Positions 1 to 64,000 of a stretch of DNA of 64,000 bases are shown in pieces; the stretch's first letter is position 1; each line of letters opens with the position of its first letter. The notes beneath the pieces are model-generated. The model saw only the letters and a list, made by a program, of their open reading frames with translations, ran no database searches and was not told where the DNA came from. Origin of the DNA: Amycolatopsis benzoatilytica AK 16/65 (lineage in GTDB: Bacteria; Actinomycetota; Actinomycetes; Mycobacteriales; Pseudonocardiaceae); contig NZ_KB912942.1 in assembly GCF_000383915.1 (NCBI RefSeq), positions 8,140,470-8,204,469 on the forward strand, given 5' to 3'. The position numbers and the translations under genes are program-made.

Positions 1-1870
<1,870 letters not shown>

Positions 1871-1871
<1 letters not shown>

Positions 1872-2389
1872 CACACACCGCCGTTCAGCTTGGCGAGCAG
1901 GTTCTTGGCTTCGTCGGCCACCGCTTCGTCGGCGACGACCTCGTAGCGGGTGGGTGTCATCGCCCGGACCGAGGCGAAGTCCCGGCGGCCGCGCTGGAGC
2001 GCGTGCACGACGAGGCCGAAGATCGCGCCGATCACCGCGCCGAACACGAGGCCGTACACGGCGAGCGTGAAGGCCGCCAGCAATGGCGTGAACCAGTTGA
2101 AGACGCCGAACAGCCAGCCGATCAGCAGCCCGGTGAGGGCACCCGAGCCGGCTCCCCGCAGCGCGGCGCCGCCGTAGTTCAGGCGCCCGACGACCTGCTC
2201 GACCAGCTTGACGTCCGAGCCGATGATGGCGACCCGCTCGACCGGGAAGCCGCTGTCCGACAGGTAGTCGACGGCACGCTCGGCTTCGCTGTAGTTTTCG
2301 TAGGACCCGATCGGACGGCGCTGTTCCGAAATGCCGGGATCCGTGGAGTGACGCGGTGATGGCGCCGTGGCGCCGGGCTGCGTGGTCAT
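1871..2389 (-). CDS. General stress protein, GSP17M/YflT-like, with glycine-zipper membrane segment
   Basis: 172 residues from the ATG at 2389. The soluble N-terminal half (about 30-75: [20 protein letters not shown], then [13 protein letters not shown]) resembles the GSP17M domain of actinobacterial and bacillary general stress proteins, whose biochemical role is unknown. The middle (about 75-135) is hydrophobic and rich in glycine and alanine, with [19 protein letters not shown] and a second glycine-rich stretch, so it likely inserts in the membrane. The tail [21 protein letters not shown] looks soluble. The gene lies 10 bp after hsp20 and its TGA overlaps the dnaK start, so the three form one operon. 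Its role in proteostasis is inferred only from that context. Confidence 0.85.
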
Positions 2390-2399
2390 GGTCCGACTC

Positions 2400-2864
2400 C
2401 TAGACGTTGGCGTGTTCCTCGCGGGAAGCCCCTTCGGCGATCCGGGGCTTTTTTGCCGTTTCGGCACCACCGCCGATCTCGACCTTGCGGGGCTTGCTGG
2501 CTTCGGCGACCGGGATACCGAGCATGAGCACGCCGCGGTCGAACTCCGCGGACAGCCGTGCGCTGTCCAGGTTGTCGCCGAGGAAGAACTGGCGGCTGAA
2601 CTCACCCTGCGGTCGCTCGTCGACCAGCAGTTCGTCACCTTCACGGCGTAGCGGGGCGCGGTGGGCGTGCACGGTCACCACGTTTTGTTCCACCGTCACG
2701 TCGACCTCGCCGGGGTCCACTCCCGGCAGATCCAGCGCGACGACGAACTGGTCGTCGCGGCGAAAGGCCTCCATCGGCATCGCCCGCGGCCCGCGGGCGC
2801 CGGCCAGGGCCTGCTCGGTCAACCGTTCGAGATCACGGAACGGGTCGAAACGCATCAGTGTCAT
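2400..2864 (-). CDS. Small heat-shock protein, Hsp20/alpha-crystallin family
   Basis: ATP-independent holdase of 154 residues. The alpha-crystallin domain spans roughly 45-135: FRRDDQFVVALDLPGVDP, VTVEQNVVTVHA, the RQFFLGDNLD strand and the conserved late motif (LMLGIPVAE in the consensus position of A-x-x-x-n-GvL). The N-terminus MTLMRFDPFRDLERLTEQ is the usual Hsp20 opening. I chose the ATG at 2864 because GAGGAG lies just upstream of it at the right spacing; a longer reading frame to 3080 has no such support. It is the first gene of the hsp20 / general stress protein / dnaK operon and faces a long regulatory region (2865-3135) containing a perfect 8-bp dyad. Confidence 0.93.
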   Translation of the reverse strand: MTLMRFDPFRDLERLTEQALAGARGPRAMPMEAFRRDDQFVVALDLPGVDPGEVDVTVEQNVVTVHAHRAPLRREGDELLVDERPQGEFSRQFFLGDNLDSARLSAEFDRGVLMLGIPVAEASKPRKVEIGGGAETAKKPRIAEGASREEHANV

Positions 2865-3135
2865 GACTCTCCTCATTCCTCGTCCGGGCGCTTGTCGCGA
2901 AGAGACCAATCGCGCCCGACAGGCTCCGCGACGCGTTTCTTCCCATGGGCACAAGTCCTGCGACACCGGCAGAAACCGGACTGTCGCAGTGATCTCTCCA
3001 CATGTGACACCCACAGTGGCAAGGACGATGGCGCCCGCGCATGCGCCTGGCAGGTCGAAATTCGCGCGCACGATCGACACGGCAGAGCAGGATCAACCGC
3101 TGTAACGTTCTGACCAGTCGACGGTCGGAGGTCCG
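2865..3135. promoter_or_regulatory. Divergent promoter region of the heat-shock operon and PucR gene, with an 8-bp dyad
   Basis: This 271-bp gap separates the heat-shock operon (leftward) from the PucR-type gene (rightward). It contains a perfect inverted repeat, CTGCGACA at 2958-2965 and TGTCGCAG at 2982-2989, separated by 16 bp. I do not see the CIRCE element (TTAGCACTC-N9-GAGTGCTAA) or an HspR HAIR site (CTTGAGT-N7-ACTCAAG), so control by HrcA or HspR is not supported by sequence. The right-hand gene has its own ribosome-binding site, GGAGG at 3126-3130. Assigning the dyad as an operator is inference. Confidence 0.4.
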
Positions 3136-4824
3136 ATGACACCCGCGGAGCCGGGCGACGGAACCCGCGAAACTCCACAAGGGCCGCACAGCTGGTGGCG
3201 TGGCCAGCAGTCGACTCTGCGCGGACTGTTCGCCGTCTCGACGATGATGATCGACGGCCGGGAAGCCGACGGCATCATCCGGCTGGCCGCCACCTCCGTC
3301 TCGGCGTTGAGCAGTTGCGACGTCAAGGCGGTGTATCTGTTCATCGGCGACGCACTCCGCCGTCGTGACGACACGGAGCCGGACGCGGAACTCGACCGGC
3401 AGGTCCGGCTCCTCGGCGGCGTCAGCGGTCCGCTCGTCCTCCCCGACGGCGGCTGGTGCTGGGGCTTCGCGCTGCGGGGGCTGGACGGCCTGCTGGGTTA
3501 CCTGGTGGTGCACGCGGGGGTGGAGCCGCCCAAGGACGAGTTCTTCCTGCTCGAAGCGCTCGGCCGGCAGACGGCGGGTGCTTTGGTGAACGCGTCGCTT
3601 CATCGGCGGGAGCGCGAGCATGCGCTCGAGCTGCAGCAGCTCAACGGCAGGCTGTCCGCCTCGGTCGCCCGGCTCGAGCAGCAGACGCACGTGCACGAGG
3701 TGCTCAGCGACATCTCCGTGTCCGGTGCGGGCGAGCCCGGCATCGCCCACGCCGTGCACCAGCTGACCTCGTTGCCGGTCGCGATCGAGGACCGGTTCGG
3801 CAATCTGCGGGCCTGGGCCGGTCCCGGCCGGCCCGACCCGTACCCGAAGCACCAGGCCCACCGGCGCGAGGAGCTGCTCAGGCGCGCCGCGGCGGTCCCC
3901 CACCCGGTCCGGGAGAAGGAGCGGGTGATCTCGCTGGTCAAACCGCGGTACGAGGTGCTCGGCGTGTTGGCGCTCGTGGACCCGCACAGGACCGTGGGCA
4001 GCCACGAGATGTTCGCGCTCGAGTACGGGACGACGGTGCTGGCGCTGGAGCTGTCCCACCTGCGCAATCTCGCCGAGGTCGAGCTGCGCCTGCACCGTGA
4101 CCTGGTCGACGACCTGATCACCGGCACCGACGACGAGAGCGCCTACGCTCGCGCCGACGCACTCGGGCACGACCTGCGCGGTGCACATTGCGTGATCGTC
4201 GTCCGCTGGGGCGAGGAGCAGACCGACGACGCCGTCGCCGAGGCCGTAGGCCGGGCGGCTGCATCGCTCCAGCTGAGTTCGATGATCTCGCGGCACTCGG
4301 GTGCGGTGGTGCTCCTCGTCAGCGGCTGCCTGGAAGGGGACACGCTGTATCGCCTGCTTTCGGAGGACCTCGGTGGCGCCGGCGCGACCGGGATCGGTGG
4401 CCGCTGCGACCGCCCTGGCGACTTTCCGAGGTCCTACTCGGAAGCGATCCGGGCGTTGGACATCCGCCGGAAATCGGGGTCGCCCGATGGTGCGACGACC
4501 TTCGACCAGCTGGGCCTCTATCGCATTCTGGACAGCGGCGGGAATCGCGCCGAAATCGTGGCGTACGTGCGGGAATGGCTGGGCCGGCTACTCGACTACG
4601 ACGAGCACAAGAACACGGATCTGGTCCAGACGCTGGCGCAGTACCTCGAATGCGGCGGACACTACGACGAGGCCGCTTCCGCGCTGGTCATCCACCGCAG
4701 CACCCTGCGCTACCGGCTGGGCCGGATCCGGGAGATCACGGACCTCGACCTGAATGACGTCGACAGCAGGCTCAACCTGCACGTGGCCACCCGAGCCTGG
4801 AAGGTGCTGGGAGGCTCGGTCTGA
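3136..4824 (+). CDS. PucR/CdaR-family transcriptional regulator with N-terminal GAF-like domain
   Basis: 562 residues. The N-terminal part (about 25-160) looks like a GAF-type sensor: RGLFAVSTMMIDG at the start, then the LLGYLVVHAG strand and the closing helix DEFFLLEALGRQTAGALVNA. A coiled segment follows (about 155-185, HRREREHALELQQLNGRL). The centre (about 330-430) fits the CdaR GGDEF-like domain, and the end carries the PucR-type HTH_30 motif LVQTLAQYLECGGHYDEAAS / LVIHRSTLRYRLGRIREITD (about 500-540). The start ATG has GGAGG five bases upstream. Family members are usually local regulators of purine, amine or carboxylate catabolism. The nearest downstream gene is a relic, so its target is unknown; it is divergent from the heat-shock operon. 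Confidence 0.9.
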   Translation: MTPAEPGDGTRETPQGPHSWWRGQQSTLRGLFAVSTMMIDGREADGIIRLAATSVSALSSCDVKAVYLFIGDALRRRDDTEPDAELDRQVRLLGGVSGPLVLPDGGWCWGFALRGLDGLLGYLVVHAGVEPPKDEFFLLEALGRQTAGALVNASLHRREREHALELQQLNGRLSASVARLEQQTHVHEVLSDISVSGAGEPGIAHAVHQLTSLPVAIEDRFGNLRAWAGPGRPDPYPKHQAHRREELLRRAAAVPHPVREKERVISLVKPRYEVLGVLALVDPHRTVGSHEMFALEYGTTVLALELSHLRNLAEVELRLHRDLVDDLITGTDDESAYARADALGHDLRGAHCVIVVRWGEEQTDDAVAEAVGRAAASLQLSSMISRHSGAVVLLVSGCLEGDTLYRLLSEDLGGAGATGIGGRCDRPGDFPRSYSEAIRALDIRRKSGSPDGATTFDQLGLYRILDSGGNRAEIVAYVREWLGRLLDYDEHKNTDLVQTLAQYLECGGHYDEAASALVIHRSTLRYRLGRIREITDLDLNDVDSRLNLHVATRAWKVLGGSV

Positions 4825-4920
4825 ACGGCGAGGGTTGGAGGCGCTTGAGCTGCGTCGACCCTGTCTTTCCAGCGCCCGTTCTCGAAATAGAGGTTTCGCA
4901 GATCAGTCGGGCAATAGGGC

Positions 4921-5277
4921 TCGGGTGTCGTCGAGGCCGGTGAGCAGGTGCTGCTCACCGGCGACAACGCGGCCACGGCCAGCCGGATCGCCGGCCAGAG
5001 TGCAGACCGCCCGCGCCGTGGTAGTCCACGACGACCTGACCACCGTTCCCGCCGTGATCGCCCTGTCCGGCGCGCCCGCCGCGTCGTCACCGCCAACCTG
5101 ATCATCGCCGCCGTGTTCATCACCGGCCTCGTCCTCTGGGACCTGATCGGCACCCTGCCGCTGCCGCTTGGCGTCGCCGGCCACGAAGGCTCCACCGTCA
5201 TCGTCGGCCTCAACGGACTGCGCCTGCTCCGCCGCGCCGCCTGGACCCGCGCCACCCGCAGCCAACCAACACGGTGA
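4921..5277 (+). pseudogene. Relic of a P1B-type cation-transporting ATPase (C-terminal pieces only)
   Basis: Three blocks in two frames read as the end of a heavy-metal P-type ATPase. Block 1 (about 4927-4998) gives VLLTGDNAATASRIAGQ, the hinge motif around TGDN. Block 2 (about 5000-5072, shifted by one frame) gives ARAVVVHDDLTTVPAVIALS. Block 3 (about 5074-5277, back in the first frame) gives RARRVVTANLIIAAVFITG followed by a membrane segment and GVAGHEGSTVIVGLNGLRLL, the usual terminus of CtpC/ZntA-like pumps. The stretch between the hinge and block 2 that should hold GVGTDVA is missing. With no upstream actuator or phosphorylation domains, plus a deletion and two frame changes, it cannot make a working pump. 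Confidence 0.8.
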
Positions 5278-5287
5278 GCCCGGCTGT

Positions 5288-5728
5288 TCAGGCTCGTGGT
5301 CGCCCGTGCGAGTCGCGGGTGGGGATGCCGCGTTCGCGGAGTTTGGTCAGCACGGTGGTGTGGTCGACGCCCAGGTGTTCGCCGACTCGGGCGAGGGACC
5401 AGCCGAGGTTGTAAAGGTGGATGGCGTCGTCGACCTGCTCGGGGGCAAGTCCGCGGCGGCGCATCGGCACGTCGTGTCGTTTGAGGATATTGCTGACCGT
5501 TCGCCGTTCGATGCCGAACTGGGTACCCAGCTCGTGCACGGTTGCTCCGGCTTGGTACCCGGTGATGAGTTCCTGGACCTGGTCGGCGTCGAGCTGGCGT
5601 GCCCTTCGGGGCTTGGGACGATCGACGGGCGGTGGAGCCGGTTCGGTGGGGTCGGGTAGTTTCCGGAGCAGGGTCTCCAGGGCTTCTACCTGGGGTTTTG
5701 TGTTGTAGTAAGTTCCCCCAAGGTCCAC
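5288..5728 (-). CDS. Small double helix-turn-helix protein, recombinase/transposase-associated type
   Basis: 146 residues from a GTG at 5728. Two HTH segments are visible: [20 protein letters not shown] with [18 protein letters not shown] (about 55-95) and [20 protein letters not shown] with [18 protein letters not shown] (about 105-140). Both resemble the DNA-reading domain of Hin-type serine recombinases and resolvases. The catalytic resolvase domain is absent. Such small proteins are common beside degraded mobile elements in actinobacteria. The N-terminus [13 protein letters not shown] is less GC-rich than the rest. It lies head-on to the ATPase relic, with a hairpin 12 bp upstream of its start. 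It could be a free regulator or the leftover arm of a mobile element; I cannot tell which. Confidence 0.6.
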
Positions 5729-5739
5729 AGCAGGTTAAT

Positions 5740-5770
5740 GGCCGTCCATGATGAAATGGACGGCCTTTTT
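5740..5770 (+). terminator. Rho-independent terminator-like hairpin
   Basis: A perfect 10-bp stem, GGCCGTCCAT at 5740-5749 and ATGGACGGCC at 5756-5765, with a six-base loop and five T residues after it on the plus strand. No plus-strand gene ends nearby: the closest is the ATPase relic, 460 bp upstream. It may therefore be the surviving terminator of lost genes, or block transcription running towards the acyltransferase operon. The 235 bp that follow (5771-6005) hold no gene I can support. Confidence 0.7.
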
Positions 5771-6005
5771 GTTGTCTTGACACCAGCAAAGTCCAGCAGG
5801 GCTGCACATCGAGGCTTTCCGCGCATGGGTCACCGGGCTCGCATCGCCAGGTCGACTGGCAGCGCCCCGCAGGGCCGTCGGCCATCGTGAACGATGATCT
5901 GCTGAATCTCGGGCGGGTGCCCCGTTGTTCCAGGACCGGCGGACGTTCCATGGGGCGATCGGCGGGCCGTACTTGGTGGAACACCGGATCGCTCGGGTGG
6001 TGGAG

Positions 6006-7154
6006 CTATTTCAGCTGGGTGACTTCCGGGGCGTGGTTCGTGATGGGCTTTGGTGTCCCGGCCTCGTCCCGCGAAGGAGGCGGCCGCCGGCGAGAACGCA
6101 GGAACCGGTCCGCGGGGGCCTCGACGAAGCGGTGCACCAGGTCCGCCACGATCGCGGTCGCCACCAGTCCGGCGAGTACCGCGATCTCCGGGCCGACGCG
6201 CGGCACGAGCAGGTTGAGCAGCGGGTACATGCAGGCCAGGTGGACCAGGTAGATCGCGTACGTCCGGCTCGACCACTCCCGGATCACCTTCGACCGGCTG
6301 ACCCGCCCGTTCGCGCGCATCATCAGCAGCACCGCGGCGATCACCAGCAGCAGTGTGCGTGGCATCGCGTTGCCTTGGAAGGTGAAGCCGCCGATGCGGT
6401 CCGCCCAGATGAACAGCAGCACGTGCACTGAGCCGATCGCGAGCGCGACATACCGGTGCACGGCTCGCGCGTGCACGAGCGAGATGAGCTGCCCGATGCA
6501 CAGCACCGACAGGTACACCGCCCATTGCCCGGCTTGATGCGCCCACATGTGCAGCGCTCCGGAGGTGGTGCCTCGGGACAGGGTGGACAGCAGGATCGTG
6601 ATGAAGCAGACGACGGCCAGCAGCGCCGGCGGCAGCCACGGTTTCCGGCGCAGCAACGGGATCGACGCGGCGACGTAGCAGTAGAAGATGATCTGGATCC
6701 ACAGCGTCCAGGTCACTCCGACCATGCCGATCTGCGGCCGCTGGAAGAAGTTCCAGAGCGCCATGCCGGCGAGCAGGTCGCCGAAGTCCAGCTTCGGGTC
6801 GACGGTGGAGGAGACCTGCAGACCGAGGTTGATCATCAGCCACACGACCGGCGTGACGACCCACAGCAGCGGCAGCAGCCGGCTGACCCGGCGGTACAGG
6901 AACGTGCCGGGGCCTTCCCTCGTCGTCACGTGCGTGACGACCACGCCGCTGATCATCAGGAAGGTGCACACGCCGAGGAAGCCGAGGTTCGCGTTCAGCC
7001 GGAAGCCCTCGACCACCTGCTCTTCGACCCGGTCGGTCAGCCACCAATGCTGGTGCGCCAGCGTGAAGTACGCGGCGATGTGGCCGAACAGGACCAGGCA
7101 GGAGGCCAGTACCCGCAGCAGATCGAGACCGTGGAGGCGTTCGGCTCGGCTCAT
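6006..7154 (-). CDS. Membrane acyltransferase, acyltransferase-3 (OafA/NolL) family
   Basis: 382 residues with about ten hydrophobic segments. The N-terminus LHGLDLLRVLASCLVLFGHI is the hallmark of acyltransferase-3 proteins, with Arg in the first helix and His at its end, which are needed for O-acylation of cell-surface sugars. Further signatures are RRVSRLLPLLWV, TWTLWIQIIFYCYVA and, near the end, SSRTYAIYLVHL. A charged tail follows (RSRRRPPPSRDEAG). I chose the ATG at 7154 because it overlaps the upstream stop as ATGA. It is the last gene of a three-gene operon; acylation of an envelope glycan or an exported metabolite is the likely role, substrate unknown. Confidence 0.85.
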   Translation of the reverse strand: MSRAERLHGLDLLRVLASCLVLFGHIAAYFTLAHQHWWLTDRVEEQVVEGFRLNANLGFLGVCTFLMISGVVVTHVTTREGPGTFLYRRVSRLLPLLWVVTPVVWLMINLGLQVSSTVDPKLDFGDLLAGMALWNFFQRPQIGMVGVTWTLWIQIIFYCYVAASIPLLRRKPWLPPALLAVVCFITILLSTLSRGTTSGALHMWAHQAGQWAVYLSVLCIGQLISLVHARAVHRYVALAIGSVHVLLFIWADRIGGFTFQGNAMPRTLLLVIAAVLLMMRANGRVSRSKVIREWSSRTYAIYLVHLACMYPLLNLLVPRVGPEIAVLAGLVATAIVADLVHRFVEAPADRFLRSRRRPPPSRDEAGTPKPITNHAPEVTQLK

Positions 7155-8062
7155 CGCGCGCCTCCCAGCGGGCGTTCGACGAACCGGTGTCCGGCTTCGG
7201 CGGCGAGCCCGGTGACCAGCACGGCCGCCGCCATCGACACGACCAGGGGGAGGCGCTGGTAGCCGAGTCCGAGCACTGTCCAGCCGAGCGCGCAGCCCGC
7301 GCCGATCAGCCACACCGCACGCGACGACAGCCAACGGACGAGCGCTGTTTCGCCAGCTACCTGCCCGCTCGGCAGCGCCAGCATGACGATCAGCAGCGCG
7401 AACAAGGCGGTCACCGGGTACCAGTAGCCGTACCACTCGGCGTAGCGGTGCTCAGTCAGCAGCATGATCACGAACGCCCCGACGCTGACGAGGCCGCCGG
7501 CCCACGGCGACAGCCGGGCGGCCCGGACCTGCCAGAGCATCTGGCCGAGCACGAACAGCGGCGCGAAGCCGGCGAGCTGGCCGGCCTCGGGTGCGTTGGT
7601 GCCCACGAGCACGAGCACACCGGAAACGGCCAGCTGGAGGGCGAGACCAGCCGCCGCCGGAAGGCGACGGGTGGCGAGCGCGAGCACGGTCGCGGGCACC
7701 ACGACCACCACTGGCCAGCCGAGTCCAAGGAAGGGCTCGCCGCCGAGCAAGTGCGCGGCCGCGCCGAGCGCCGCGGCCACCGCCAGTGCCGGGACGGTTC
7801 CATTCAGCAGCCGGCGGACCGGAGTTCCCTGTGCCACCAGGAATCCGGCCGCCATCAGCAGCATCGACACGCCGAGCACGCCGAAGTCCTGGCTGATTCC
7901 GGAGGGTTTGCTGATCCAGTCGCGGATCGCGACCAGCGTCGCGGGGGAGTAGCCGTGCCGGTTGAGCCACAGGGCGCCGAGGTAGCTGTAGAGCACGAGT
8001 ACCGACGAAAGGGCGACGACGACCCGCAGCCCGGGGGTCGCGCGCGGAGCCTGCTCATCCAT
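7151..8062 (-). CDS. Acyltransferase-3-like integral membrane protein without the usual His
   Basis: 303 residues, almost wholly hydrophobic, about nine or ten membrane segments. The opening LRVVVALSSVLVLYSYLGAL aligns with the first helix of acyltransferase-3 proteins and keeps the Arg, but the position of the conserved His is occupied by Tyr/Ser. The last segment GLAAEAGHRFVERPLGG matches the HRFVERP ending seen in the family and in its downstream neighbour. It overlaps the upstream gene by 8 bp (ATGGATGA) and the downstream acyltransferase by 4 bp. I infer a non-catalytic partner or a diverged paralogue; a separate function is possible. Confidence 0.65.
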   Translation of the reverse strand: MDEQAPRATPGLRVVVALSSVLVLYSYLGALWLNRHGYSPATLVAIRDWISKPSGISQDFGVLGVSMLLMAAGFLVAQGTPVRRLLNGTVPALAVAAALGAAAHLLGGEPFLGLGWPVVVVVPATVLALATRRLPAAAGLALQLAVSGVLVLVGTNAPEAGQLAGFAPLFVLGQMLWQVRAARLSPWAGGLVSVGAFVIMLLTEHRYAEWYGYWYPVTALFALLIVMLALPSGQVAGETALVRWLSSRAVWLIGAGCALGWTVLGLGYQRLPLVVSMAAAVLVTGLAAEAGHRFVERPLGGAR

Positions 8063-8669
8063 CGGCGGAGAGTTCCTTCAGCTGGCGGTTGATCACCCCG
8101 GTGAACGCGGGGCCGAGCGGGACACCAGGCGCGGCCGCCAGATCGACGCGGACCAGCAGCCGGTCATGCGCGTAGTGCACCCGGCCGTCGGGGGTCGCGC
8201 CGGCGATCTCCGCCCGGTGCACCGACGGCGGCGCCAGTACTCGCCGCATGCCCGCCTCGATCTGGAGCTGGTCGAGCTCGGCAGCGACGTCCTGCGCGAC
8301 CTCCGGGCTGGCCAGCTTCACCACGATCGCGACGACCCGGCCCTGCGGACTCTTCGCGACGGTGGCCCGCGCGGCGGTCGCCGTCCCCGCCTCGATCACG
8401 GCGATCTCCTTGGCGCTCAGAAATTTCATGTCGACGATCTGCTCGAAATCGCGTACGTACCCGTAGCCGTCCGAGTCGCCGAAATCCGCCAGTGCGAGCC
8501 CGTCGCGCGCCATCCGGCCTTCCTCGCCGACCGCGGACAGCGACTGGTAGTTCAGATCCGGCAGCCCGTCGGACAGCTGCCGGTAAGTGATCACGCAGCC
8601 GATGCCGAGCACGGCGACGAGCGCGAGCCCGGCGATCGTGCCCGCCCGAGTGCGACCTCCGTTGATCAC
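8055..8669 (-). CDS. Membrane-anchored protein of unknown function, first gene of the acyltransferase operon
   Basis: 204 residues from a GTG at 8669. One hydrophobic segment near the N-terminus (about 10-30, AGTIAGLALVAVLGIGCVI) follows a short positive stretch, so the bulk is probably outside the cell. The body has no motif I recognise; it contains MKFLSAKEIAVIEAGTATAA and a mixed alpha/beta pattern. It overlaps the next gene by 8 bp, making it part of a three-gene unit with two acyltransferase-like membrane proteins. It may be an exported accessory or acceptor factor, but that rests on position only. Confidence 0.6.
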   Translation of the reverse strand: MINGGRTRAGTIAGLALVAVLGIGCVITYRQLSDGLPDLNYQSLSAVGEEGRMARDGLALADFGDSDGYGYVRDFEQIVDMKFLSAKEIAVIEAGTATAARATVAKSPQGRVVAIVVKLASPEVAQDVAAELDQLQIEAGMRRVLAPPSVHRAEIAGATPDGRVHYAHDRLLVRVDLAAAPGVPLGPAFTGVINRQLKELSADG

Positions 8670-8750
8670 GGCAGCTCATTTCCCCAGTTCGAATCGACGG
8701 ACCAGTCTCCCAAACGGGTGACGGGGGATTGAGCGAAGGGTGGCCTGATC

Positions 8751-8770
8751 AGCCCCCGAGGGGGCTTTTG
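8751..8770 (+). terminator. Short GC-rich hairpin with T tail
   Basis: AGCCCC at 8751-8756 and GGGGCT at 8761-8766 form a six-pair stem with a CGAG loop, followed by TTTT on the plus strand. It lies between the acyltransferase operon and the immunity gene, both on the minus strand. It could end transcripts of the toxin locus, although the T tail faces the other way. The rest of 8670-8873 shows no gene. Confidence 0.4.
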
Positions 8771-8873
8771 GGGCGATTGTGTTGCGCTGTGACAGGCAGG
8801 CGGCACGTTGAGGAGCCTCGAACGCGGCTGAGTGGCTACGTTCAGTGATCGAGCTCGAGTTCAGTGCGCCTGG

Positions 8874-9635
8874 CTAGGCGAGCGGCGGCGGGAAGTCCGC
8901 GGACTCGAGGTTCGGGCCGTACAGGGCGGTCTTCACGGCTTCGAGCAGCTCGTCGAGGCTGACGCTTCTGGTGCCGTCTGGGCTGGTGAAGGTCCAGGTG
9001 TCGGTCCAGGTGACCGTGTAGACCTCGTGGCGGTAGTTCTCGAACTCCACGAACAGGTCGTCCCGGCCCTCATGGCTAGTCAGCCAGGACACCAGCAGTT
9101 TCGGCCGGACGAATTCACGTTCGTCCGGCAGGAAGCCGTTGTCCCCGCGAAAGCGCACCTTCAGGTACGGAGCCGGTTTGCGGCCCCAGCGGGTGCCTGG
9201 GACTCCGGACGAGCGGCTGTAGCGGATTTCGGCGTCGGCTGGGTCTTCGTCGCCCGCGAACTCGCAGCGGTAGACCGGGATGACCGGATTCACAAGGGCG
9301 TTCAGCTCAGCGTTGTCCGGGTAGAGGCGGTGCATGGACGGGCTGACCGACACCACGGCGTCGAACGCGTAACCGGAATGGGAGAAGCCTTCGGCGAGGG
9401 CCAGCGGCCGGCCGGTGGCCAGTTCGGTGCTGTGCGAGCGGGCGAAGGACAGCAGCGCGACGGCGAGCCCTTCGTCGTACGAATCCAGTGCGTACGCCTG
9501 GAACGCGCGCTGGCCGTCCGCGAAGAGCGCGGCGCTGTAGTCGAAGCCGGGGGCTTTGGCCCAGTGCCAGGCGTCGGGCAGATCGCCGAGGGGCGCCGCG
9601 TCCGGCATCGCCGCGTAGGTCTCCCGCAGATCCAC
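8874..9635 (-). CDS. Presumed immunity protein of the RHS toxin, family not recognised
   Basis: 253 residues, soluble, no signal peptide or membrane segment. The start is a GTG at 9635 with GGAGG seven bases upstream. The sequence is acidic and rich in aromatic residues (MDLRETYAAMPDAAPLGDLPD at the start; VYTVTWTDTWTF near the end), as is common for immunity proteins that bind a nuclease or toxin domain. I do not recognise its family. It sits 18 bp after the toxin gene in the same direction, the standard place for the cognate immunity gene of polymorphic toxins. The function is therefore inferred from position. Confidence 0.6.
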   Translation of the reverse strand: MDLRETYAAMPDAAPLGDLPDAWHWAKAPGFDYSAALFADGQRAFQAYALDSYDEGLAVALLSFARSHSTELATGRPLALAEGFSHSGYAFDAVVSVSPSMHRLYPDNAELNALVNPVIPVYRCEFAGDEDPADAEIRYSRSSGVPGTRWGRKPAPYLKVRFRGDNGFLPDEREFVRPKLLVSWLTSHEGRDDLFVEFENYRHEVYTVTWTDTWTFTSPDGTRSVSLDELLEAVKTALYGPNLESADFPPPLA

Positions 9636-9653
9636 CGCTCACCTCCAGAAACG

Positions 9654-12600
9654 TCAATGCAACTTACATGGATGCCGGGGTCCCGGTTCTTTTTGGGCGT
9701 AGCGCTCGTCCATCTTGGCGCCTTCGGACGAGTTCTGCGATTTGCCCATGGCCTCCATGTCGTCTGTCTTGTTGTACCAGGCTTTGCGTTCCGCTTTGGT
9801 CATGTTGTGCCCCTCTTCGATCCAGTGCTGGACGACCGGTGGCACGTGTTCGTAAGTCAGGTTGACCTTGCCGTTGGCGTCGTAGTAGGGAATCGGCTCA
9901 CCGTTCCTGTCCACCCAGTCGAGCTGGTCGTGCGGCGTTCGCACCCCGTTCGCGTCACGGGGGACGTCGCCGAGTTGTCTTCCTTGCACGGTCCACTTCG
10001 TCGCCATCTCGTCGTGGGTGGACTGCAAATAGTCGCTGGGGTATTCGCTGCGGCGGTTGTGGACATGGTCCGACGGCGGCAGCGACGGGTCCCTGGCCCA
10101 CTGTTTGGTCACCGGGTCCTGATATCCCGCCAGGCCGAGCGGGTCGGCGACGGCGAGCGGGTTCGCGACGTAGGTGTAGTGGTTCGCCGAGGGGGCGAGC
10201 CCGATCGGGTCCGGGGAGAGATAACGCGCGGTGTGCGGGTCGTAGTAACGGTGCACGTTGTAGTGCAAGCCGGTTTCGTCGTCGTAGTACTGGCCTGGAA
10301 ACCGCAGCGGGCAGACTGTTTCGTCCGAAGTGGACATGGCGATGGTGTTGCCCCACAGGCCGCTTGTCCGGTACCAGGCGACCCGGCCGTTCGCGTCGAC
10401 CAGTTCGGTCGGCGCGCCGATCAGGTCGGCGACGATGGCGTGGAACCGGGTGTCGATCACCTCGGCGGGCGCGTCCGCCAGCCAGGAGCGGGTGGTCTGC
10501 GCGATCGGTTCGGCCGAGCCGCCGCGGTAGTCCCACGACGTGACGGTGGTCCGGCCGGCGACGGTGCGGGCGGCTTCGGCCAGGACCGTTCCGTCCCAGG
10601 AGAACGTGGTTTCTTCGGCGACTCTGCCGTCCGCGGCCAGGCGCTGCTTGGCGGTCCGGCGACCCAGCGGGTCGTAGCGGTACCGCCAGCGGGTGCCGTC
10701 CGGGGTGGTGACGGCGACCAGCTGGTCGAGGCTGTTCCATTCGTACTCGCGGATCCGGCGCTGGCCGGACAGGCCGCGGCGGACTTCCCGGACGACCCGC
10801 CCGGCAGCGTCGTAGGAATAGGAAGTCCGGCCCGCGCTGCGCAGCAGCATGCCTTCCACCACGCGGGGGCCGGCGAAATCGACAGTGTCCTCTGTGGACG
10901 GACCAGGTTGCGCGGCGACCAGGTTGCCCAGCGCGTCGTAAGCGTACTGCTCGGTCCAGTTGGCCGCCTGCACGCCGGTGACCCTGCCGCCCGGGGTGAG
11001 CTGGAAGACGCGGGCACCGTGCACCCGGTCGTCGATCGCGAGCACCTGACCGTCGGCGCGGTAACGGAAACTGCGTTCCTGGAGTGCGCGATTCGGCTCG
11101 CCGGCGGAGAAGAGTGTCTGGCTGGCGAGGCGGCCCAGTTCGTCGTGGGTTTGCGCCAGGCTCGCGTTCTCGCCGAGGCGGCGGAGCACTTCCCGGCCGT
11201 CCCGGTATTCGAAGGCAACGGTCCCGGCGGTACCGGCCATCGCCGTTTCCCGGCGCATCTCGTCGTAGTGCCACCGCGCTTCGACGCCGGACGGGGTGAT
11301 CCGGCGGATGCGGCGGCCGACCAGGTCGTACTCGCTGCGCAGCACCCGGCCGTTGACCGACTCGGCGACCGGGCGGCCGAGCAGGTCGCGTTCGTAAGTC
11401 ACTTCGACGGCGGCGTCGGCGATCCGGCTCGGCCGGCCGCCTTCGTCGTAGTCGTAGGCGATACTCGTTTCGCCGGTTGTCTGCCGGGACACCCGGCCGC
11501 GCACGTCGCGGGACAGTTCGATCACCGAGCCGCCCGCTTCGGTGCGTGAGATCAGCGCGCCGTTCGCGTCGACCCGGTATTCGACGAAGCGACCGGCGAA
11601 ATCCCGTTCGCCGATCAGGTTTCCGGCCGGGTCGTAGCGGTAGGACCAGGTCTGCCCGGCCGGGTTGCGGACGCCGGTGAGTCGCAGTTCGGTGTCGTGG
11701 GCGAAAGTGTGCCGGATGCCGTCCTGTCCGGTGCGCGCGACGAGCAGGCCGAACGGGCCGCGTTCGAAAACAGTGGTCGCGCCGCTTTCCGAGCGGGCGC
11801 GGACCAGGCTGCCTTCGAGATCGTAGAACCGTTCCTCGCGATCGCCGTTGGCGGCGATGCGCCAGGCAAGCGCGCCTTCGCGAGTCCAGCCGTACCGGGT
11901 GGTGCGGCCGCGCGGGTCGGTCGCTTCGATCGCCCGGCCGAAGCCGTCGAGCCGGAACGTGGTGGTTTCGCCGTCCGGCGAGGTGATCGACAGCGGGCGG
12001 CCGGCGTCGTTGCTGGTATAGGTCCAGCGGGCGCCGTCCGGTTCGACGGTGGCGGCGAGATGGCCCCGCTCGTCCAGTTCGCTGGTCGCGACCGCGCCCA
12101 TCGGATCCACTGTGGACACGATGCGGCCGGTGTCGTCATAGGTGTGGCGCCAGACCGCGCCGTTCGGCTGGGTCACGGTGACCGGCAGCCGCCAGCGCGG
12201 GTCGTACTCGATGGTCAGCGCGGTGCCGTCGGGATACTCGATCCGGGTCGGGTCGCCGTTCTCGTCGCGTTCGTAGCGGGTGACCGCGCCCTTCTTGTCG
12301 GTGAAGGACACCAGACGGTGGAACCGATCGAACTCCGGCCGTTCGACCGCGCCGTTCTGGTCGACCACCGAGGTGAGGTGATTGTGCTCGTCGTAGTGGT
12401 ACTCGGTGCGCTGGCCGAGGCTGTCGGTGACGGTGGTGACCCGGCCGGCCAGGTCGTAGTCGAAGGTCGCGTCGAGGTAGCCGTCGAGGCCGGCGCCGCG
12501 GACCACACGTCCGTCCGCGCCGTATTCGTACTCGTAGCGGTAGCCGGTGCGGTCGGTCCAGGCGACGATCCGGTCGGCGTCGTCGTAGTCGTACTGGTAC

Positions 12601-14222
12601 GGCGCGCCGGTCGAGTTCACGATGCCGGAAAGCCGGCCGCGCCGGTCGTAGCGGAACGACACGATCGGCACGTCTTCGCCCTGTTCGCCACCGCTGAGCA
12701 GCCGATATCCGGCGATGCGCTGGCCGGCCGAACCGTCGACGGTCTCGACGCCGACCCGGTAGCCGCCGGAATGCGTGACCGCGAGCGGCCGGCCGTTTTC
12801 GTCGCGCAGATAGTCGACGCGGTGCCCGCTGCGGTCCGACAGCGAACTGATCTGCCACTCGCCCGCGGCCGTGGGGTGCGCGGCGAATCGGCGGGTCCAG
12901 CCGGATTCCTGGTCGACCAGCAAGTAGCTGTCCGAAGCGGAGTCCCAGCTCAACGGCCAACGGGCGCCGAAACTCGGCAGCACCGGAGAGCCGTCACGGG
13001 CGGGATGGACGTAGCTGAGCACTTCCGCGTCCACGCCGTAGTACCGCACGAAATCGTCGGTCAACACCAGCCGCTGGTCCAGTGTGGACGCCCAGCCGGG
13101 GCCGAATGACCGGCCGTCGGCGTAGCCGGAGGCGTACGCGCGGTTGAGCACCAGCGGCAGCAGCCCGGGCAGGTCGACGTCGGTGCCCGAGGTGATCATC
13201 TGGCCGGAAACCGCGTCGACCGGGTCGCCGCCCTTGCCGTCGCAGCCGCCGGTGCCTTCGGATTTCTGCCCGCCGGCCGCCTCCGGATCGTGGCTGCCGG
13301 GCGCGTTCGGGTCGGAGCCGTGGTGCCCGGGCGGGGTGCCGTCCGGGACGGTGCCGTCCGGCTCCGGCGCGGACGACGGGCTGGTGCCGTCATGCGGCGC
13401 ACCGGGTTCGTGCGGGCCGGAGTGGCCGGGCCCGGCCGACGAGACGTGCGTCCCGTCGTCGCCGGGCCGGCCGTGCAGCTCGGACATGACCTTCTTGACC
13501 GCGGCGAAGATCTCTTCGAGCTTCGACATCAGCGGCCGCAGCTTCTCGACCGAGTTGATCAGCTTTTTGACCAGCGCGCCGATCTTCTCGATCCACGCCG
13601 ACACCTGCTCGACCACCTGCGCGACGACGACCGGCGTGCCGAGCCCGAGCGAGCAGACTTCTTCGAGCGCGTCCTGGATGAAGTCGCCGACCGCCTGGGT
13701 GATCATGTCGCGGACCATGGCGCGCACCGCGGCGGTGATCACGCCGACGATCTCCACCACGGTGCTGATCCCGCTCGCGCAGGTCGCCGCCGCGTTGAGG
13801 TGGTCGATCTTGTTCGTGACGTTCGCGCGGTAGGTGTCCGCGGCTTGCCCGGTCCAGTGCGCGGTGTCCTTCTGCACGCTGTCGCCGAGGTCTTTGGCCG
13901 CCTTCTCGACAGCCTTGGCGATGTTGCCCCAGGTCTGCGAGTACGCGGTGATCTGGTCGGCGTCGCCCGCTAGCTGGTTCAGCGCGTCTTGCAGCGGCTG
14001 AACGTGCTCGATCAGCCAGTTCAGGCCGTAGGAGATGAGCGTGCCGACTGGGTTCATCGCGATGGTCAGCAAGTCCATCGCGGTGCCAAGCGCGGCGATG
14101 CCGCCCTCGATCCACGAACCGGACTTGATGCCGTCGTACGCGCCGATCGCGTCGTCGAGGACGTTGACGCCGGTGTGCCAGGTGGTCGAGTCCTGCTTGC
14201 CGGCGACCAGCGGATTGCTCAC
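9654..14222 (-). CDS. RHS/YD-repeat polymorphic toxin with ESX-like N-terminus and HNH-like C-terminal nuclease
   Basis: 1,522 residues from a GTG at 14222 that overlaps the upstream stop (GTGA). Residues 1-240 are helical and resemble WXG100/LXG-type secretion domains, with the turn HWTGQAADTYR near 110. A Pro/Gly/His-rich linker follows (about 245-330). The DUF6531 start (DPVDAVSGQMITSGTDVDLP) lies near 330, then many YD repeats such as YDYDDADRIVAW and YRYDPAGNLIGERD to about 1290. The RHS core end DDETGLHYNVHRYYDPHTARY and DPIGLAPSANHYTYVANPLA comes next. The last ~155 residues are the toxin: YEHVPPVVQHWIEEGHN near 1455 and KSQNSSEGAKM near 1492 look like an HNH/ENDO VII-type metal-dependent nuclease. 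Contact-dependent killing of competitors through type VII-like export is the likely role; nuclease activity is inferred. Confidence 0.88.
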   Translation of the reverse strand: MSNPLVAGKQDSTTWHTGVNVLDDAIGAYDGIKSGSWIEGGIAALGTAMDLLTIAMNPVGTLISYGLNWLIEHVQPLQDALNQLAGDADQITAYSQTWGNIAKAVEKAAKDLGDSVQKDTAHWTGQAADTYRANVTNKIDHLNAAATCASGISTVVEIVGVITAAVRAMVRDMITQAVGDFIQDALEEVCSLGLGTPVVVAQVVEQVSAWIEKIGALVKKLINSVEKLRPLMSKLEEIFAAVKKVMSELHGRPGDDGTHVSSAGPGHSGPHEPGAPHDGTSPSSAPEPDGTVPDGTPPGHHGSDPNAPGSHDPEAAGGQKSEGTGGCDGKGGDPVDAVSGQMITSGTDVDLPGLLPLVLNRAYASGYADGRSFGPGWASTLDQRLVLTDDFVRYYGVDAEVLSYVHPARDGSPVLPSFGARWPLSWDSASDSYLLVDQESGWTRRFAAHPTAAGEWQISSLSDRSGHRVDYLRDENGRPLAVTHSGGYRVGVETVDGSAGQRIAGYRLLSGGEQGEDVPIVSFRYDRRGRLSGIVNSTGAPYQYDYDDADRIVAWTDRTGYRYEYEYGADGRVVRGAGLDGYLDATFDYDLAGRVTTVTDSLGQRTEYHYDEHNHLTSVVDQNGAVERPEFDRFHRLVSFTDKKGAVTRYERDENGDPTRIEYPDGTALTIEYDPRWRLPVTVTQPNGAVWRHTYDDTGRIVSTVDPMGAVATSELDERGHLAATVEPDGARWTYTSNDAGRPLSITSPDGETTTFRLDGFGRAIEATDPRGRTTRYGWTREGALAWRIAANGDREERFYDLEGSLVRARSESGATTVFERGPFGLLVARTGQDGIRHTFAHDTELRLTGVRNPAGQTWSYRYDPAGNLIGERDFAGRFVEYRVDANGALISRTEAGGSVIELSRDVRGRVSRQTTGETSIAYDYDEGGRPSRIADAAVEVTYERDLLGRPVAESVNGRVLRSEYDLVGRRIRRITPSGVEARWHYDEMRRETAMAGTAGTVAFEYRDGREVLRRLGENASLAQTHDELGRLASQTLFSAGEPNRALQERSFRYRADGQVLAIDDRVHGARVFQLTPGGRVTGVQAANWTEQYAYDALGNLVAAQPGPSTEDTVDFAGPRVVEGMLLRSAGRTSYSYDAAGRVVREVRRGLSGQRRIREYEWNSLDQLVAVTTPDGTRWRYRYDPLGRRTAKQRLAADGRVAEETTFSWDGTVLAEAARTVAGRTTVTSWDYRGGSAEPIAQTTRSWLADAPAEVIDTRFHAIVADLIGAPTELVDANGRVAWYRTSGLWGNTIAMSTSDETVCPLRFPGQYYDDETGLHYNVHRYYDPHTARYLSPDPIGLAPSANHYTYVANPLAVADPLGLAGYQDPVTKQWARDPSLPPSDHVHNRRSEYPSDYLQSTHDEMATKWTVQGRQLGDVPRDANGVRTPHDQLDWVDRNGEPIPYYDANGKVNLTYEHVPPVVQHWIEEGHNMTKAERKAWYNKTDDMEAMGKSQNSSEGAKMDERYAQKEPGPRHPCKLH

Positions 14223-14557
14223 GGCAGCTCCTTGCCGAGGCTGGTGATCCGCTGGGAGTGCGCCTGTTCGATGTCCTGGTAGGTCTTCGCGGCCTGCTGG
14301 ATCGACTGGGACAGCGTGCCCATGGCCTGCTGCGCGGCACCGAGGGTGAGCAGGCCGGGCGCGCTGACCGCGAGCACCATCGGCACGAAGAGCGGACCGC
14401 AGATCAGGCCGTACGCCTGCACGCCCATGGTGACCTGCTCGGCCGCCGCCAGCGCCTGGCCGAGGGTCTGGCCGACTTGCTCGACCGCCTTCGCGTGGGT
14501 GAGCAGTTCGTCCGGGCGGACCTGGTAGCCGCCGCCGTTCGCCGCGCCGTCCGGCAT
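14219..14557 (-). CDS. ESX/type VII secretion target-like protein (WXG100 superfamily)
   Basis: 112 residues, all helical. YQVRPDELLTHAKAVEQVGQ opens the protein and is typical of the ESX_T7SS (formerly DUF2580) group found beside actinobacterial type VII substrates. The middle is hydrophobic (ICGPLFVPMVLAVSAPGLL), and the end has QAAKTYQDIEQAHSQRI, a second amphipathic helix. Its stop overlaps the toxin start by 4 bp. I infer that it pairs with the toxin's helical N-terminus as a co-secreted partner or export chaperone. No secretion machinery genes (EccB-E, mycosin) lie in the window. Confidence 0.75.
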   Translation of the reverse strand: MPDGAANGGGYQVRPDELLTHAKAVEQVGQTLGQALAAAEQVTMGVQAYGLICGPLFVPMVLAVSAPGLLTLGAAQQAMGTLSQSIQQAAKTYQDIEQAHSQRITSLGKELP

Positions 14558-14578
14558 TGTCGTGTCCCCCCGTCGCAG

Positions 14579-15130
14579 CTATTCGCGGATCATCACCGGG
14601 CCGCCGAAGCCCTCGTCGTCGTCATCGTCGGGCGGGGCTGGGCGTCGCGGTGCCGGTCGCGGTGGCGGCGCGGCCGGCGGTGGCTCGGGTTCGTCGGCGA
14701 GCTGGCCGATCCGGCTGGCCGCGGCGGGCGGGGGTTCGTCCGGCTCGGGTTCGGGTTCCGGGAATTTCGCCCGGTAGTTGCCGACGATGGTGTCGCGGGT
14801 CTGCGGATCGTCGCCGATCGTGTCCGCCATCACCTCGCTGAGCCGGTCCGGCAGTTTCGCCTGCGCGGCTCGCAGCGCGGACAGCACGGCTTTCGCGACT
14901 TGATCGCCGGACATTTCCCGGACGCGGTCGGTGATCCGCAGGTCGGCGACGTTGCCGGCGGAGTCCACCGTGACGGTGGCGGTGCCGTCTTTGCTGGCCG
15001 CCGACACCGAGACTTGCTCAACTGCCTGCTGCATGGCGCGGTATCGCTGCGCCTTCTGCTTCGCCTGTGCGACCAGTTGGTCGATCCGGGCCTCCGCGCC
15101 TTCCGCGTTGTCCGATAGCGGTCCGCTCAT
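14579..15130 (-). CDS. YbaB/EbfC-family protein with proline-rich acidic tail
   Basis: 183 residues. The first ~100 match the YbaB/EbfC fold: an N-terminal helix (ARIDQLVAQAKQKAQRYRAM), then the strand region GTATVTVDSAGNVADLRITD and the closing helix VAKAVLSALRAAQAKLPDRL. Classical EbfC is a homodimeric nucleoid-associated DNA-binding protein. Residues about 125-183 are a low-complexity tail of Pro, Glu and Asp (PEPEPEPDEPPP, DDDDDEGFGG). YbaB-like genes often head actinobacterial type VII substrate operons, where their role is not known. It lies 21 bp before the secretion-target gene and starts the toxin operon. Confidence 0.8.
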   Translation of the reverse strand: MSGPLSDNAEGAEARIDQLVAQAKQKAQRYRAMQQAVEQVSVSAASKDGTATVTVDSAGNVADLRITDRVREMSGDQVAKAVLSALRAAQAKLPDRLSEVMADTIGDDPQTRDTIVGNYRAKFPEPEPEPDEPPPAAASRIGQLADEPEPPPAAPPPRPAPRRPAPPDDDDDEGFGGPVMIRE

Positions 15131-15285
15131 CCGGTTGCTTCACCCCCATCGTCCAGTCAGGTACGAGGAAACCATCGAAGCCGGCGCAACGGGTGGCAGA
15201 CGTTCCGGAATTACGCCGAATGGCGCACGGTGGCAACGGAATCGGGAAATTCGGCGGAAGTCGATCAGTGGTGCGCCGGTGCTGC

Positions 15286-15332
15286 TTGCGCAGTCTTGCT
15301 TGACTGAGCTAAAGTTTGCTCATGCGAGCAAA
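15286..15332 (+). promoter_or_regulatory. Promoter and operator of the TetR gene, dyad overlapping the start codon
   Basis: TTGCGC at 15286-15291 and TAAAGT at 15310-15315 are spaced by 18 bp, with the ATG six bases further on, so the message is probably leaderless. A perfect dyad TTTGCTC (15315-15321) / GAGCAAA (15326-15332) has the ATG as part of its four-base centre (ATGC). Binding of the encoded TetR protein there would block both transcription and start-site access. The promoter call rests on spacing and sequence only. Confidence 0.55.
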
Positions 15333-15924
15333 CGGGCGGACCTTCACCGAGTCAGGGCGGCGGGCGCAGATCGTCTCGGCGGCGATCGAGACGATCGCGG
15401 AGGTCGGTTACCAGCAGGCGTCGTTCGCGAAGATCGCGAAGCGGGCCGGGCTGAGCAGTACGGGGATGATCTCGTACCACTTCGCCGGCAAGGACGATCT
15501 GGTGTGCGCCGTCAGCGAAGAGATCGTCGCGACGGCTACCGCGTTCATGCAGGAGAGGATCGGGGCCGCAGAGGGGCGGCCGGCCCGGTTGCGGGCGTAT
15601 ATCGAGTCCAATATGGACGTAGTGGCGGCGCATCCGGCGCACCTGCGGGCGCTGCTCGGCATCATCGCCGCGGCGCAGGGTGCCGTTGGGGGGCTTCAGG
15701 TGGACACGTCGGTGCTCAGTGCGCGGATCGAGCGGCTCGAAGCAGAATTGCGCGACGGGCAGGCGGCAGGCGACTTCGGCGAGTTCGACCCGTCGGTGAT
15801 GGCGCTGGCCATCACTGGGGCGATCGACGCGCTGGTCGCCAGCCGCACCGGTGCTTCGGCGGAAGTGCTCGCGCGCAGTGGTGCCGAGCTCGCTGATCTC
15901 TTTCTGCGCGCGACAGCTACTTAA
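15322..15924 (+). CDS. TetR-family transcriptional repressor
   Basis: 200 residues from the ATG at 15322. The N-terminal TetR DNA-binding domain is clear: RAQIVSAAIETIAEVGYQQA, FAKIAKRAGLSSTGMISYHF and AGKDDLVCAVSEEI (about 15-65). The remaining helices form the ligand-binding and dimer part, which gives no clue to the inducer. It is followed 11 bp later by a membrane protein and then an overlapping FAD monooxygenase, so a three-gene operon is likely. A dyad across its own start codon suggests tight self-repression, possibly released by a compound that the monooxygenase modifies. Confidence 0.92.
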   Translation: MRANGRTFTESGRRAQIVSAAIETIAEVGYQQASFAKIAKRAGLSSTGMISYHFAGKDDLVCAVSEEIVATATAFMQERIGAAEGRPARLRAYIESNMDVVAAHPAHLRALLGIIAAAQGAVGGLQVDTSVLSARIERLEAELRDGQAAGDFGEFDPSVMALAITGAIDALVASRTGASAEVLARSGAELADLFLRATAT

Positions 15925-15935
15925 AGGGGGAATGC

Positions 15936-16601
15936 ATGACTGCTCCGGCAGCGGGTCAGCAGCGGCGCGAGGGGATGCGCGCTCTGGTCCGGCAGAATGG
16001 CTCGACGATTGTTTTCGATCTAGTGGTTCCACTTGGCCTGTATTACGGGCTGCGGGCACTCGGCGTAAGCCAGTGGTGGGCGTTGCTGGCCGGGATTCTC
16101 GCTTCGATTCCCCGGATCGTGCTCGGTGTCTGGCGCGCCCGCCGGCTGGACCTGATGGCGGTGTTCACGATCAGCGTCATGGCGTTCAGTCTGGCGATCG
16201 GTCTGCTCACCGACAGCCCGCGCGCATTGGCGATCCGCGAAGGCTGGGTAGGTGCGTTGCTCGGGCTTCTCGGGTTGTGGATGGTCATCTCCGTGCTGGT
16301 GAGGCGTCCCGTGCTGATGACGCTCGGGCGAACCATCGCGGTCAGCAAGGTCGGCGAAGCGGGGGCGCGGGTCTGGGAACGACGCTGGCAGGAGGATGCC
16401 GGTTTCCGGCACGGCCTGCGAGTGATGTCCGTCGTGTGGGGGCTGGGGCTTTTTCTCAGCTCGGTGGCCAGCATCGTGCTGACTTACCTGCTGCCGATCG
16501 ACCTGATCAACCTGGTGACCAGCGTGCAGTTCTACGCGATTCTCGCCGCGCTGCTCGGATTCCACTTCTACTACACCAAGAAGCGTGATCTTCGTGCCTG
16601 A
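15936..16601 (+). CDS. VC0807-like integral membrane protein
   Basis: 221 residues with five or six membrane segments. ALVRQNGSTIVFDLVVPLGL, then LRALGVSQWWALLAGILASI and the conserved basic loop RIVLGVWRARRLDLMAVFTI, match the VC0807 family (intracellular-septation-protein-A-like fold) of unknown function. The start ATG has AAAGGGGG about six bases upstream. The gene ends inside the next one, overlapping by 17 or 8 bp depending on the monooxygenase start. Its position between a TetR repressor and an FAD monooxygenase suggests a role in handling the same small molecule, but there is no direct evidence of transport. Confidence 0.7.
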   Translation: MTAPAAGQQRREGMRALVRQNGSTIVFDLVVPLGLYYGLRALGVSQWWALLAGILASIPRIVLGVWRARRLDLMAVFTISVMAFSLAIGLLTDSPRALAIREGWVGALLGLLGLWMVISVLVRRPVLMTLGRTIAVSKVGEAGARVWERRWQEDAGFRHGLRVMSVVWGLGLFLSSVASIVLTYLLPIDLINLVTSVQFYAILAALLGFHFYYTKKRDLRA

Positions 16602-18003
16602 CTTCGACGTCCTGGTGATCGGCGCTGGTCCGACCGGCCTGCTGCTCGCCAACGAGCTGGTGCTGGCCGGAGTGCGCGTCGCGGTGGCGGAGCAGGCGAT
16701 CGAGCGCACCGGACAGTCTCGGGCGCTGAGCCTGCAGCCGCGGTCGGCGGAAATCCTGGAGATGCGGGGATGGCTCGAACCCATTGCCAGGCAGGCACTG
16801 GCGATGATCCCGTCCGGACATTTCGCTGGCATCCCGGTTTCCTACGCCGAGCTGGACACCCGGTTCCGGTATCAGCTCGGGGTGGAACAGGCCATTGTGG
16901 AGGAATACCTGGAGGGCCAGCTCGACCCCGTGCTCCGCGGGCAGCGGCTGGTCTCAGTGCGGCAGGACGAAGAAACGGTGACCGCGACGTTCGACGGGCC
17001 GCGGGAAACGCTGACCGCGCGGTACCTCGTCGGCGCGGACGGGGCGCACAGCACGGTCCGGAAACTGCTGGACGCGGACTTTCCCGGCCGGGACGGACGA
17101 GTCTCGATGGCGGTCGCGGACGTGGTGCTGGAAAGCGCTTTCGGCACTTGGGAGCTGCCGTCGTTCGACTCGGCGACGCCGGCGTTCGGTCACCTGATTC
17201 CGTTGCGGGACGGGAAGAGCCGGGTGCTGTTCGCCGGTCCGGAACAGCAGGAGCTGGCTCGGGAGGCACCGATCAGCCTCGCGGAAGTCCAGCGAGCGGT
17301 GGGCGATCGGGCGCGCGTAGAACGGATTTGCTGGGCTTCGCGGTTCACCGATGCTTCGCGGCAGGTGTCGAATTATCGGCACGGTCGAGTGTTCCTCGCC
17401 GGGGATGCCGCGCACATCCATCTGCCGATCGGCGGGCAGGGGCTGAACCTCGGGCTCGGGGACGCGTTCAACCTGGGGTGGAAGCTGGCAGCGCAGCTCG
17501 GCGGGCGTGCGCCGGCCGGTCTGCTCGACACTTACCACCGCGAGCGGCATCCGGTGGCCGCCGCGACGCTCGCGAGCACTCGGGCGCAGGGAGTGCTCAC
17601 GGTGCCGGACGAGGATGTCGTCGCGCTGCGGGACTTCGTGTCGGAGCTGTTGTCCCGGCCCGAGACGCTGCGGGAGATCGCCGAGCGCCAGGCCGGGTTG
17701 GATGTTCGCTACGAGCTTCCGGGCATCCGGCATCCGCTCCTGGGGGTGCGGATGCCGGACGTGCGGCTGGCCGACGGAACCTGGTTGAGCAGCCGGTTCC
17801 GAGACGGAAAGCCGGTACTGCTGGGAGATTCCGGCCGACCCGTCCCCTGGGTGTCGCAAGTGGACAGTCCAGACCTCGCCCGGTACGGCGTCGATGCGGG
17901 CACGGCGGTGCTGGTCAGGCCGGACGGGCAGGTGTGCTGGGTCGGGGAAGATCCGGGCGCGGCGGTGGCGGAGTGGTTCGGCGCGCCCGTCCGACCGGGT
18001 TGA
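16585..18003 (+). CDS. FAD-dependent aromatic monooxygenase (PHBH/rifampicin-monooxygenase type)
   Basis: 472 residues from the GTG at 16585; the GTG at 16594 (starting MPDFDVL) is equally possible. The Rossmann motif DVLVIGAGPTGLLLANEL opens the protein, DG motif VGADGAHSTVRKL lies near 150, and GDAAHIHLPIGGQGLNLGLG near 275 is the GD motif of class A flavoprotein monooxygenases. The N-terminal GQSRALSLQPRSAEILEMRG resembles rifampicin monooxygenases (Rox) and polyketide hydroxylases. The last ~80 residues form the thioredoxin-like domain usual in this group. It hydroxylates an aromatic substrate using NAD(P)H and O2. Its link to a TetR repressor and membrane protein suggests detoxification of an antibiotic-like compound; the substrate is unknown. 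Confidence 0.85.
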   Translation: MIFVPDFDVLVIGAGPTGLLLANELVLAGVRVAVAEQAIERTGQSRALSLQPRSAEILEMRGWLEPIARQALAMIPSGHFAGIPVSYAELDTRFRYQLGVEQAIVEEYLEGQLDPVLRGQRLVSVRQDEETVTATFDGPRETLTARYLVGADGAHSTVRKLLDADFPGRDGRVSMAVADVVLESAFGTWELPSFDSATPAFGHLIPLRDGKSRVLFAGPEQQELAREAPISLAEVQRAVGDRARVERICWASRFTDASRQVSNYRHGRVFLAGDAAHIHLPIGGQGLNLGLGDAFNLGWKLAAQLGGRAPAGLLDTYHRERHPVAAATLASTRAQGVLTVPDEDVVALRDFVSELLSRPETLREIAERQAGLDVRYELPGIRHPLLGVRMPDVRLADGTWLSSRFRDGKPVLLGDSGRPVPWVSQVDSPDLARYGVDAGTAVLVRPDGQVCWVGEDPGAAVAEWFGAPVRPG

Positions 18004-18023
18004 TCTCCTCCGACCGCTGTCCA

Positions 18024-18078
18024 GTCCGTGAAGGGCCCTTTCCGGGAACCAGATTCCCGGAAGGGGCCCTTCACGGAC
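18024..18078. repeat. Dispersed palindrome, copy 1
   Basis: Arms 18024-18048 and 18054-18078 pair over 25 positions with a single G-T wobble, leaving a five-base loop. The outer part reads GTCCGTGAAGGGCCC and the inner part CCGGGAA / TTCCCGG. It fills the gap between two convergent genes (monooxygenase stop 18003, lysR stop 18106), so it can act as a terminator for both. Confidence 0.9.
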
Positions 18079-18105
18079 GTTTCGCTGGCAGCGGCCGTGC
18101 GACTG

Positions 18106-18963
18106 CTATCCGTGTTCTTCGCGGAACGCTGGCGAAACTGAGCGCACTGCCGCGGCCACGAAGGACGCGACCTGCGGACGCCGGTCCAGTTCGTTCCAGG
18201 CGAGCACCAGCCGGCTGGGCGGCGCGTCGGCTACCGGAAGGCATCGCACGCTCGGCGGAGCCGAGGTGACCAGCGAGCGCGGCAGCACGCCGACCATCCG
18301 GCCGAGCGAGACCAGCTGCAGCAGCTGGACGACGTCCGCGATCTCGGGACCAGCGCCTTCGATACCGGGGACTCCCTTCCACGACGGCAGGGTCTCCCCT
18401 TCCAAATCGGACAGCCGGACGGTTTTGCGCCGGGCCAGCCGATGCCGGGCCGGAACGATCGCGACGCGGTCCTCGGCGTGCAAGGTTTCGTGCGCCAGTC
18501 CGTCCAGGTCGTCGAACGGAGCGAAGAGAAGGCCGACGTCGGCGCGGCCGTCGCGAAGGTAGTCGGTGCGATCGGCCGGGCCGCTGAAGAGGATTTCGAC
18601 CTGGTGCGCGCCCGGATCATGGGCGTACTCGGCGAGTATCCCGGACAACAGACCGGCGTCGCCGCCCGGTTTGAGCACCACTCGCAGGTGGCGCTCACCA
18701 GCCCGGCGGGCGTTGCGGGCGGCCGCGCTCACCGCGTTGAGCGCGTGCCGGCCGTGCTCCTGCAACGCCTCGCCGGCCGGGGTCAGCGACACCTGCCGGC
18801 TGGAGCGGACGAACAGCGGCACGCCGAGCCGGGCTTCGATCCGCTGGATCGCCTTCGACAGCGCCGGCTGCGCGATCGACAGCCGGGCCGCCGCCCGGCC
18901 GAAATGCAGCTCGGCGGCAACGGCCAGGAAGTACTCGAGTTCGCGGGTCTCCAGCTCAGCCAT
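18106..18963 (-). CDS. LysR-family transcriptional regulator
   Basis: 285 residues. The winged HTH is at 5-65: LEYFLAVAAELHFGRAAARL, IAQPALSKAIQRIEARLGV, PLFVRSSRQVSLTPAGEALQ. The effector-binding part begins near 90. It is divergent from the 19034 gene pair, with a perfect 15-bp palindrome (18991-19005) in the 70-bp gap, the typical LysR arrangement. I infer that it controls the small protein and short-chain dehydrogenase opposite; its co-inducer is unknown. Confidence 0.92.
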   Translation of the reverse strand: MAELETRELEYFLAVAAELHFGRAAARLSIAQPALSKAIQRIEARLGVPLFVRSSRQVSLTPAGEALQEHGRHALNAVSAAARNARRAGERHLRVVLKPGGDAGLLSGILAEYAHDPGAHQVEILFSGPADRTDYLRDGRADVGLLFAPFDDLDGLAHETLHAEDRVAIVPARHRLARRKTVRLSDLEGETLPSWKGVPGIEGAGPEIADVVQLLQLVSLGRMVGVLPRSLVTSAPPSVRCLPVADAPPSRLVLAWNELDRRPQVASFVAAAVRSVSPAFREEHG

Positions 18964-18990
18964 TCCGTCAGGTTATCAGTGGATAGCGAA

Positions 18991-19005
18991 CTGGTCTTGG
19001 ACCAG
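18991..19005. promoter_or_regulatory. Probable LysR operator
   Basis: CTGGTC (18991-18996), TTG, GACCAG (19000-19005) is a perfect 6-bp dyad with a three-base centre, and it sits between the divergent lysR and 19034 genes. Its T-N-A form fits LysR recognition boxes. An outer pair ATCAG (18975) / CTGAT (19008) extends the symmetry imperfectly. Confidence 0.55.
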
Positions 19006-19033
19006 CGCTGATGTACTCGGCAGTATTTGAAGC

Positions 19034-19351
19034 ATGATCACGCATACGATGATTGTTTCGTTCGACCAGCCGGTGTCTGACGCCACGCTGGATCAGTACC
19101 TGGCGGATATCACCAAGGCGATGCGGGACTCCGGCCTCGCCGAGTCGGTCAAGACCCAGCGGCACCTGCCGATCCCCGGCGAAGAGGCGATCCCGGCCCT
19201 GATCGCGACGGCGATCGTGCAGGTCGAGGTCGCGGACCTGGAAACGCTGGGCAAGGCGTTCACCGCGCCGGAGCTGCACGAGGTGATCGAGAAATGGCAG
19301 GCGCGGCACTCGTACCGGGTGGCTTGGGCCAACCACGAATCGCTGTCGTGA
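19034..19351 (+). CDS. Small protein of unknown function coupled to a short-chain dehydrogenase
   Basis: 105 residues, soluble. MITHTMIVSFDQPVSDATLD opens the protein and the pattern of strands and helices suggests a ferredoxin-like (dimeric alpha+beta barrel) fold, though I cannot name the family. Its TGA overlaps the GTG of the following dehydrogenase (GTGA), and the divergent LysR gene probably controls both. The start ATG has no clear ribosome-binding site, but AGTATT lies 5-10 bases upstream, so it may be leaderless. Confidence 0.65.
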   Translation: MITHTMIVSFDQPVSDATLDQYLADITKAMRDSGLAESVKTQRHLPIPGEEAIPALIATAIVQVEVADLETLGKAFTAPELHEVIEKWQARHSYRVAWANHESLS

Positions 19352-20073
19352 AGCGCGGTCTGGTTACCGGGGCCGGCAGCGGAATCGGCCGGGCGGCGGC
19401 GCTCGAACTCGCTCGCACTGGGGCCGCGGTGGCAGTACTCGACATCGACGAGGACGCCGCCGCGGAGACGGTCGCGATGATCGCCGGGGAAGGCGGCGAG
19501 GCGCTGAGCGGGCACGTCGACATCGCCGAGGAGCGCTCCGTTCGGGAAGCGGTAGGGCAGGCCGCGGACGTGTTCGGCGGGCTGGACTTCGCGGTCAACA
19601 ATGCTGGTTCGTCGTCGCGGCAACGGATCGACAAGCTGTCCCTATCCGAGTTCGAACGCGTTGTGCGGGTGAACCTGACCGGCACGTTCCTCTGCCTGAA
19701 ATACGAGCTTCCGCTGATGAAAGGCGGATCGATCGTGAACGTCGCCTCCAACGGCGGCCTGTACGCGATCCCGAACGCGCCGGCTTATGTGGCAGCGAAG
19801 CACGGCGTCGTCGGGCTCACCAAGGTCGCGGCGGTCGATCACGCGGCAGACGGCATCCGCGTCAACGCGGTCTGCCCGGGTCCCACCCGCACGCCGGGAT
19901 TCGAGAAGTGGGCCGGCGATTCCGACCTGATCGCGCGGCAGGAAGCGATCACCCCTCTCGGCCGGCTCGCGACGCCGGAAGAAGCAGCCGCCGCGGTGGT
20001 GTGGCTCTGCTCGGACGCCGCGTCGTTCGTCACCGGAATCGCCCTGTCTGTCGACGGCGGCCGCCGGGCTTGA
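19348..20073 (+). CDS. Short-chain dehydrogenase/reductase (classical SDR)
   Basis: 241 residues from the GTG at 19348, which overlaps the preceding stop by 4 bp; a longer frame to 19294 lies inside the upstream gene. The cofactor motif LVTGAGSGIGRAAALEL is at the N-terminus, NNAGSS near 80, and the catalytic set is Ser (VASNGG, about 131), Tyr and Lys in AYVAAKHGV (about 145-149). The end ASFVTGIALSVDGGRRA is the usual SDR terminus. It oxidises or reduces a hydroxyl or keto group with NAD(P). The Asp after the second strand (VAVLDIDED) points to NAD. The substrate is unknown; co-regulated with the small 19034 protein. Confidence 0.9.
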   Translation: MKRGLVTGAGSGIGRAAALELARTGAAVAVLDIDEDAAAETVAMIAGEGGEALSGHVDIAEERSVREAVGQAADVFGGLDFAVNNAGSSSRQRIDKLSLSEFERVVRVNLTGTFLCLKYELPLMKGGSIVNVASNGGLYAIPNAPAYVAAKHGVVGLTKVAAVDHAADGIRVNAVCPGPTRTPGFEKWAGDSDLIARQEAITPLGRLATPEEAAAAVVWLCSDAASFVTGIALSVDGGRRA

Positions 20074-20095
20074 CCGAGCCCCCCCCGGCTGGCCC

Positions 20096-20150
20096 GTCCG
20101 TGAAGGGCCCCTTGCGGGACTCAGATTCCCGGAAGGGGCCTATCGCGGAC
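20096..20150. repeat. Dispersed palindrome, copy 2 (degenerate)
   Basis: Same design as the other copies but the arms differ at five positions: GTCCGTGAAGGGCCCCTT on the left, against a right arm ending GGGGCCTATCGCGGAC. The centre TCAGA is kept. It lies between the dehydrogenase stop and the next LysR gene, both on the plus strand. Confidence 0.8.
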
Positions 20151-20227
20151 TTCGGGTCAGGCGAGTGCTGCGGCCGAATCCGTCGTGTGCTCCTGGGCCT
20201 GGCGGCCGAAGCGCCTAGGATTGCCCT

Positions 20228-21151
20228 GTGGAGCTGGAATTCGTGCGGACCTTCGTCGCCGTGGTGGACGGGGGGCAGTTCCAGGAAGCGGCCGCGGAGC
20301 TGGGGATCACCCAGCAGGCGGTGTCGAAGCGCGTCGGCACTTTGGAACGCGAGCTGGGCGTCCGGTTGTTCACCCGGACCGCGCGCGGCGCGCGGCTCAG
20401 CAGTGCGGGCGAGGCGTTCCTCCCGCACGCTCGGACGCTGCTGGACGCCGAGCGGCGCGCTCTTGCCTCAGTTCGCCCGGAGCAGCGGCCGCTTCGAGTC
20501 GACGTGCTGAACCGGCGGGTTCTGACGGCGTGGCTGGTGCGCGATTTCCACCAGGCACATCCGGAGGTCGAGCTGGAGGTGGTCACCTCCGGCGCCGAGC
20601 TGGACTTCGCCGGTGCGGTCGCCGCGGTCGAGAACGGTTCGGTCGACGCGGCGTTCCGCGGGGTCCCGAGCCGCGACCAGCTGGGAGCGGTGGAGAGCTG
20701 CCTGGTCGGCTACGACGCGCACGAGCTGCTGGTCGGCCCGCGCCATCCGTTCGCCGACCAGCCGTCGGTGCGGATGGCGGAACTGGTCGGCCGTCGGATC
20801 TGGATGCCCGGCCTGTCGTCCCGGACGGAATGGGGCGCGTACTACGCCGAACTGTCCGCCGCCTTCGGCCTGACCATCGACCCGTCCGGCCCGGTCTTCG
20901 GCAACGAGGCGATGCTGGACGAACTCGCCACGTCCCCGGACCTGTCGACGTTCGTCGGCGTGGGCTCGCGCTACTTCTGGCCGGACGGATACGACCTTCG
21001 CCGGATCCCGGTGGTCGACCCGGCGCCGGTGTACCCGATGTCGTTGCTGTGGCGGCGTGACCAGCCGCATCCGGACGTGCGGAAACTGCGCGACCACCTG
21101 GTCGAGGACCGGCCGGCCGGACCGGACACGTGGCTGCCGAGCTGGGATTAG
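20228..21151 (+). CDS. LysR-family transcriptional regulator
   Basis: 307 residues from a GTG at 20228. The HTH domain is FVRTFVAVVDGGQFQEAAAE, ITQQAVSKRVGTLERELGV, RLFTRTARGARLSSAGEAF (about 5-65), followed by the substrate-binding part (PLRVDVLNRRVLTAWLVRDF onward). TAGGAT at 20216-20221, six bases before the GTG, suggests a leaderless transcript. It converges on the acetyltransferase gene, with stop codons overlapping in TTAG (21148-21151). No divergent target is adjacent; the upstream neighbour is the dehydrogenase operon in the same direction. Confidence 0.9.
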   Translation: MELEFVRTFVAVVDGGQFQEAAAELGITQQAVSKRVGTLERELGVRLFTRTARGARLSSAGEAFLPHARTLLDAERRALASVRPEQRPLRVDVLNRRVLTAWLVRDFHQAHPEVELEVVTSGAELDFAGAVAAVENGSVDAAFRGVPSRDQLGAVESCLVGYDAHELLVGPRHPFADQPSVRMAELVGRRIWMPGLSSRTEWGAYYAELSAAFGLTIDPSGPVFGNEAMLDELATSPDLSTFVGVGSRYFWPDGYDLRRIPVVDPAPVYPMSLLWRRDQPHPDVRKLRDHLVEDRPAGPDTWLPSWD

Positions 21152-21864
21152 AGCGGGTGCTCGTACCAGACGTTCGGCTCGACGTACCCGCCCAGATCCT
21201 GCGCGGCGGACCCGATCACCGGCGCGATCCCGCCCGGCACGACGTTCGGCCCGTCCCGCAGCCGGACGCCGGTCCACTCCTGCCACTGCGCGAACGTTCC
21301 GATGACCGTCATCGCGAACGGCGCGACCTTGCGGAATTGGCCGCCGAGGCGTTCGTGGCTGCGCAGCCAGGGATCGGCACCGGTGGCTAGATAGTCCACA
21401 ATAGACTCCAGGGGCGGTTTTCCGGTCGGCCGGACCGGGACGACCAGGCTGTCGAGACCGGCTCGCCGCGCCCGTTCCTTCAACTCGGCGAGCGCGATGC
21501 CGGCGATGCCCTGCCCGCGGGCGGTTTCCGCGACGTACACCTCCAGCGCGACGAGCGTGGTCGGCGGTGTCCCGTCGAGATGGTCCTCGGCGGCCCAGAC
21601 GAGGGCGCCGTCCCAGCCGTGGTCAGGCAGCTCGGAGCGGTCGTCCGCGGGGAAGGCGACCGGGATCGCGGCCGCGCGCGCGACCGGTGTTTCGGCAGCG
21701 TCGAGCAGGACGAGGAAGAACTCCGGCCAGTGCGCGGCGAGCCGGGCCGAGCTGGCCAGACCCGCGGTGAGCCCGCGGCCGAGGAACTCGCCGCCGACGG
21801 ACCCGAGCCGCAGTGCCGGTCCGCGCAGCTCCGGCCGGGTCGCGAGGTCTGCGATGCGGATCAT
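21148..21864 (-). CDS. GNAT-family N-acetyltransferase
   Basis: 238 residues. The acetyl-CoA-binding motif A is visible as LEVYVAETARGQGIAGIALA (about 108-127), where the R/Q-x-x-G-x-G/A pattern is RGQGIAG. Flanking strands (TTLVALEVYVAE; LDSLVVPVRPT) fit the GNAT fold. The N-terminal ~90 residues and the C-terminal tail (QEWTGVRLRDGPNVVPGGI) are longer than in minimal GNATs. It transfers acetyl or another acyl group to an amine; the substrate cannot be read from sequence. It ends head-on against the LysR gene. Confidence 0.8.
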   Translation of the reverse strand: MIRIADLATRPELRGPALRLGSVGGEFLGRGLTAGLASSARLAAHWPEFFLVLLDAAETPVARAAAIPVAFPADDRSELPDHGWDGALVWAAEDHLDGTPPTTLVALEVYVAETARGQGIAGIALAELKERARRAGLDSLVVPVRPTGKPPLESIVDYLATGADPWLRSHERLGGQFRKVAPFAMTVIGTFAQWQEWTGVRLRDGPNVVPGGIAPVIGSAAQDLGGYVEPNVWYEHPL

Positions 21865-21909
21865 GGTGCCTCCGATGCGGGCCCAGGACCTTCGTTCGGC
21901 TGACTCAGG

Positions 21910-22644
21910 TCAGCGCACCGGAAGTGCCGACCTCCGCCGCCCGATCGCCGCCGGATCCAGGTTTGCCCGGGTTCCGGCCCGGTGCCCCTCCCGGTATCCC
22001 GACCCGGACAACCGGCGCGGCGCCGCCGAGCGCAGGTCGCCGTACTCCCGGTCGAACGCCTGCTGCACCACCGCGGTCCGGTCCCGCACCACGAGCTCCG
22101 CGGACTTTCCGCTCGCCGTCTCCGGCCGGTAGGTCCGCGCGGCTTTCTCCTCGGCCAGCGACAGCCGCTCGTGCACCGCGCGTGCGAACCCGTGCAGCCA
22201 GGTCCGCCGGTACGCGGCCAGCGACTCCCGGAACACCCGCTGGTCCGGCCGCACCCGCACCAGCTGCGTGCTCGCCTGCAGCAGCAGGCTGGTGTACAGC
22301 AGTTCGACCCGGGCGAGGTCGGTGCCGAAGCCGAAGACGGTGACCTCCTCGACGCCCTGTCCGACCCGGTGCAGCAGGGTCCGGCAGCGCAGCGGGTAGG
22401 CGATGCTGGTGAGCAGGCTGGCCTTGTCGCGGCTGTACGGATTGGCGATCGGCAGCTTGAGCACGGTGAGGTCGTCGCCGCTCTGGCCGGACGCGGCCAG
22501 CATCGCGTTGTCGATCCCGTGCCGCGCGATCAGCTCGGCGGCCTTGGTGTTGTACAGCTCGGCTTCGGCCGGCGTGACCGCCGGGTCCTCGGCCTTGGCC
22601 AGCAGCTTCCGCACGCGCTCCAGCAACGTGTCGTGGTCGGGCAT
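21910..22644 (-). CDS. DUF2786-containing protein
   Basis: 244 residues from the ATG at 22644, supported by GGAGAGGGGGG about six bases upstream. The N-terminal ~45 residues (LLERVRKLLAKAEDPAVTPA, then EAELYNTKAAELIARHGID) match the DUF2786 helical domain, found in phage-related and actinobacterial proteins of unknown function. The middle (LLTSIAYPLRCRTLLHR onward) is a conserved second domain that usually accompanies it. The C-terminus is basic (RAGTRANLDPAAIGRRRSAL). No catalytic residues are obvious. It is divergent from the FAD oxidoreductase at 22782. Confidence 0.75.
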   Translation of the reverse strand: MPDHDTLLERVRKLLAKAEDPAVTPAEAELYNTKAAELIARHGIDNAMLAASGQSGDDLTVLKLPIANPYSRDKASLLTSIAYPLRCRTLLHRVGQGVEEVTVFGFGTDLARVELLYTSLLLQASTQLVRVRPDQRVFRESLAAYRRTWLHGFARAVHERLSLAEEKAARTYRPETASGKSAELVVRDRTAVVQQAFDREYGDLRSAAPRRLSGSGYREGHRAGTRANLDPAAIGRRRSALPVR

Positions 22645-22781
22645 GGACCCCCCTCTCCGGCAGGCGCGACCCGTGCGGGCCGGGCATGGGGTGCACGGTA
22701 GGCGCGAGGTACGACAATATTCGATCAGGTGTTCGGGCGTGACACTGGGTGCCCGGTTCGTCGCAGCCCTACGATCGGGGT

Positions 22782-24218
22782 GTGAAACTGCCTGGCACGC
22801 TGGACGCGGCGGTCGTCGGCTCGGGGCCGAACGGCCTGGCCGCGGCCATTTCGCTGGCCCGCGCCGGGCTGTCGGTCGAGGTGTACGAGGCGGCCGCGGA
22901 GCCCGGCGGCGGGGCACGGTCGAAGCGGCTCTTCGACTCGGATGTCGTCCATGACATCTGCTCGGCGGTGCACCCGATGGCCGCTGCTTCGCCGTTTTTG
23001 CAGCAGTTCGACCTGGACCTCTGTGCGTCCGAAGTCGCGTACGCGCATCCGATTGACGAGCGAACCACCGCTTTCGCGTACGCCGACCTAGAACGCACCT
23101 GTGCCCGGCTTGGCGCAGATGGCTCGCGCTGGCGGCGCTTCATGACACCGCTGATCGAGCACACCGACGAAATCACCAAGACTCTCCTAGGCGACCTCCG
23201 CCACGCGCCTTCGCCACGTACCGCCGCGTACGTCGCGTCGCGCGCCCTCTCGGCGATCACGAACCCCTTCACTGGTGAAGAAGCTCCCGCGCTCCTAGCG
23301 GGCGTCGCCGCGCACGCGCTAGGCCGGATGCCGTCCTTGGTCGGCGGCGGCATCGCTGTGCTGCTCAGCCACCTCGCACACGCCACCGGCTGGCCGATTC
23401 CCCGTGGCGGCACGCAGCGCATCACCGACGCTCTCGTCGCTGAACTGGAAATGCACGGTGGCCGCGTACATACCAACGCGCGCGTCACCGACGTACGCGA
23501 GCTAGCGCACGCGAAAGCCGTACTGCTCGACCTCGCCCCGAAAGGCGTCCTCGGGATCGCTGGACCGCTGCTGCCGCCGCAATATCGCCGCGCGCTCGCC
23601 AACGTCCGTTACGGCCCGGCCGCTGCGAAGGTCGACTTCCTGGTCTCCGAAGAGATCCCCTGGCGCGAGAAGGAATTGGCCCTCGCCGGCACCGTCCACC
23701 TGGGCGGCACTCGCGCCGAAGTCCACGCTGCGGAAAACGCTGTCGTCGCGGGAGAACGGGCCGAGCATCCGTTCGTGCTCCTGGCGCAGCCGATGGCCGC
23801 CGACCCGAGCAGGGGGCTGCCTGGCAAGCGGCCGATCTGGGCGTATGCCCATGTCCCGCACGGGGATCCGCTCGACCCGACGGATGCGATCTGCCGTCGT
23901 ATCGAACGGTTCGCTCCCGGCTTCCGCGACACGATCCTCGCCTCGCGCGCGATCCCAGCGAGCGAATTCGAGGCGTACAACGCTAATTACGTCGGCGGCG
24001 ACATCGCGGCGAGCGCGGTCAGCCTGCGTCAGGTCGTTGGCCGACCGGTCCTCCGCTGGGACCCGTACCGGACCCCGCTGCGCGGCGTCTACCTGTGCTC
24101 GGCTGCCACTCCGCCCGGTCCCGGCGTGCACGGAATGGCCGGTCTGCATGCTGCGGAACGCGTGCTGCGCAACGAGCTCGGCTACCGGATGGACAGTCGG
24201 GCCGGCCGCTCCCAGTAA
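22782..24218 (+). CDS. FAD/NAD(P)-binding oxidoreductase, phytoene-dehydrogenase-like
   Basis: 478 residues from the GTG at 22782. The dinucleotide motif DAAVVGSGPNGLAAAISLAR and the glutamate-bearing strand VEVYEAAAEPGGGARS identify a phytoene-desaturase/amine-oxidase type FAD protein. The C-terminal FAD contact GVYLCSAATPPGPGVHGMAG is typical of CrtI-like enzymes. No carotenoid genes are nearby, so the substrate is not carotenoid by context. TACGAT at 22770-22775 ends six bases before the start, suggesting a leaderless mRNA. Codon use differs slightly from its neighbours: at least five CTA leucine codons (for example near 23089, 23188 and 23320), a codon rare in this window. Confidence 0.85.
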   Translation: MKLPGTLDAAVVGSGPNGLAAAISLARAGLSVEVYEAAAEPGGGARSKRLFDSDVVHDICSAVHPMAAASPFLQQFDLDLCASEVAYAHPIDERTTAFAYADLERTCARLGADGSRWRRFMTPLIEHTDEITKTLLGDLRHAPSPRTAAYVASRALSAITNPFTGEEAPALLAGVAAHALGRMPSLVGGGIAVLLSHLAHATGWPIPRGGTQRITDALVAELEMHGGRVHTNARVTDVRELAHAKAVLLDLAPKGVLGIAGPLLPPQYRRALANVRYGPAAAKVDFLVSEEIPWREKELALAGTVHLGGTRAEVHAAENAVVAGERAEHPFVLLAQPMAADPSRGLPGKRPIWAYAHVPHGDPLDPTDAICRRIERFAPGFRDTILASRAIPASEFEAYNANYVGGDIAASAVSLRQVVGRPVLRWDPYRTPLRGVYLCSAATPPGPGVHGMAGLHAAERVLRNELGYRMDSRAGRSQ

Positions 24219-24251
24219 GCGTCCGCGCTGAGCTGGAGGTGCCCAGCCACT

Positions 24252-24821
24252 TCACCCCAGGTACGCGTCGAGAGTCACCGCGAGCGCCGATTCCGGTGAC
24301 GGTGCGAAGCTCGCCCCCGCCAATCCGCCCCACAGCCAAAGCTGCGCGAGACCGTGCAGCGCGGCCCACAGTGATGCTGCGACGAGGCGTGGGTCGGTAC
24401 CCGACCGCAGCCGGTCGTCCTTCGCTTCCGCGCGGTCTAGACGGACCAGTTCGGCGAAGGTGTCGAAGACCGCACTGCTGGCCGCGACGAGACCAGGTTC
24501 CTCCGGGTCGATGAGGTCGCGTCGAAACATCAGCTCGAACATCGCCGGGTTCGTAACCGCGAAGTCGACGTACGCGTGACAGGCAGCCGTGACACGTTCG
24601 CGCGGGCTGCCATCGGGCAACTGTGCGCCACGCTCAAGCAGCTGGGTAAAGCCAAGCGTCGCGACCGCGGACAGCAGCTCCGCGCGTCCCGAAAAGTGCC
24701 GGAGCGGTGCGCCGTGCGACACGCCTGCCGCCTTCGCGATCCCGCGCAGCGTGACGGCTTCGACGCCGGAACCGGTCAGCAGCTCCTCGGCGGTGCGGAT
24801 CAACCGTTGGCGCGCGCTCAT
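24252..24821 (-). CDS. TetR-family transcriptional repressor
   Basis: 189 residues. The DNA-binding domain is RLIRTAEELLTGSGVEAVTL, RGIAKAAGVSHGAPLRHFSG, RAELLSAVATLGF (about 5-55). The ligand-binding part contains LVAASLWAALHGLAQLWLWG, typical of the TetR_C_33-like group. It overlaps the SGNH hydrolase stop by 4 bp (ATGA), so the two genes form one operon. The twin palindromes at 25633-25670 before the hydrolase are its probable operators. Confidence 0.9.
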   Translation of the reverse strand: MSARQRLIRTAEELLTGSGVEAVTLRGIAKAAGVSHGAPLRHFSGRAELLSAVATLGFTQLLERGAQLPDGSPRERVTAACHAYVDFAVTNPAMFELMFRRDLIDPEEPGLVAASSAVFDTFAELVRLDRAEAKDDRLRSGTDPRLVAASLWAALHGLAQLWLWGGLAGASFAPSPESALAVTLDAYLG

Positions 24822-25603
24822 ACCTGAGCTTCGGAGAAGGCGACCGGCAGCAGCTCAGGGCGCTTCGGCAGGAAACCGTCGCCGGGAGAACGGCCGATGA
24901 GCCGGTTGCGCAGTCGAGTGATGCCCACCGGCAGCACCTCCTGCCACAGCCAGCGCAGGTCGGCGAGCGGGCTCGGCTGGTCCGGCGTGCCCGGCAGCGG
25001 TTGCAGCCAGCTGCCGTCGTGTGCGATGTCGAGCCGGTCGAGCACGTGCCCGGCGACGCGCAGATGCCCGGCCTGCGAAAGGTGCAGCCGGTCCGGGCCG
25101 AAGTACCGCGAATCGTGCGCCGCGTGGTCCGGCCACAGGTCGACGAGCTTCGCGCCGTAGCTGACCGACGCTTCGCGAATGGCGTCGTTCAGCGCGGTGA
25201 TCCGCGGGCGCATCCGGTTGCCCAGCGGCATCCGGTGGGCGATGTCGCTCAACGTGAAGGTGACGACCGTCGGCGCGATCTGCGTGCACTGCCGGATCGC
25301 GGTGTCCACGCGGCGGGCCACCGTGCGCGCGTCCCAGCCACGGCTCATCACGTCGTTGCCGCCGCCGAACAGCGCGATCAGATCCGGTGCCTGCCGCTCG
25401 GCGGCGGGCAGCTGCTCCGCGGCGATCTGGTCGAGCCGGCGGCCGCGAACGGCCAGGTTGGCGTAGCGGAATCCGCCCTCGTCGCGCGCGAGCCGGCCGG
25501 CGACGTAGTCCGCCCAGCCGCGGTACTGGCTGTGGTCGGGGTACGGATCGTCCAGCCCCTCGGCGCAGCTGTCGCCGACGGCGACGAACGTGTGGTAGCC
25601 CAT
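24818..25603 (-). CDS. SGNH/GDSL-family hydrolase
   Basis: 261 residues, no signal peptide, so probably cytosolic. SGNH block I is FVAVGDSCAEGLDD with the nucleophile Ser in GDS, block II has Gly in NLAVRGRRLDQI, block III is FGGGNDV with the Asn, and block V is DRLHLSQAGH, where Asp-x-x-His completes the triad (about 185-190). These enzymes hydrolyse esters or thioesters, for example lipids or acylated sugars. The gene leads a two-gene operon with the TetR repressor. Induction by the substrate or product through TetR is a reasonable inference. Confidence 0.88.
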   Translation of the reverse strand: MGYHTFVAVGDSCAEGLDDPYPDHSQYRGWADYVAGRLARDEGGFRYANLAVRGRRLDQIAAEQLPAAERQAPDLIALFGGGNDVMSRGWDARTVARRVDTAIRQCTQIAPTVVTFTLSDIAHRMPLGNRMRPRITALNDAIREASVSYGAKLVDLWPDHAAHDSRYFGPDRLHLSQAGHLRVAGHVLDRLDIAHDGSWLQPLPGTPDQPSPLADLRWLWQEVLPVGITRLRNRLIGRSPGDGFLPKRPELLPVAFSEAQV

Positions 25604-25632
25604 TCCGCTCTCCGTAACCCCTGGTTCACCTT

Positions 25633-25670
25633 GTAGACACTGTCTATCAAACTGAGTAGACGGTGTCTAC
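25633..25670. promoter_or_regulatory. Two tandem TetR operator-like palindromes
   Basis: GTAGACACTGTCTAT (25633-25647) and GTAGACGGTGTCTAC (25656-25670) are two 15-bp palindromes whose starts are 23 bp apart, roughly two helical turns. The shared core is TAGAC-N4/5-GTCTA. They lie 30-67 bp upstream of the hydrolase start. The remaining 245 bp to the next gene (25671-25915) hold no feature I can support. Confidence 0.7.
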
Positions 25671-25915
25671 CTCGGGGGTCGCCCGACCTGTCCGTTCGGC
25701 TCGGTTGCCGGTGGGGACGATCAGGCCCGGACCGACGTCCTCGGCGCGACCTCGTGCCGGAACGCTGGCCGCGCCGACCGCCGCCCACCTGGCCTAGGAC
25801 CTGCGGGTCTGCCACCGCTCAACTGTGGCTGCCCAGCCGATGATCCGGCGACCTGATCGACCTCAAGCACCGACGACGTGCGGAGACGAACCGGGATCTC
25901 TCGCCAAGCCCAGTG

Positions 25916-27400
25916 TCAGGCGCGGGGATTGAATGGGTCGGCGATGGTGTTCCCGGTGTCGATCCAGGCGGTCTTGACCTCGGTGTACTCCTCGATGGCG
26001 TGGAAGCCGTTCTCCCGGCCGATCCCGCTTTCCTTGAATCCGCCGAACGGGGCGACATGGTTGGTTTTGCGGTAGTTGTTGATCCATACGCTGCCCGCGC
26101 GCAGGCGCCGGATCATGCGGTGGGCGCGAGCGACGTCGCGGGTCCAGACGCCGGCGGCGAGGCCGAACGGGGTGTCGTTGGCGATTCGGACGGCGTCGTC
26201 TTCGTCGGTGAACTTGATGACCGCCGCGACCGGCCCGAAAACCTCTTCGCGAGCGATCCGCATGTCGTTGGTGACCCCGGTGAAGACGGTGGGCTGGACG
26301 AACAAACCCTCGTCGAGCGCGGGGTCGGCGGGCCGCCCGCCACCAGTGGCCAACTGTGCGCCCTCGGCCTTCGCCATCTCGATGTAGTGCAGCACCTTGT
26401 CGTACTGGGCCTGACAGGCGACGGTGCCCATTTCGGTTTCGGGGTGGAGCGGGTCGCCGAGCTTGATCTGCGAGGTCTTCTCGGTGAGTGCCGCGACGAA
26501 CTCGTCGTGGATGTCTTCGTGCACGAGGACCCGTGACCCCGCCATGCAGGTCTGTCCGGTCGCGGCGAAGATGCCCGCGATGACGCCGTTGACGGCGTTG
26601 GGCAGGTCGGCGTCGGGAAAGACGATGTTGGGCGATTTTCCGCCCAGTTCCAGGGAAACTCGCGCGAGCCGCTGCGCTGCCGTGACCGCGATCTTCTTGC
26701 CGACAGCGGTGGAACCGGTAAAGGCGATCTTGTCGACGCCGTGGTGTTCGGCCAGCGCGGCGCCGACCGGCGCGGCCCCGGTGACGACGTTGACGACCCC
26801 ATCGGGGAAACCGGCCTCCTGGATGAGCCGGGCGAGGACCAATGTGGACACCGGGGTGATCTCGGAAGGTTTGATCACCACGGTGTTCCCGGCCGCGAGG
26901 GCGGGGCACAGCTTCCACAACAGCAACGCCAGCGGGCTGTTCCACGGGGTGATCGCGGCGACCACGCCGATCGGTTCCCGCACGGTGAACACCTGCATGC
27001 CCGGCACGCTGCTGGCGAGCGTTTCGCCGAGCGGGCTTTCGGCGACTCCGGCGAAGAAATAGCAGTGGTTGGCCAGTGCGATGGTCTGGCCGGCGACTTC
27101 ACGGATGAGCTTCCCGTTCTCCAGGACCTGGATGCGGGCGAGTTCGTCGGCGTTCTCCTTGATGAGGTCGCCGAACCGGCGCAGCAGAGTCGCGCGCTGC
27201 AGCGGCGTCGAACCGGACCAAGGCCCATCATCGAACGCCCGCCGGGCCGCGGTGACGGCGTCGTCTATGTCCTGGGGCGTGGCGCTCGGCACCTCAGCCC
27301 AAGTCTTCCCGTTGAAGGGGTTGACCGACGGGAAGGTGGCACCGTCTGCGGCGTCGCGCCACTTTCCGTCGATCAGCATCGTGTAGGTCTCGGTGCTCAT
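25916..27400 (-). CDS. NAD(P)-dependent aldehyde dehydrogenase of the tricarboxylate-type catabolic cluster
   Basis: 494 residues from the ATG at 27400. ALDH features are complete: AAITPWNSPLALLLWKLCPA (cofactor/substrate pocket), FTGSTAVGKKI (glycine motif, about 242), the general base Glu in [10 protein letters not shown] (about 265) and the nucleophile Cys in GQTCMAGSRVL (about 299). The end motif PFGGFKESGIGRENG is typical of the betaine/aminomuconate-type subgroup. It oxidises an aldehyde to a carboxylate. It is the last gene of the leftward operon (dehydrogenase, transporter, ALDH), 25 bp after the transporter, so the aldehyde is probably an intermediate of the same pathway. Confidence 0.92.
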   Translation of the reverse strand: MSTETYTMLIDGKWRDAADGATFPSVNPFNGKTWAEVPSATPQDIDDAVTAARRAFDDGPWSGSTPLQRATLLRRFGDLIKENADELARIQVLENGKLIREVAGQTIALANHCYFFAGVAESPLGETLASSVPGMQVFTVREPIGVVAAITPWNSPLALLLWKLCPALAAGNTVVIKPSEITPVSTLVLARLIQEAGFPDGVVNVVTGAAPVGAALAEHHGVDKIAFTGSTAVGKKIAVTAAQRLARVSLELGGKSPNIVFPDADLPNAVNGVIAGIFAATGQTCMAGSRVLVHEDIHDEFVAALTEKTSQIKLGDPLHPETEMGTVACQAQYDKVLHYIEMAKAEGAQLATGGGRPADPALDEGLFVQPTVFTGVTNDMRIAREEVFGPVAAVIKFTDEDDAVRIANDTPFGLAAGVWTRDVARAHRMIRRLRAGSVWINNYRKTNHVAPFGGFKESGIGRENGFHAIEEYTEVKTAWIDTGNTIADPFNPRA

Positions 27401-27425
27401 GCCGGTGGTTCTCCCAAACTTTCTT

Positions 27426-28745
27426 TCAGGCGGAGGCGGGCAGGGCTGGTTCGGGCGCGGTGGACGCCGCATGTTTCTTGTGGCGCACGCCGACGACGGC
27501 GACGAGCGAAATGGCGGCGGAGGCGACGGTCAACAGGGCGAGCGGCCACCAGCGGGTTCCGTTGCCGACTAAGGCTTCGGCGACGAACGGTGTCGGAGCG
27601 CTGAAGATCAGGGCACCGAGCGCGTTGCTCAACGCGGTGCCGCTGTAGCGGACCTTGGTGTCGAACTGGTCGGCGATGACGCTGGAAATCACGGCGTACA
27701 CAGTGGCGTGGGCGCCCAGCATCATGACGGTGACGACGAGGCCGGTGAGGAAAACCTGGTCGCGGCCCATGAGCCAGAAGAACGGGAAGACCGCCGCCGC
27801 GGTGAACAGGACACCGCCCAGCAGCACGGGCCGGGCGCCGACTCGGTCGCTGGCGGCGGCGACCACCGGCAGGACAAGCAGGTCGATGGCGGCCGCGACC
27901 ATCACGATGAGCAACGCGGTCTCGCGCGCCATGCCGAGCGAGGTCGTCGCGTAGGTCAGGAAGTACACCGAGATGAGGTAGAAAACGACATTGACCGAGG
28001 CTTGGACACCGGTGCCGACCGCGAGCCCCCGCCACGCTCGGGTGAAGACCTCGCCGATCGGTAACCGGACTGTCTGCCCGGCCGATTTGAGCTCGCTGAA
28101 CTGCTCGGGTTCGGCGACGCCGAGACGGATCGCCAGGCCGACGGCGACGAGCACGAAGCCGGTGAGGAACGGGATCCGCCACCCCCAGGCCAGCAGCTGA
28201 TCATTGGGCAACGCCGAGACCGCGGACATCACGGCGGTCGCGAGGACCAGGCCGAGCGGGCTGCCCATCTGCGGTGCGGACCCGAACAGCCGCCGCCGCG
28301 ACGGCGGCGCGTGCTCGACCGACATCAGCACCGCTCCACCCCATTCGCCGCCGACCGCCAGCCCCTGGGAGAGGCGCAGGGTGATGAGCAGGATGGGTGC
28401 TGCGATGCCGATCGAGTGGTAGGTCGGCAGCGCCCCGATCAGACCGGTCGAGACACCCATGATGCTCAGGGTCATGATCAGGGTGGACCGGCGGCCGAGC
28501 TTGTCGCCGAGGTGACCGAACACCGCGGCGCCGATAGGCCGGGCGACGAACGCGACAGCGAGTGTGGCGAACGACGCGAGCTGTCCGCTGTGCGTGTCGA
28601 ACGCCGGGAAGAACAGCTTGCCGAAGACCAGCGCGGCGGCGAGGCCGTAGACGAAGAAGTCGAACCATTCGATGGTGGTGCCGACGAGGCTGGCGATGGC
28701 GGCACGCCGGGACATAGCCCGGGTGGTCCGCACCGGTTGTGCCAT
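27426..28745 (-). CDS. MHS-family major facilitator transporter for an organic acid
   Basis: 439 residues, 12 membrane segments. The MHS (metabolite:H+ symporter) signs are all present: AAIASLVGTTIEWFDFFVYG at the N-terminus, the loop GHLGDKLGRRSTLI between segments 2 and 3, and RLSQGLAVGGEWGGAVLMSV in segment 4. Relatives import citrate, tricarballylate, alpha-ketoglutarate, shikimate or proline/betaine. I chose the ATG at 28745 because AAAGGAG lies eight bases upstream. An ATG at 28763, overlapping the upstream stop as TGATG, lacks such a site. It lies between a TcuA-like dehydrogenase and an ALDH, so a polycarboxylate substrate is likely. Confidence 0.9.
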   Translation of the reverse strand: MAQPVRTTRAMSRRAAIASLVGTTIEWFDFFVYGLAAALVFGKLFFPAFDTHSGQLASFATLAVAFVARPIGAAVFGHLGDKLGRRSTLIMTLSIMGVSTGLIGALPTYHSIGIAAPILLITLRLSQGLAVGGEWGGAVLMSVEHAPPSRRRLFGSAPQMGSPLGLVLATAVMSAVSALPNDQLLAWGWRIPFLTGFVLVAVGLAIRLGVAEPEQFSELKSAGQTVRLPIGEVFTRAWRGLAVGTGVQASVNVVFYLISVYFLTYATTSLGMARETALLIVMVAAAIDLLVLPVVAAASDRVGARPVLLGGVLFTAAAVFPFFWLMGRDQVFLTGLVVTVMMLGAHATVYAVISSVIADQFDTKVRYSGTALSNALGALIFSAPTPFVAEALVGNGTRWWPLALLTVASAAISLVAVVGVRHKKHAASTAPEPALPASA

Positions 28746-28762
28746 GACTGTCTCCTTTGACA

Positions 28763-30148
28763 TCAGGACGCTGCGCTGGGGACGGTGGAGCGTGCCGCGG
28801 CCGCTTCGCCGGCGACGCGGCCGAAGCAGAGGGCACGCAGGACGGAGGTGGCACCGGGGTACTTGTGGTGATAGATCCCGGCGACCTCGCCGACGGCGTA
28901 CAGGCCCGGGATCGGCGCACCGTCCCGGCCGACGACCCGTGCGTGTTCGTCGGTCTTGAGGCCGCCGAAGGTGAAGGTGATGGCGCAAGTTACCGGCCAC
29001 GCCACGTACGGAGGCTCGTCGATCGGGCGCGCCCAGTTCGACTTCGGCGGTTCGAGCCCGTTGGTCGACACCCCGTCGAGACGGGTCACGTCGAGGGGAC
29101 CTGGCTGGGCGGCGGCGTTGTACTTCTTGACCGTCGTCACGAGCGCGGCGGCGTCGAGGTCGAGACGCTCCGCCAGGGCTTCGAGCGTGTCGGCCGATTC
29201 GGGTTCGCGGTCGGTCAGGACGGCGCGCGCGATGTCGTGGCGCACCAGTTTCTGGTCCGCGATCAGGTACGCGAACTGGTTGGCGTCGCGCCAGATCCGG
29301 TACGCGACCGACTCGAAGGTGTTGTCCGGGGTGTCGGCGCCTTCGTCGAGGAACCGCTCGCCGCGGTGGTCGACGAGGATGCCGTACGGATAGACCATGA
29401 CCAGTGCTTCCGGTGACCGGGTGCGCGGGTCGACTGGCTCGCCGTGGAAGCGGTCGAACTGCCCGTCGGTCGCCGCCCCGGCACGCACGCCCATCTCGAT
29501 GCCCTCGCCCTGATTGGCGCGCCCGCCGGGGGCGATGGTCGAAAGCTCGTGCCCTCGCTCGCCGAGGTGGCGGTTGAGCAGTGTCGCACTGCCTTCGAAT
29601 CCGCCGCAGGCAAGAACGACTGTCGGCGCTTCCCACTGCGTCCCGTCGGCCACGACGACGCCGGTCACGGTGCCGGTCTCGTCCTGGACAAGGGCGTGTG
29701 CGGCGGTGTCGTACCGGATGGTGCCGCCGAGGGCCTCGACCCGGGCCGCGAGCGTCTCCACGATCGCCGCGCCACCGCCGACCGGCATCAGCCGCGGGCC
29801 CTTCGAGGTCAGGAAGTAGGTGAGGTCCGCCTTCGTGGCGATGCCGTTCTCGTTGAGCCACTGCATGGTGGGCTGGGCCAGCGCGGCCAGCCTCCCGACG
29901 ATGGCGGCGTCGGTCCGGCCGTCGCTCAGTTCGAGCATCCGGGCGGAAAAGTCGGCCGCCGGCGCGCCGTCCTGTTCGAGCCGGAAGAACGCGCCGGTCC
30001 ACGCCGTGTTGCCACCGCGCCGGGCCTTCGACGTCCGTTCGAGGACGACTACGCGACCCGTGGGGTGGAGCTCCAGGAACCGCACGGCGGTCGCGAGACC
30101 GCCGGCGCCGCATCCGACCACGACCAGATCTGCCTGTTGTCGAGTCAC
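28763..30148 (-). CDS. FAD-dependent dehydrogenase, tricarballylate dehydrogenase (TcuA)-like
   Basis: 461 residues from a GTG at 30148 preceded by GAGGGAG. It belongs to the fumarate reductase/succinate dehydrogenase flavoprotein family: FAD motif DLVVVGCGAGGLATAVRFLE, RRGGNTAWTGAFFR (about 43), LSDGRTDAAIVGRL (about 75), PVGGGAAIVETLAARVEALG (about 120) and the C-terminal AGIYHHKYPGATSVLRALCF. The RGGN and GRTD positions match TcuA, which oxidises tricarballylate to cis-aconitate; 3-ketosteroid dehydrogenases are more distant alternatives. It is the first gene left of the IclR operator region. Pairing with an MHS transporter also mirrors tcuA-tcuC. The exact substrate is inferred. Confidence 0.8.
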   Translation of the reverse strand: MTRQQADLVVVGCGAGGLATAVRFLELHPTGRVVVLERTSKARRGGNTAWTGAFFRLEQDGAPAADFSARMLELSDGRTDAAIVGRLAALAQPTMQWLNENGIATKADLTYFLTSKGPRLMPVGGGAAIVETLAARVEALGGTIRYDTAAHALVQDETGTVTGVVVADGTQWEAPTVVLACGGFEGSATLLNRHLGERGHELSTIAPGGRANQGEGIEMGVRAGAATDGQFDRFHGEPVDPRTRSPEALVMVYPYGILVDHRGERFLDEGADTPDNTFESVAYRIWRDANQFAYLIADQKLVRHDIARAVLTDREPESADTLEALAERLDLDAAALVTTVKKYNAAAQPGPLDVTRLDGVSTNGLEPPKSNWARPIDEPPYVAWPVTCAITFTFGGLKTDEHARVVGRDGAPIPGLYAVGEVAGIYHHKYPGATSVLRALCFGRVAGEAAAARSTVPSAAS

Positions 30149-30256
30149 GAAACTCCCTCTCTCTTCCCCTGCGCACCATTGAGCGGTTTCGGGGTTCCGC
30201 TGGCCAGTTTGAGCAGTGCGGGAGTCAGGAAAGCACGCGCCATCGGCTCCGTCAAC

Positions 30257-30293
30257 CCACAATGTGGTTTGCATAAACCGTCTGACGGTCTAT
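30257..30293. promoter_or_regulatory. IclR operator region: two palindromes in the divergent promoter
   Basis: ATAAACCGTC (30273-30282), T, GACGGTCTAT (30284-30293) is a 21-bp palindrome with one mismatched pair. Beside it CCACA (30257-30261), A, TGTGG (30263-30267) is a perfect 11-bp palindrome. Both lie in the 155-bp gap between the dehydrogenase operon and the iclR operon, the normal position for IclR-type control of divergent catabolic operons. The 21-bp site ends ten bases before the iclR ATG. Confidence 0.65.
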
Positions 30294-30303
30294 GGTGGGA
30301 TTC

Positions 30304-31083
30304 ATGGCTGAGACTGGTACCGCTTCCACGCGGGTCGACGGCGGCGTGCGCAGCATCGCGCGAGCCATCGAGGTGTTGGAACTCTTCGACGTGGCGCATC
30401 CGACCCGGCAGCTGCGCGACCTGGTGACGCTGACCGGGCTGCCGAAGACCACCGTGGTGCGACTGCTTTCGACGCTCGAATCGCTCGGGCTGATCGTCGA
30501 CAGGGGCGACTCGTCCTATGGGCCCGGCCCCGGCTTCCTCCGCTGGGTCAAGCTCGCGGAGTCGTTGTGGGAGGTCGGGCCCGAGGCGCGCAAGATCATG
30601 TCCCGGCTGGTGGACGACTGCGGAGAGACCGTCAACGTCTACATCCGGCAAGGGCTCGACCGGACCTCGGTCGCCCAGGTCGAGGGCACCGCGACGGTCC
30701 GCAGCGTGGTCGAGGTGGGCGTGCCCTATCCGCTGGCCACCGGGGCCGCGGCCAAGATCCTGCTCGGCGGCGCACCGGAAGACGTGCTGCGAGAACTGGC
30801 CGCCCGCCGTTCAGACCTGGCCTGGGAGTCGCTGCGCCGCGAGGTCGACAGCATCCGCGAGGCCGGCTACGCGATAACGCACGGCGAACGCGAACTGGGC
30901 GCGTCCGCGGTGGCGGCGCCGATCTTCGGCAAGGACGGCCGGGTCATTGCTGCGCTGTCCGCGAGCGGGCCGACGTCACGCTTCACCGCCGACCGCGTCG
31001 GCCGGTACGTCGACGCCGTCACAGCGGCGGCCGGCGAAATCAGCCAAGTCGGCCTTGGCCCGGTGGAGGTGTTTCTTCGATGA
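30304..31083 (+). CDS. IclR-family transcriptional regulator of the catabolic cluster
   Basis: 259 residues from the ATG at 30304 (a GTG at 30292 is possible but lies within the operator). The N-terminal winged helix is VRSIARAIEVLELFDVAHPT, LRDLVTLTGLPKTTVVRLLS (about 15-65). The IclR effector domain follows: VNVYIRQGLDRTSVAQVEGT, PYPLATGAAAKILLGG, ITHGERELGASAVAAPIFG. It controls the two divergent operons, probably in response to the imported acid or a CoA product. Its TGA overlaps the CoA-transferase ATG (ATGA at 31080-31083), so the regulator is translated with the pathway enzymes. Confidence 0.93.
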   Translation: MAETGTASTRVDGGVRSIARAIEVLELFDVAHPTRQLRDLVTLTGLPKTTVVRLLSTLESLGLIVDRGDSSYGPGPGFLRWVKLAESLWEVGPEARKIMSRLVDDCGETVNVYIRQGLDRTSVAQVEGTATVRSVVEVGVPYPLATGAAAKILLGGAPEDVLRELAARRSDLAWESLRREVDSIREAGYAITHGERELGASAVAAPIFGKDGRVIAALSASGPTSRFTADRVGRYVDAVTAAAGEISQVGLGPVEVFLR

Positions 31084-32285
31084 CCGCGGATCTGCTCGCG
31101 GGGGTGCGCGTACTCGACCTGACCAACGTGCTGGCCGGGCCGTTCGCGGGCTATCAACTGGCCTTGATGGGTGCTGAGGTGATCAAGGTGGAACCCCCCG
31201 GGACCGGCGACCTGGCCCGTCAGCTCGGCTCCGACCCGGAGCTGTCTCGTGAGGGTCTCGGGGTCTCGTTCCTCGCCCAGAACTCCGGAAAGCGGTCGAT
31301 CACCGTCAACCTCAAATCGGACGGCGGCAAGGAAGTCTTCGCGAGACTTGTGAAGAGTGCCGACGTTCTGCTGGAGAACTTCCGCCCCGGCGTGCTGGAG
31401 CGGCTGGGATTCGGCTGGGATCGCTTGCGGGAGATCAACCCGCGGCTGGTCTACTGTGCTGTTTCCGGTTTCGGCTCGACTGGGCCGATGCGCGGCAGGC
31501 CCGCATACGACCAGGTGATCCAGGGACTGTCCGGCATAATGAGCGTGACCGGGACCGCGGAGGTGGCGCCGCTGCGCGTCGGTTTCCCGGTGTGCGACAG
31601 CTTCGGCGGGCTTGCCGCCGCGTTCGCGATCTCTTCGGCGTTGCTTCGCCAGCGGCGCACCGGCGAAGGCGCCTTCCTCGACACCTCGATGCTCGACGCC
31701 GCGCTGACGGCGATGGGCTGGGTGGTGTCGGATCATCTGATCGGCGGGCGCGAACCGGCCCCGATGGCCAACGAGAACATCACGTCCGCACCGTCTGGAA
31801 CCTTCGAAACCGCGGGCGGCGAGCTGAACATCGCGGCGAACAAACAGGAGCAGTACGAGATTCTCTGCCAGGTACTCGGTCGCGAGGAGCTGATCAACGA
31901 TCCGCGGTTCGCCACCCGGGAGGACCGCAAGCGCAACCGGCAGACACTGCGAGCCGAGCTGGAGACCTCGCTCAAGGCGAAGACCGCGGCGGAATGGGAC
32001 GAGATCCTGCTCGGCACCGGAGTGCCCGCCGCCCCGGTGATCTCGGTCCCCGAGGCACTGGTCTCCGCGCAGGTCGCGCACCGCGAGCTCGTCACCTCGG
32101 TGCCCTCGCCTGCGGCAAGCGGCGGTGAAGTGCGGGTGCTCGGCGCGCCCACCCAGGTCGACGGCGCCCGGGTCTCCACGGACCTGCGGCCACCGAAGCT
32201 CGGCGAACATACCGAGGCGATCCTGCGCGAACTGGGCTGCGGGAAGGCCGAAATCGCGCGGTTGCGTGAGGAGAAGGCGGTATGA
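31080..32285 (+). CDS. Class III (CaiB/BaiF) CoA-transferase
   Basis: 401 residues. The opening LLAGVRVLDLTNVLAGPFAG contains the family start, EVIKVEPPGTGDLARQ the usual next block, and LLENFRPGVLERLGFGWDRL with AVSGFGSTGPMRGRPAYDQV the core. The catalytic Asp of the family is the D in the AYD turn (about 141-143) or the nearby conserved site. Such enzymes move CoA from a donor such as succinyl-CoA to a carboxylic acid. It overlaps iclR by 4 bp and the next gene by 4 bp. With a citryl-CoA-lyase-like protein next, the acceptor is probably citrate or a citrate analogue; this is inference. Confidence 0.9.
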   Translation: MTADLLAGVRVLDLTNVLAGPFAGYQLALMGAEVIKVEPPGTGDLARQLGSDPELSREGLGVSFLAQNSGKRSITVNLKSDGGKEVFARLVKSADVLLENFRPGVLERLGFGWDRLREINPRLVYCAVSGFGSTGPMRGRPAYDQVIQGLSGIMSVTGTAEVAPLRVGFPVCDSFGGLAAAFAISSALLRQRRTGEGAFLDTSMLDAALTAMGWVVSDHLIGGREPAPMANENITSAPSGTFETAGGELNIAANKQEQYEILCQVLGREELINDPRFATREDRKRNRQTLRAELETSLKAKTAAEWDEILLGTGVPAAPVISVPEALVSAQVAHRELVTSVPSPAASGGEVRVLGAPTQVDGARVSTDLRPPKLGEHTEAILRELGCGKAEIARLREEKAV

Positions 32286-33124
32286 CTTCCGCACGGGACA
32301 AGGCGATCCATGCGACGTCGACCCGCGACGTGACCGACTGGTGGGCCACCGCGGTGTCCGACATCGAGCCCGGGGTCATCCGGCTGCGCGGCTATCCGGT
32401 GCAGGAGCTGATCGGGAACGCCGGCTTCGCGGAAACTATCTGGCTCCTGCTCCGCGGAGAGATGCCGCGCAAGGCCCAGGCCGCCTTGCTGGAGAAGGCA
32501 CTCGTCGCCGCCGTGGACCACGGCCCGCAGGCACCGTCGATCGCGGCCGCCCGGATGGCGGCGACCTGCGGGGTCGGGCTGCACGGCGCGATGTCCACTG
32601 GCGTCGGGCTGCTCGGAGATGTGCACGGGGGAGCCGGGCAGCAGTGCATGGCCGTGCTCGCCCGCATCCGCGAAGCGTCTGAAAAGGACGGTGTCGAGGC
32701 TGCGGTCGCCAAGGCGCTGAAAGACTTTCGGGAGCGACGGCGGCACGTGCCTGGCTTCGGGCATCGCTTCCACCCGCGCGATCCGCGCCGGGATCCCTTG
32801 CTTCAGGCCGTATCCGAGCAGGTCGTGGCCGGCGTCGTCGAGGGGCATTGCTTGAGGATCGCCGAAGAACTCGAACGGCAGCTGGCAGCGGGACGGACCG
32901 CGCCGGTCCCGATGAACATCGACGGTGCCACCGCCGTCGTCTACGCGGAACTCGGCTTTCCGCCGGAACTGGGCCGCGGGTTGTTCATCCTGTCGCGCTC
33001 GGTCGGGATCCTGGCCCACGCCTGGGAAGAGACCCAATCCGGGCGTCGGATCAAGGGGCCGATTCCCCCGCCCCTGCTGCCCGCCTACGTCGGCACCGCC
33101 GAACGCCAGGTGCCGCAGCCGTGA
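32282..33124 (+). CDS. Citryl-CoA lyase-like protein, short citrate synthase family
   Basis: 280 residues, far shorter than citrate synthase (about 370-430). Family features are GYPVQELIGNAGFAETIWLL at the start, GLLGDVHGGAGQQCMAVLAR with the His of the active site (about 120), and VPGFGHRFHPRDPRRDPLLQ with the second active-site His and Arg (about 157-170). Short proteins of this type are described as citryl-CoA lyase, splitting citryl-CoA to acetyl-CoA and oxaloacetate. It lies between a CoA-transferase and an aconitase-like gene, overlapping both by 4 bp. Cleavage of a substituted citryl-CoA, giving another acyl-CoA, is equally possible. Confidence 0.82.
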   Translation: MTSARDKAIHATSTRDVTDWWATAVSDIEPGVIRLRGYPVQELIGNAGFAETIWLLLRGEMPRKAQAALLEKALVAAVDHGPQAPSIAAARMAATCGVGLHGAMSTGVGLLGDVHGGAGQQCMAVLARIREASEKDGVEAAVAKALKDFRERRRHVPGFGHRFHPRDPRRDPLLQAVSEQVVAGVVEGHCLRIAEELERQLAAGRTAPVPMNIDGATAVVYAELGFPPELGRGLFILSRSVGILAHAWEETQSGRRIKGPIPPPLLPAYVGTAERQVPQP

Positions 33125-35694
33125 CGCTCGACTCCTTCCGCGCGACGCGCTCGCTGCCCGGCGGTAGCCGCTTCTTCAGCCTTCCCGCCGCCGAAGCCGC
33201 GGGAGCGGGCCCGCTGAGCCGTCTGCCGCACGCCAGCCGCACCCTGGTGGAAAACCTGCTGCGCCACGAGAACGGCCGGACAGTTACCGCCGATCACATA
33301 CGCGCGCTGGCCGAACGGGACACCACCACCTCGATCCCCTTCCACCCAGAACGTGTTCTGCTGCAGGACGCCTCTGGCATCCCAGTGCTGGCCGACCTGG
33401 TCGCTTTGGCCGAACGCGCAGCCGAGCTCGGACTCGACCCGGCCGCCGTCGCGCCCCGGCGGAGAATGGACCTGGTCGTCGACCACGCGCTGGAACTCGA
33501 CGCAGCCGGATCGGCACTGGCGGCCGGGCTGAACCTCGACCGCGAATACGACCGCCACGCCGATCGGTACCGGTTCCTGCGCTGGGCGCAGACCCGCTTC
33601 CCGGGCCTGCGTGTCGTGCCACCCGGCATCGGGATCTGCCATCAGCTCAACCTCGAGGTCTTGGCCGACGTGGTCACCGGCGGGCCGGTCGCCCGGTTCG
33701 ACTCCGTAGTCGGCACCGACAGCCACACCACCATGATCAACGCGTTGTCCGTGACCGGCTGGGGAGTCGGCGGCATCGAAGCGACCGCCGCCGCTCTCGG
33801 CGAGCCGATCCTGCTGCGGGTACCCGAAGTGGTCGGCGTCCGGCTGACCGGTGCCATTCGGTCGGGAGTGCTGGCGACCGACGTCGCACTGACCCTTGCC
33901 GCGGTGCTGCGGGCACACGGAGTCGTGCAGCGGATCGTGGAATTCCACGGGCCGGGCCTTGCCGCGTTGCCGGTTCCGGACCGCGCCACGATCGCGAACA
34001 TGGCACCCGAGTACGGCGCGACCATGGCCTATTTCCCCGTGGACGCCCGGACACTCGACTACCTGGGTCGCACCGGCCGCCCGGCGGGCGAGATCCGCGC
34101 CTACCTCGCGGCGCAAGGGATACTGTCCGGAATCGAGCCCGACTACGATGATCTGATCGAGCTGGACCTGACCACAGTGGACCGGACCCTGTCCGGTCCC
34201 TCGCGGCCGCACGAGACCCTTCATCCAGGCGACCTGCGCCGGCCGACGACGGCACGCCGTCCTGGAGAACTGTCCGAGGGCGACGTGGTGATCGCCGCGA
34301 TCACGAGTTGCACCAACACCTCCAACCCGCGAGCAATGGCCGCCGCCGGTCTGCTGGCCCGCAACGCGGTAGCTCGCGGACTCACCGTCGCGCCGTGGAC
34401 CAAGACCTCACTGACTCCAGGCTCGCGAGCGACCGCGGAGTTGTTGCGCACCAGCGGGCTGCAGTCCGCGTTGGACAAGCTGGGTTTCCAGGTCGCCGGG
34501 TATGGCTGCGGGACCTGCATGGGCAACTCCGGCCCGCTCCGGGACGATCTGGTCCGGCAGATCCGTGCGCGCGGCCTCTCCGTTGCGGCCGTGCTGTCGG
34601 GAAACCGGAACTTCCCCGGCCGCATCCACACCGACGTGACCCACTCCTACCTGGCTTCACCACCGCTTGTCGTCGCGTTCGCCCTCGCCGGGCGCACCAC
34701 GATCGACCTCGACTGCGACCCGCTCGGCACCGGCCGGGACGGCAAGCCCGTACTACTGGAAGACATCTGGCCCTCCGAAACGGAAATCGACGCGACCGTC
34801 ACGGCTGCCGAGCACCGGTCGCCGGGCCGCGGTGCGTCCCTGCCGATGACGACGGATCGCTGGCAGCAACTTCCATTCCCCGCAGGCGCAAGTTACGCAT
34901 GGGACGAGCAGGAAACCGGGCTGATCCGGCGTCCCCCGTTCGCCGACGCCGCGGCATGCGAACCCCTTCACTCGGGAAACATCACCGGAGCCCGGCCGCT
35001 GCTGGTCCTCGGCGACGACGTCACCACCGACCACATCTCCCCGGTCGGGCGCATCCAGCCCGGCTCGGCAGCCGGCCAATGGCTCACCGAACGAGGCGTC
35101 GCACCGGAAGAACTCGGCAGCTACAGCGCCCGGCGGCTTAACCACGAAGCGATGCTGCGGGGCGGCTTCGCTAACCCTCGGCTGCGCAACAAACTCGCGG
35201 AGGGCAGGGAGGGCGGCTGGACGCGCCTGCTACCGGACGGCGACATCATGCCGGTTCACGCCGCAGCGGCCGCATACGCGCGGCGCGGCACGCCGGTGGT
35301 CATCGTCGCCGGGCGCTCCTACGGCGTCGGCTCCGCCCGTGACTGGGCCGCGAAAGTCACCCGCCTGCTCGGCGTGCAAGCCGTACTCGCTCAAAGCTTC
35401 GAACGCATCCACCGCACCAACCTCGTCGCACTGGGCGTACTGCCCGTCGAGTGCCCCGCGCTGGGCGGATTCGACGCCGACGGAACCGAGGAGTTCGACA
35501 TCCTTGGCCTGGACGTCGGGCCCGCTGTCCAGGCACCGCTGACCGTCATCGCACGCCGAGGTGAACGGGTCGTGTTCGAACAGGCCGCGCTCGCCCGCAT
35601 CGACACCGAGGTCGAGCAGACCTGGATGCGCGCGGGCGGCCTGCTGCCCCGGCTCCTGGCCGCCCCGGCTCCAGTGGCCAACCAATCCCGATAG
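33121..35694 (+). CDS. Aconitase/IRP1 (AcnA)-family hydratase
   Basis: 857 residues from a GTG at 33121 overlapping the lyase stop (GTGA). The 4Fe-4S cluster Cys ligands are visible: one in AAITSCTNTSNPRAM and two in GYGCGTCMGNSGPL. Other AcnA blocks are DSVVGTDSHTTMINALSVTG, WGVGGIEATAAALGEP, LSGNRNFPGRIH, VLGDDVTTDHISPVGRI and the swivel-domain RSYGVGSARDWAAKVTRLLG. Actinobacterial housekeeping AcnA is usually around 900-940 residues, so this is a shorter paralogue. It isomerises or hydrates a tricarboxylate (cis-aconitate, citrate, isocitrate or a homologue). Its place in the operon points to a dedicated catabolic role rather than the TCA cycle. Confidence 0.9.
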   Translation: MTLDSFRATRSLPGGSRFFSLPAAEAAGAGPLSRLPHASRTLVENLLRHENGRTVTADHIRALAERDTTTSIPFHPERVLLQDASGIPVLADLVALAERAAELGLDPAAVAPRRRMDLVVDHALELDAAGSALAAGLNLDREYDRHADRYRFLRWAQTRFPGLRVVPPGIGICHQLNLEVLADVVTGGPVARFDSVVGTDSHTTMINALSVTGWGVGGIEATAAALGEPILLRVPEVVGVRLTGAIRSGVLATDVALTLAAVLRAHGVVQRIVEFHGPGLAALPVPDRATIANMAPEYGATMAYFPVDARTLDYLGRTGRPAGEIRAYLAAQGILSGIEPDYDDLIELDLTTVDRTLSGPSRPHETLHPGDLRRPTTARRPGELSEGDVVIAAITSCTNTSNPRAMAAAGLLARNAVARGLTVAPWTKTSLTPGSRATAELLRTSGLQSALDKLGFQVAGYGCGTCMGNSGPLRDDLVRQIRARGLSVAAVLSGNRNFPGRIHTDVTHSYLASPPLVVAFALAGRTTIDLDCDPLGTGRDGKPVLLEDIWPSETEIDATVTAAEHRSPGRGASLPMTTDRWQQLPFPAGASYAWDEQETGLIRRPPFADAAACEPLHSGNITGARPLLVLGDDVTTDHISPVGRIQPGSAAGQWLTERGVAPEELGSYSARRLNHEAMLRGGFANPRLRNKLAEGREGGWTRLLPDGDIMPVHAAAAAYARRGTPVVIVAGRSYGVGSARDWAAKVTRLLGVQAVLAQSFERIHRTNLVALGVLPVECPALGGFDADGTEEFDILGLDVGPAVQAPLTVIARRGERVVFEQAALARIDTEVEQTWMRAGGLLPRLLAAPAPVANQSR

Positions 35695-35713
35695 CTACGA
35701 AAGGACCCCGGTC

Positions 35714-35998
35714 ATGCAGTTCCTGGTTCTCAGCCGCAGGTACACCGAGCGGTACGAGGACGCCGAGTTCGACGCCGTCATCCCCGACGAAACCCGACGT
35801 GTGCGTCAGCTCTATGCCGCCGGAGTGGTGCGCCAGATCTGGCTGCGCGACGACATCCCTGGAGCCTGCTTCGTCATCGAAGCTCCAGACGAACAGGCCG
35901 CGCGATCCACGGTCGACGCGTTGCCGATGGCCCAGTCCGGCCTGTCCGAGTTCACCGTCATCCCACTGCTCCCATACCGGGGATTCGGACCCCGCTGA
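35714..35998 (+). CDS. Muconolactone isomerase-like (MIase/YCII fold) protein
   Basis: 94 residues from an ATG at 35714, with GAAAGGA about ten bases upstream. MQFLVLSRRYTERYED, RQLYAAGVVRQIWLRDDIPG and GLSEFTVIPLLPYRGF follow the plan of muconolactone delta-isomerase and related dimeric alpha/beta barrels. It follows the aconitase-like gene by 19 bp and is the last gene before the hairpin at 36011. No other ortho-cleavage genes are present, so muconolactone is not its likely substrate. It may isomerise a double bond in an aconitate-like intermediate; this is speculative. Confidence 0.7.
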   Translation: MQFLVLSRRYTERYEDAEFDAVIPDETRRVRQLYAAGVVRQIWLRDDIPGACFVIEAPDEQAARSTVDALPMAQSGLSEFTVIPLLPYRGFGPR

Positions 35999-36010
35999 AC
36001 ACCGACGAGA

Positions 36011-36042
36011 ACATCGCTCGCGCCACCCGGCGCGAGCGATGT
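36011..36042. terminator. Strong hairpin terminator of the catabolic operon
   Basis: ACATCGCTCGCGCC (36011-36024) and GGCGCGAGCGATGT (36029-36042) pair perfectly over 14 bp with the loop ACCC. It begins 12 bases after the stop of the muconolactone-isomerase-like gene. There is no T run, as is usual in high-GC actinobacteria. The following 259 bp (36043-36301) contain no gene I can support. Confidence 0.8.
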
Positions 36043-36301
36043 CAGTGTCGCCGCCCCTTTCTCCGAACAGGCAACACTCGCCCGTGGTTGGCTCGATGAA
36101 CTACCACCGCGCGCCGGCCGTCATCCGGTCCGACGTCCGCGAGCACCACGCGAGACCCGGACAGCCCAGCTCTGCGGACTCTCGCTTGCCAGCACCGGTC
36201 CTTGCGCTCACCACCGTTGAGGAGGATGCGCTCGCCGGGCCATCCGTTGGCCTGCGCCCCGGCGTCTCCTATACCGTCCGCAGCCACTCGGCAACGGCGG
36301 G

Positions 36302-36661
36302 CTAATCGGCGTCCGTGAGGCCATGCCGGGGGGTCGACGCGGTGTAGTAGCGCAGGTGCCCGGTGGTGTGCCCGCACCCATTCCCGATCGGTGCCGGTGA
36401 TCTCATCGTCAACCCAGATGAATGGACGTCCAGCCGCCCAGTCGACCACCGGCAACTGCGGAAGGCCCAGTCGCGGCGACAGGCACTCGTTCGCCGCGGC
36501 GGCCCATGTGGTGGACCAGACCAGGTCGCAGGGCAACGTGGCCAGACGGGGACCATGCCCGGGGTCGAGCCTGGCTAGGAGGGGGTTCGAGCTGGGGGTA
36601 ACGGGATGAGCGGCCCGTCGACGTCGAGAAAGAGCAGCGGCCGTTGCCGGGAGCCTGTCAC
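36302..36661 (-). pseudogene. Relic of a HAD-like phosphatase
   Basis: Read from a GTG at 36661 the minus strand gives RPLLFLDVDGPLIPLPP, the HAD motif I with both Asp residues. A second frame then gives LLARLDPGHGPRLATLPCDL followed by VWSTTWAAAANECLSPRLGL and AAGRPFIWVDDEITGTDREW (motifs II-III region), and a third frame ends RHGLTDAD. Compared with intact actinobacterial relatives, material is missing after motif I and again at the PVVDW position. Two frame changes plus two deletions show a dead gene. It could once have been about 180 residues. Confidence 0.75.
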
Positions 36662-36843
36662 AACAGCACGATAGCCGCCGATCTTGGGGCAGTGTCTTTG
36701 TGCGTGTTGATTATGCGGACTAGCCCGAGTCCGCCAGCACCGCACGTCGGCACCGTGGCAACCTTCCAAGTTCGCCCGGACGGGACACGAATCGCCAACG
36801 AGTGGCCCTGTGCATGGGGGAGGGTGTCCGCGAAACTGCTGTG

Positions 36844-37611
36844 ATGGTCTCCGAATACGCCCAGAGCGACCAATTCCGCGGCGCTCGCATCCACCTGTGC
36901 GACCTTGCCGGCCTTGAGATCCGCGATTGCGAAGTGAACGGCCTGAAGATCGTCGACTGTTACGGCAGCGACATCTACCTCGGCGGCGTTTTCGAGCGCG
37001 TCGTCGTCAACGACGTCGATGTGACCGCCTATGTCGAGGCCGAGCTCGACCGCCAGCACCCCGCACGGGCGCTGGCGCGGGATGCGGTTTCTCCCGAGGA
37101 CTACCAGGCTGCGTGGCACGCCATCGAGACCTTATGGGCCGAGACGCTCGGCCGGGCGAGGCTGCTGCCTGCTGCCAAACTGCACGAGCGGGTGGACGAC
37201 GAGTGGTCCTTCGTCGAGACACAACGGCATCTGCTGTTCGCGTGCGATGCCTGGCTCGGGAACGCCGTGCTTGAGGAGGAAGCGCCCTATCACCCGCTGG
37301 GCTTCCCTGCCGGAGGGATGCCGCCCGACGCCGCGGCGAAGCTCGGACTCGTCCTGGAGGCCAGCCCGACACTTGAGGAGGTACTCGCGCCGCGGCTCGC
37401 TCGCATGGCCGCGATGCGACGGGTCATCGACGAGCTGACCGCCGCCGAGCTCGACCGGGTGTGTGGTCGCAAGCCCGCAGAGCCGTATCCGGACCAGGAG
37501 TACGTCGTGCGCCGCTGCCTCAAAGTAGTGCTGAAAGAAGAAGCCGAGCACCATCGTTACGCGGTGCGCGACCTCGCCGTGCTCGAGGCAGGTCTGCCTG
37601 AACTGCGGTAG
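36844..37611 (+). CDS. DinB-family protein with N-terminal pentapeptide-like repeats
   Basis: 255 residues from the ATG at 36844 (GTG at 36841 and ATG at 36802 are alternatives). Residues 8-58 (FRGARIHLCDLAGLEIRDC, LKIVDCYGSDIYLGGVFERV) follow a five-residue periodicity like a short right-handed beta-helix. From about 90 on, the four-helix DinB/YfiT-like domain is visible: WHAIETLWAETLGRARLLPA, DDEWSFVETQRHLLFACDAW with one metal-type His, and EAEHHRYAVRDLAVLE with further His residues. DinB-like proteins bind divalent metal and some act as thiol-dependent transferases. Codon 97 is TTA (37132-37134), the only one I noticed in the window's genes, which suggests bldA-type control. Confidence 0.8.
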   Translation: MVSEYAQSDQFRGARIHLCDLAGLEIRDCEVNGLKIVDCYGSDIYLGGVFERVVVNDVDVTAYVEAELDRQHPARALARDAVSPEDYQAAWHAIETLWAETLGRARLLPAAKLHERVDDEWSFVETQRHLLFACDAWLGNAVLEEEAPYHPLGFPAGGMPPDAAAKLGLVLEASPTLEEVLAPRLARMAAMRRVIDELTAAELDRVCGRKPAEPYPDQEYVVRRCLKVVLKEEAEHHRYAVRDLAVLEAGLPELR

Positions 37612-37619
37612 TCCCGGCG

Positions 37620-37647
37620 TTGACAACGGGCGAGCGGCTGGCAGGCT
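37620..37647 (+). promoter_or_regulatory. Promoter of the epimerase-like gene, leaderless
   Basis: TTGACA at 37620-37625 is a perfect -35 element. CAGGCT at 37642-37647 lies 16 bp later as a -10, and the ATG follows after six more bases. This fixes the start at 37654 and predicts an mRNA beginning at or next to the start codon. Confidence 0.6.
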
Positions 37648-37653
37648 CGGCTC

Positions 37654-38565
37654 ATGAAGATCTTGGTGGTGGGCGGCACTGGCCTGCTGGGCCAGCATGT
37701 GCTCCACGAGCTGCGGAGCCGCGGCCACGAGACGACTGCGGTGGCGCGTACGCAACGTGAGGGGGTCGACAGGGTTCTCGACGTCTCGAAGGCGTCTCGT
37801 GCCGAGCTGCGCGCGGCGCTCGACGGTCACGACGGCGTCGTCTTCGCAGGCGGGATGGACGACCGTGCGGTCGGCCGAGGGCCGGTCGAGCCTCGGTTGC
37901 GCGCGGGCAATGTCGCTCCCGTCGCCGCGTTGCTGGAAGCTGCGCGGGAAGCAGGCTGTACGCGAGCCGCGGTGCTCGGCTCGTACTACACGCACTTCGA
38001 CCGCGTACACCCTGAGTGGGGGTTGGCGGCGAAGCATCCGTACGTGCGCAGCCGACTCGAGCAGGCCCGCGTCGCGCGCGAGACCGCGGGACCGGAGCTG
38101 CCGGTCGCGATGATCGAAGTGCCGTTCGTGTTCGGAGTCGCGGACGACCGGGTGCCGCAGTGGTCGGTGCCGATCGTGAAGTGGGTCCGGTCGAGTTCGC
38201 CGCTCTTCGCGCCGCCGGGCGGCACTGCCGCGACGAGCGCGCGCGGCGTCGGCGTCGCGACGGTGGACGCGCTGGAGGAGGCGTCGGGCGCGGACATCCC
38301 GGTAGCGCAGGAGAACCTGCGATGGGACGACATGTTCACCCGGCTGGCGACCGCGGCTGGACGCCCCCGCCGGGTGCGGACCATGCCGTCCGGCCCGGTG
38401 CGCGGGGCGTTCAAGATCGGGGGATTGCTCAACGGGCTCACCGGCAAACAGCCGGGGCTGACCGTGCAGCACTTGGACGACCTGCTGCTGCGGGAGCTGT
38501 ACGTGGACCCAACGCATCCCGGTCCGGTCGACGACGCGATCCGGGAAACCGCCACTGCCCGCTAA
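37654..38565 (+). CDS. NAD(P)-dependent epimerase/dehydratase-like protein (extended SDR)
   Basis: 303 residues. The N-terminus MKILVVGGTGLLGQHVLHEL is the GxxGxxG Rossmann motif of extended or atypical SDRs. The middle has VLGSYYTHFDRVHPEWGLAA followed by KHPYVRSRLEQARVARETAG, where the YxxxR/K region resembles the active-site helix of NAD-dependent epimerases. The C-terminal part has MFTRLATAAGRPRRVRTMPS. The substrate is unknown. A TTGACA promoter (37620) drives it alone; it converges on the GAF-regulator gene, with the tandem repeat between them. Confidence 0.82.
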   Translation: MKILVVGGTGLLGQHVLHELRSRGHETTAVARTQREGVDRVLDVSKASRAELRAALDGHDGVVFAGGMDDRAVGRGPVEPRLRAGNVAPVAALLEAAREAGCTRAAVLGSYYTHFDRVHPEWGLAAKHPYVRSRLEQARVARETAGPELPVAMIEVPFVFGVADDRVPQWSVPIVKWVRSSSPLFAPPGGTAATSARGVGVATVDALEEASGADIPVAQENLRWDDMFTRLATAAGRPRRVRTMPSGPVRGAFKIGGLLNGLTGKQPGLTVQHLDDLLLRELYVDPTHPGPVDDAIRETATAR

Positions 38566-38571
38566 GGCCCT

Positions 38572-38682
38572 GCCCCAATGTGGCATTGGGTGCATGTGAC
38601 GCACCGAATGCCACATTGGGTGCATGTGACGCACCGAGTGCCACATTGGGTGCATGTGACGCACCGAATGTGGCATTGGGGC
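38572..38682. repeat. Tandem 30-bp repeat array between convergent genes
   Basis: Three units of exactly 30 bp occupy 38581-38610, 38611-38640 and 38641-38670. Each holds ATTGGGTGCATGTGACGCAC, in which GGTGC and GCACC form a small hairpin, and units differ only in TGG/CCA at the start and A/G near the end. The array is bounded by GCCCCAATG (38572) and CATTGGGGC (ending 38682), which are inverted copies, so the whole block is a large imperfect palindrome. It fills the gap between the stops at 38565 and 38687. Confidence 0.9.
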
Positions 38683-38686
38683 GGTC

Positions 38687-40159
38687 TCAGCCCAGCCTGC
38701 TCCGATGCGTCCGCACTGCCGCCAGCCGCGGATCCGACGGAGCCAGCGCGGCCGTCAGCGCGTCCACCACGGCCAGATCGTCGACCCCGCAGGAGGTTTC
38801 CCAGAACGCCCACAGCGTGTCCGCGTCCCCGCTGTTCAACGCGAGCTGCCGAACCTGTGCGCTGATCGACTCCCGTTCGTCCAGAATCGCTGGCGCCTCC
38901 GACTCCACCAGCAACGGACCCCGGAACGACCGCACCGCCGCCGCCGCGTCGCCGGCCCGCAAGGCGGCCTTGGCGCGCAAGAAATCCGCGTCGACCGTCG
39001 CTGCCAGCCGGTACGGCCGGGTCTGCAGGACGCCAGTGCCGAGCTGGGTCCGCAACCGGTGGATCTCGGCGCGCACCGTGACCGGATTCCCGGACTCGCC
39101 GTACAGCTGCAACGCCAGCTTCTCGGCCGACAGACCGCGCGGCTGAAGCGCCAGCAAGGTCAGCAATTCCGCGTGCCGCAGGGTGTACGGGACATCCCGT
39201 CCGTCCACAGTGGTCGATCCGGGGCCGTCGGTGAGGTATTCCAGCGACAGCTGTCGCCGGGGTGCCGAGCCGGCGGTGGCCAGGCGGAGCAGGAAGCCCT
39301 CGTCGAGCGGGTCGACAGTGGCGATCCGGCCGTCCGGCAGGGTGATCGTGCCGCCGCCCTTCCGTACCTCCACCGCGGACGGAAGGTTGCACGCTTCGGC
39401 GGCCAGCACCCGCCCGCCCGCGGACAACAGCGCGCCCGGCTGGCCTCGGAGGGACAGAAGGTGCGGCATGTTCGCCCGCCGGACCCTTTCGTCGCGCACC
39501 GCCAGCTGGGCCCGCAGCCGCCCCTCGGCGAGCTGTGCGGTGGCCGTGACCAGCGACAACATCGCCGGGTGGACGGTGCGCAAGGGGCCGCTGACGTCGA
39601 TCGAGCCGAGCAGGACGCCGGTGTCCGGGTCGCGGACCGGAGCCGCCGCGCAGGTCCAGGTGTGATAACGGCGGACAAGGTGCTCGGCCGAGTAGATCTG
39701 CACCGGCTTGCCGGTCGCGAGCGTGGTGCCCATCGCGTTCGTGCCGATCGCCTCTTCGCTCCAGCGGGTGCCCTCGGTGAGCGCGACGCGGTCCGCGCGC
39801 AGCAGCACGCCGCTCGCGCCCTCGCGCCAGAGGATCAGCCCGTTCGCGTCGGTCACGATCATCATGTGCTCGGCGTCGTCGGCGATGCTCACCAGCATCT
39901 CGCGCAGCAGCGGCAGCACCGGCGCGAGCGGATGCTCGGCGCGCAAGTCGGCGAGTTCGTCCGGCTCGCAGATAAGCGGGGCCTCGCCGGCGTCCGGGTC
40001 GACGTGCGCGGCCAGCGAACGTTCCCACGACGCGGAGATGACCGAGCGGGGCGAATGCGACGCCGAGGCCCCGGAGAGCACCGCCGCGCGGACGTCCTTG
40101 AGCAGCCGCGCGTACGACTCCGGGTCGCGCAGCAAGTCGGGCTCGGGCGTCTCTGCCAC
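38687..40159 (-). CDS. GAF-domain transcriptional regulator of the exaC operon (AcoR-like, no AAA+ domain)
   Basis: 490 residues from the GTG at 40159 (a start at 40207 is possible). Residues about 75-220 form a GAF domain like that of Aco[21 protein letters not shown], then [20 protein letters not shown] and the ligand-pocket region [16 protein letters not shown]. The sigma-54 activator ATPase is absent. A winged-helix segment near 345-395 ([40 protein letters not shown]) probably binds DNA. Proteins of this type sit opposite exaC/acoD-like aldehyde dehydrogenases. It probably senses an alcohol or aldehyde and switches on the divergent pair. Confidence 0.82.
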
Positions 40160-40192
40160 GGAAATGAGAGTAGAGACCCTGGTCACGCGTCT

Positions 40193-40213
40193 GCAACGTC
40201 GGTGCAACGTTGC
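40193..40213. promoter_or_regulatory. Operator-like repeats in the exaC promoter
   Basis: TGCAACG occurs at 40192-40198 and again at 40203-40209. The second copy is part of the perfect 10-bp palindrome GCAACGTTGC (40204-40213). The repeats are 11 bp apart, one helical turn, in the 106-bp gap between the regulator and exaC. They are the best candidate sites for the GAF regulator. Confidence 0.5.
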
Positions 40214-40265
40214 CCGGCCTACGGTCGCTGCCGACCGTCACCGACCAGCAACGAGGCAGGGCAAG

Positions 40266-41789
40266 ATGGCCGTATACGCCGCACCGAACACCGACGGCTC
40301 CGTCGTCGACTACGAGACTCGCTACGACCACTACATCGGCGGCGAATACGTCGCGCCGGCGAGCGGGCAGTACTTCGAGAACCCGACGCCGGTGACCGGC
40401 AAGACCTTCACCGAGATCGCCCGTGGCACCTCGGCCGATGTGGACCGTGCGCTCGACGCCGCCGAGGGGGCGGCGCCGGCCTGGGGCCGCACGTCGCCGG
40501 AGGAACGCGCGAACATCCTGCTGAAGATCGCCGACCGGATGGAGCAGAACCTCGAGAAGATCGCGGTCGCCGAAGCCTGGGAGAACGGCAAGCCGGTCCG
40601 CGAGACGCTGGCCGCCGACATCCCGCTGGCCATCGACCACTTCCGCTACTTCGCCGGCGCCCTGCGCGCCCAGGAGGGCGGCATTTCGCAGATCGACGAG
40701 AACACCGTCGCCTACCACTTCCACGAGCCGCTCGGCGTCGTCGCCCAGATCATCCCGTGGAACTTCCCGCTGCTGATGGCGGTGTGGAAGCTGGCTCCGG
40801 CGCTGGCCGCGGGCAACGCGATCGTGCTCAAGCCGGCCGAGCAGACGCCGGCGTCGATCCACCTGCTGCTGTCGATCATCGGCGACCTGATCCCGCCGGG
40901 CGTGCTGAACGTCGTCAACGGATTCGGCGTGGAAGCGGGCAAACCGCTCGCCTCGAGCAACCGGGTGCGCAAGGTCGCGTTCACCGGCGAGACCACCACC
41001 GGCCGGCTGATCCTGCAGTACGCCAGCGAAAACATCATCCCGGTGACGGTGGAACTGGGCGGCAAGAGCCCGAACATCTTCTTCAACGACGTCGCCGCGC
41101 AGAACGACGCGTTCTACGACAAGGCGCAGGAGGGCTTCGCGCTCTTCGCGCTTAATCAGGGCGAGGTGTGCACCTGCCCGTCGCGCGCGCTGGTCCAGTC
41201 CGGCATCTACGAGAAGTTCCTCGGCGACGCGGTCGAGCGCGTGAAGAAGATCAAGCAGGGCAACCCGCTCGACACCGAGACGATGATCGGCGCGCAGGCG
41301 TCGAACGACCAGCTCGAAAAGATCCTTTCCTACATCGACATCGGCAAGCAGGAAGGCGCGAAGGTGCTCACCGGCGGCGGGCAAGCCGACCTGGGCGGCG
41401 ACCTCTCCGGCGGCTACTACGTGCAGCCGACGGTGTTCGAGGGCGACAACAAGATGCGCGTCTTCCAGGAGGAGATCTTCGGTCCGGTGGTGTCGGTCGC
41501 GAAGTTCGACGACTACGCCGACGCGCTCAAGATCGCCAACGACACGCTGTACGGACTCGGCGCCGGAGTCTGGTCCCGCGACGGCAACACCGCCTACCGG
41601 GCGGGCCGCGACATCCAGGCCGGCCGGGTGTGGGTGAACAACTACCACGCCTACCCGGCGCACGCGGCCTTCGGCGGCTACAAGGCGTCCGGCATCGGCC
41701 GCGAGACGCACAAGATGATGCTGGACCACTACCAGCAGACGAAGAACATGCTGGTGTCCTACTCGGACCAGGCGCTGGGCTTCTTCTGA
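40266..41789 (+). CDS. exaC: ExaC/AcoD-type NAD-dependent aldehyde dehydrogenase
   Basis: 507 residues from the ATG at 40266. ALDH hallmarks: [32 protein letters not shown], the base Glu in [13 protein letters not shown] (about 262) and the nucleophile in [13 protein letters not shown] (about 300), where the extra Cys after the catalytic Cys is typical of the ExaC/AcoD group. These enzymes oxidise acetaldehyde and other short aldehydes made from alcohols or acetoin. The start of the DUF779 gene overlaps its stop as TGATG. The GAF regulator is divergent. The symbol is by family likeness; aldB or acoD are used for the same group. Confidence 0.9.
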
Positions 41790-42160
41790 TGGCCCAACGG
41801 GTAGCCCTGACCCCAGCCGCGGCAGACCTGCTGCGGCGGCTGGGGTCCGCCCACGGCCCGGTGATGTTCCACCAGTCCGGCGGTTGCTGCGACGGCAGCG
41901 CCCCGATGTGCTACCCGCTCGGCGAGTTCCGGGTCGGCTCCCATGACGTGCACCTGGGAGACCTCGCGGTGGAAGGAATCGACTCGGTGCCGGTGTGGAT
42001 GTCCGGGCCGCAGTTCGAGTACTGGAAGCACACCCACCTGACGATCGACGTGGTGCCGGGGCGGGGAAGCGGGTTCTCCCTGGAAGCCCCGGAGGGAGTG
42101 CGGTTCCTGATCCGGTCGCGGCTGTTGAGCGACGAGGAATCGGCTGAACTGAACGGATAG
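41789..42160 (+). CDS. DUF779 protein, partner of ExaC-type aldehyde dehydrogenase
   Basis: 123 residues. VALTPAAADLLRRLGSAHGP, FHQSGGCCDGSAPMCYPLGE and FEYWKHTHLTIDVVPGRGSG match DUF779, which is almost always next to ExaC/AcoD-type dehydrogenases. The CCDGS...C cluster and the two His residues of KHTH could bind a metal; that is inference. It shares one base with the exaC stop, so the two are co-translated. Its biochemical role is not established. Confidence 0.88.
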   Translation: MAQRVALTPAAADLLRRLGSAHGPVMFHQSGGCCDGSAPMCYPLGEFRVGSHDVHLGDLAVEGIDSVPVWMSGPQFEYWKHTHLTIDVVPGRGSGFSLEAPEGVRFLIRSRLLSDEESAELNG

Positions 42161-42166
42161 CGCTCG

Positions 42167-42199
42167 CCGCTCACCGGATCCCGCGGGTCCGGTGAGCGG
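42167..42199. terminator. Bidirectional hairpin between convergent genes
   Basis: CCGCTCACCGGA (42167-42178) pairs perfectly with TCCGGTGAGCGG (42188-42199). It starts seven bases after the DUF779 stop and overlaps the last codons of the transporter on the other strand, so it can terminate both units. Confidence 0.75.
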
Positions 42200-43439
42200 C
42201 GGACAACGCGGCGAGGCTGACCGCCGCGGTCGCCACCAGGTAGTAGCCCGGCGAGATCGGCGACCCGGTCGAGGTGACCAGTGCGGTGGCGATAGCCGGG
42301 GTGAACCCGCCGAAGATGCCGACCGCGGCGTTGTAGCTGAAGGCAAGGCCGGTGGCTCGCGTCCGCGCCGGGAACGCGTCGGCCATCACCGCCGGCAGCG
42401 GTCCGAAGTAGACCGCCTTCAGCAAGCCGAGCACCGCCATCGCGACCGCCAGCACAGCGAACGAGCGCGCCGACGTGACCCAGACGTACAACGGCAGCAC
42501 GGAAATCCCGATCAGCGCCGCGGCGACGGTCATCATCCGGACCCGTCCGTACCGGTCCGACAGCAGTCCGGCCAGCGGCGGCACCAGGGTGAGCAGCACC
42601 GACGTGATCAGCAGCGCGGTGAACGAGGCCGACGCGTTCAGTCCGAGGTTCTTGATCGCGAACGCGGGCAGCGACTGCAGGATGAAGTTCAGCGACGTCG
42701 ACACCACCAGCGCGCCGCCGGCGATCAGCACGCCGCCCCAGTGCTTGCGGAACAGTTCGCGCACCGCCGACCGCGGCCGGTCCTCCGCCGGACGCGGGGC
42801 CTCGTCGACATGGCGGCGCAGGTAGTAGCCGACCGGGCCGACCAGCAGGCCGAAGACGAACGGGATCCGCCAGCCCCAGGTCGTCATCTCGGCAGCGGGC
42901 AGCAACGCGGTCAATCCGGCGGCGAACGCCGAGGACAGCAACGTAGCCAATCCCTGGCTGGCGAACTGGAAACTGCCCAGGAACCCCTTGCGCCGGTCGT
43001 CGTGCTCGATCAGGAACGACGTCGCCGCGCCGAATTCGCCGCCGGCCGCGAAGCCTTGCAGGAGCCGGGCGACGATCACGCCGATCGGGGCCAGTGCGCC
43101 GATCGTGTCGTACCCGGGCAGGACCGCCAGCAGGAAGGTGCCGACGACCATCAGCCGGATGGTCAGCACCAGCGCGCGCCGCCGGCCACGGCGATCGGCG
43201 TACGAACCGAGGATCAGCCCGCCCAGCGGCCGGATCAGGAAGGTGATGCCGAAGACGGCGTACGCCTCCACCAGCTGGATGCCGGGATTGTCGCCGGGGA
43301 AGAACGATTTGCCTATGTAGCCCGCCATCAACGCGTAGACGGCGATGTCGAACCATTCCAGCGCGTTCCCGATGACAGCCGCGGCGACTGCCCGGCGCGT
43401 GCCGGCACCGGTGCGGGGCTTGGTCGCGGAGGTGTTCAT
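42171..43439 (-). CDS. MHS-family major facilitator transporter coupled to an M20 peptidase
   Basis: 422 residues, 12 membrane segments. VAAAVIGNALEWFDIAVYAL at the N-terminus, the loop GSYADRRGRRRALVLTIRLM and RLLQGFAAGGEFGAATSFLI are MHS-family signs, as in the proline/betaine and alpha-ketoglutarate symporters. The start overlaps the stop of the peptidase gene (ATGA at 43436-43439), so it is translated after it. The pair suggests uptake and hydrolysis of a dipeptide or N-acylated amino acid. The gene ends in the bidirectional hairpin. Confidence 0.9.
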   Translation of the reverse strand: MNTSATKPRTGAGTRRAVAAAVIGNALEWFDIAVYALMAGYIGKSFFPGDNPGIQLVEAYAVFGITFLIRPLGGLILGSYADRRGRRRALVLTIRLMVVGTFLLAVLPGYDTIGALAPIGVIVARLLQGFAAGGEFGAATSFLIEHDDRRKGFLGSFQFASQGLATLLSSAFAAGLTALLPAAEMTTWGWRIPFVFGLLVGPVGYYLRRHVDEAPRPAEDRPRSAVRELFRKHWGGVLIAGGALVVSTSLNFILQSLPAFAIKNLGLNASASFTALLITSVLLTLVPPLAGLLSDRYGRVRMMTVAAALIGISVLPLYVWVTSARSFAVLAVAMAVLGLLKAVYFGPLPAVMADAFPARTRATGLAFSYNAAVGIFGGFTPAIATALVTSTGSPISPGYYLVATAAVSLAALSAAHRTRGIR

Positions 43440-44812
43440 CGGACCTCCTTGCCGGACTGGCCGAGTGCGTCGAACAACGCAGTGGCGAGGACGAGACCTT
43501 CGCGGGCGATCGGGGCGAGCAGATGCTCGTCCGGCGCGTGCTGCAGACAGCCCGGGTAGGAGTGCGGCAGCCACAGCGTCGGCAGGCCGAGAATGTCGGT
43601 GAAGACGTGGTTGGGCAGGCCGCCGCCGAAGCTGGGCAGAGTGGCGAGTCCGGTGTCTGAGAGGACGGCCTGCGCCCACCTCACCCACGGGTTGCCGACC
43701 GGCGTCCGGCTGGCCGGATAGCTCTCCGACAGGCTCACCTCGACCATCGAAAATCCTTGGGCAGCCAGGTGTTCCTGGATCGCTTCGGACATTCCGCCGA
43801 GCGTTGTCCCGGTGACGTAGCGCAGTTGCAGCACCGCGCGCGCCCGGCCGGGAATGGCGTTGACCGGACGGTCGACGTCGGCCGCGCCGAACGCCAGCAC
43901 CTCCAGGGTGTTCCAGCCGTAGAGCCGTTCGGCGGCGGTCAGCCCAGGAGCACCCCAGTCCGGGTCCGGGACCGGATCGCCCGGGGTGTTCGCGACCGTC
44001 ACGTCGGCGAGTGCTTCGCGCACGGTGTCCGGCAGCTCGTTCGGCAGCAGTTCCGGCACGCGCACCCGGCCGTGTCCGTCGACCAGGCACGAGATCGCGC
44101 CGGCGAGCGTCGTCGCGGGGTTGCGCAGCAGGCCGCCCCAGTTGCCGGAATGGTAGGCATCCGGCCGGAGATCGACGTCGAGATTGATCCGGACCCCGCC
44201 GCGCGCGCCGAGGAACAGAGTCGGCGTCACGGCGTCCAGCCGGGGGCCGTCGGAAGCGATCAGCACGTCCGCGGCCAGCAGGTCCCGGTGCTGAGCGGCG
44301 AACTCGGCGAGACCTGGCGACCCGATTTCCTCCCCGGTCTCGAAGAGGAACTTGAGGTTGAACCCGAGCGCGCCGCGGTGTTCCCGGACCAGCCGCAACG
44401 CGGTCAGGTTGACCAGGTGCTGGCCCTTGTTGTCGGCGGCGCCGCGGCCGTACCAGCGCTCGCCGTCGGCGGTCAGCGTCCACGGGTCGCGGCCCTCGCT
44501 CCACTGACCGGCGTGCCCGTCGACCACGTCGGCGTGCCCGTAACACAGCAGCGTCGGCAGCTCGGGCGACTCGATCCGGGTGCCGACGAGGAACGGGCCG
44601 CCGCTCGGGTCCGGATTGGGGAAGGTGTCGACCGTGCAGCCGAGCGCGGTCAACGCGGGCGTGAGCACCTCGTCCAGGTATGCCCTGACAGCAACGCTGC
44701 CCTCCGGGCTCGTGCTCACGGTCGGGTAGCTGACCATCCGGGCGAGTTCGGCGAAGAATGCGCCGGAGCTCACCTGGCGCCGGGCTTTGTCGAGCAGTTC
44801 CGTCGGTGTCAC
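43436..44812 (-). CDS. M20-family metallopeptidase (dipeptidase/deacylase)
   Basis: 458 residues from a GTG at 44812. M20 metal ligands are in place: His in LLCYGHADVVDGHAGQ (about 92), Asp in YGRGAADNKGQHLV (about 124), the catalytic Glu pair in LFETGEEIGSPGLAEF (about 158-159), Asp in IASDGPRLD (about 187) and a late His in LPHSYPGCLQHAPDEHLL. An inserted lid domain (about 200-320) is the dimerisation domain of the family. It hydrolyses a dipeptide or N-acyl amino acid. Its gene is first in a two-gene operon with the MHS transporter, divergent from a LysR regulator. Confidence 0.9.
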   Translation of the reverse strand: MTPTELLDKARRQVSSGAFFAELARMVSYPTVSTSPEGSVAVRAYLDEVLTPALTALGCTVDTFPNPDPSGGPFLVGTRIESPELPTLLCYGHADVVDGHAGQWSEGRDPWTLTADGERWYGRGAADNKGQHLVNLTALRLVREHRGALGFNLKFLFETGEEIGSPGLAEFAAQHRDLLAADVLIASDGPRLDAVTPTLFLGARGGVRINLDVDLRPDAYHSGNWGGLLRNPATTLAGAISCLVDGHGRVRVPELLPNELPDTVREALADVTVANTPGDPVPDPDWGAPGLTAAERLYGWNTLEVLAFGAADVDRPVNAIPGRARAVLQLRYVTGTTLGGMSEAIQEHLAAQGFSMVEVSLSESYPASRTPVGNPWVRWAQAVLSDTGLATLPSFGGGLPNHVFTDILGLPTLWLPHSYPGCLQHAPDEHLLAPIAREGLVLATALFDALGQSGKEVR

Positions 44813-44879
44813 GAGGGTTTCTCCCCAGGGTCGAGGCCGCTGTCGGCGCAGCGTAAGCCGCGGTACCAGGTCGTGACTA

Positions 44880-44916
44880 TTGCCGTTTGGATCGGCTACC
44901 GTTCTCATTTCGGCAA
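44880..44916. promoter_or_regulatory. Possible LysR site in the peptidase/LysR divergent promoter
   Basis: TTGCCG (44880-44885) and CGGCAA (44911-44916) are inverted copies separated by 25 bp in the 126-bp gap between the peptidase operon and its divergent lysR gene. The spacing is wide for one LysR dimer but fits two half-boxes of a tetramer. Weak evidence. Confidence 0.3.
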
Positions 44917-44938
44917 ACCGGAAGCGAAAGAGGATGGC

Positions 44939-45847
44939 ATGCGCCTGCTGCCGACCGGACTGGCTTACTTCTTGGAGGTCGCCCGCACCGGCTCGGTCTC
45001 CGAGGCGGCCGCCGCACTGACCGTCGCACCGTCGGCGATCAGCCGGCAGATCGCGAAGCTCGAAGCATCGATCGGGGTGGCGCTGTTCGTCCGGCATCCG
45101 CGCGGCATGCTGCCTACCGAAGCCGGGAATCTGCTGCTCGACCACCTTCGCCGCACCGAGGCGGAGTCCGCGGCACTGCTCGGCGAACTGCGTTCGGGCC
45201 GGGCACGCCAGGCCAGGACGCTCACCGTCGCGTGTTCCGAAGGGTTCGCCCGGCGAGTGGTGCCGCAGGCGATGGCGCGGTTTCGCGAGGAGCACCCCGA
45301 AGTGGCGTTCCAGCTCGACGTGGTCGGGCGCGAGGAGGCGACCCGGCGGGTGCTGGAGGGCTCCGCGGACGTCGCGGTGACCTACGCGACGGGCCCGCAG
45401 CGCGGGATCCGGGTCGAGAGCGCGGTGGTCGTGCCGGTGTACGCGATCGTGCCGATCGGGCATCCGTTGGCCGAACGGGACCGGCTGAGCGTGGCGGACC
45501 TCTGCGAACACCCGATCGCGCTGCCCGCTCCCGGACAGAGCTTGCGCGAGCTGCTGGACATCGCGGTGCGCGTCGAGGAGCGGACGGTGAACGGGGTCCT
45601 GGTGTGCGGCGAACTGGCGCCGCAGTACGAGTTCGTGCGCCGCGGCGGCGGGATCGCGCTGGTCGGCGGCCTCGGCGACCCGCGGGAGGACGCGGCCTCG
45701 GAGGGAGTCGCCTACGTGCTGGTGGACAATCCGGTCTTCCGGAAGCGGGAGGCGCAGGTGCAGACGATGGCGGGCCGGTCGCTGCCGCCCGCGCTGAGCC
45801 GGTTCGCGGCCGTGCTGACGACGCTGGTGCGGGCCCCGCACCGGTAG
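44939..45847 (+). CDS. LysR-family transcriptional regulator
   Basis: 302 residues from the ATG at 44939, with GAAAGAGGA just upstream. The HTH domain is LAYFLEVARTGSVSEAAAAL, VAPSAISRQIAKLEASIGVA, LFVRHPRGMLPTEAGNLLLD (about 8-65), followed by RTLTVACSEGFARRVVPQAM of the effector part. Divergent from the M20 peptidase/MHS transporter operon, which it presumably controls in answer to the transported substrate. Confidence 0.92.
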   Translation: MRLLPTGLAYFLEVARTGSVSEAAAALTVAPSAISRQIAKLEASIGVALFVRHPRGMLPTEAGNLLLDHLRRTEAESAALLGELRSGRARQARTLTVACSEGFARRVVPQAMARFREEHPEVAFQLDVVGREEATRRVLEGSADVAVTYATGPQRGIRVESAVVVPVYAIVPIGHPLAERDRLSVADLCEHPIALPAPGQSLRELLDIAVRVEERTVNGVLVCGELAPQYEFVRRGGGIALVGGLGDPREDAASEGVAYVLVDNPVFRKREAQVQTMAGRSLPPALSRFAAVLTTLVRAPHR

Positions 45848-45893
45848 CGAAAATCGGGCCAAACCCGGACTCGCCCTTGCTAGGTTCGACCGC

Positions 45894-46610
45894 ATGCTGT
45901 CGCTGAACGAAGTCTACGTCGGAGAACCAGCCGTCCTCGGTCACCGCCGGAACGAGCCGGTGCTGAGCGCCATCCGGAAAACCCGGGTCGACGCGGCCGA
46001 ACTGGCGCTCTCCGAACTGAACCTGGCCGGCGACCGGCAAGCCGACTTGACCGTGCACGGCGGCCCGGACAAAGCCGTCTACGTCTATCCGGTCGAGCAC
46101 TACCCGGTCTGGGCCAGCGAAGGCTACGACGTCGCGCACGGCGACTTCGGCGAGAACCTCTCGGTGGGCGGCGCGCTGGAGGACGACGTGCGGATCGGCG
46201 ACGTGTGGTCCTGGGGCGACGCCGTCGTGCAGGTCTCGCAGCCGAGGCATCCCTGTTTCAAGCTCGCGATGCGGACCGGCCGCAAAGAGGTCGTCCCCGC
46301 GATGATCGACGCGGAGCGTTGCGGCTGGTACCTGCGCGTGCTGCGCCCCGGCGTGGTCCCGACCAGCGGGAAGATCTCCGTGGAGCGGGCGGACGGGCCG
46401 ACGGTGGCGGAAACCTTCCGGGTCGCGGCGGCCAACTATGCGCAGCCGGACCCGGCCGGGCCGCTGCTGGAACTCGCCGCGCGGGTGCTGTCCGCGGACG
46501 CGTTGCCCGGATCGTACCGGGCGGGCATCCAGTCCAAAGTAGACCGAGCGCTCGCCCGGACGAGCCGCTGGGCTACTTCCAGTCGATCTGCGGAGACCGG
46601 TAGAAGTTGA
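45894..46610 (+). CDS. MOSC-domain protein (YiiM type)
   Basis: 238 residues. The MOSC domain is seen in LNLAGDRQADLTVHGGPDKA, VYVYPVEHYPVWASEGYDVA, HGDFGENLSVGGALEDDVRI and QVSQPRHPCFKLAMRTGR, where the Cys in RHPCFKL is the residue proposed to carry sulfur or bind molybdenum cofactor. A C-terminal 3-alpha domain follows (about 165-225). Relatives of the YiiM type act on hydroxylaminopurines or mobilise sulfur. TAGGTT at 45881-45886, seven bases before the ATG, suggests a leaderless mRNA. The last 38 bp overlap the hexosaminidase gene on the other strand. Confidence 0.88.
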   Translation: MLSLNEVYVGEPAVLGHRRNEPVLSAIRKTRVDAAELALSELNLAGDRQADLTVHGGPDKAVYVYPVEHYPVWASEGYDVAHGDFGENLSVGGALEDDVRIGDVWSWGDAVVQVSQPRHPCFKLAMRTGRKEVVPAMIDAERCGWYLRVLRPGVVPTSGKISVERADGPTVAETFRVAAANYAQPDPAGPLLELAARVLSADALPGSYRAGIQSKVDRALARTSRWATSSRSAETGRS

Positions 46611-48144
46611 TGTCCTGCGCCCGCCAGCGCGGGGCCTGCTTGGCCAGCCGCGCCCGGTAGCCGTCCCAGTTCCGCGCCGCCTGCGGGGACCAGCCGATCT
46701 CCGCGACCCCGGCCAGCCGCGGGAAGGCCATGTACTCGATGTCCGCGCTGGTCCGGATGGTCTCCGTCCACAGTGGAGCTTCGACGCCTTGGACGGACTT
46801 CTCGCCGACCCCGGGCACCAGCTTCGCCGGGTCCCATTCGTAGGCGTCGCGGACCTCGACGAGCCCGGCCCAGTCCTGGCCGAGCGGCGTCGATTCGGTG
46901 TACTTCATGTCCAGGTAGGCGTGATTGGCCGGGGACATGACGAACTTGTTCCCGCGCTTCGCGGCGGCAGCCAGGTCCGCGTTCGTGCCGCCTTGGTCCC
47001 AGTACTGCGGCACCGCGGACGTCGGCAGCGGGACCTTCGCGATCTCGTGCCACCCGGTGATCGTCTTGCCGTACTTGGCGACCATCGGCGCGACCTTCTC
47101 GTAGAACGCCTGGTAGTCCGCCGCTGGCGTCGAATGCGCCTCGTCGCCGCCGATGCCGAGGTATTTGCCCGGCGTGATCGCGGCGAGTTCGCGGATGACG
47201 TCCTCGACGAACCGGTACGTCGTCGGCGACTTGATGCACAGCGAGCTGTAGCCGACCTCGATGTCGGTACGCGGCGGCACCGCCTTGCCGTCGCAGTTCA
47301 GCTCCGCGTAGACCGACTGCGCGGCGTTCGTGTGCCCGGGCATGTCGATCTCCGGCACGACCATCACGTGCCGGCTCGCCGCGTACGCGACGATGTCTTT
47401 GTACTGCTCCTGCGTGTAATAGCCGCCCGGGTCGCCGTACGCGGCGGTCTTGCCGCCCTCGGTCGCCAGCCGCGGCCAGCTCTTGATTTCGATGCGCCAG
47501 CCCTGGTCGTCGCTCAGGTGCAGGTGCAGCGTGTTGATCTTGTACTGGACGATCTGGTCGATGTACTTCTTCACCTGCGCCGGCGTGAAGAAGTGCCGCG
47601 CGACGTCCAGCATCGCGCCGCGCTGGGCGAACCGCGGGTAGTCGAGCACACTGCCGCCCGCGATGGTCCACGACCGGTGCTGCACGGTCTTCGCCTCGAT
47701 CGCCGACGGAAGCAGCTGCCGCAGCGACTGGATTCCCTCGAACAGCCCGGCGGACGTGTTGGCGCGCAACCGGACGGCGGACTTCGTGACGTCCAGCTGG
47801 TATCCCTCGTCACCGACGCGCGGGTCGGCCTGGCCGAGGTCGAGCGAGATCGTCGAGAGGCCCGGGCTCATCGGAACCACCGGCAGCGGGTAGCCGGTGG
47901 CCGGCCGCAGCAGCCCGCGCAGATATGCGGCCTCGTCGCCAGCGCCCTTCCCCGCGCGAATGACGGTGAGCGGGGTCAGGCGGAACGCGTCCGCCTTCGC
48001 CGTGGCGTGCACCGGTGCCGGAATCAGGTCGGTGACCTGCCGTTCGGTCGGTGCCGGACTCGCGACGGCCGGGCCGGGCGCGCCCATCGCGGCGAGCCCG
48101 AGCACGGTCACGCCGAGCACGGCCCGGGACAGGGTCTTCCTCAC
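46573..48144 (-). CDS. Secreted GH20 beta-N-acetylhexosaminidase
   Basis: 523 residues from a GTG at 48144 with GGAGG about eight bases upstream. A signal peptide is clear (MRKTLSRAVLGVTVLGLAAM, cleavage probably after AVASPA), so the enzyme is exported. The GH20b domain (about 35-150) precedes the catalytic barrel: RGAMLDVARHFFTPAQVKKY, LHLHLSDDQGWRIEIKSWP, VPEIDMPGHTNAAQSVYAEL, and the catalytic Asp-Glu pair in YLGIGGDEAHST (about 328-330), followed by the WDQGG motif. It releases N-acetylglucosamine from chitin oligomers or glycans. Its 3' end overlaps the MOSC gene by 38 bp, tail to tail. Confidence 0.93.
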   Translation of the reverse strand: MRKTLSRAVLGVTVLGLAAMGAPGPAVASPAPTERQVTDLIPAPVHATAKADAFRLTPLTVIRAGKGAGDEAAYLRGLLRPATGYPLPVVPMSPGLSTISLDLGQADPRVGDEGYQLDVTKSAVRLRANTSAGLFEGIQSLRQLLPSAIEAKTVQHRSWTIAGGSVLDYPRFAQRGAMLDVARHFFTPAQVKKYIDQIVQYKINTLHLHLSDDQGWRIEIKSWPRLATEGGKTAAYGDPGGYYTQEQYKDIVAYAASRHVMVVPEIDMPGHTNAAQSVYAELNCDGKAVPPRTDIEVGYSSLCIKSPTTYRFVEDVIRELAAITPGKYLGIGGDEAHSTPAADYQAFYEKVAPMVAKYGKTITGWHEIAKVPLPTSAVPQYWDQGGTNADLAAAAKRGNKFVMSPANHAYLDMKYTESTPLGQDWAGLVEVRDAYEWDPAKLVPGVGEKSVQGVEAPLWTETIRTSADIEYMAFPRLAGVAEIGWSPQAARNWDGYRARLAKQAPRWRAQDINFYRSPQIDWK

Positions 48145-48253
48145 GGCACACCTCCGGTCGGGGAAAGGCGGTCGTTAGGAGGTATAGACCACCGCCGGGG
48201 GTGTGGACAACGTCCGGAAGGACGGGGTTCCGCTCGCCGGGAAGCCCTCGGCG

Positions 48254-48338
48254 TTCCGTGAAGGGAACATTGAGGGACTCAGAGTCCCTCAATGTTCCCT
48301 TCACAGAATCCAAGTCCCGCAAGGGGCCCTTCACGGAC
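48254..48338. repeat. Dispersed palindrome, copy 3: composite of one full unit and half of another
   Basis: A complete palindrome occupies 48254-48308: 23-bp perfect arms (48258-48280 and 48282-48304) around a single A, reading GTGAAGGGAACATTGAGGGA on the left. It is followed directly by the right half of a standard copy (48309-48338, CCGCAAGGGGCCCTTCACGG). The block lies just after the prpE stop, which is at 48344 on the minus strand. Confidence 0.88.
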
Positions 48339-48343
48339 GGCGC

Positions 48344-50218
48344 TCAGGACCGCAGGATCGCGCGCAGGGCGTCCAGCACCGAAGCGTCCTCGATCGTCGA
48401 AGGCACCGGCTCGTCGCGCCCGTCCGCGATCCCGCGCATCGTCTTCCGCAGGATCTTTCCCGAGCGGGTCTTCGGCAGGGCGGCGACCACCGACACGTCC
48501 CGGAACGCCGCGACCGGCCCGATGTCCCGTCGGACCAGCGCGACCAGCTCCTCGCTCAGCTGCTCTTCGGACACGTCCACCCCGGCCTTCAGCACCACGA
48601 GCCCGCGCGGCACCTGCCCCTTCAGCTGGTCGGCGACGCCGATCACGGCACATTCCGCGACGGCTGGATGCGACGCCAGCACCGCCTCCATGGACCCGGT
48701 CGACAACCGGTGCCCGGCCACGTTGATGACGTCGTCGGTCCGGCCCATCACGAAGAGGTAGCCGTCCTCGTCGAGGTATCCGGAGTCGCCGGTCAGGTAG
48801 TAGCCGGGATAGCGCGACAGGTATGCCTCGCGGTATCGCTCATCGTCGCCCCATAGTGTCGGCAGCGAGCCCGGCGGCAGCGGCAGCTTCAGCGTGATCG
48901 CGCCCTCGCGGCCGGGCGGCAGCTCCTCGCCTGCCTGGTCCAGGATGCGCACGTCCCAGCCGGGCACCGGTTTCGTCGCCGACCCGGGTTTCGCCGGCAT
49001 CGGTTCGAGCCCGCGCGGGTTGGCCGCGATCGGCCAGCCGGTCTCGGTCTGCCACCAGTGGTCGACCACCGGCGTGCCGAGGATGTCGTGCGCCCAGTGG
49101 TAGGTCTCCGGGTCGAGCCGCTCGCCGGCCAAGAACAGCGTCCGGAAGCGGGACAGCGGGTACTTCTTGAGCTCGTCCGCCTGCGGGTCCAGCTTCTTCA
49201 CCGCACGCAACGCCGTCGGCGCGGTGAAGAGCGCCTGCACGCCGTACTCCGAGATGACCCGCCAGAACGCTCCCGCGTCCGGTGTGCCGACTGGCTTGCC
49301 TTCGTAGAGCACCGTGGTGGCCCCGACCAGCAGCGGCGCGTACACGATGTACGAGTGCCCGACGACCCAGCCGACGTCGGACGCCGTCCACCACACGTCC
49401 CCGGCATGGATGTCGTACAGCGCGCCCATCGACCAGGCGAGCGCGACCGCGTGCCCGCCCGCGTCGCGGACCACGCCCTTCGGCCGCCCGGTGGTGCCCG
49501 ACGTGTACAGGATGTACAGCGGATCGGTTGCCTTCACCGGCACCGGATCCACCGGTTCCGCGCCGGCGGCCAACTCGACCCAGTCCAGGTCGTTGCCGGA
49601 CAGTTCGGCCCGGGCCTGCTCCCGCTGGAACACCACAACGTGGTCCGGTTGATGCTCGGTCGCTTCGAGCGCGGCGTCGATGATCGGCTTGTACTCGACG
49701 ATCCGCGTCGGCTCGATCCCGCACGACGCGGCGAGGATCAGCTTCGGCTTGGCGTCCTCGATCCGTGCGGCCAGTTCCTTGGGCGCGAACCCGCCGAACA
49801 CCACCGAGTGCACCGCGCCGATCCGCGCGCAGGCGAGCATCGCGATGACCGCCTGCGGAATCATCGGCAGGTAGAGCACGACCCGGTCGCCGCGAGTCAC
49901 GCCGAGCGAGGCGAGCGCCCCGGCGAACGTCGCGACCTCGTCTCGCAGTTCGGCGTAGGTGTAGCGGCGCTTGCGCCCGGTGACCGGCGAGTCCCAGATC
50001 AACGCGTCCTGTCCGCCCCGGCCGCCGTCCGCGTGCCGGTCGAGCGCGTTGTAGCAGGTGTTCAGCTCCCCGTCGGGAAACCAGCGGTAGAACGGCTCGC
50101 GGGACGCGTCGAGCGCTCGGGTGGGCCGTTTCGTCCAGTCGATCGCCCGGGCTGTTTCGAGCCAGAAGTGTTCCGGGTCGTCCAGACTGCGCCGGTAGGT
50201 CTCGGTGTACGCGCCCAC
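48344..50218 (-). CDS. prpE: Propionyl-CoA synthetase (PrpE) / acetyl-CoA synthetase-like enzyme
   Basis: 624 residues from a GTG at 50218 with AAGGAG seven bases upstream. ANL-superfamily motifs: P-loop LYILYTSGTTGRPKGVVRDA (about 245), DVWWTASDVGWVVGHSYIVY, HWWQTETGWPIAANP (about 400), LTGDSGYLDEDGYLFVMGRT and, near the end, KTRSGKILRKTMRGIADG with the catalytic Lys. GGHAVALAWSMGALYDIHAG is characteristic of PrpE rather than Acs. It activates propionate (or acetate) to the acyl-CoA with ATP. It stands alone, with its gene followed by the composite palindrome. Confidence 0.9.
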   Translation of the reverse strand: MGAYTETYRRSLDDPEHFWLETARAIDWTKRPTRALDASREPFYRWFPDGELNTCYNALDRHADGGRGGQDALIWDSPVTGRKRRYTYAELRDEVATFAGALASLGVTRGDRVVLYLPMIPQAVIAMLACARIGAVHSVVFGGFAPKELAARIEDAKPKLILAASCGIEPTRIVEYKPIIDAALEATEHQPDHVVVFQREQARAELSGNDLDWVELAAGAEPVDPVPVKATDPLYILYTSGTTGRPKGVVRDAGGHAVALAWSMGALYDIHAGDVWWTASDVGWVVGHSYIVYAPLLVGATTVLYEGKPVGTPDAGAFWRVISEYGVQALFTAPTALRAVKKLDPQADELKKYPLSRFRTLFLAGERLDPETYHWAHDILGTPVVDHWWQTETGWPIAANPRGLEPMPAKPGSATKPVPGWDVRILDQAGEELPPGREGAITLKLPLPPGSLPTLWGDDERYREAYLSRYPGYYLTGDSGYLDEDGYLFVMGRTDDVINVAGHRLSTGSMEAVLASHPAVAECAVIGVADQLKGQVPRGLVVLKAGVDVSEEQLSEELVALVRRDIGPVAAFRDVSVVAALPKTRSGKILRKTMRGIADGRDEPVPSTIEDASVLDALRAILRS

Positions 50219-50446
50219 GATGTCTCCTTCGACGTCGACGGCCTTCAGCTGCCCTCATGATGGACTCTCCGGCGACTCGACGCAGGTCAGCTGCGGGCCG
50301 GATTTTTCCGGCAGGATCGGTGCAGTGGATCACCCGCCCGGCGCGACCCGGCAACCCCGCGGCAGGCACAGGCGTCCTAAGCTGGACCAGGGGAATTGGC
50401 CGCATTGCGGCACCAGGGCATTACTGACAGTGAGGGGAACCAGGCG

Positions 50447-52162
50447 GTGAGCGGATTCGCGAGCGCGCTGCTCTCGCTCGCGCACACCTTGTTCGGACCG
50501 GGATTCTGCCCCGGCGACTGGGTGTGGGCGACGACCACAGCGGGTGCGCTCGTCGCGCTCTTCCCGGCGGCCGGTGCGCTGGTCGTGGCGCTGATCCGGA
50601 AGGGAACCGGCAACCGGTACGACGCGACCACGCTTACCGTGTTCGGGCTCATCGGCGTGCTCAGCGTGCTGGTGCTGCCGTGGCTGCTGGCGAGCGGCAT
50701 TTCCGAGACTTTCCGGGCCGTGAACTCCGGGGCCAAGAGCGGCCTGTCGGCTGCCGAAACGGCCAGCCTTGGCAAGGACTACTGCTCGTTCGTCGGCGTG
50801 CAGAAGACCTACCTGGGCGGCGGGTCGAATGTCTTCGAGACGCTGTTCTACCCGCGCGGCATCAAGCTCTCCTACGCGCTGTACCTGCTCGCGTTCACCG
50901 TGCTGCCGGTCGGCTCGTTGCTGTTCGTGATGCTGCAGGCGCGCACCGCGTTCCGCCGCGGGCCGAAGTGGCCGTCGCGGTTCTTCTGGGTTTCGTTCGT
51001 CGTCATGGCGCTCGCGACCGCGGGCATGTCGGCCAACACCGCCGTGCACTTCTGGCTCGGCTTCCTGCCGTTCAGCATCCTGGGCCTGATCCCGGTCGCG
51101 CTGGTCGGCCCGCCGCCCTGGTCGGTGATCAACCGGCCGGAACCGCGCCGGGACGAGCCGCCCGCACCGGTCGCGCAGCCGCGGCGCGAGCAGCTGCCGC
51201 CGCCTCCGCCGCCGCAGAACAAGCCGTACCCGGCCACCGCGCTCGCTTCGGCGCCCGAGCCGCTGCCGAACGGCGGGATGCTCGCCGCCGCGCCCGGGAT
51301 GATCCCGCCGCCGCCCGGCTCGCGCAATGCCGGCGGCAGCCGGTATCGGCGTGTCCGCCAGCTCGGCACCGGCGGCTTCGGCACCGTCTGGGAAGCGGTG
51401 GACACCCAGCTCAACCGCACGGTCGCGCTGAAGATCGCGCACGCGCCGGACCGCGACACCGAGGAGCGGATGCAGCGCGAGGCCCGGGCGCTGGCCGTGG
51501 TGAACCACCCGAACTGCGTGCGGGTGTACGACCTGGTCGAGGAGCCGGACGGGCTCGCGCTGGTGATGGAGTACCTGCGCGGCCGGCCGCTCGCCGAGGT
51601 GGTCGACGGCCAGGGTCCGATCGACGACGTCGCGGCCGGCCGGCTGTGGTCCACGATGGCCGGGGCGCTGGTCGCGGCGCACGAGCGAGGCGTGCTGCAC
51701 CGTGACGTGAAGCCGTCGAACGTCATCCTCGACCCGGCGGGCATCGCGCACTTGATCGACTTCGGCATCGCCCGCAGCCAGGGCGATTCGAAGATGACCG
51801 CCACCGGGATGATGATCGGTACGCCCGACTTCGTCGCCCCGGAGCAGGCGATGGGCCAGCCGGCCAGTCCGGCCTCGGACGCCTGGCAACTGGCCGCCAC
51901 GGTCAGCTATGCGCTGTCCGGCCAGCCGCCGCGCGGCACCCGCGAGACGCCGATGGCCGCGCTGATGGCCGCGGCCCGCGCCGATCCGGTCACCCACCTG
52001 CCGCAGCGGTCGGTGCACGCCCGGATCCTGGCCGCGTCGCTGGACCCGGAGCCGCGCAGGCGCCCGACGCTGAATTCGGTGCGTCGCGAGGTCGACGGCT
52101 GGCTGAGCCGGGCCGGGAAAGCGCTGGACGGTCCGGTCACCCAGATCGTGCCGCGCCGCTGA
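50447..52162 (+). CDS. Membrane Ser/Thr protein kinase with N-terminal membrane domain and C-terminal kinase
   Basis: 571 residues from a GTG at 50447, supported by GAGGGGA upstream. About five membrane segments occupy residues 1-225 (for example TAGALVALFPAAGALVVALI, VFGLIGVLSVLVLPWLLASG). A proline-rich linker follows (RREQLPPPPPPQNK, about 245-290). The Hanks-type kinase domain covers about 299-560: RQLGTGGFGTVWEAVDTQL (glycine loop), RTVALKIAHAP (catalytic Lys), GVLHRDVKPSNVILD (about 417), LIDFGIARS (DFG, about 438) and PDFVAPEQAMGQ (APE). Most actinobacterial PknB-type kinases have the kinase first and the membrane segment after it, so the order is reversed. No PASTA domain is present. 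Substrate unknown. Confidence 0.88.
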   Translation: MSGFASALLSLAHTLFGPGFCPGDWVWATTTAGALVALFPAAGALVVALIRKGTGNRYDATTLTVFGLIGVLSVLVLPWLLASGISETFRAVNSGAKSGLSAAETASLGKDYCSFVGVQKTYLGGGSNVFETLFYPRGIKLSYALYLLAFTVLPVGSLLFVMLQARTAFRRGPKWPSRFFWVSFVVMALATAGMSANTAVHFWLGFLPFSILGLIPVALVGPPPWSVINRPEPRRDEPPAPVAQPRREQLPPPPPPQNKPYPATALASAPEPLPNGGMLAAAPGMIPPPPGSRNAGGSRYRRVRQLGTGGFGTVWEAVDTQLNRTVALKIAHAPDRDTEERMQREARALAVVNHPNCVRVYDLVEEPDGLALVMEYLRGRPLAEVVDGQGPIDDVAAGRLWSTMAGALVAAHERGVLHRDVKPSNVILDPAGIAHLIDFGIARSQGDSKMTATGMMIGTPDFVAPEQAMGQPASPASDAWQLAATVSYALSGQPPRGTRETPMAALMAAARADPVTHLPQRSVHARILAASLDPEPRRRPTLNSVRREVDGWLSRAGKALDGPVTQIVPRR

Positions 52163-52182
52163 CGGGCTCGCTTGAGACTGTG

Positions 52183-52237
52183 GTCCGTGAAGGGCCCCTC
52201 CAGAGAATCTAAGTCCCTCAAGGGGCCCTTCACGGAC
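52183..52237. repeat. Dispersed palindrome, copy 4
   Basis: Outer arms GTCCGTGAAGGGCCCCT (52183-52199) and AGGGGCCCTTCACGGAC (52221-52237) pair perfectly over 17 bp; the inner 21 bp pair poorly (CAGAGAATCTAAGTCCCTC centre). It follows the kinase stop by 20 bp, and its right arm overlaps the last codons of the methyltransferase relic. Confidence 0.88.
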
Positions 52238-52499
52238 GGTTCACAAGCGGCTTGACAGCTGATAGTTCCAGCCGCTTGCCCGGCTCGGACGCCATCTTGA
52301 CCTCAGCGAACCCCGCCGCCGGCAGCCGGCCCGGCAGTGCGTCCGGGTCCAGCACGTTCATCGTGTCTCCGAGGGGCCGGTCGATGACGACCGCCGTGTA
52401 CCCGGGGCGGTTACCGGCGGCGAGCGCGTTCGACGCTGCCTTCCACCGGGCGGTGGGCGTCCCGCCCGGTGCCTGCTTCAGCGCCAGGACGGCAGCCAC
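52230..52499 (-). pseudogene. Probable C-terminal remnant of a SAM-dependent methyltransferase
   Basis: A minus-strand frame from a GTG at 52499 gives about 89 residues: YTAVVIDRPLGDTMNVLDPD and ALPGRLPAAGFAEVKMASEP, which look like the last two strands of a class I methyltransferase (the DPDALPGRL-x-AAGF pattern). There is no SAM-binding glycine motif. The last three codons (Arg-Pro-stop) lie inside the dispersed palindrome, so the original end is lost. The frame can be extended to an ATG at 52553 inside the mannosyltransferase gene, but that overlap is 76 bp. A short functional protein cannot be excluded. Confidence 0.45.
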
Positions 52500-54046
52500 A
52501 TCTCCGCGTTCCAATGCGCGTTCGTGATCGGGATTCCGTTCAGAATCGGCCATAGCCAAGCGAAGTTCGCCACCACGAGCCCGGTGTACAACGCGACCAC
52601 GAGCAGCCCGGTGCCGCGCCGTTCGAAGCCGCGTTTCGCGCTGCCGAGGATCTGGCCCAGCGCGAGCACCAGCCCGAGCACCAGGAACGGGGCCATCGGC
52701 GTCGCGTAGAAGAAGTACATCTGCCGGTCGATGTTCGTGAACCACGGCAGGTAGCCGGCGAAGTAGCCGGTGAGCACCGCGGCGTAGCGCCAGTCGGCAC
52801 GGAAGAACCACCGCCACAGACCCCAGCCGAGCATCGGCGCGGCCAGCCACCACATCGCCGGCGTGCCGATCAGCATCGTCGCGCCCAGGCAGCGCGATTC
52901 GCCGCAGCCGGTCACCGTGCTGTCGATGTAGTAGAGCATCGGCCGCAGGCCCATCGGCCAGGTCCACGGCTTCGACTCCCACGGGTGTGGGTGGTCCTTC
53001 GGCGTCACCAGCGTCTCGTGGAAGTGCAGAACGTTCGCCGTGTAGTCGCCGAGCGAGCGCAGCGCGGGCGGGATCCAGCCGAACAGTCCGGGGTCGATGT
53101 TCTTGATCTCGGTGTAGTGCCGGTCGGTCGCCGTCTCGCTGGCGAACCAGGCCCAGTACGAGGCGAGGTACATCAGAATCGGCACGACCAGGATCGCCCA
53201 CAGCGCGGGCGCGACGTCCCGCCGGATGGTGCCGACCCACGGCCGCTGCACGCCCGCCGCGCGCCGCGCCGCGACGTCGAAGAAAACAGTGAGCAGGCCG
53301 AATGCCGCGATGTAGTACAGCGCCGACCACTTCACGCCGAAGGTCAGGCCGATCATCAGCCCGGCGGCGAATCGCCACCAGCGGAAGCCGAGCTTCGGGC
53401 CCCACGGCGATTCGTGCACCCAGCCTTCGCGCACCGCGACCGCCAGCCGTTGCCGGACCTGATCGCGGTCGCACAGCACGCACGCGAACGCGGCCAGCAC
53501 GAACAACGCGATGAAGATGTCCAGCATCCCCATCCGCGACTGCAGGTGCAGCACGCCGTCGCAGATCACCAGCACGCCCGCGATGCCGCCGAGCAGCGTC
53601 GAGCGGGTCAGCCGCCGCGCGACACGGACGGTCAGCAGGATGATCAGCGTGCCGGCCAGCGCGGGCATGATCCGCCAGCCCCAGCCGTTGTAGCCGAACA
53701 GCCATTCGCCGACCGCGATGAAGTCCTTGGCCAGCGGCGGGTGCACGATCAGCTCGTACCCGGCGTTGTCCTCGTAGCCGCCGTTGCGCAGCATCTGCGC
53801 GGCTTGCGGCACGTAGTGCTTCTCGTCGAAGACGGGACTGCCGTGGTCGGTCGGGAAGCCCAGGTTCTGCAGCCGGACGACGGCGCCGATCGCGGTCAGC
53901 ACGAGCGTCACGATCCAGCCGCGCAGCCGGTCGGCAGGCATGCCCCGGCCCAGCAGCGTCGCTTCGCGATCGGTCGGCGGGCGGCGGGCGTCGACCGGCT
54001 CCGGCCGCACGCTCTCGTCGTCGGCACGGGTCAGCAGCGCGGTCAC
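52478..54046 (-). CDS. pmt: Protein O-mannosyltransferase (Pmt, GT39)
   Basis: 522 residues from a GTG at 54046, about 11 membrane segments. The first extracellular loop has the catalytic acidic pair in GSPVFDEKHYVPQAAQML (about 70-75) and VHPPLAKDFIAVGEWLFGYN. Further family blocks are MGMLDIFIALFVLAAFACVL, SESPW-like HESPWGPKLGFRWWRFAAGL and WPMGLRPMLYYIDS. It transfers mannose from polyprenyl-phosphate mannose to exported proteins as they cross the membrane. The order pmt (minus) / rsmI (plus) with a 54-bp divergent gap is conserved across many actinobacteria. Confidence 0.93.
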   Translation of the reverse strand: MTALLTRADDESVRPEPVDARRPPTDREATLLGRGMPADRLRGWIVTLVLTAIGAVVRLQNLGFPTDHGSPVFDEKHYVPQAAQMLRNGGYEDNAGYELIVHPPLAKDFIAVGEWLFGYNGWGWRIMPALAGTLIILLTVRVARRLTRSTLLGGIAGVLVICDGVLHLQSRMGMLDIFIALFVLAAFACVLCDRDQVRQRLAVAVREGWVHESPWGPKLGFRWWRFAAGLMIGLTFGVKWSALYYIAAFGLLTVFFDVAARRAAGVQRPWVGTIRRDVAPALWAILVVPILMYLASYWAWFASETATDRHYTEIKNIDPGLFGWIPPALRSLGDYTANVLHFHETLVTPKDHPHPWESKPWTWPMGLRPMLYYIDSTVTGCGESRCLGATMLIGTPAMWWLAAPMLGWGLWRWFFRADWRYAAVLTGYFAGYLPWFTNIDRQMYFFYATPMAPFLVLGLVLALGQILGSAKRGFERRGTGLLVVALYTGLVVANFAWLWPILNGIPITNAHWNAEMWLPSWR

Positions 54047-54100
54047 GGGGCCCGATACTACGACCTGAGGCTCCGGCCGGGTCTGGTTAGGCTGATCGGC

Positions 54101-54940
54101 ATGACTTCTTCGCCCGGACGGCTCGTGCTCGCTGCCACCCCGCTGGGCGATCCCGGCGACGCGTCCGCCCGCCTGATCGAGGCAGTGGGTTCGGCCGACG
54201 TGATCGCCGCGGAAGACACTCGACGGCTGCGCACACTCGCGTCGGCGCTCGGCGTGTCGCCGACCGGCCGGGTGGTGAGCTTCTACGAGGACGTCGAGAC
54301 CGCCCGCCTGCCGAAGCTGTTGGAGGCGCTGCGCGGCGGCGAGACAGTGCTGGTGGTGACCGACGCCGGAATGCCGAGCGTGTCGGACCCCGGCTTCCGG
54401 CTCGTGGCCGCCTGCGTCGAGGAGGACTTGCCGATCACCTGCCTTCCCGGCCCGTCCGCGGTGACGACGGCGCTCGCGCTGTCCGGACTGCCGTGTGACC
54501 GGTTCTGCTTCGAAGGCTTCGCTCCGCGCAAACCGGGCGAACGCACGAAGTGGCTGACCGAACTGGTGGCCGAGCGTCGGACCGCGGTGTTCTTCGAGTC
54601 ACCGCACCGGATCGCCTCTCTGCTGTCGGACGCGGCCGCGGTACTGGGCGGCTCGCGGCGGGCCGCGGTGTGCCGGGAACTGACCAAGACCTACGAAGAG
54701 GTCAAGCGTGGCACGCTCGCGGAACTGGCGGAGTGGGCGGAAGAAGGGGTCCGTGGCGAGATCACCGTGGTCCTGGAGGGCGCGGCGCCGCGGCAGGCTT
54801 CGGTGCCGGAGCTGGTGCCGGAAGTCGCCGAGCGGGTCGCGGCCGGGGAACGGCTGAAGACGGTGGCGGCCGAGGTCGCCAGCGCGGCCGGAGTGTCCAC
54901 AAAGGAGCTTTACGCGGCGGTGCTCGCGGCTAGGAAGTGA
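54101..54940 (+). CDS. rsmI: 16S rRNA (cytidine-1402 2'-O)-methyltransferase RsmI
   Basis: 279 residues. The tetrapyrrole-methylase fold is clear: GRLVLAATPLGDPGDASARL, VIAAEDTRRLRTLASALGV, VLVVTDAGMPSVSDPGFRLV, ITCLPGPSAVTTALALSGLP, FFESPHRIASLLSDA, VCRELTKTYEEVKRGTLAEL and ITVVLEGA. RsmI methylates the 2'-OH of C1402 in 16S rRNA with SAM. TAGGCT at 54088-54093 lies seven bases before the ATG, with no ribosome-binding site, so a leaderless mRNA is likely. Followed by dispersed palindrome copy 5. Confidence 0.96.
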   Translation: MTSSPGRLVLAATPLGDPGDASARLIEAVGSADVIAAEDTRRLRTLASALGVSPTGRVVSFYEDVETARLPKLLEALRGGETVLVVTDAGMPSVSDPGFRLVAACVEEDLPITCLPGPSAVTTALALSGLPCDRFCFEGFAPRKPGERTKWLTELVAERRTAVFFESPHRIASLLSDAAAVLGGSRRAAVCRELTKTYEEVKRGTLAELAEWAEEGVRGEITVVLEGAAPRQASVPELVPEVAERVAAGERLKTVAAEVASAAGVSTKELYAAVLAARK

Positions 54941-54996
54941 CCGTGGAACCTGCTCGCGCCGGTCTGTGACGGCTGCTTCCGCACCGGTCCGCGAAG

Positions 54997-55051
54997 GTCC
55001 GTGAAGGGCCCCTTGAGGGAATCAGATTCCCTCAAGGAGTCCTTCACGGAC
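54997..55051. repeat. Dispersed palindrome, copy 5
   Basis: A 55-bp palindrome: the left arm starts GTCCGTGAAGGGCCCCTTGA, the centre is AATCAGATT and the right arm ends GGAGTCCTTCACGGAC. It lies 57 bp after the rsmI stop and 40 bp before the stop of the convergent flavodoxin relic. Confidence 0.9.
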
Positions 55052-55090
55052 TTTCCGGTGCCGCACGGAGACGGTAGTTCCGGTCCGTGC

Positions 55091-55372
55091 TCAGCCCTCG
55101 GCGGAGGTTGCCGCGACGCGCGGCGCGCCGTCCGCGAACCGGCTGGCGAGGGTGGCCACTCGCTGGCCGAGGTGGCGGGCGGTGGACACGTCCGCGGCGT
55201 GAACCGCCTCGGGGCCTTGGTCGTTCCAGGTCTGGGCACCGGCGCCGAGGTAGAACCCGAGCCGGTTGCGGTCGTGTTCGCTGGCGGTGGTGGTGTTCCA
55301 GCCGGGCAGCAGGCCCAGGCTGATCCAGTGCATGCCGTGCTGGGCGGCCTCGGTGACGGGGGGAGTGCCGAC
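55091..55372 (-). pseudogene. C-terminal relic of a flavodoxin-like NAD(P)H oxidoreductase
   Basis: The minus strand reads GTPPVTEAAQHGMHWISLGL, LPGWNTTTASEHDRNRLGFY, LGAGAQTWNDQGPEAVHAAD and TARHLGQRVATLASRF, which resembles the end of flavodoxin-family (WrbA-like) proteins. The first in-frame stop upstream is the TAG at 55415-55417, which is also the stop of the TetR gene, so no FMN-binding N-terminus can exist. A start at the internal ATG (55333) would give only 80 residues. I regard it as the remains of a gene truncated when the TetR/oxidoreductase pair arrived. Confidence 0.65.
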
Positions 55373-55414
55373 CCGGTGGCGGACGCGGGATTCCGGGCTG
55401 CGGAAGCGGCGCTG

Positions 55415-56083
55415 CTACGGGACTGGCTGAGCGTACTGGGGCGGTGACGGTGCCGGATCCGCGCGCAACAGCAATCGCGCTGCCGCATAAGCCTTTTCGG
55501 CGTCCGGCGCCTCGCCCGTGATGGCGTCGGTGTAGATGAACGACTCGCCGACTCGCACCAGCAGATAGGCCAGATCCGCGACCGGCAGCGGTGATTCCAG
55601 CCGTCCCGCCGCGACTTCCGCGGACAGCAGTTCCCGCACCTTCTCGATCGTGCGCGACTGCACCAGGCTGGCCTTGGTGGTCAGCAGCCGCAGCGCGCGT
55701 TCCGGTTCGCGGCGCAGGAACGCCCGGAACGGGGCGGACGCGTTGACGGTGCGGACGAACGCGCCGATCGCGGCTGCGACGCCTTCGCCGCCCCGGCCCG
55801 CGTAGCTGACGTTCTCCAGCACCGCCGCGGTTTCCGCCCAGAGGATCTCGCCCAGCAGGTGGTCGCGGCTGCCTACCCAGCGGTGCAGCGTCGCCCGGCT
55901 GACGCCGAGTTCGCCGGCAAGTTCCCGCATGTCGACGCGGTCTCCGGTGAGGAACCGGTCGCGCGCGAGCCGGAAGGCCGCGACGGCATCGGGTCGCGGG
56001 AGACGGGTGGACAGTGGCGTTTCGATGAGTGAGACGTTAGCAGAAGGTGTCCCATGGATGAGACATATGACAGAATGTCTCAA
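55415..56083 (-). CDS. TetR-family regulator (QsdR type), start codon uncertain
   Basis: Up to 222 residues from a TTG at 56083. The family match starts at about residue 28: LPRPDAVAAFRLARDRFLTG, MRELAGELGVSRATLHRWVG (HTH) and SRDHLLGEILWAETAAVLEN. The effector part matches QsdR-like TetR proteins (RAFLRREPERALRLLTTKAS). No ATG or GTG lies in frame between the TTG and the conserved region. The TTG overlaps the operator dyad at 56059-56082 and lacks a ribosome-binding site. Divergent from the quinone oxidoreductase, which it probably represses. Confidence 0.82.
   Translation of the reverse strand: MRHSVICLIHGTPSANVSLIETPLSTRLPRPDAVAAFRLARDRFLTGDRVDMRELAGELGVSRATLHRWVGSRDHLLGEILWAETAAVLENVSYAGRGGEGVAAAIGAFVRTVNASAPFRAFLRREPERALRLLTTKASLVQSRTIEKVRELLSAEVAAGRLESPLPVADLAYLLVRVGESFIYTDAITGEAPDAEKAYAAARLLLRADPAPSPPQYAQPVP
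56059..56082. promoter_or_regulatory. TetR operator between the QsdR-like gene and the quinone oxidoreductase
   Basis: TGAGACAT (56059-56066) and ATGTCTCA (56075-56082) are perfect inverted copies with an 8-bp centre, 21 bp upstream of the oxidoreductase ATG. A further TGAGACGTT half-site lies near 56028-56036. This is the natural operator for the adjacent TetR protein. Confidence 0.65.
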
Positions 56084-56103
56084 AGACGAGAGGAGCCGCG
56101 AAG

Positions 56104-57063
56104 ATGCGTGCTGTGCAGGTGACCGAGTTCGGCGGTCCCGAGGTGCTCAAGCCGGTCGAGCTGCCGGACCCGGTGCCCGGGCCGGGGCAGGTGCTGATCG
56201 AGGTCGACCGGATCGGGCTGAACTACGCCGACACGCACCAGGCGGAGAACTCCTACCTGGCCCCGAGCAAGCTCCCGCTGGTCCCGGGCGGCGAGGTCGT
56301 CGGCCGCACCGCCGACGGCAAGCGCGTGGTCGCCCTGCTCAACGGGGGCGGCGGTTACGCCGAACTCGCCGTGGCGGACGACGCCATGACCTTCCCGGTG
56401 CCGGACGGTGTCGACGACCTGAACGCGCTGTCGATGCTGGTCCAGGGCGCGACCGCGTGGATCATGCTGCGCAAGAACGCCCACCTGGAGCCGGGCGAGT
56501 CGATCGTCGTGCACGCGGCGGCGGGCGGCGTCGGGTCGATCGCGGTGCAGCTGGCGAAGGCGTGGGGCGCGGGCCGGGTCATCGCGACCGCGAGCAGCGA
56601 CGAGAAGCGCGCGCTGACCCTGGAACTGGGCGCGGACGTCGCGGTCGACTCCCGCGCGGAGAACATGACCGAGGTGCTGCGGGAAGCGAACGAGGGCAAG
56701 CGCGTCGACATCGTCCTCGACATGGTCGGCGGTCCGACGACCGACCAGAGCATCGCCGCGCTGGCTCCGTTCGGCCGGCTGGTGTTCTACGGGATGGCCG
56801 GCCGCCGCCCGCCGAAGCCGATCGAGCTGCGCAACCTCCTCGGCCACAGCACGACGGTCGCCGGGATGTGGCTGCCGCACGCGTTCGGGTTGCCGGGCAA
56901 CGTGTTCGGCACGGCGCTCAGCGACCTGTTCGGCATGGTCGAGGCAGGCAAGCTGCGCGCCGTCGCCGGAGGCGAGTACGCGCTGGCGGACGCGCGCGCC
57001 GCGCACGAGGCGCTGCGTTCGCGCGGCACCACCGGGAAGCTGCTGCTCGACCCGCGCCGCTGA
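56104..57063 (+). CDS. Zinc-free quinone oxidoreductase (MDR superfamily)
   Basis: 319 residues from the ATG at 56104, preceded by GAGAGGAG. MRAVQVTEFGGPEVLKPVEL is the usual start of QOR-type proteins, with RIGLNYADTHQAENSY, LVPGGEVVGRTADG, the NADPH motif VVHAAAGGVGSIAVQLAKAW (about 137-156) and the end GTTGKLLLDPRR. The Cys/Glu zinc ligands of alcohol dehydrogenases are missing. It reduces quinones or enones with NADPH. The divergent TetR gene and shared operator suggest induction by a reactive electrophile. Confidence 0.92.
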   Translation: MRAVQVTEFGGPEVLKPVELPDPVPGPGQVLIEVDRIGLNYADTHQAENSYLAPSKLPLVPGGEVVGRTADGKRVVALLNGGGGYAELAVADDAMTFPVPDGVDDLNALSMLVQGATAWIMLRKNAHLEPGESIVVHAAAGGVGSIAVQLAKAWGAGRVIATASSDEKRALTLELGADVAVDSRAENMTEVLREANEGKRVDIVLDMVGGPTTDQSIAALAPFGRLVFYGMAGRRPPKPIELRNLLGHSTTVAGMWLPHAFGLPGNVFGTALSDLFGMVEAGKLRAVAGGEYALADARAAHEALRSRGTTGKLLLDPRR

Positions 57064-57067
57064 TCCA

Positions 57068-57103
57068 CCGGGTGAGCGCTGCCCCCGATCAGCGCTCACC
57101 CGG
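57068..57103. terminator. Bidirectional hairpin between quinone oxidoreductase and pabB
   Basis: CCGGGTGAGCGCTG (57068-57081) and CAGCGCTCACCCGG (57090-57103) form a perfect 14-bp stem with an 8-base loop. It starts five bases after the oxidoreductase stop and overlaps the last codons of pabB, which runs the other way. Confidence 0.8.
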
Positions 57104-58324
57104 GCTGGCCAGCAACTCCTCCAGCGGCGCTGCTTTGTCGAGGCACTCCTGCCACTCGGCGGCCGGGTCCGAATCCGCCGTGATCCCGCCGCCCACCCCC
57201 AGCGCGATCCGGCCGCCGGCGATCTCGAACGTCCGGATCGCCACGTTCAGCTCCAGCCCGGCCGGCGACACCAACCCGACCGCGCCGGTGTACACCCCGC
57301 GCGCCGCCGTCTCGAGCGAAGCGATCAGGTCCAGTGCCCGGATCTTCGGGGCGCCGGTGACCGAACCTGGCGGGAAGGTCGCGGCGAGCAAGTCCGCGTC
57401 GGACACCGCTTCCGGCAGCACACCCTCCACAGTGGACGCCAAATGCCACACCCCGGGAGCCGGGTGCACGGCGAGCAGATCCGGCACCACCACGCTGCCG
57501 ACCGCGCACACCCGGCCGAGATCGTTGCGCACCAGATCGGTGATCATCACGTTCTCCGCGACGTCCTTCTCCGACCGCCGCAGCCGCCTCGCATTGCCGT
57601 CGTCCGCCGGGCCGCGCCGGGGCAGCGTGCCCTTGATCGGCGAGGACCGCACCCGCCGGCCGTGGCGCTCCAGAAACAGCTCCGGTGACAGCGAGACCAC
57701 TGATCCCCACGCTCCGGCGACATAAGCCGCCCGCCGCGGAGCCAGCCGACGCACACCTTCAGCGAACAACGCGGCCGGGGAACCGTCGAACGAGCCGGTG
57801 AACCGGGAACAGACGTTCGCCTGGAACAGCTCGCCCGCCTCGATCTCGAGCACGCACGCCTTCACCGCCTGCTCGTGCCCGGACGGACGCGAAAGCGGGC
57901 TCGCCGACCACGACTCCGAAGAGGGCTCCGCCAGTGCCTGCTCCACCAGCGACAGCTGAGCCGGGGCGTCGCCGTCGATCGATTCGAACCAGCAGCTCCC
58001 GTCCGCGTCCCAGCGCAGCACGTGCGACGCCCAGCCCCACGCTGAGACCGGCGCCCCGGCGGATCGGCCGGACGGATCGGTCAGGTCATAGGACAGAAAC
58101 CCGAACCAGCCCCCGCCGACCCGCCCCGCCGGCACGGCGACTGGCGCCACCTCGGGAAACGGCCGAGGCTCGACCGGCACGAACGGCGCGACCACCGCGC
58201 GCGACCCGAACCAGTCGCCGCACACCGCAGCCGGTTCGGGCAGCCCGTGCGCGCGGGCGAACGCGGACAGCCGCCGCAACGCCCCGGAAGGCGTCAGGTC
58301 GGTCCGCAGCGGCTGGAAAAGCAT
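57089..58324 (-). CDS. pabB: Aminodeoxychorismate synthase component I (PabB)
   Basis: 411 residues. The chorismate-binding domain is complete: IEAGELFQANVCSRFTGSF (about 160), SPELFLERHGRRVRSSPIKG, the metal/chorismate region RSEKDVAENVMITDLVRNDL, VVPDLLAVHPAPGVWHLAST and FPPGSVTGAPKIRALDLIAS. The SPIKGT motif has the Lys of the PabB/anthranilate synthase family. It makes 4-amino-4-deoxychorismate for folate, with ammonia from a PabA partner not in this window. CACAAT on the minus strand (58336-58331) lies six bases before the ATG at 58324, suggesting a leaderless mRNA. Confidence 0.92.
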   Translation of the reverse strand: MLFQPLRTDLTPSGALRRLSAFARAHGLPEPAAVCGDWFGSRAVVAPFVPVEPRPFPEVAPVAVPAGRVGGGWFGFLSYDLTDPSGRSAGAPVSAWGWASHVLRWDADGSCWFESIDGDAPAQLSLVEQALAEPSSESWSASPLSRPSGHEQAVKACVLEIEAGELFQANVCSRFTGSFDGSPAALFAEGVRRLAPRRAAYVAGAWGSVVSLSPELFLERHGRRVRSSPIKGTLPRRGPADDGNARRLRRSEKDVAENVMITDLVRNDLGRVCAVGSVVVPDLLAVHPAPGVWHLASTVEGVLPEAVSDADLLAATFPPGSVTGAPKIRALDLIASLETAARGVYTGAVGLVSPAGLELNVAIRTFEIAGGRIALGVGGGITADSDPAAEWQECLDKAAPLEELLASPGER

Positions 58325-58371
58325 CGCGCCATTGTGCCCGTACCCGGCGATGACCAGCGGAAAAGGTGATC

Positions 58372-58410
58372 AGAGCAGCACCTCAGAGCAGCACCTCAGA
58401 GCAGTACATC
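58372..58410. repeat. Three 13-bp tandem repeats at the 3' end of the GH25-like gene
   Basis: AGAGCAGCACCTC at 58372-58384 and 58385-58397 and a variant AGAGCAGTACATC at 58398-58410. Because 13 is not a multiple of three, each unit puts a stop in another frame of the minus strand. The third unit is inside the last codons of the gene. Confidence 0.85.
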
Positions 58411-59010
58411 GGACAGCGCGAACGGATACACCACCGCGTCCTGCGCCACCGGTCCGTCGACGCCGGGCACTCCGGCGGACAGGGCATGCTGATGCAGCCC
58501 GAGCCGGGCATGGAACCAGCCGGGCCGGCCGGGGATCCCGTTGTGCCGCACGAGCCACAGCACCACGTCGGAATCCGCCCAGCGGTCCGGGTGCAGCCGG
58601 TGCGCCCAGCAGTCGTGCCCGGCGTACACCAGGACCCGCCGGATCCGTGCGGCGTGCCGGACGTGCTTGATCCACGCCTTGATGAACCGGTCGTCCACGC
58701 TCTGCGCGTCCACCTCGAGCGCGGGCGCGAGCGAGCCGGGCGCGAACGCGCCGAGCCGGCTGGCCGTGCGGACGAAGTGGTCCGCCTGGTCGTGCACCGC
58801 GCCGGGCCGCGCGTAATGCCGTGCGCCGGTGTGGATGCCCGCGTGCTGAGCGGCGTGCAGGGTCCGTTCCGCGCCTGGGTCGCTCCAGTTGACGTTCTCG
58901 CTGATGGTGACCGACACGAACCGGACGTCGGCACCGCGCACCGCCGTCCAGTCGAGCACCTGCTCGCGATGAGTGAGCGTGAGCCCGTGCCCACTCTCCG
59001 GTTCGGCCAC
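58396..59010 (-). CDS. GH25 (lysozyme-like) fold protein with altered catalytic residues
   Basis: 204 residues from a GTG at 59010, no signal peptide. The GH25 plan is visible: GLTLTHREQVLDWTAVRGAD at the N-terminus, FVSVTISENVNWSDPGAERT, AGIHTGARHYARPG, ALEVDAQSVDDRFIKAWIKH and YAGHDCWAHRLHPDRWADSD with VVLWLVRHNG. In active GH25 muramidases the first motif has DVS (catalytic Asp) and the third ALDVE. Here these positions read TLT and ALEVD, so hydrolysis of peptidoglycan is doubtful. It could be a binding protein or an intracellular pseudoenzyme. The 3' end carries the 13-bp repeats. Confidence 0.7.
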   Translation of the reverse strand: MAEPESGHGLTLTHREQVLDWTAVRGADVRFVSVTISENVNWSDPGAERTLHAAQHAGIHTGARHYARPGAVHDQADHFVRTASRLGAFAPGSLAPALEVDAQSVDDRFIKAWIKHVRHAARIRRVLVYAGHDCWAHRLHPDRWADSDVVLWLVRHNGIPGRPGWFHARLGLHQHALSAGVPGVDGPVAQDAVVYPFALSDVLL

Positions 59011-59521
59011 TGCGCACCCCTGACAAGCCCCACGACGGGTGAAAGGCCACCCTACGTGCCGATTTCGGAACGCGGGTGACCCTTCCCGGCGTGTCGGGCC
59101 CGGGTGATCAGGCGTTTTACCGCTCGAAGGCGCGCGTGCCCCGCCAGACCGCCCGCATCAGCACCACAATCGGATCGTTGCCGGGAGAACCGTCGCGCGC
59201 TCCGGTCGACCACCTGCTGGAGCGGTTGACGGCGAGCCAGCCCGGCGGTGACCGGGACGAGGATCCCGGACCGCGACAAGCGCGGCCTGGTAGGCGGGCG
59301 GCGGTCAACGCCGACAAGCGCGGTTCCGAACGGCGCGAGCAGCGCGGGGGCAAGCACCGTCCCGTCCAGCCGGCGCGGTCGGACCTGCCCGGCGCGTTCA
59401 GCGACTTCGCCGGCTCGGATCTTCTCCGGCGGGTCCTCGGCGGTCCTCTCGCCGGCGAACCGGCTGTCCCTTCCCCGACCACCCAAAATCGCCTTGGAAC
59501 GCATCCGTAGGCTAAACAGGT
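59011..59521. other. 511-bp stretch without a gene I can support, upstream of metG
   Basis: Both strands stay open for 130-150 codons here, as expected at this GC content, but none of the products shows a known domain or normal composition. One minus-strand frame (59052-59504) contains a hydrophobic patch (VLAPALLAPFGTALVGV), which might be a relic. TAGGCT at 59508-59513 is the probable -10 of metG. No tRNA, T-box or SAM riboswitch is apparent. Confidence 0.5.
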
Positions 59522-61318
59522 ATGAGCACCCCAGTGTTGACCGCGGTGGCCTGGCCCTATGCCAACGGCCCCCGCCACATCGGCCACGTGTCCGGATTCG
59601 GCGTCCCGTCCGACGTCTTCTCCCGCTACCAGCGAATGGCCGGCAACCGGGTGCTCATGGTGTCCGGAACCGACGAGCACGGCACCCCGATCACCGTCCA
59701 GGCGGACAAAGAGGGCATGACCCCGCAGCAGACCGCCGACAAGTACACCCGCCAGATCGACGAGGACCTGCGCGGTCTCGGCCTCTCCTACGACCTGTTC
59801 ACCCGCACCACCACCGGCAACCACGCCGCGGTCACCCAGGAGATCTTCCTGGCGCTCAACCGCAACGGCTACGTGGTCCCGAAGACCACCCGCGGCGCGA
59901 TCAGCCCGTCCACCGGGCGCACTCTGCCGGACCGCTACATCGAGGGCACCTGCCCGATCTGCGGGTACGACGGAGCCCGCGGCGACCAGTGCGACAACTG
60001 CGGCAACCAGCTCGACGCCGCGGAGCTGATCAACCCGAAGTCGCGGATCAACGGCGAGACGCCGAAGTTCGTCGAGACCGAGCACTACTTCCTCGACCTG
60101 CCCGCGTTCACCAAGACCCTCGGCGACTGGCTGGGCACCAAGAACGACTGGCGCCCGAACGTCCTCAACTTCACCAAGAACCTGATCGACGACATGCGGC
60201 CGCGGCCGATCACCCGCGATCTGGACTGGGGCGTGAAGATCCCGCTGGACGGCTGGCGCGACCAGCCGCTCAAGCGGTTCTACGTCTGGTTCGACGCGGT
60301 CATCGGCTACTTCTCGGCGAGTGTCGAGTGGGCCCGCCGCAACGGCACGCCGGACGCCTGGCAGGAGTGGTGGGCCAACCCCGACGCGCGCGCCTACTAC
60401 TTCATGGGCAAGGACAACATCACCTTCCACGCCCAGATCTGGCCCGCCCTGCTGCTGGGCCAGAACGGCGAGGGCGACCGCGGCGGCGAGCCGGGCAAGT
60501 ACGGCAAACTGCACCTGCCGGACGAGATCGTCTCCAGCGAGTTCCTCACGATGAGCGGCTCGAAGTTCTCCACCTCGCGCGGCACCGTCATCTACGTGCA
60601 CGACTTCCTGCGCGAGTTCGGCCCGGACGCGCTGCGCTACTTCATCTCGGTGGCCGGCCCGGAGACCCAGGACACCGACTTCACCTGGGACGAGTTCGTC
60701 CGCCGGACCAACTTCGAGCTGGCCAACGAGTGGGGCAACCTGGTCAACCGGTCGATCTCGATGGCGCACAAGAACAACGGGGCGATCCCGGCGCCGACGA
60801 AGCCGGCTCCGGCCGACGAGGAGCTGAAGGCACTGTCGCGGGCGGCGTTCGACACCGCGGGCGCGCACCTGGCGCGGTCCCGGTTCAAGCTGGCCGCCGC
60901 CGAAGCGATGCGCGTCGTCACCGCCGCCAACCGGTACCTGTCGGACCAGGAGCCGTGGAAGCTCAAGGACGACCCCGACCGGCGGGACGCGGTGCTGCAC
61001 ACCGCGCTGCAGGTGGTCAGCGACGCGAACACGCTGCTCACCCCGTTCCTGCCGCACTCGGCGCAGAAGGTGCACGAGGCGCTCGGCGGCACCGGCGTGT
61101 GGGCCGCGCAGCCGGAGTTGCAGGAGGTCGAAGACCTCGACCTGCCGGACCGGATCAACCCGATCCTCACCGGCGACTACGCCAGCGAAAAGGCGAAGTG
61201 GGAATCGACGCCGATCGAGGCCGGCCGTCCGCTGGACAAGCCGAGCCCGCTGTTCACCAAGCTGGACCCGAAGCTCGGCGAGACCGGCCCGGAGTGGGCG
61301 CCGATCGTGACTGACTGA
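59522..61318 (+). CDS. metG: Methionyl-tRNA synthetase
   Basis: 598 residues. The HIGH-type motif is [20 protein letters not shown] (HIGH at 19-22). A zinc knuckle of four Cys is seen in [20 protein letters not shown] (about 141-160). The KMSKS-type loop is [13 protein letters not shown] (about 344-355), a divergent form found in this subgroup. The anticodon domain follows ([19 protein letters not shown] onward), and there is no C-terminal EMAPII-like tRNA-binding domain. It charges tRNA-Met. TAGGCT eight bases upstream of the ATG and no ribosome-binding site suggest a leaderless mRNA. metG-tatD-rpfB is a conserved actinobacterial order. Confidence 0.97.
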
Positions 61319-61333
61319 ACCGCGTCTGCCGTT

Positions 61334-61384
61334 CCGTGAAGGGCCCCTTGCGGGAATCCAAGTCCTGCAAGGGGCCCTTCACGG
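61334..61384. repeat. Dispersed palindrome, copy 6
   Basis: Arms CCGTGAAGGGCCCCTTGC (from 61334) and GCAAGGGGCCCTTCACGG (to 61384) pair perfectly over 18 bp, with an inner GGGAATCCAAGTCCT centre. It lies 15 bp after the metG stop and 44 bp before tatD, so it may terminate metG or attenuate read-through into tatD. Confidence 0.9.
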
Positions 61385-61428
61385 CCTTCGGGCGAGGGGC
61401 GGTGAGGGGGCCCAGTAGCTTGGTGAGC

Positions 61429-62253
61429 ATGGGCGACGAAAAGCGCGAACTTCCCCCGATCCCCGACCGCCTCCCGGTGGCGGTGGTCGACGCGCACACC
61501 CATCTGGACGCCTGCGGCGCGAAAACCGCGGCCGACGTTTCCGCGATGGTCGACCGCGCGGCGCAGGCCGGGGTGGCCCGCGTCGTCACCGTCGCGGACG
61601 ATCTCGCTGCCGCCCGCTGGGCCGCCGAAGCGTCCACCTGGGACCCGCGCGTCTTCGCCGCGGTGGCCATCCATCCCACTCGCACCAAAGAATTCGGCCC
61701 GGTCGAACAGTCCGAAGTGGAGCGGCTGGCCGGCGGCGAGCGAATCGTCGCGATCGGCGAAACCGGTCTCGACTACTACTGGGACTACTCGCCGCACGAC
61801 GCGCAGCAGGCCGCGTTCCGCTGGCACATCGACCTCGCGAAGCGACTCGGCAAGACGCTGATGATCCACGACCGCGAAGCGCACGAAGACGTGCTTCGGA
61901 TCCTCGACGAGGAAGGCGCGCCCGAGACGGTCGTCTTCCACTGCTTCTCCGGCGACGAACACATCGCGCGCCGCTGTATCGACAAGGGCTACGTACTGTC
62001 CTTCGCCGGCACCGTCACGTTCAAGAACGCGCACGGGCTGCGAGAGGCGGCGCGGATCGTGCCGAGCGGGCAGTACCTCGCCGAAACCGACGCGCCGTTC
62101 CTGACCCCTCATCCGTTCCGTGGGCGGCCGAACGAGCCGTATTGCACCGCCTACACCGTGCGGCATCTCGCGGCCCTTCGCGGCGAAGCGGTGCACGAGG
62201 TCGCCGAGGCGGTCCGGACTACTGCCGAACGCGTCTACCGGCTGCCCGCCTGA
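61429..62253 (+). CDS. tatD: TatD-family metal-dependent hydrolase/DNase
   Basis: 274 residues from the ATG at 61429. Metal ligands fit the TatD TIM barrel: VVDAHTHLDAC (first His pair), AIGETGLDYYWDYS (Glu, about 108), TLMIHDREAHEDVL (His, about 146), VFHCFSGDEHIARR (His, about 172) and LAETDAPFLTPHPFRGRPNE (Asp, about 222). TatD enzymes are 3'-5' DNA exonucleases and tRNA/DNA quality factors. TAGCTT at 61416-61421, seven bases before this ATG, supports the start over in-frame GTG or TTG upstream. Between metG and rpfB. Confidence 0.93.
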   Translation: MGDEKRELPPIPDRLPVAVVDAHTHLDACGAKTAADVSAMVDRAAQAGVARVVTVADDLAAARWAAEASTWDPRVFAAVAIHPTRTKEFGPVEQSEVERLAGGERIVAIGETGLDYYWDYSPHDAQQAAFRWHIDLAKRLGKTLMIHDREAHEDVLRILDEEGAPETVVFHCFSGDEHIARRCIDKGYVLSFAGTVTFKNAHGLREAARIVPSGQYLAETDAPFLTPHPFRGRPNEPYCTAYTVRHLAALRGEAVHEVAEAVRTTAERVYRLPA

Positions 62254-62320
62254 TTTCGCACTGTCACATGGGGTTGAACGGATTGCGACGTTCGGGTGCG
62301 GGCATTCGTCCACCTGATGA

Positions 62321-64000
<1,680 letters not shown>

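Follow-up and report, generated by a model that had tools for sequence, protein, structure and literature searches.

A candidate IclR-controlled cluster for tricarboxylate catabolism by CoA transfer and citryl-CoA-type cleavage in Amycolatopsis benzoatilytica

Introduction

Salmonella uses tricarballylate with TcuABC and its housekeeping aconitase only, and is not known to need a lyase for this. Hydrogenobacter employs a citryl-CoA synthetase and a citryl-CoA lyase in the reductive TCA cycle. In citrate lyase, CitDEF, a CoA-type transfer converts a citrate-type acid to a thioester, which a lyase then splits. In itaconate degradation (Ict/Ich/RipC), and with the family III succinyl-CoA:citramalate/mesaconate transferases, CoA is transferred to a polycarboxylate and retro-Claisen cleavage yields acetyl-CoA.

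The window analyzed here, 64,000 nucleotides of the genome of Amycolatopsis benzoatilytica AK 16/65, contains an eight-gene cluster that resembles each of these systems in part. It shares with TcuABC a TcuA-family FAD dehydrogenase, an MHS-type symporter and the expected unsaturated tricarboxylate product; however, Pfam and NCBIfam searches found no TcuB-type gene among the eight, the cut-offs of the TcuA and TcuC models are missed, and the cluster adds an aldehyde dehydrogenase (ALDH), an aconitase homologue of a dedicated clade (ACN), a CoA-transferase (CaiB) and a lyase (CCL). As in Hydrogenobacter, the lyase is a short citrate-synthase-type protein whose predicted substrate is a citryl-type thioester and whose best PDB match is 6hxp, a citryl-CoA lyase, but the eight genes encode no ATP-dependent synthetase; instead, a family III CoA-transferase adjoins the lyase in what appears to be a catabolic setting. 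The proposed transfer and lysis parallel those of CitDEF, whose CitE-type lyase, in contrast, has a different fold and whose thioester is on an acyl carrier; Pfam detected no CitDEF-type subunit among the eight genes. They also parallel Ict/Ich/RipC, although the lyase family and substrate differ and hydration would come before CoA transfer rather than after it.

We propose, with a probability of roughly 0.6, that the eight genes form an IclR-controlled cluster for the breakdown of a branched tricarboxylate, which is either first formed as its semialdehyde or imported together with it. We regard it as a real and coherent pathway variant, apparently undescribed as a combination though its enzyme types are known. 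Gene content, co-conservation, catalytic residues, a clade-specific active-site change and a conserved operator-like stretch were observed.

Results

Cluster layout and operator region

Open reading frames in the window sequence place the eight genes in two divergent units, in which IclR and CaiB, CaiB and CCL, and CCL and ACN each overlap by 4 bp. A first-pass annotation had noted this arrangement, and all of it was found again; the cluster end had been placed at 36042, while the last stop codon, at 35998, falls short of it.

25916-27400, minus strand: ALDH, NAD(P)-type aldehyde dehydrogenase (Pfam Aldedh, 616 bits)
27426-28745, minus strand: MHS-family MFS transporter, predicted uptake (metabolite/H+ symporter model, 401 bits against a cut-off of 443)
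28763-30148, minus strand: FAD, TcuA-like FAD dehydrogenase, GTG start (NF006130, 351 against 369 bits)
30175-30209, no strand: second operator-like stretch near the FAD gene start (AACC/GGTT-type footprint in alignment)
30252-30293, no strand: putative IclR-type operator footprint (paired AACC ... GGTT half-sites in alignment)
30304-31083, plus strand: IclR-family regulator (Pfam IclR_C, 104 bits; HTH_IclR, 42 bits)
31080-32285, plus strand: CaiB, family III CoA-transferase (CoA_transf_3, 408 bits)
32282-33124, plus strand: CCL, citryl-CoA-lyase family protein (NF004864, 415 against 261 bits)
33121-35694, plus strand: ACN, aconitase homologue of the GSARDW clade, GTG start (TIGR01341, 954.5 against 945 bits)
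35714-35998, plus strand: MIase/YCII-like small protein (MIase, 26.6 against 26.7 bits; YCII, 23.7 against 24 bits)

The family assignments made earlier agree with the Aldedh, CoA_transf_3, NF004864 and AcnA matches in Pfam and NCBIfam. Three need qualification: FAD scores below the TcuA cut-off, the MHS protein is nearer to ShiA than to TcuC, and the isomerase-like protein lies below the MIase cut-off. The gene of the isomerase-like protein is probably co-transcribed. A sigma-70 promoter scan found 0 sites against 0.4 expected. Neighbouring genes of the window were considered as upstream steps and discarded, none of ten tested open reading frames being linked to the cluster; these included genes for a GDSL lipase, TetR, DinB, an epimerase-type protein, an ALDH and LysR.

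The IclR gene is divergent from the ALDH-MHS-FAD unit, and such a gene lies within 9 kb in 18/18 FAD-bearing CCL loci. An AACC/GGTT-type footprint was seen by eye in the alignment directly 5' of iclR, in keeping with the shared operator region suggested before. The footprint at 30252-30293 is present in the window and 12 other aligned loci, weakly in one of them, L039; that at 30175-30209 aligns in the window and 12 loci and is gapped in L009 (both by eye).

The transferase-lyase pair

CCL scores well above the citryl-CoA lyase cut-off of NF004864 (415.2 against 261 bits), and its His80, His115, His161, Arg169, Asp214 and Arg239 are kept in 93/93 loci. Among these, His115, His161 and Asp214 match the catalytic His/Asp residues of citrate synthase, from which we take over their roles, and Arg169 and Arg239 align with its carboxylate anchors. 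CaiB carries the CoA_transf_3 domain and the conserved Asp144 of family III CoA-transferases, the latter in 87/87 best per-locus matches covering that position. Among curated NCBIfam models it comes nearest to the glutarate, oxalate, formyl- and mesaconate CoA-transferases, without reaching the cut-off of any, and its PDB relatives include YfdE and succinate--hydroxymethylglutarate CoA-transferase. Since family III enzymes serve many acids, citrate-type specificity does not follow from the CaiB sequence.

The pair could also belong to a dicarboxylate pathway of the itaconate/mesaconate type, in which FAD would form mesaconate or itaconate, CaiB the CoA ester, and CCL, as a citramalyl-CoA lyase, acetyl-CoA and pyruvate. 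CaiB does score 259 bits to succinyl-CoA:mesaconate CoA-transferase (cut-off, 700), and on a plasmid of Rhodococcus DN22, where CaiB, ALDH and FAD also occur together, a RipC/CitE-like lyase takes the equivalent place. We nevertheless regard this scheme as very unlikely: the RipC match of the DN22 lyase is below cut-off (168 against 375 bits), CCL retains both arginines aligned with the citrate synthase anchors, and ACN belongs with the aconitases rather than with hydratases of CoA esters.

Co-conservation of the gene set

CaiB, FAD, ALDH and ACN content was examined in 92 CCL loci. CaiB lies within 4 kb of CCL on the same strand in 82/92; elsewhere in these loci there are 10 CaiB places in 914.5 kb. 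Six of the 10 remaining loci have incomplete flanks, and L074, L075, L107 and L108 have full flanks. Together with the catalytic residues kept in both proteins, this adjacency supports the CoA transfer and citryl-CoA-type cleavage first proposed. Comparative genomics yields our core reading, that CaiB and CCL would activate and then cleave a citrate-like acid.

FAD is present in 18/92 loci, all with CaiB within 4 kb of CCL; ALDH accompanies it in 18/18, ACN in 12/18 and MHS in 10/18. ACN is missing from L008, L009, L068, L072, L101 and L110, so a hydratase within the cluster is not always required. The set recurs in other genomes in changed orders: ALDH-CCL-CaiB-FAD-...-ACN in Agrobacterium, ALDH-FAD-...-ACN-CaiB-CCL on Cupriavidus pBB1, and without ACN in Azospirillum. 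CaiB identity is only 32-35% in the Azospirillum and Agrobacterium loci. On the Rhodococcus DN22 plasmid the transferase, ALDH and FAD are grouped with a lyase of another family. Also in favour of the proposed cluster function, tricarboxylate-type transporter genes flank CaiB-CCL in other settings: TctC and TctA genes in 21/80 genome loci, TctCBA in Ruegeria and a DASS symporter in Methylobacterium.

These patterns bear on whether the genes merely lie side by side, as an uptake unit for tricarballylate or shikimate and a citrate-lyase unit that share no pathway. Two divergent transcripts and the commonness of every enzyme family would fit such a coincidence, but FAD and ALDH stand beside CCL in 18/18 FAD-bearing loci, CaiB being no more than 4 kb away; the gene order varies among such loci, which span two phyla, and both units have an operator-like region in common. 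An accidental arrangement is therefore highly improbable.

The aconitase homologue and the substrate

ACN exceeds the AcnA equivalog cut-off of TIGR01341 (954.5 against 945 bits), and its Fe-S cysteines 397, 463 and 466 are intact. Residue 739, however, is Ala where other AcnA proteins have Ser, giving GSARDW in place of the active-site motif GSSRDW. In a listing of 120 homologues that includes ACN itself, this position is Ala in 73 and Ser in 47. The Ala-bearing aconitases form one clade, with Ala in 74/74 members. Among plasmid ACN genes with the motif read (n = 8), those with GSARDW lie in this cluster type in 4/4 cases and those with GSSRDW in 0/4.

This change bears on the chain from tricarballylate through cis-aconitate, citrate and citryl-CoA to acetyl-CoA and oxaloacetate, into which ALDH would feed tricarballylate semialdehyde. 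The TcuA-like dehydrogenase, the AcnA-like hydratase with its cysteines and the naming of CCL as citryl-CoA lyase by a curated model all agree with it, and the 6/18 FAD loci without ACN could use a housekeeping aconitase, which suits cis-aconitate. Yet Salmonella manages with TcuABC and a housekeeping aconitase, and the window genome carries another AcnA, so that a dedicated altered ACN and a citrate-cleaving pair would be redundant. Moreover, Pro260 of CCL stands opposite the 6hxp arginine that we take to be the third carboxylate anchor, in a gapped and perhaps misplaced alignment. This chain, as the first-pass annotation drew it, was not supported, and we consider it somewhat unlikely. Since TcuABC suffices for tricarballylate, an altered hydratase and a lyase suggest that the substrate is a relative of tricarballylate, not tricarballylate itself, though a third of FAD-bearing loci lack ACN.

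One such relative is the one-carbon homologue, with 3-carboxyadipate semialdehyde converted through 3-carboxyadipate, homoaconitate, homocitrate and homocitryl-CoA to acetyl-CoA and 2-oxoglutarate. The Ser-to-Ala change throughout the ACN clade is consistent with it, as is the apparent replacement of the third carboxylate-binding arginine, near which Arg256 and Lys258 are found in 93/93 loci. In Azoarcus and others, quinate/shikimate-type genes and a TPP enzyme adjoin CaiB-CCL, and on chemical grounds a C7 ring could yield homocitrate. On the other hand, no cluster enzyme matches homoaconitase better than aconitase in NCBIfam, the third-arginine alignment may be misplaced, and the tricarboxylate transporters beside CaiB-CCL suit citrate equally. 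Azoarcus also has a TIM-barrel protein with a match to the N-terminal half of 5hmq, a 3-dehydroshikimate dehydratase, so a route through protocatechuate to citrate is just as possible there. We consider the homocitrate route unlikely.

Less likely still, CCL and CaiB may form a general end-piece of several undescribed C7 routes, converting homocitrate through homocitryl-CoA to acetyl-CoA and 2-oxoglutarate. In the window, a 3-carboxyadipate-type acid would enter by desaturation and hydration; in a sister route of Proteobacteria and some actinomycetes, a TPP enzyme would open a quinate/shikimate-derived ring and the aldehyde would be oxidized. Homocitrate would then stand at the centre of catabolic routes, besides serving as a lysine or cofactor precursor.

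Proposed pathway

Returning to the branched tricarboxylate reading, the cluster probably oxidizes an unusual three-acid molecule, adds coenzyme A and splits it to acetyl-CoA and a keto acid; all of its reactions and the order in which they run are predictions from sequence, as are the substrate and the CoA donor. The MHS transporter would provide uptake, ALDH would convert the semialdehyde to the saturated tricarboxylate, and the TcuA-like flavoenzyme would desaturate it. Hydration of the double bond by the GSARDW-clade aconitase would then give a 3-hydroxy-3-carboxy acid, either citrate or a near homologue of it. CaiB would transfer CoA from a donor, probably succinyl-CoA, and CCL would split the thioester by a retro-Claisen reaction into acetyl-CoA and a 2-oxo acid (oxaloacetate from citrate, 2-oxoglutarate from homocitrate). 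From the original scheme, CoA transfer and cleavage and the aldehyde origin are retained; the tricarballylate chain and the isomerase role are not. The first-pass annotation had named separation of these genes in other genomes as grounds for refutation, and the set proved to stay together elsewhere.

If this is right, many automatically annotated citryl-CoA lyases serve catabolism with a CoA-transferase, not carbon fixation, and genome-based predictions of the reductive TCA cycle would need correcting. A recognizable aconitase subclade would likewise mark a separate degradation route.

Oxidation and uptake genes

The presence of ALDH in every FAD-bearing locus supports an aldehyde-derived substrate, as had been suspected. 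It matches 45 NCBIfam models, of which none among the 25 listed attains its cut-off. ALDH identity is 51-55% in five Alphaproteobacterial loci; paralogues in its own genome reach 52%, so identity alone is no proof of orthology and was dropped as proof of a common substrate. An isonicotinate (pyridine-carboxylate) source of the semialdehyde was likewise set aside, being a chemical idea for which the papers listed in the literature searches offered no support. Near a Variovorax ALDH-TcuA pair, with four genes between, is a pyridine-dioxygenase annotation.

Passages of the literature on tricarballylate use name the tcuABC genes. FAD lies below both TcuA models (NF006130, 351.1 against 369 bits; TIGR02485, 168.3 against 372.55 bits), and a Variovorax relative beside an ALDH passes NF006130 at 377.7 bits. 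Structures in the PDB that are related to FAD include flavocytochrome c fumarate reductases, urocanate reductase and ketosteroid dehydrogenases. The MHS protein scores 320 bits with the shikimate transporter ShiA model and 216 with TcuC (cut-off, 445), both under cut-off. Branched-chain-amino-acid-type ABC transporter genes adjoin the cluster in L039, L101, L110 and L115. An acylating aldehyde dehydrogenase-type gene lies immediately 5' of CCL in L069 and L070, and L074 has a member of that family (SauS score, 494 against 600).

The isomerase-like gene and distribution

The muconolactone-isomerase-like protein misses the PF02426 cut-off (26.6 against 26.7 bits); NCBIfam gave no match to it, nor did the PDB at E<=1. 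Its gene was found in only 2/80 genome loci (L001 and L007) and in none of the 12 plasmid loci at E<=1e-8; BLASTP gave no match to YciI proteins near the Cupriavidus and Methylobacterium loci. The protein was therefore dropped as a conserved pathway step.

The CaiB-CCL pair occurs widely and is no hallmark of this cluster. CCL belongs to a large family, with at least 7,999 matches at E<=1e-30 among 8,000 scored, which may include other citrate-synthase-type proteins. The window-type cluster, by contrast, is rare: CCL occurs in 9/80 same-genus genomes, only 2 of them (its own included) at >=83% identity, FAD at E<=1e-180 in 2/397 genomes of the order, its own included, and ACN at E<=1e-270 in 1/394 randomly sampled genomes of the class, its own. 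The host is a soil actinomycete, and the gene set also occurs, rearranged, in unrelated bacteria.

Gene cluster and regulation

The eight-gene cluster is real and coherent, and it is predicted to encode an undescribed variant of tricarboxylate catabolism assembled from known enzyme families. Its genes, as read from the sequence, are the following:

25916-27400, minus strand, aldehyde dehydrogenase (ALDH)
27426-28745, minus strand, MHS-family transporter (MHS)
28763-30148, minus strand, TcuA-like FAD dehydrogenase (FAD)
30304-31083, plus strand, IclR
31080-32285, plus strand, family III CoA-transferase (CaiB)
32282-33124, plus strand, citryl-CoA-lyase family protein (CCL)
33121-35694, plus strand, aconitase homologue (ACN)
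35714-35998, plus strand, small muconolactone-isomerase (MIase)/YCII-like protein

These coordinates bear out the two divergent units proposed in the first-pass annotation, and the 4-bp overlaps it described are present at IclR/CaiB, CaiB/CCL and CCL/ACN. Family searches matched the protein families it had assigned, but FAD, MHS and the MIase-like protein fell under the curated cut-offs. Among the matches listed, the nearest named CCL relatives were from Amycolatopsis and Saccharopolyspora. A further ALDH gene, 42% identical to that of the cluster, lies at 40323-41756 (plus strand), with a LysR gene beyond it. The genome also encodes another TcuA-like homologue (G000:C1:3027624-3028868; 39% identical), whose matched stretch contains one TGA.

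Intergenic regions of the window and 12 loci were aligned and inspected by eye. A paired AACC/GGTT half-site footprint is conserved right before iclR, weakly in L039, and a second conserved footprint, gapped in L009, lies close to the FAD gene. Together with the divergent arrangement, these footprints support the prediction that a single regulator serves both units.

Association of CaiB with CCL

CCL was compared across 92 loci, comprising the best 80 of 171 places in a genome-collection scan, ranked by CCL similarity and not by context, and 12 of 29 plasmid records carrying CCL. In 82 of the 92, a CaiB gene shares the strand of CCL and lies no more than 4 kb from it; the remaining sequence of these loci contains 10 CaiB places in 914.5 kb. 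Six of the remaining ten loci have truncated flanks; L074, L075, L107 and L108 have untruncated ones. CaiB is just 32-35% identical in 5 of the 82 loci (L068, L072, L101, L106 and L110), indicating that another family III branch occupies that place. The putative catalytic Asp144 is kept in 87/87 best CaiB matches per locus spanning the position, and His80, His115, His161, Arg169, Asp214 and Arg239 of CCL are invariant in 93/93 loci; the roles of these residues are presumed from citrate synthase. The arginine position of the solved citryl-CoA lyase 6hxp pairs with Pro260 of CCL, near the invariant Arg256 and Lys258 (93/93 loci). The alignment is gapped there, so we read this as hinting at a possibly different mode of keto-acid binding in CCL.

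No match listed from the open PMC literature (titles and abstract beginnings) joined a family III CoA-transferase to citryl-CoA lyase in catabolism; subscription papers lie outside this scope, so the result is no proof of novelty.

Genomic contexts of the pair

The pair occurs in varied surroundings. In 21 of the 80 genome loci it is accompanied by TctC and TctA, genes of the tripartite tricarboxylate transporter type that were identified by clustering plus a Pfam match for one member each; such transporter genes also lie beside it in Ruegeria (L104). A DASS symporter accompanies it in Methylobacterium (L103), and MHS transporters do so in further loci. A TPP enzyme is close to CCL in 16/80 genome loci. 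The gene immediately before CCL in both L069 and L070 is of the acylating aldehyde dehydrogenase type, and CaiB lies about 8 kb off. In Azoarcus (L102) the pair adjoins a TPP enzyme gene together with genes for shikimate dehydrogenase and a 3-dehydroquinate dehydratase of type I; L069 has a 3-dehydroquinate dehydratase, L079 the dehydrogenase, and the Catellatospora loci L049 and L066 an ABC transporter, TPP enzyme, ALDH and shikimate-dehydrogenase-like gene. Among the neighbouring genes of these five loci there is also one for a TIM-barrel protein whose match is to the N-terminal half of 5hmq; the set of neighbours, TPP enzyme included, differs from locus to locus. Here the pair looks like part of a hydroaromatic (quinate/shikimate) route ending in a citrate-type acid. 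The varied contexts fit a CCL that would split a CoA-esterified citrate-like acid, itself obtainable in several ways.

A TcuA-like FAD gene lies within 9 kb of CCL, as in the window, in 18 of the 92 loci, accompanied by ALDH in 18/18, ACN in 12/18 and MHS in 10/18. Thirteen of these are actinomycete loci (L001-L011, L039, L112) with the gene order of the window; of these, L008 and L009 are without ACN and MHS, and L039 is without MHS. The other five, from Alphaproteobacteria, have the order ALDH-CCL-CaiB-FAD, with ACN downstream in Agrobacterium only. An ACN-seeded search gave two further clusters, on Cupriavidus necator plasmids pBB1 (IclR | ALDH-FAD-...-ACN-CaiB-CCL; the longer CCL match, 260 residues) and pBB2 (ALDH-FAD-ABC transporter-ACN-CaiB, with CCL a short remnant). 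Located via its FAD protein, a Rhodococcus sp. DN22 plasmid carries CaiB (31%), ALDH (59%) and FAD (45%) in one run; where CCL would be, it has a lyase resembling CitE/RipC (168 bits to RipC, against a cut-off of 375). That a lyase from a different family fills the corresponding position is good evidence for C-C cleavage of a CoA ester as a step of the predicted route. Regions of note are:

L102:5837-13351, Azoarcus pAZKH CaiB-CCL region with neighbouring hydroaromatic-type genes
L115:22520-22806, CCL remnant of the second cluster copy, Cupriavidus necator N-1 pBB2, adjoining an integrase gene
L123:3975-9317, Rhodococcus sp. DN22 plasmid p1 run of CoA-transferase, CitE/RipC-like lyase, ALDH and TcuA-like FAD

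A thiolase-type gene is near three Nocardia clusters (L008:10901-12661, L006:13511-15262, L004:1984-3168), adjoined in L006 and L008 by a small ORF, hotdog-like by eye. A Variovorax boronicumulans plasmid (L121:6369-15794) carries ALDH, a protein above the TcuA cut-off and tripartite-transporter binding proteins; a gene annotated 2,5-dihydroxypyridine 5,6-dioxygenase lies further along.

The aconitase homologue

ACN keeps Fe-S cysteines 397, 463 and 466 and, by eye, most aligned active-site motifs. It reads GSARDW where the genome's other AcnA (L086) reads GSSRDW; the replaced serine is presumably the substrate-contacting Ser643 of pig aconitase, the catalytic Ser642 being retained. GSARDW was found in 9/9 genome loci of the window's kind with a readable motif, a count leaving out L003 (cut) and L008 and L009 (without ACN). 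Among the matches listed, Ala occupies this position in 73 of 120 homologues, the window's included, and Ser in 47. A tree built on a subsample of 90 sequences places the 74 Ala proteins, including that of Agrobacterium, in a single clade (support, 0.999) with zero Ser members. Among the eight plasmid genes for which the motif was read, those with GSARDW lie inside an ALDH/FAD/CaiB cluster in 4/4 cases (L106, L112, L115, L116) and those with GSSRDW in 0/4 (L117-L120); this comparison is supporting and no blind test, since L106 and L112 were found through CCL and the L115 and L116 records were already known for FAD matches. In L031, which is a TctCBA/MHS/CaiB/CCL locus, the motif reads GSSRDW. 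From these sequence comparisons we conclude that ACN is a putative dedicated hydratase whose substrate is probably somewhat different.

Proposed pathway and substrate

The proposed route would begin with uptake and then aldehyde oxidation, continue through desaturation followed by hydration, and end with CoA transfer and, last, retro-Claisen cleavage. The energetic point of the CoA-transferase would be that activation is paid by succinyl-CoA, a TCA-cycle product anyway. The substrate may be plain tricarballylate, in keeping with the 6 of 18 FAD-bearing loci, L008 and L009 included, that do without ACN. However, Salmonella grows on tricarballylate via TcuABC, and the window's genome has another AcnA, so that an extra hydratase and lyase would be superfluous for this compound. 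PMC10468695 names the three tcuABC genes. Given these points for and against plain tricarballylate, both readings of the hydroxy acid are retained: it may be citrate or a homologue such as homocitrate.
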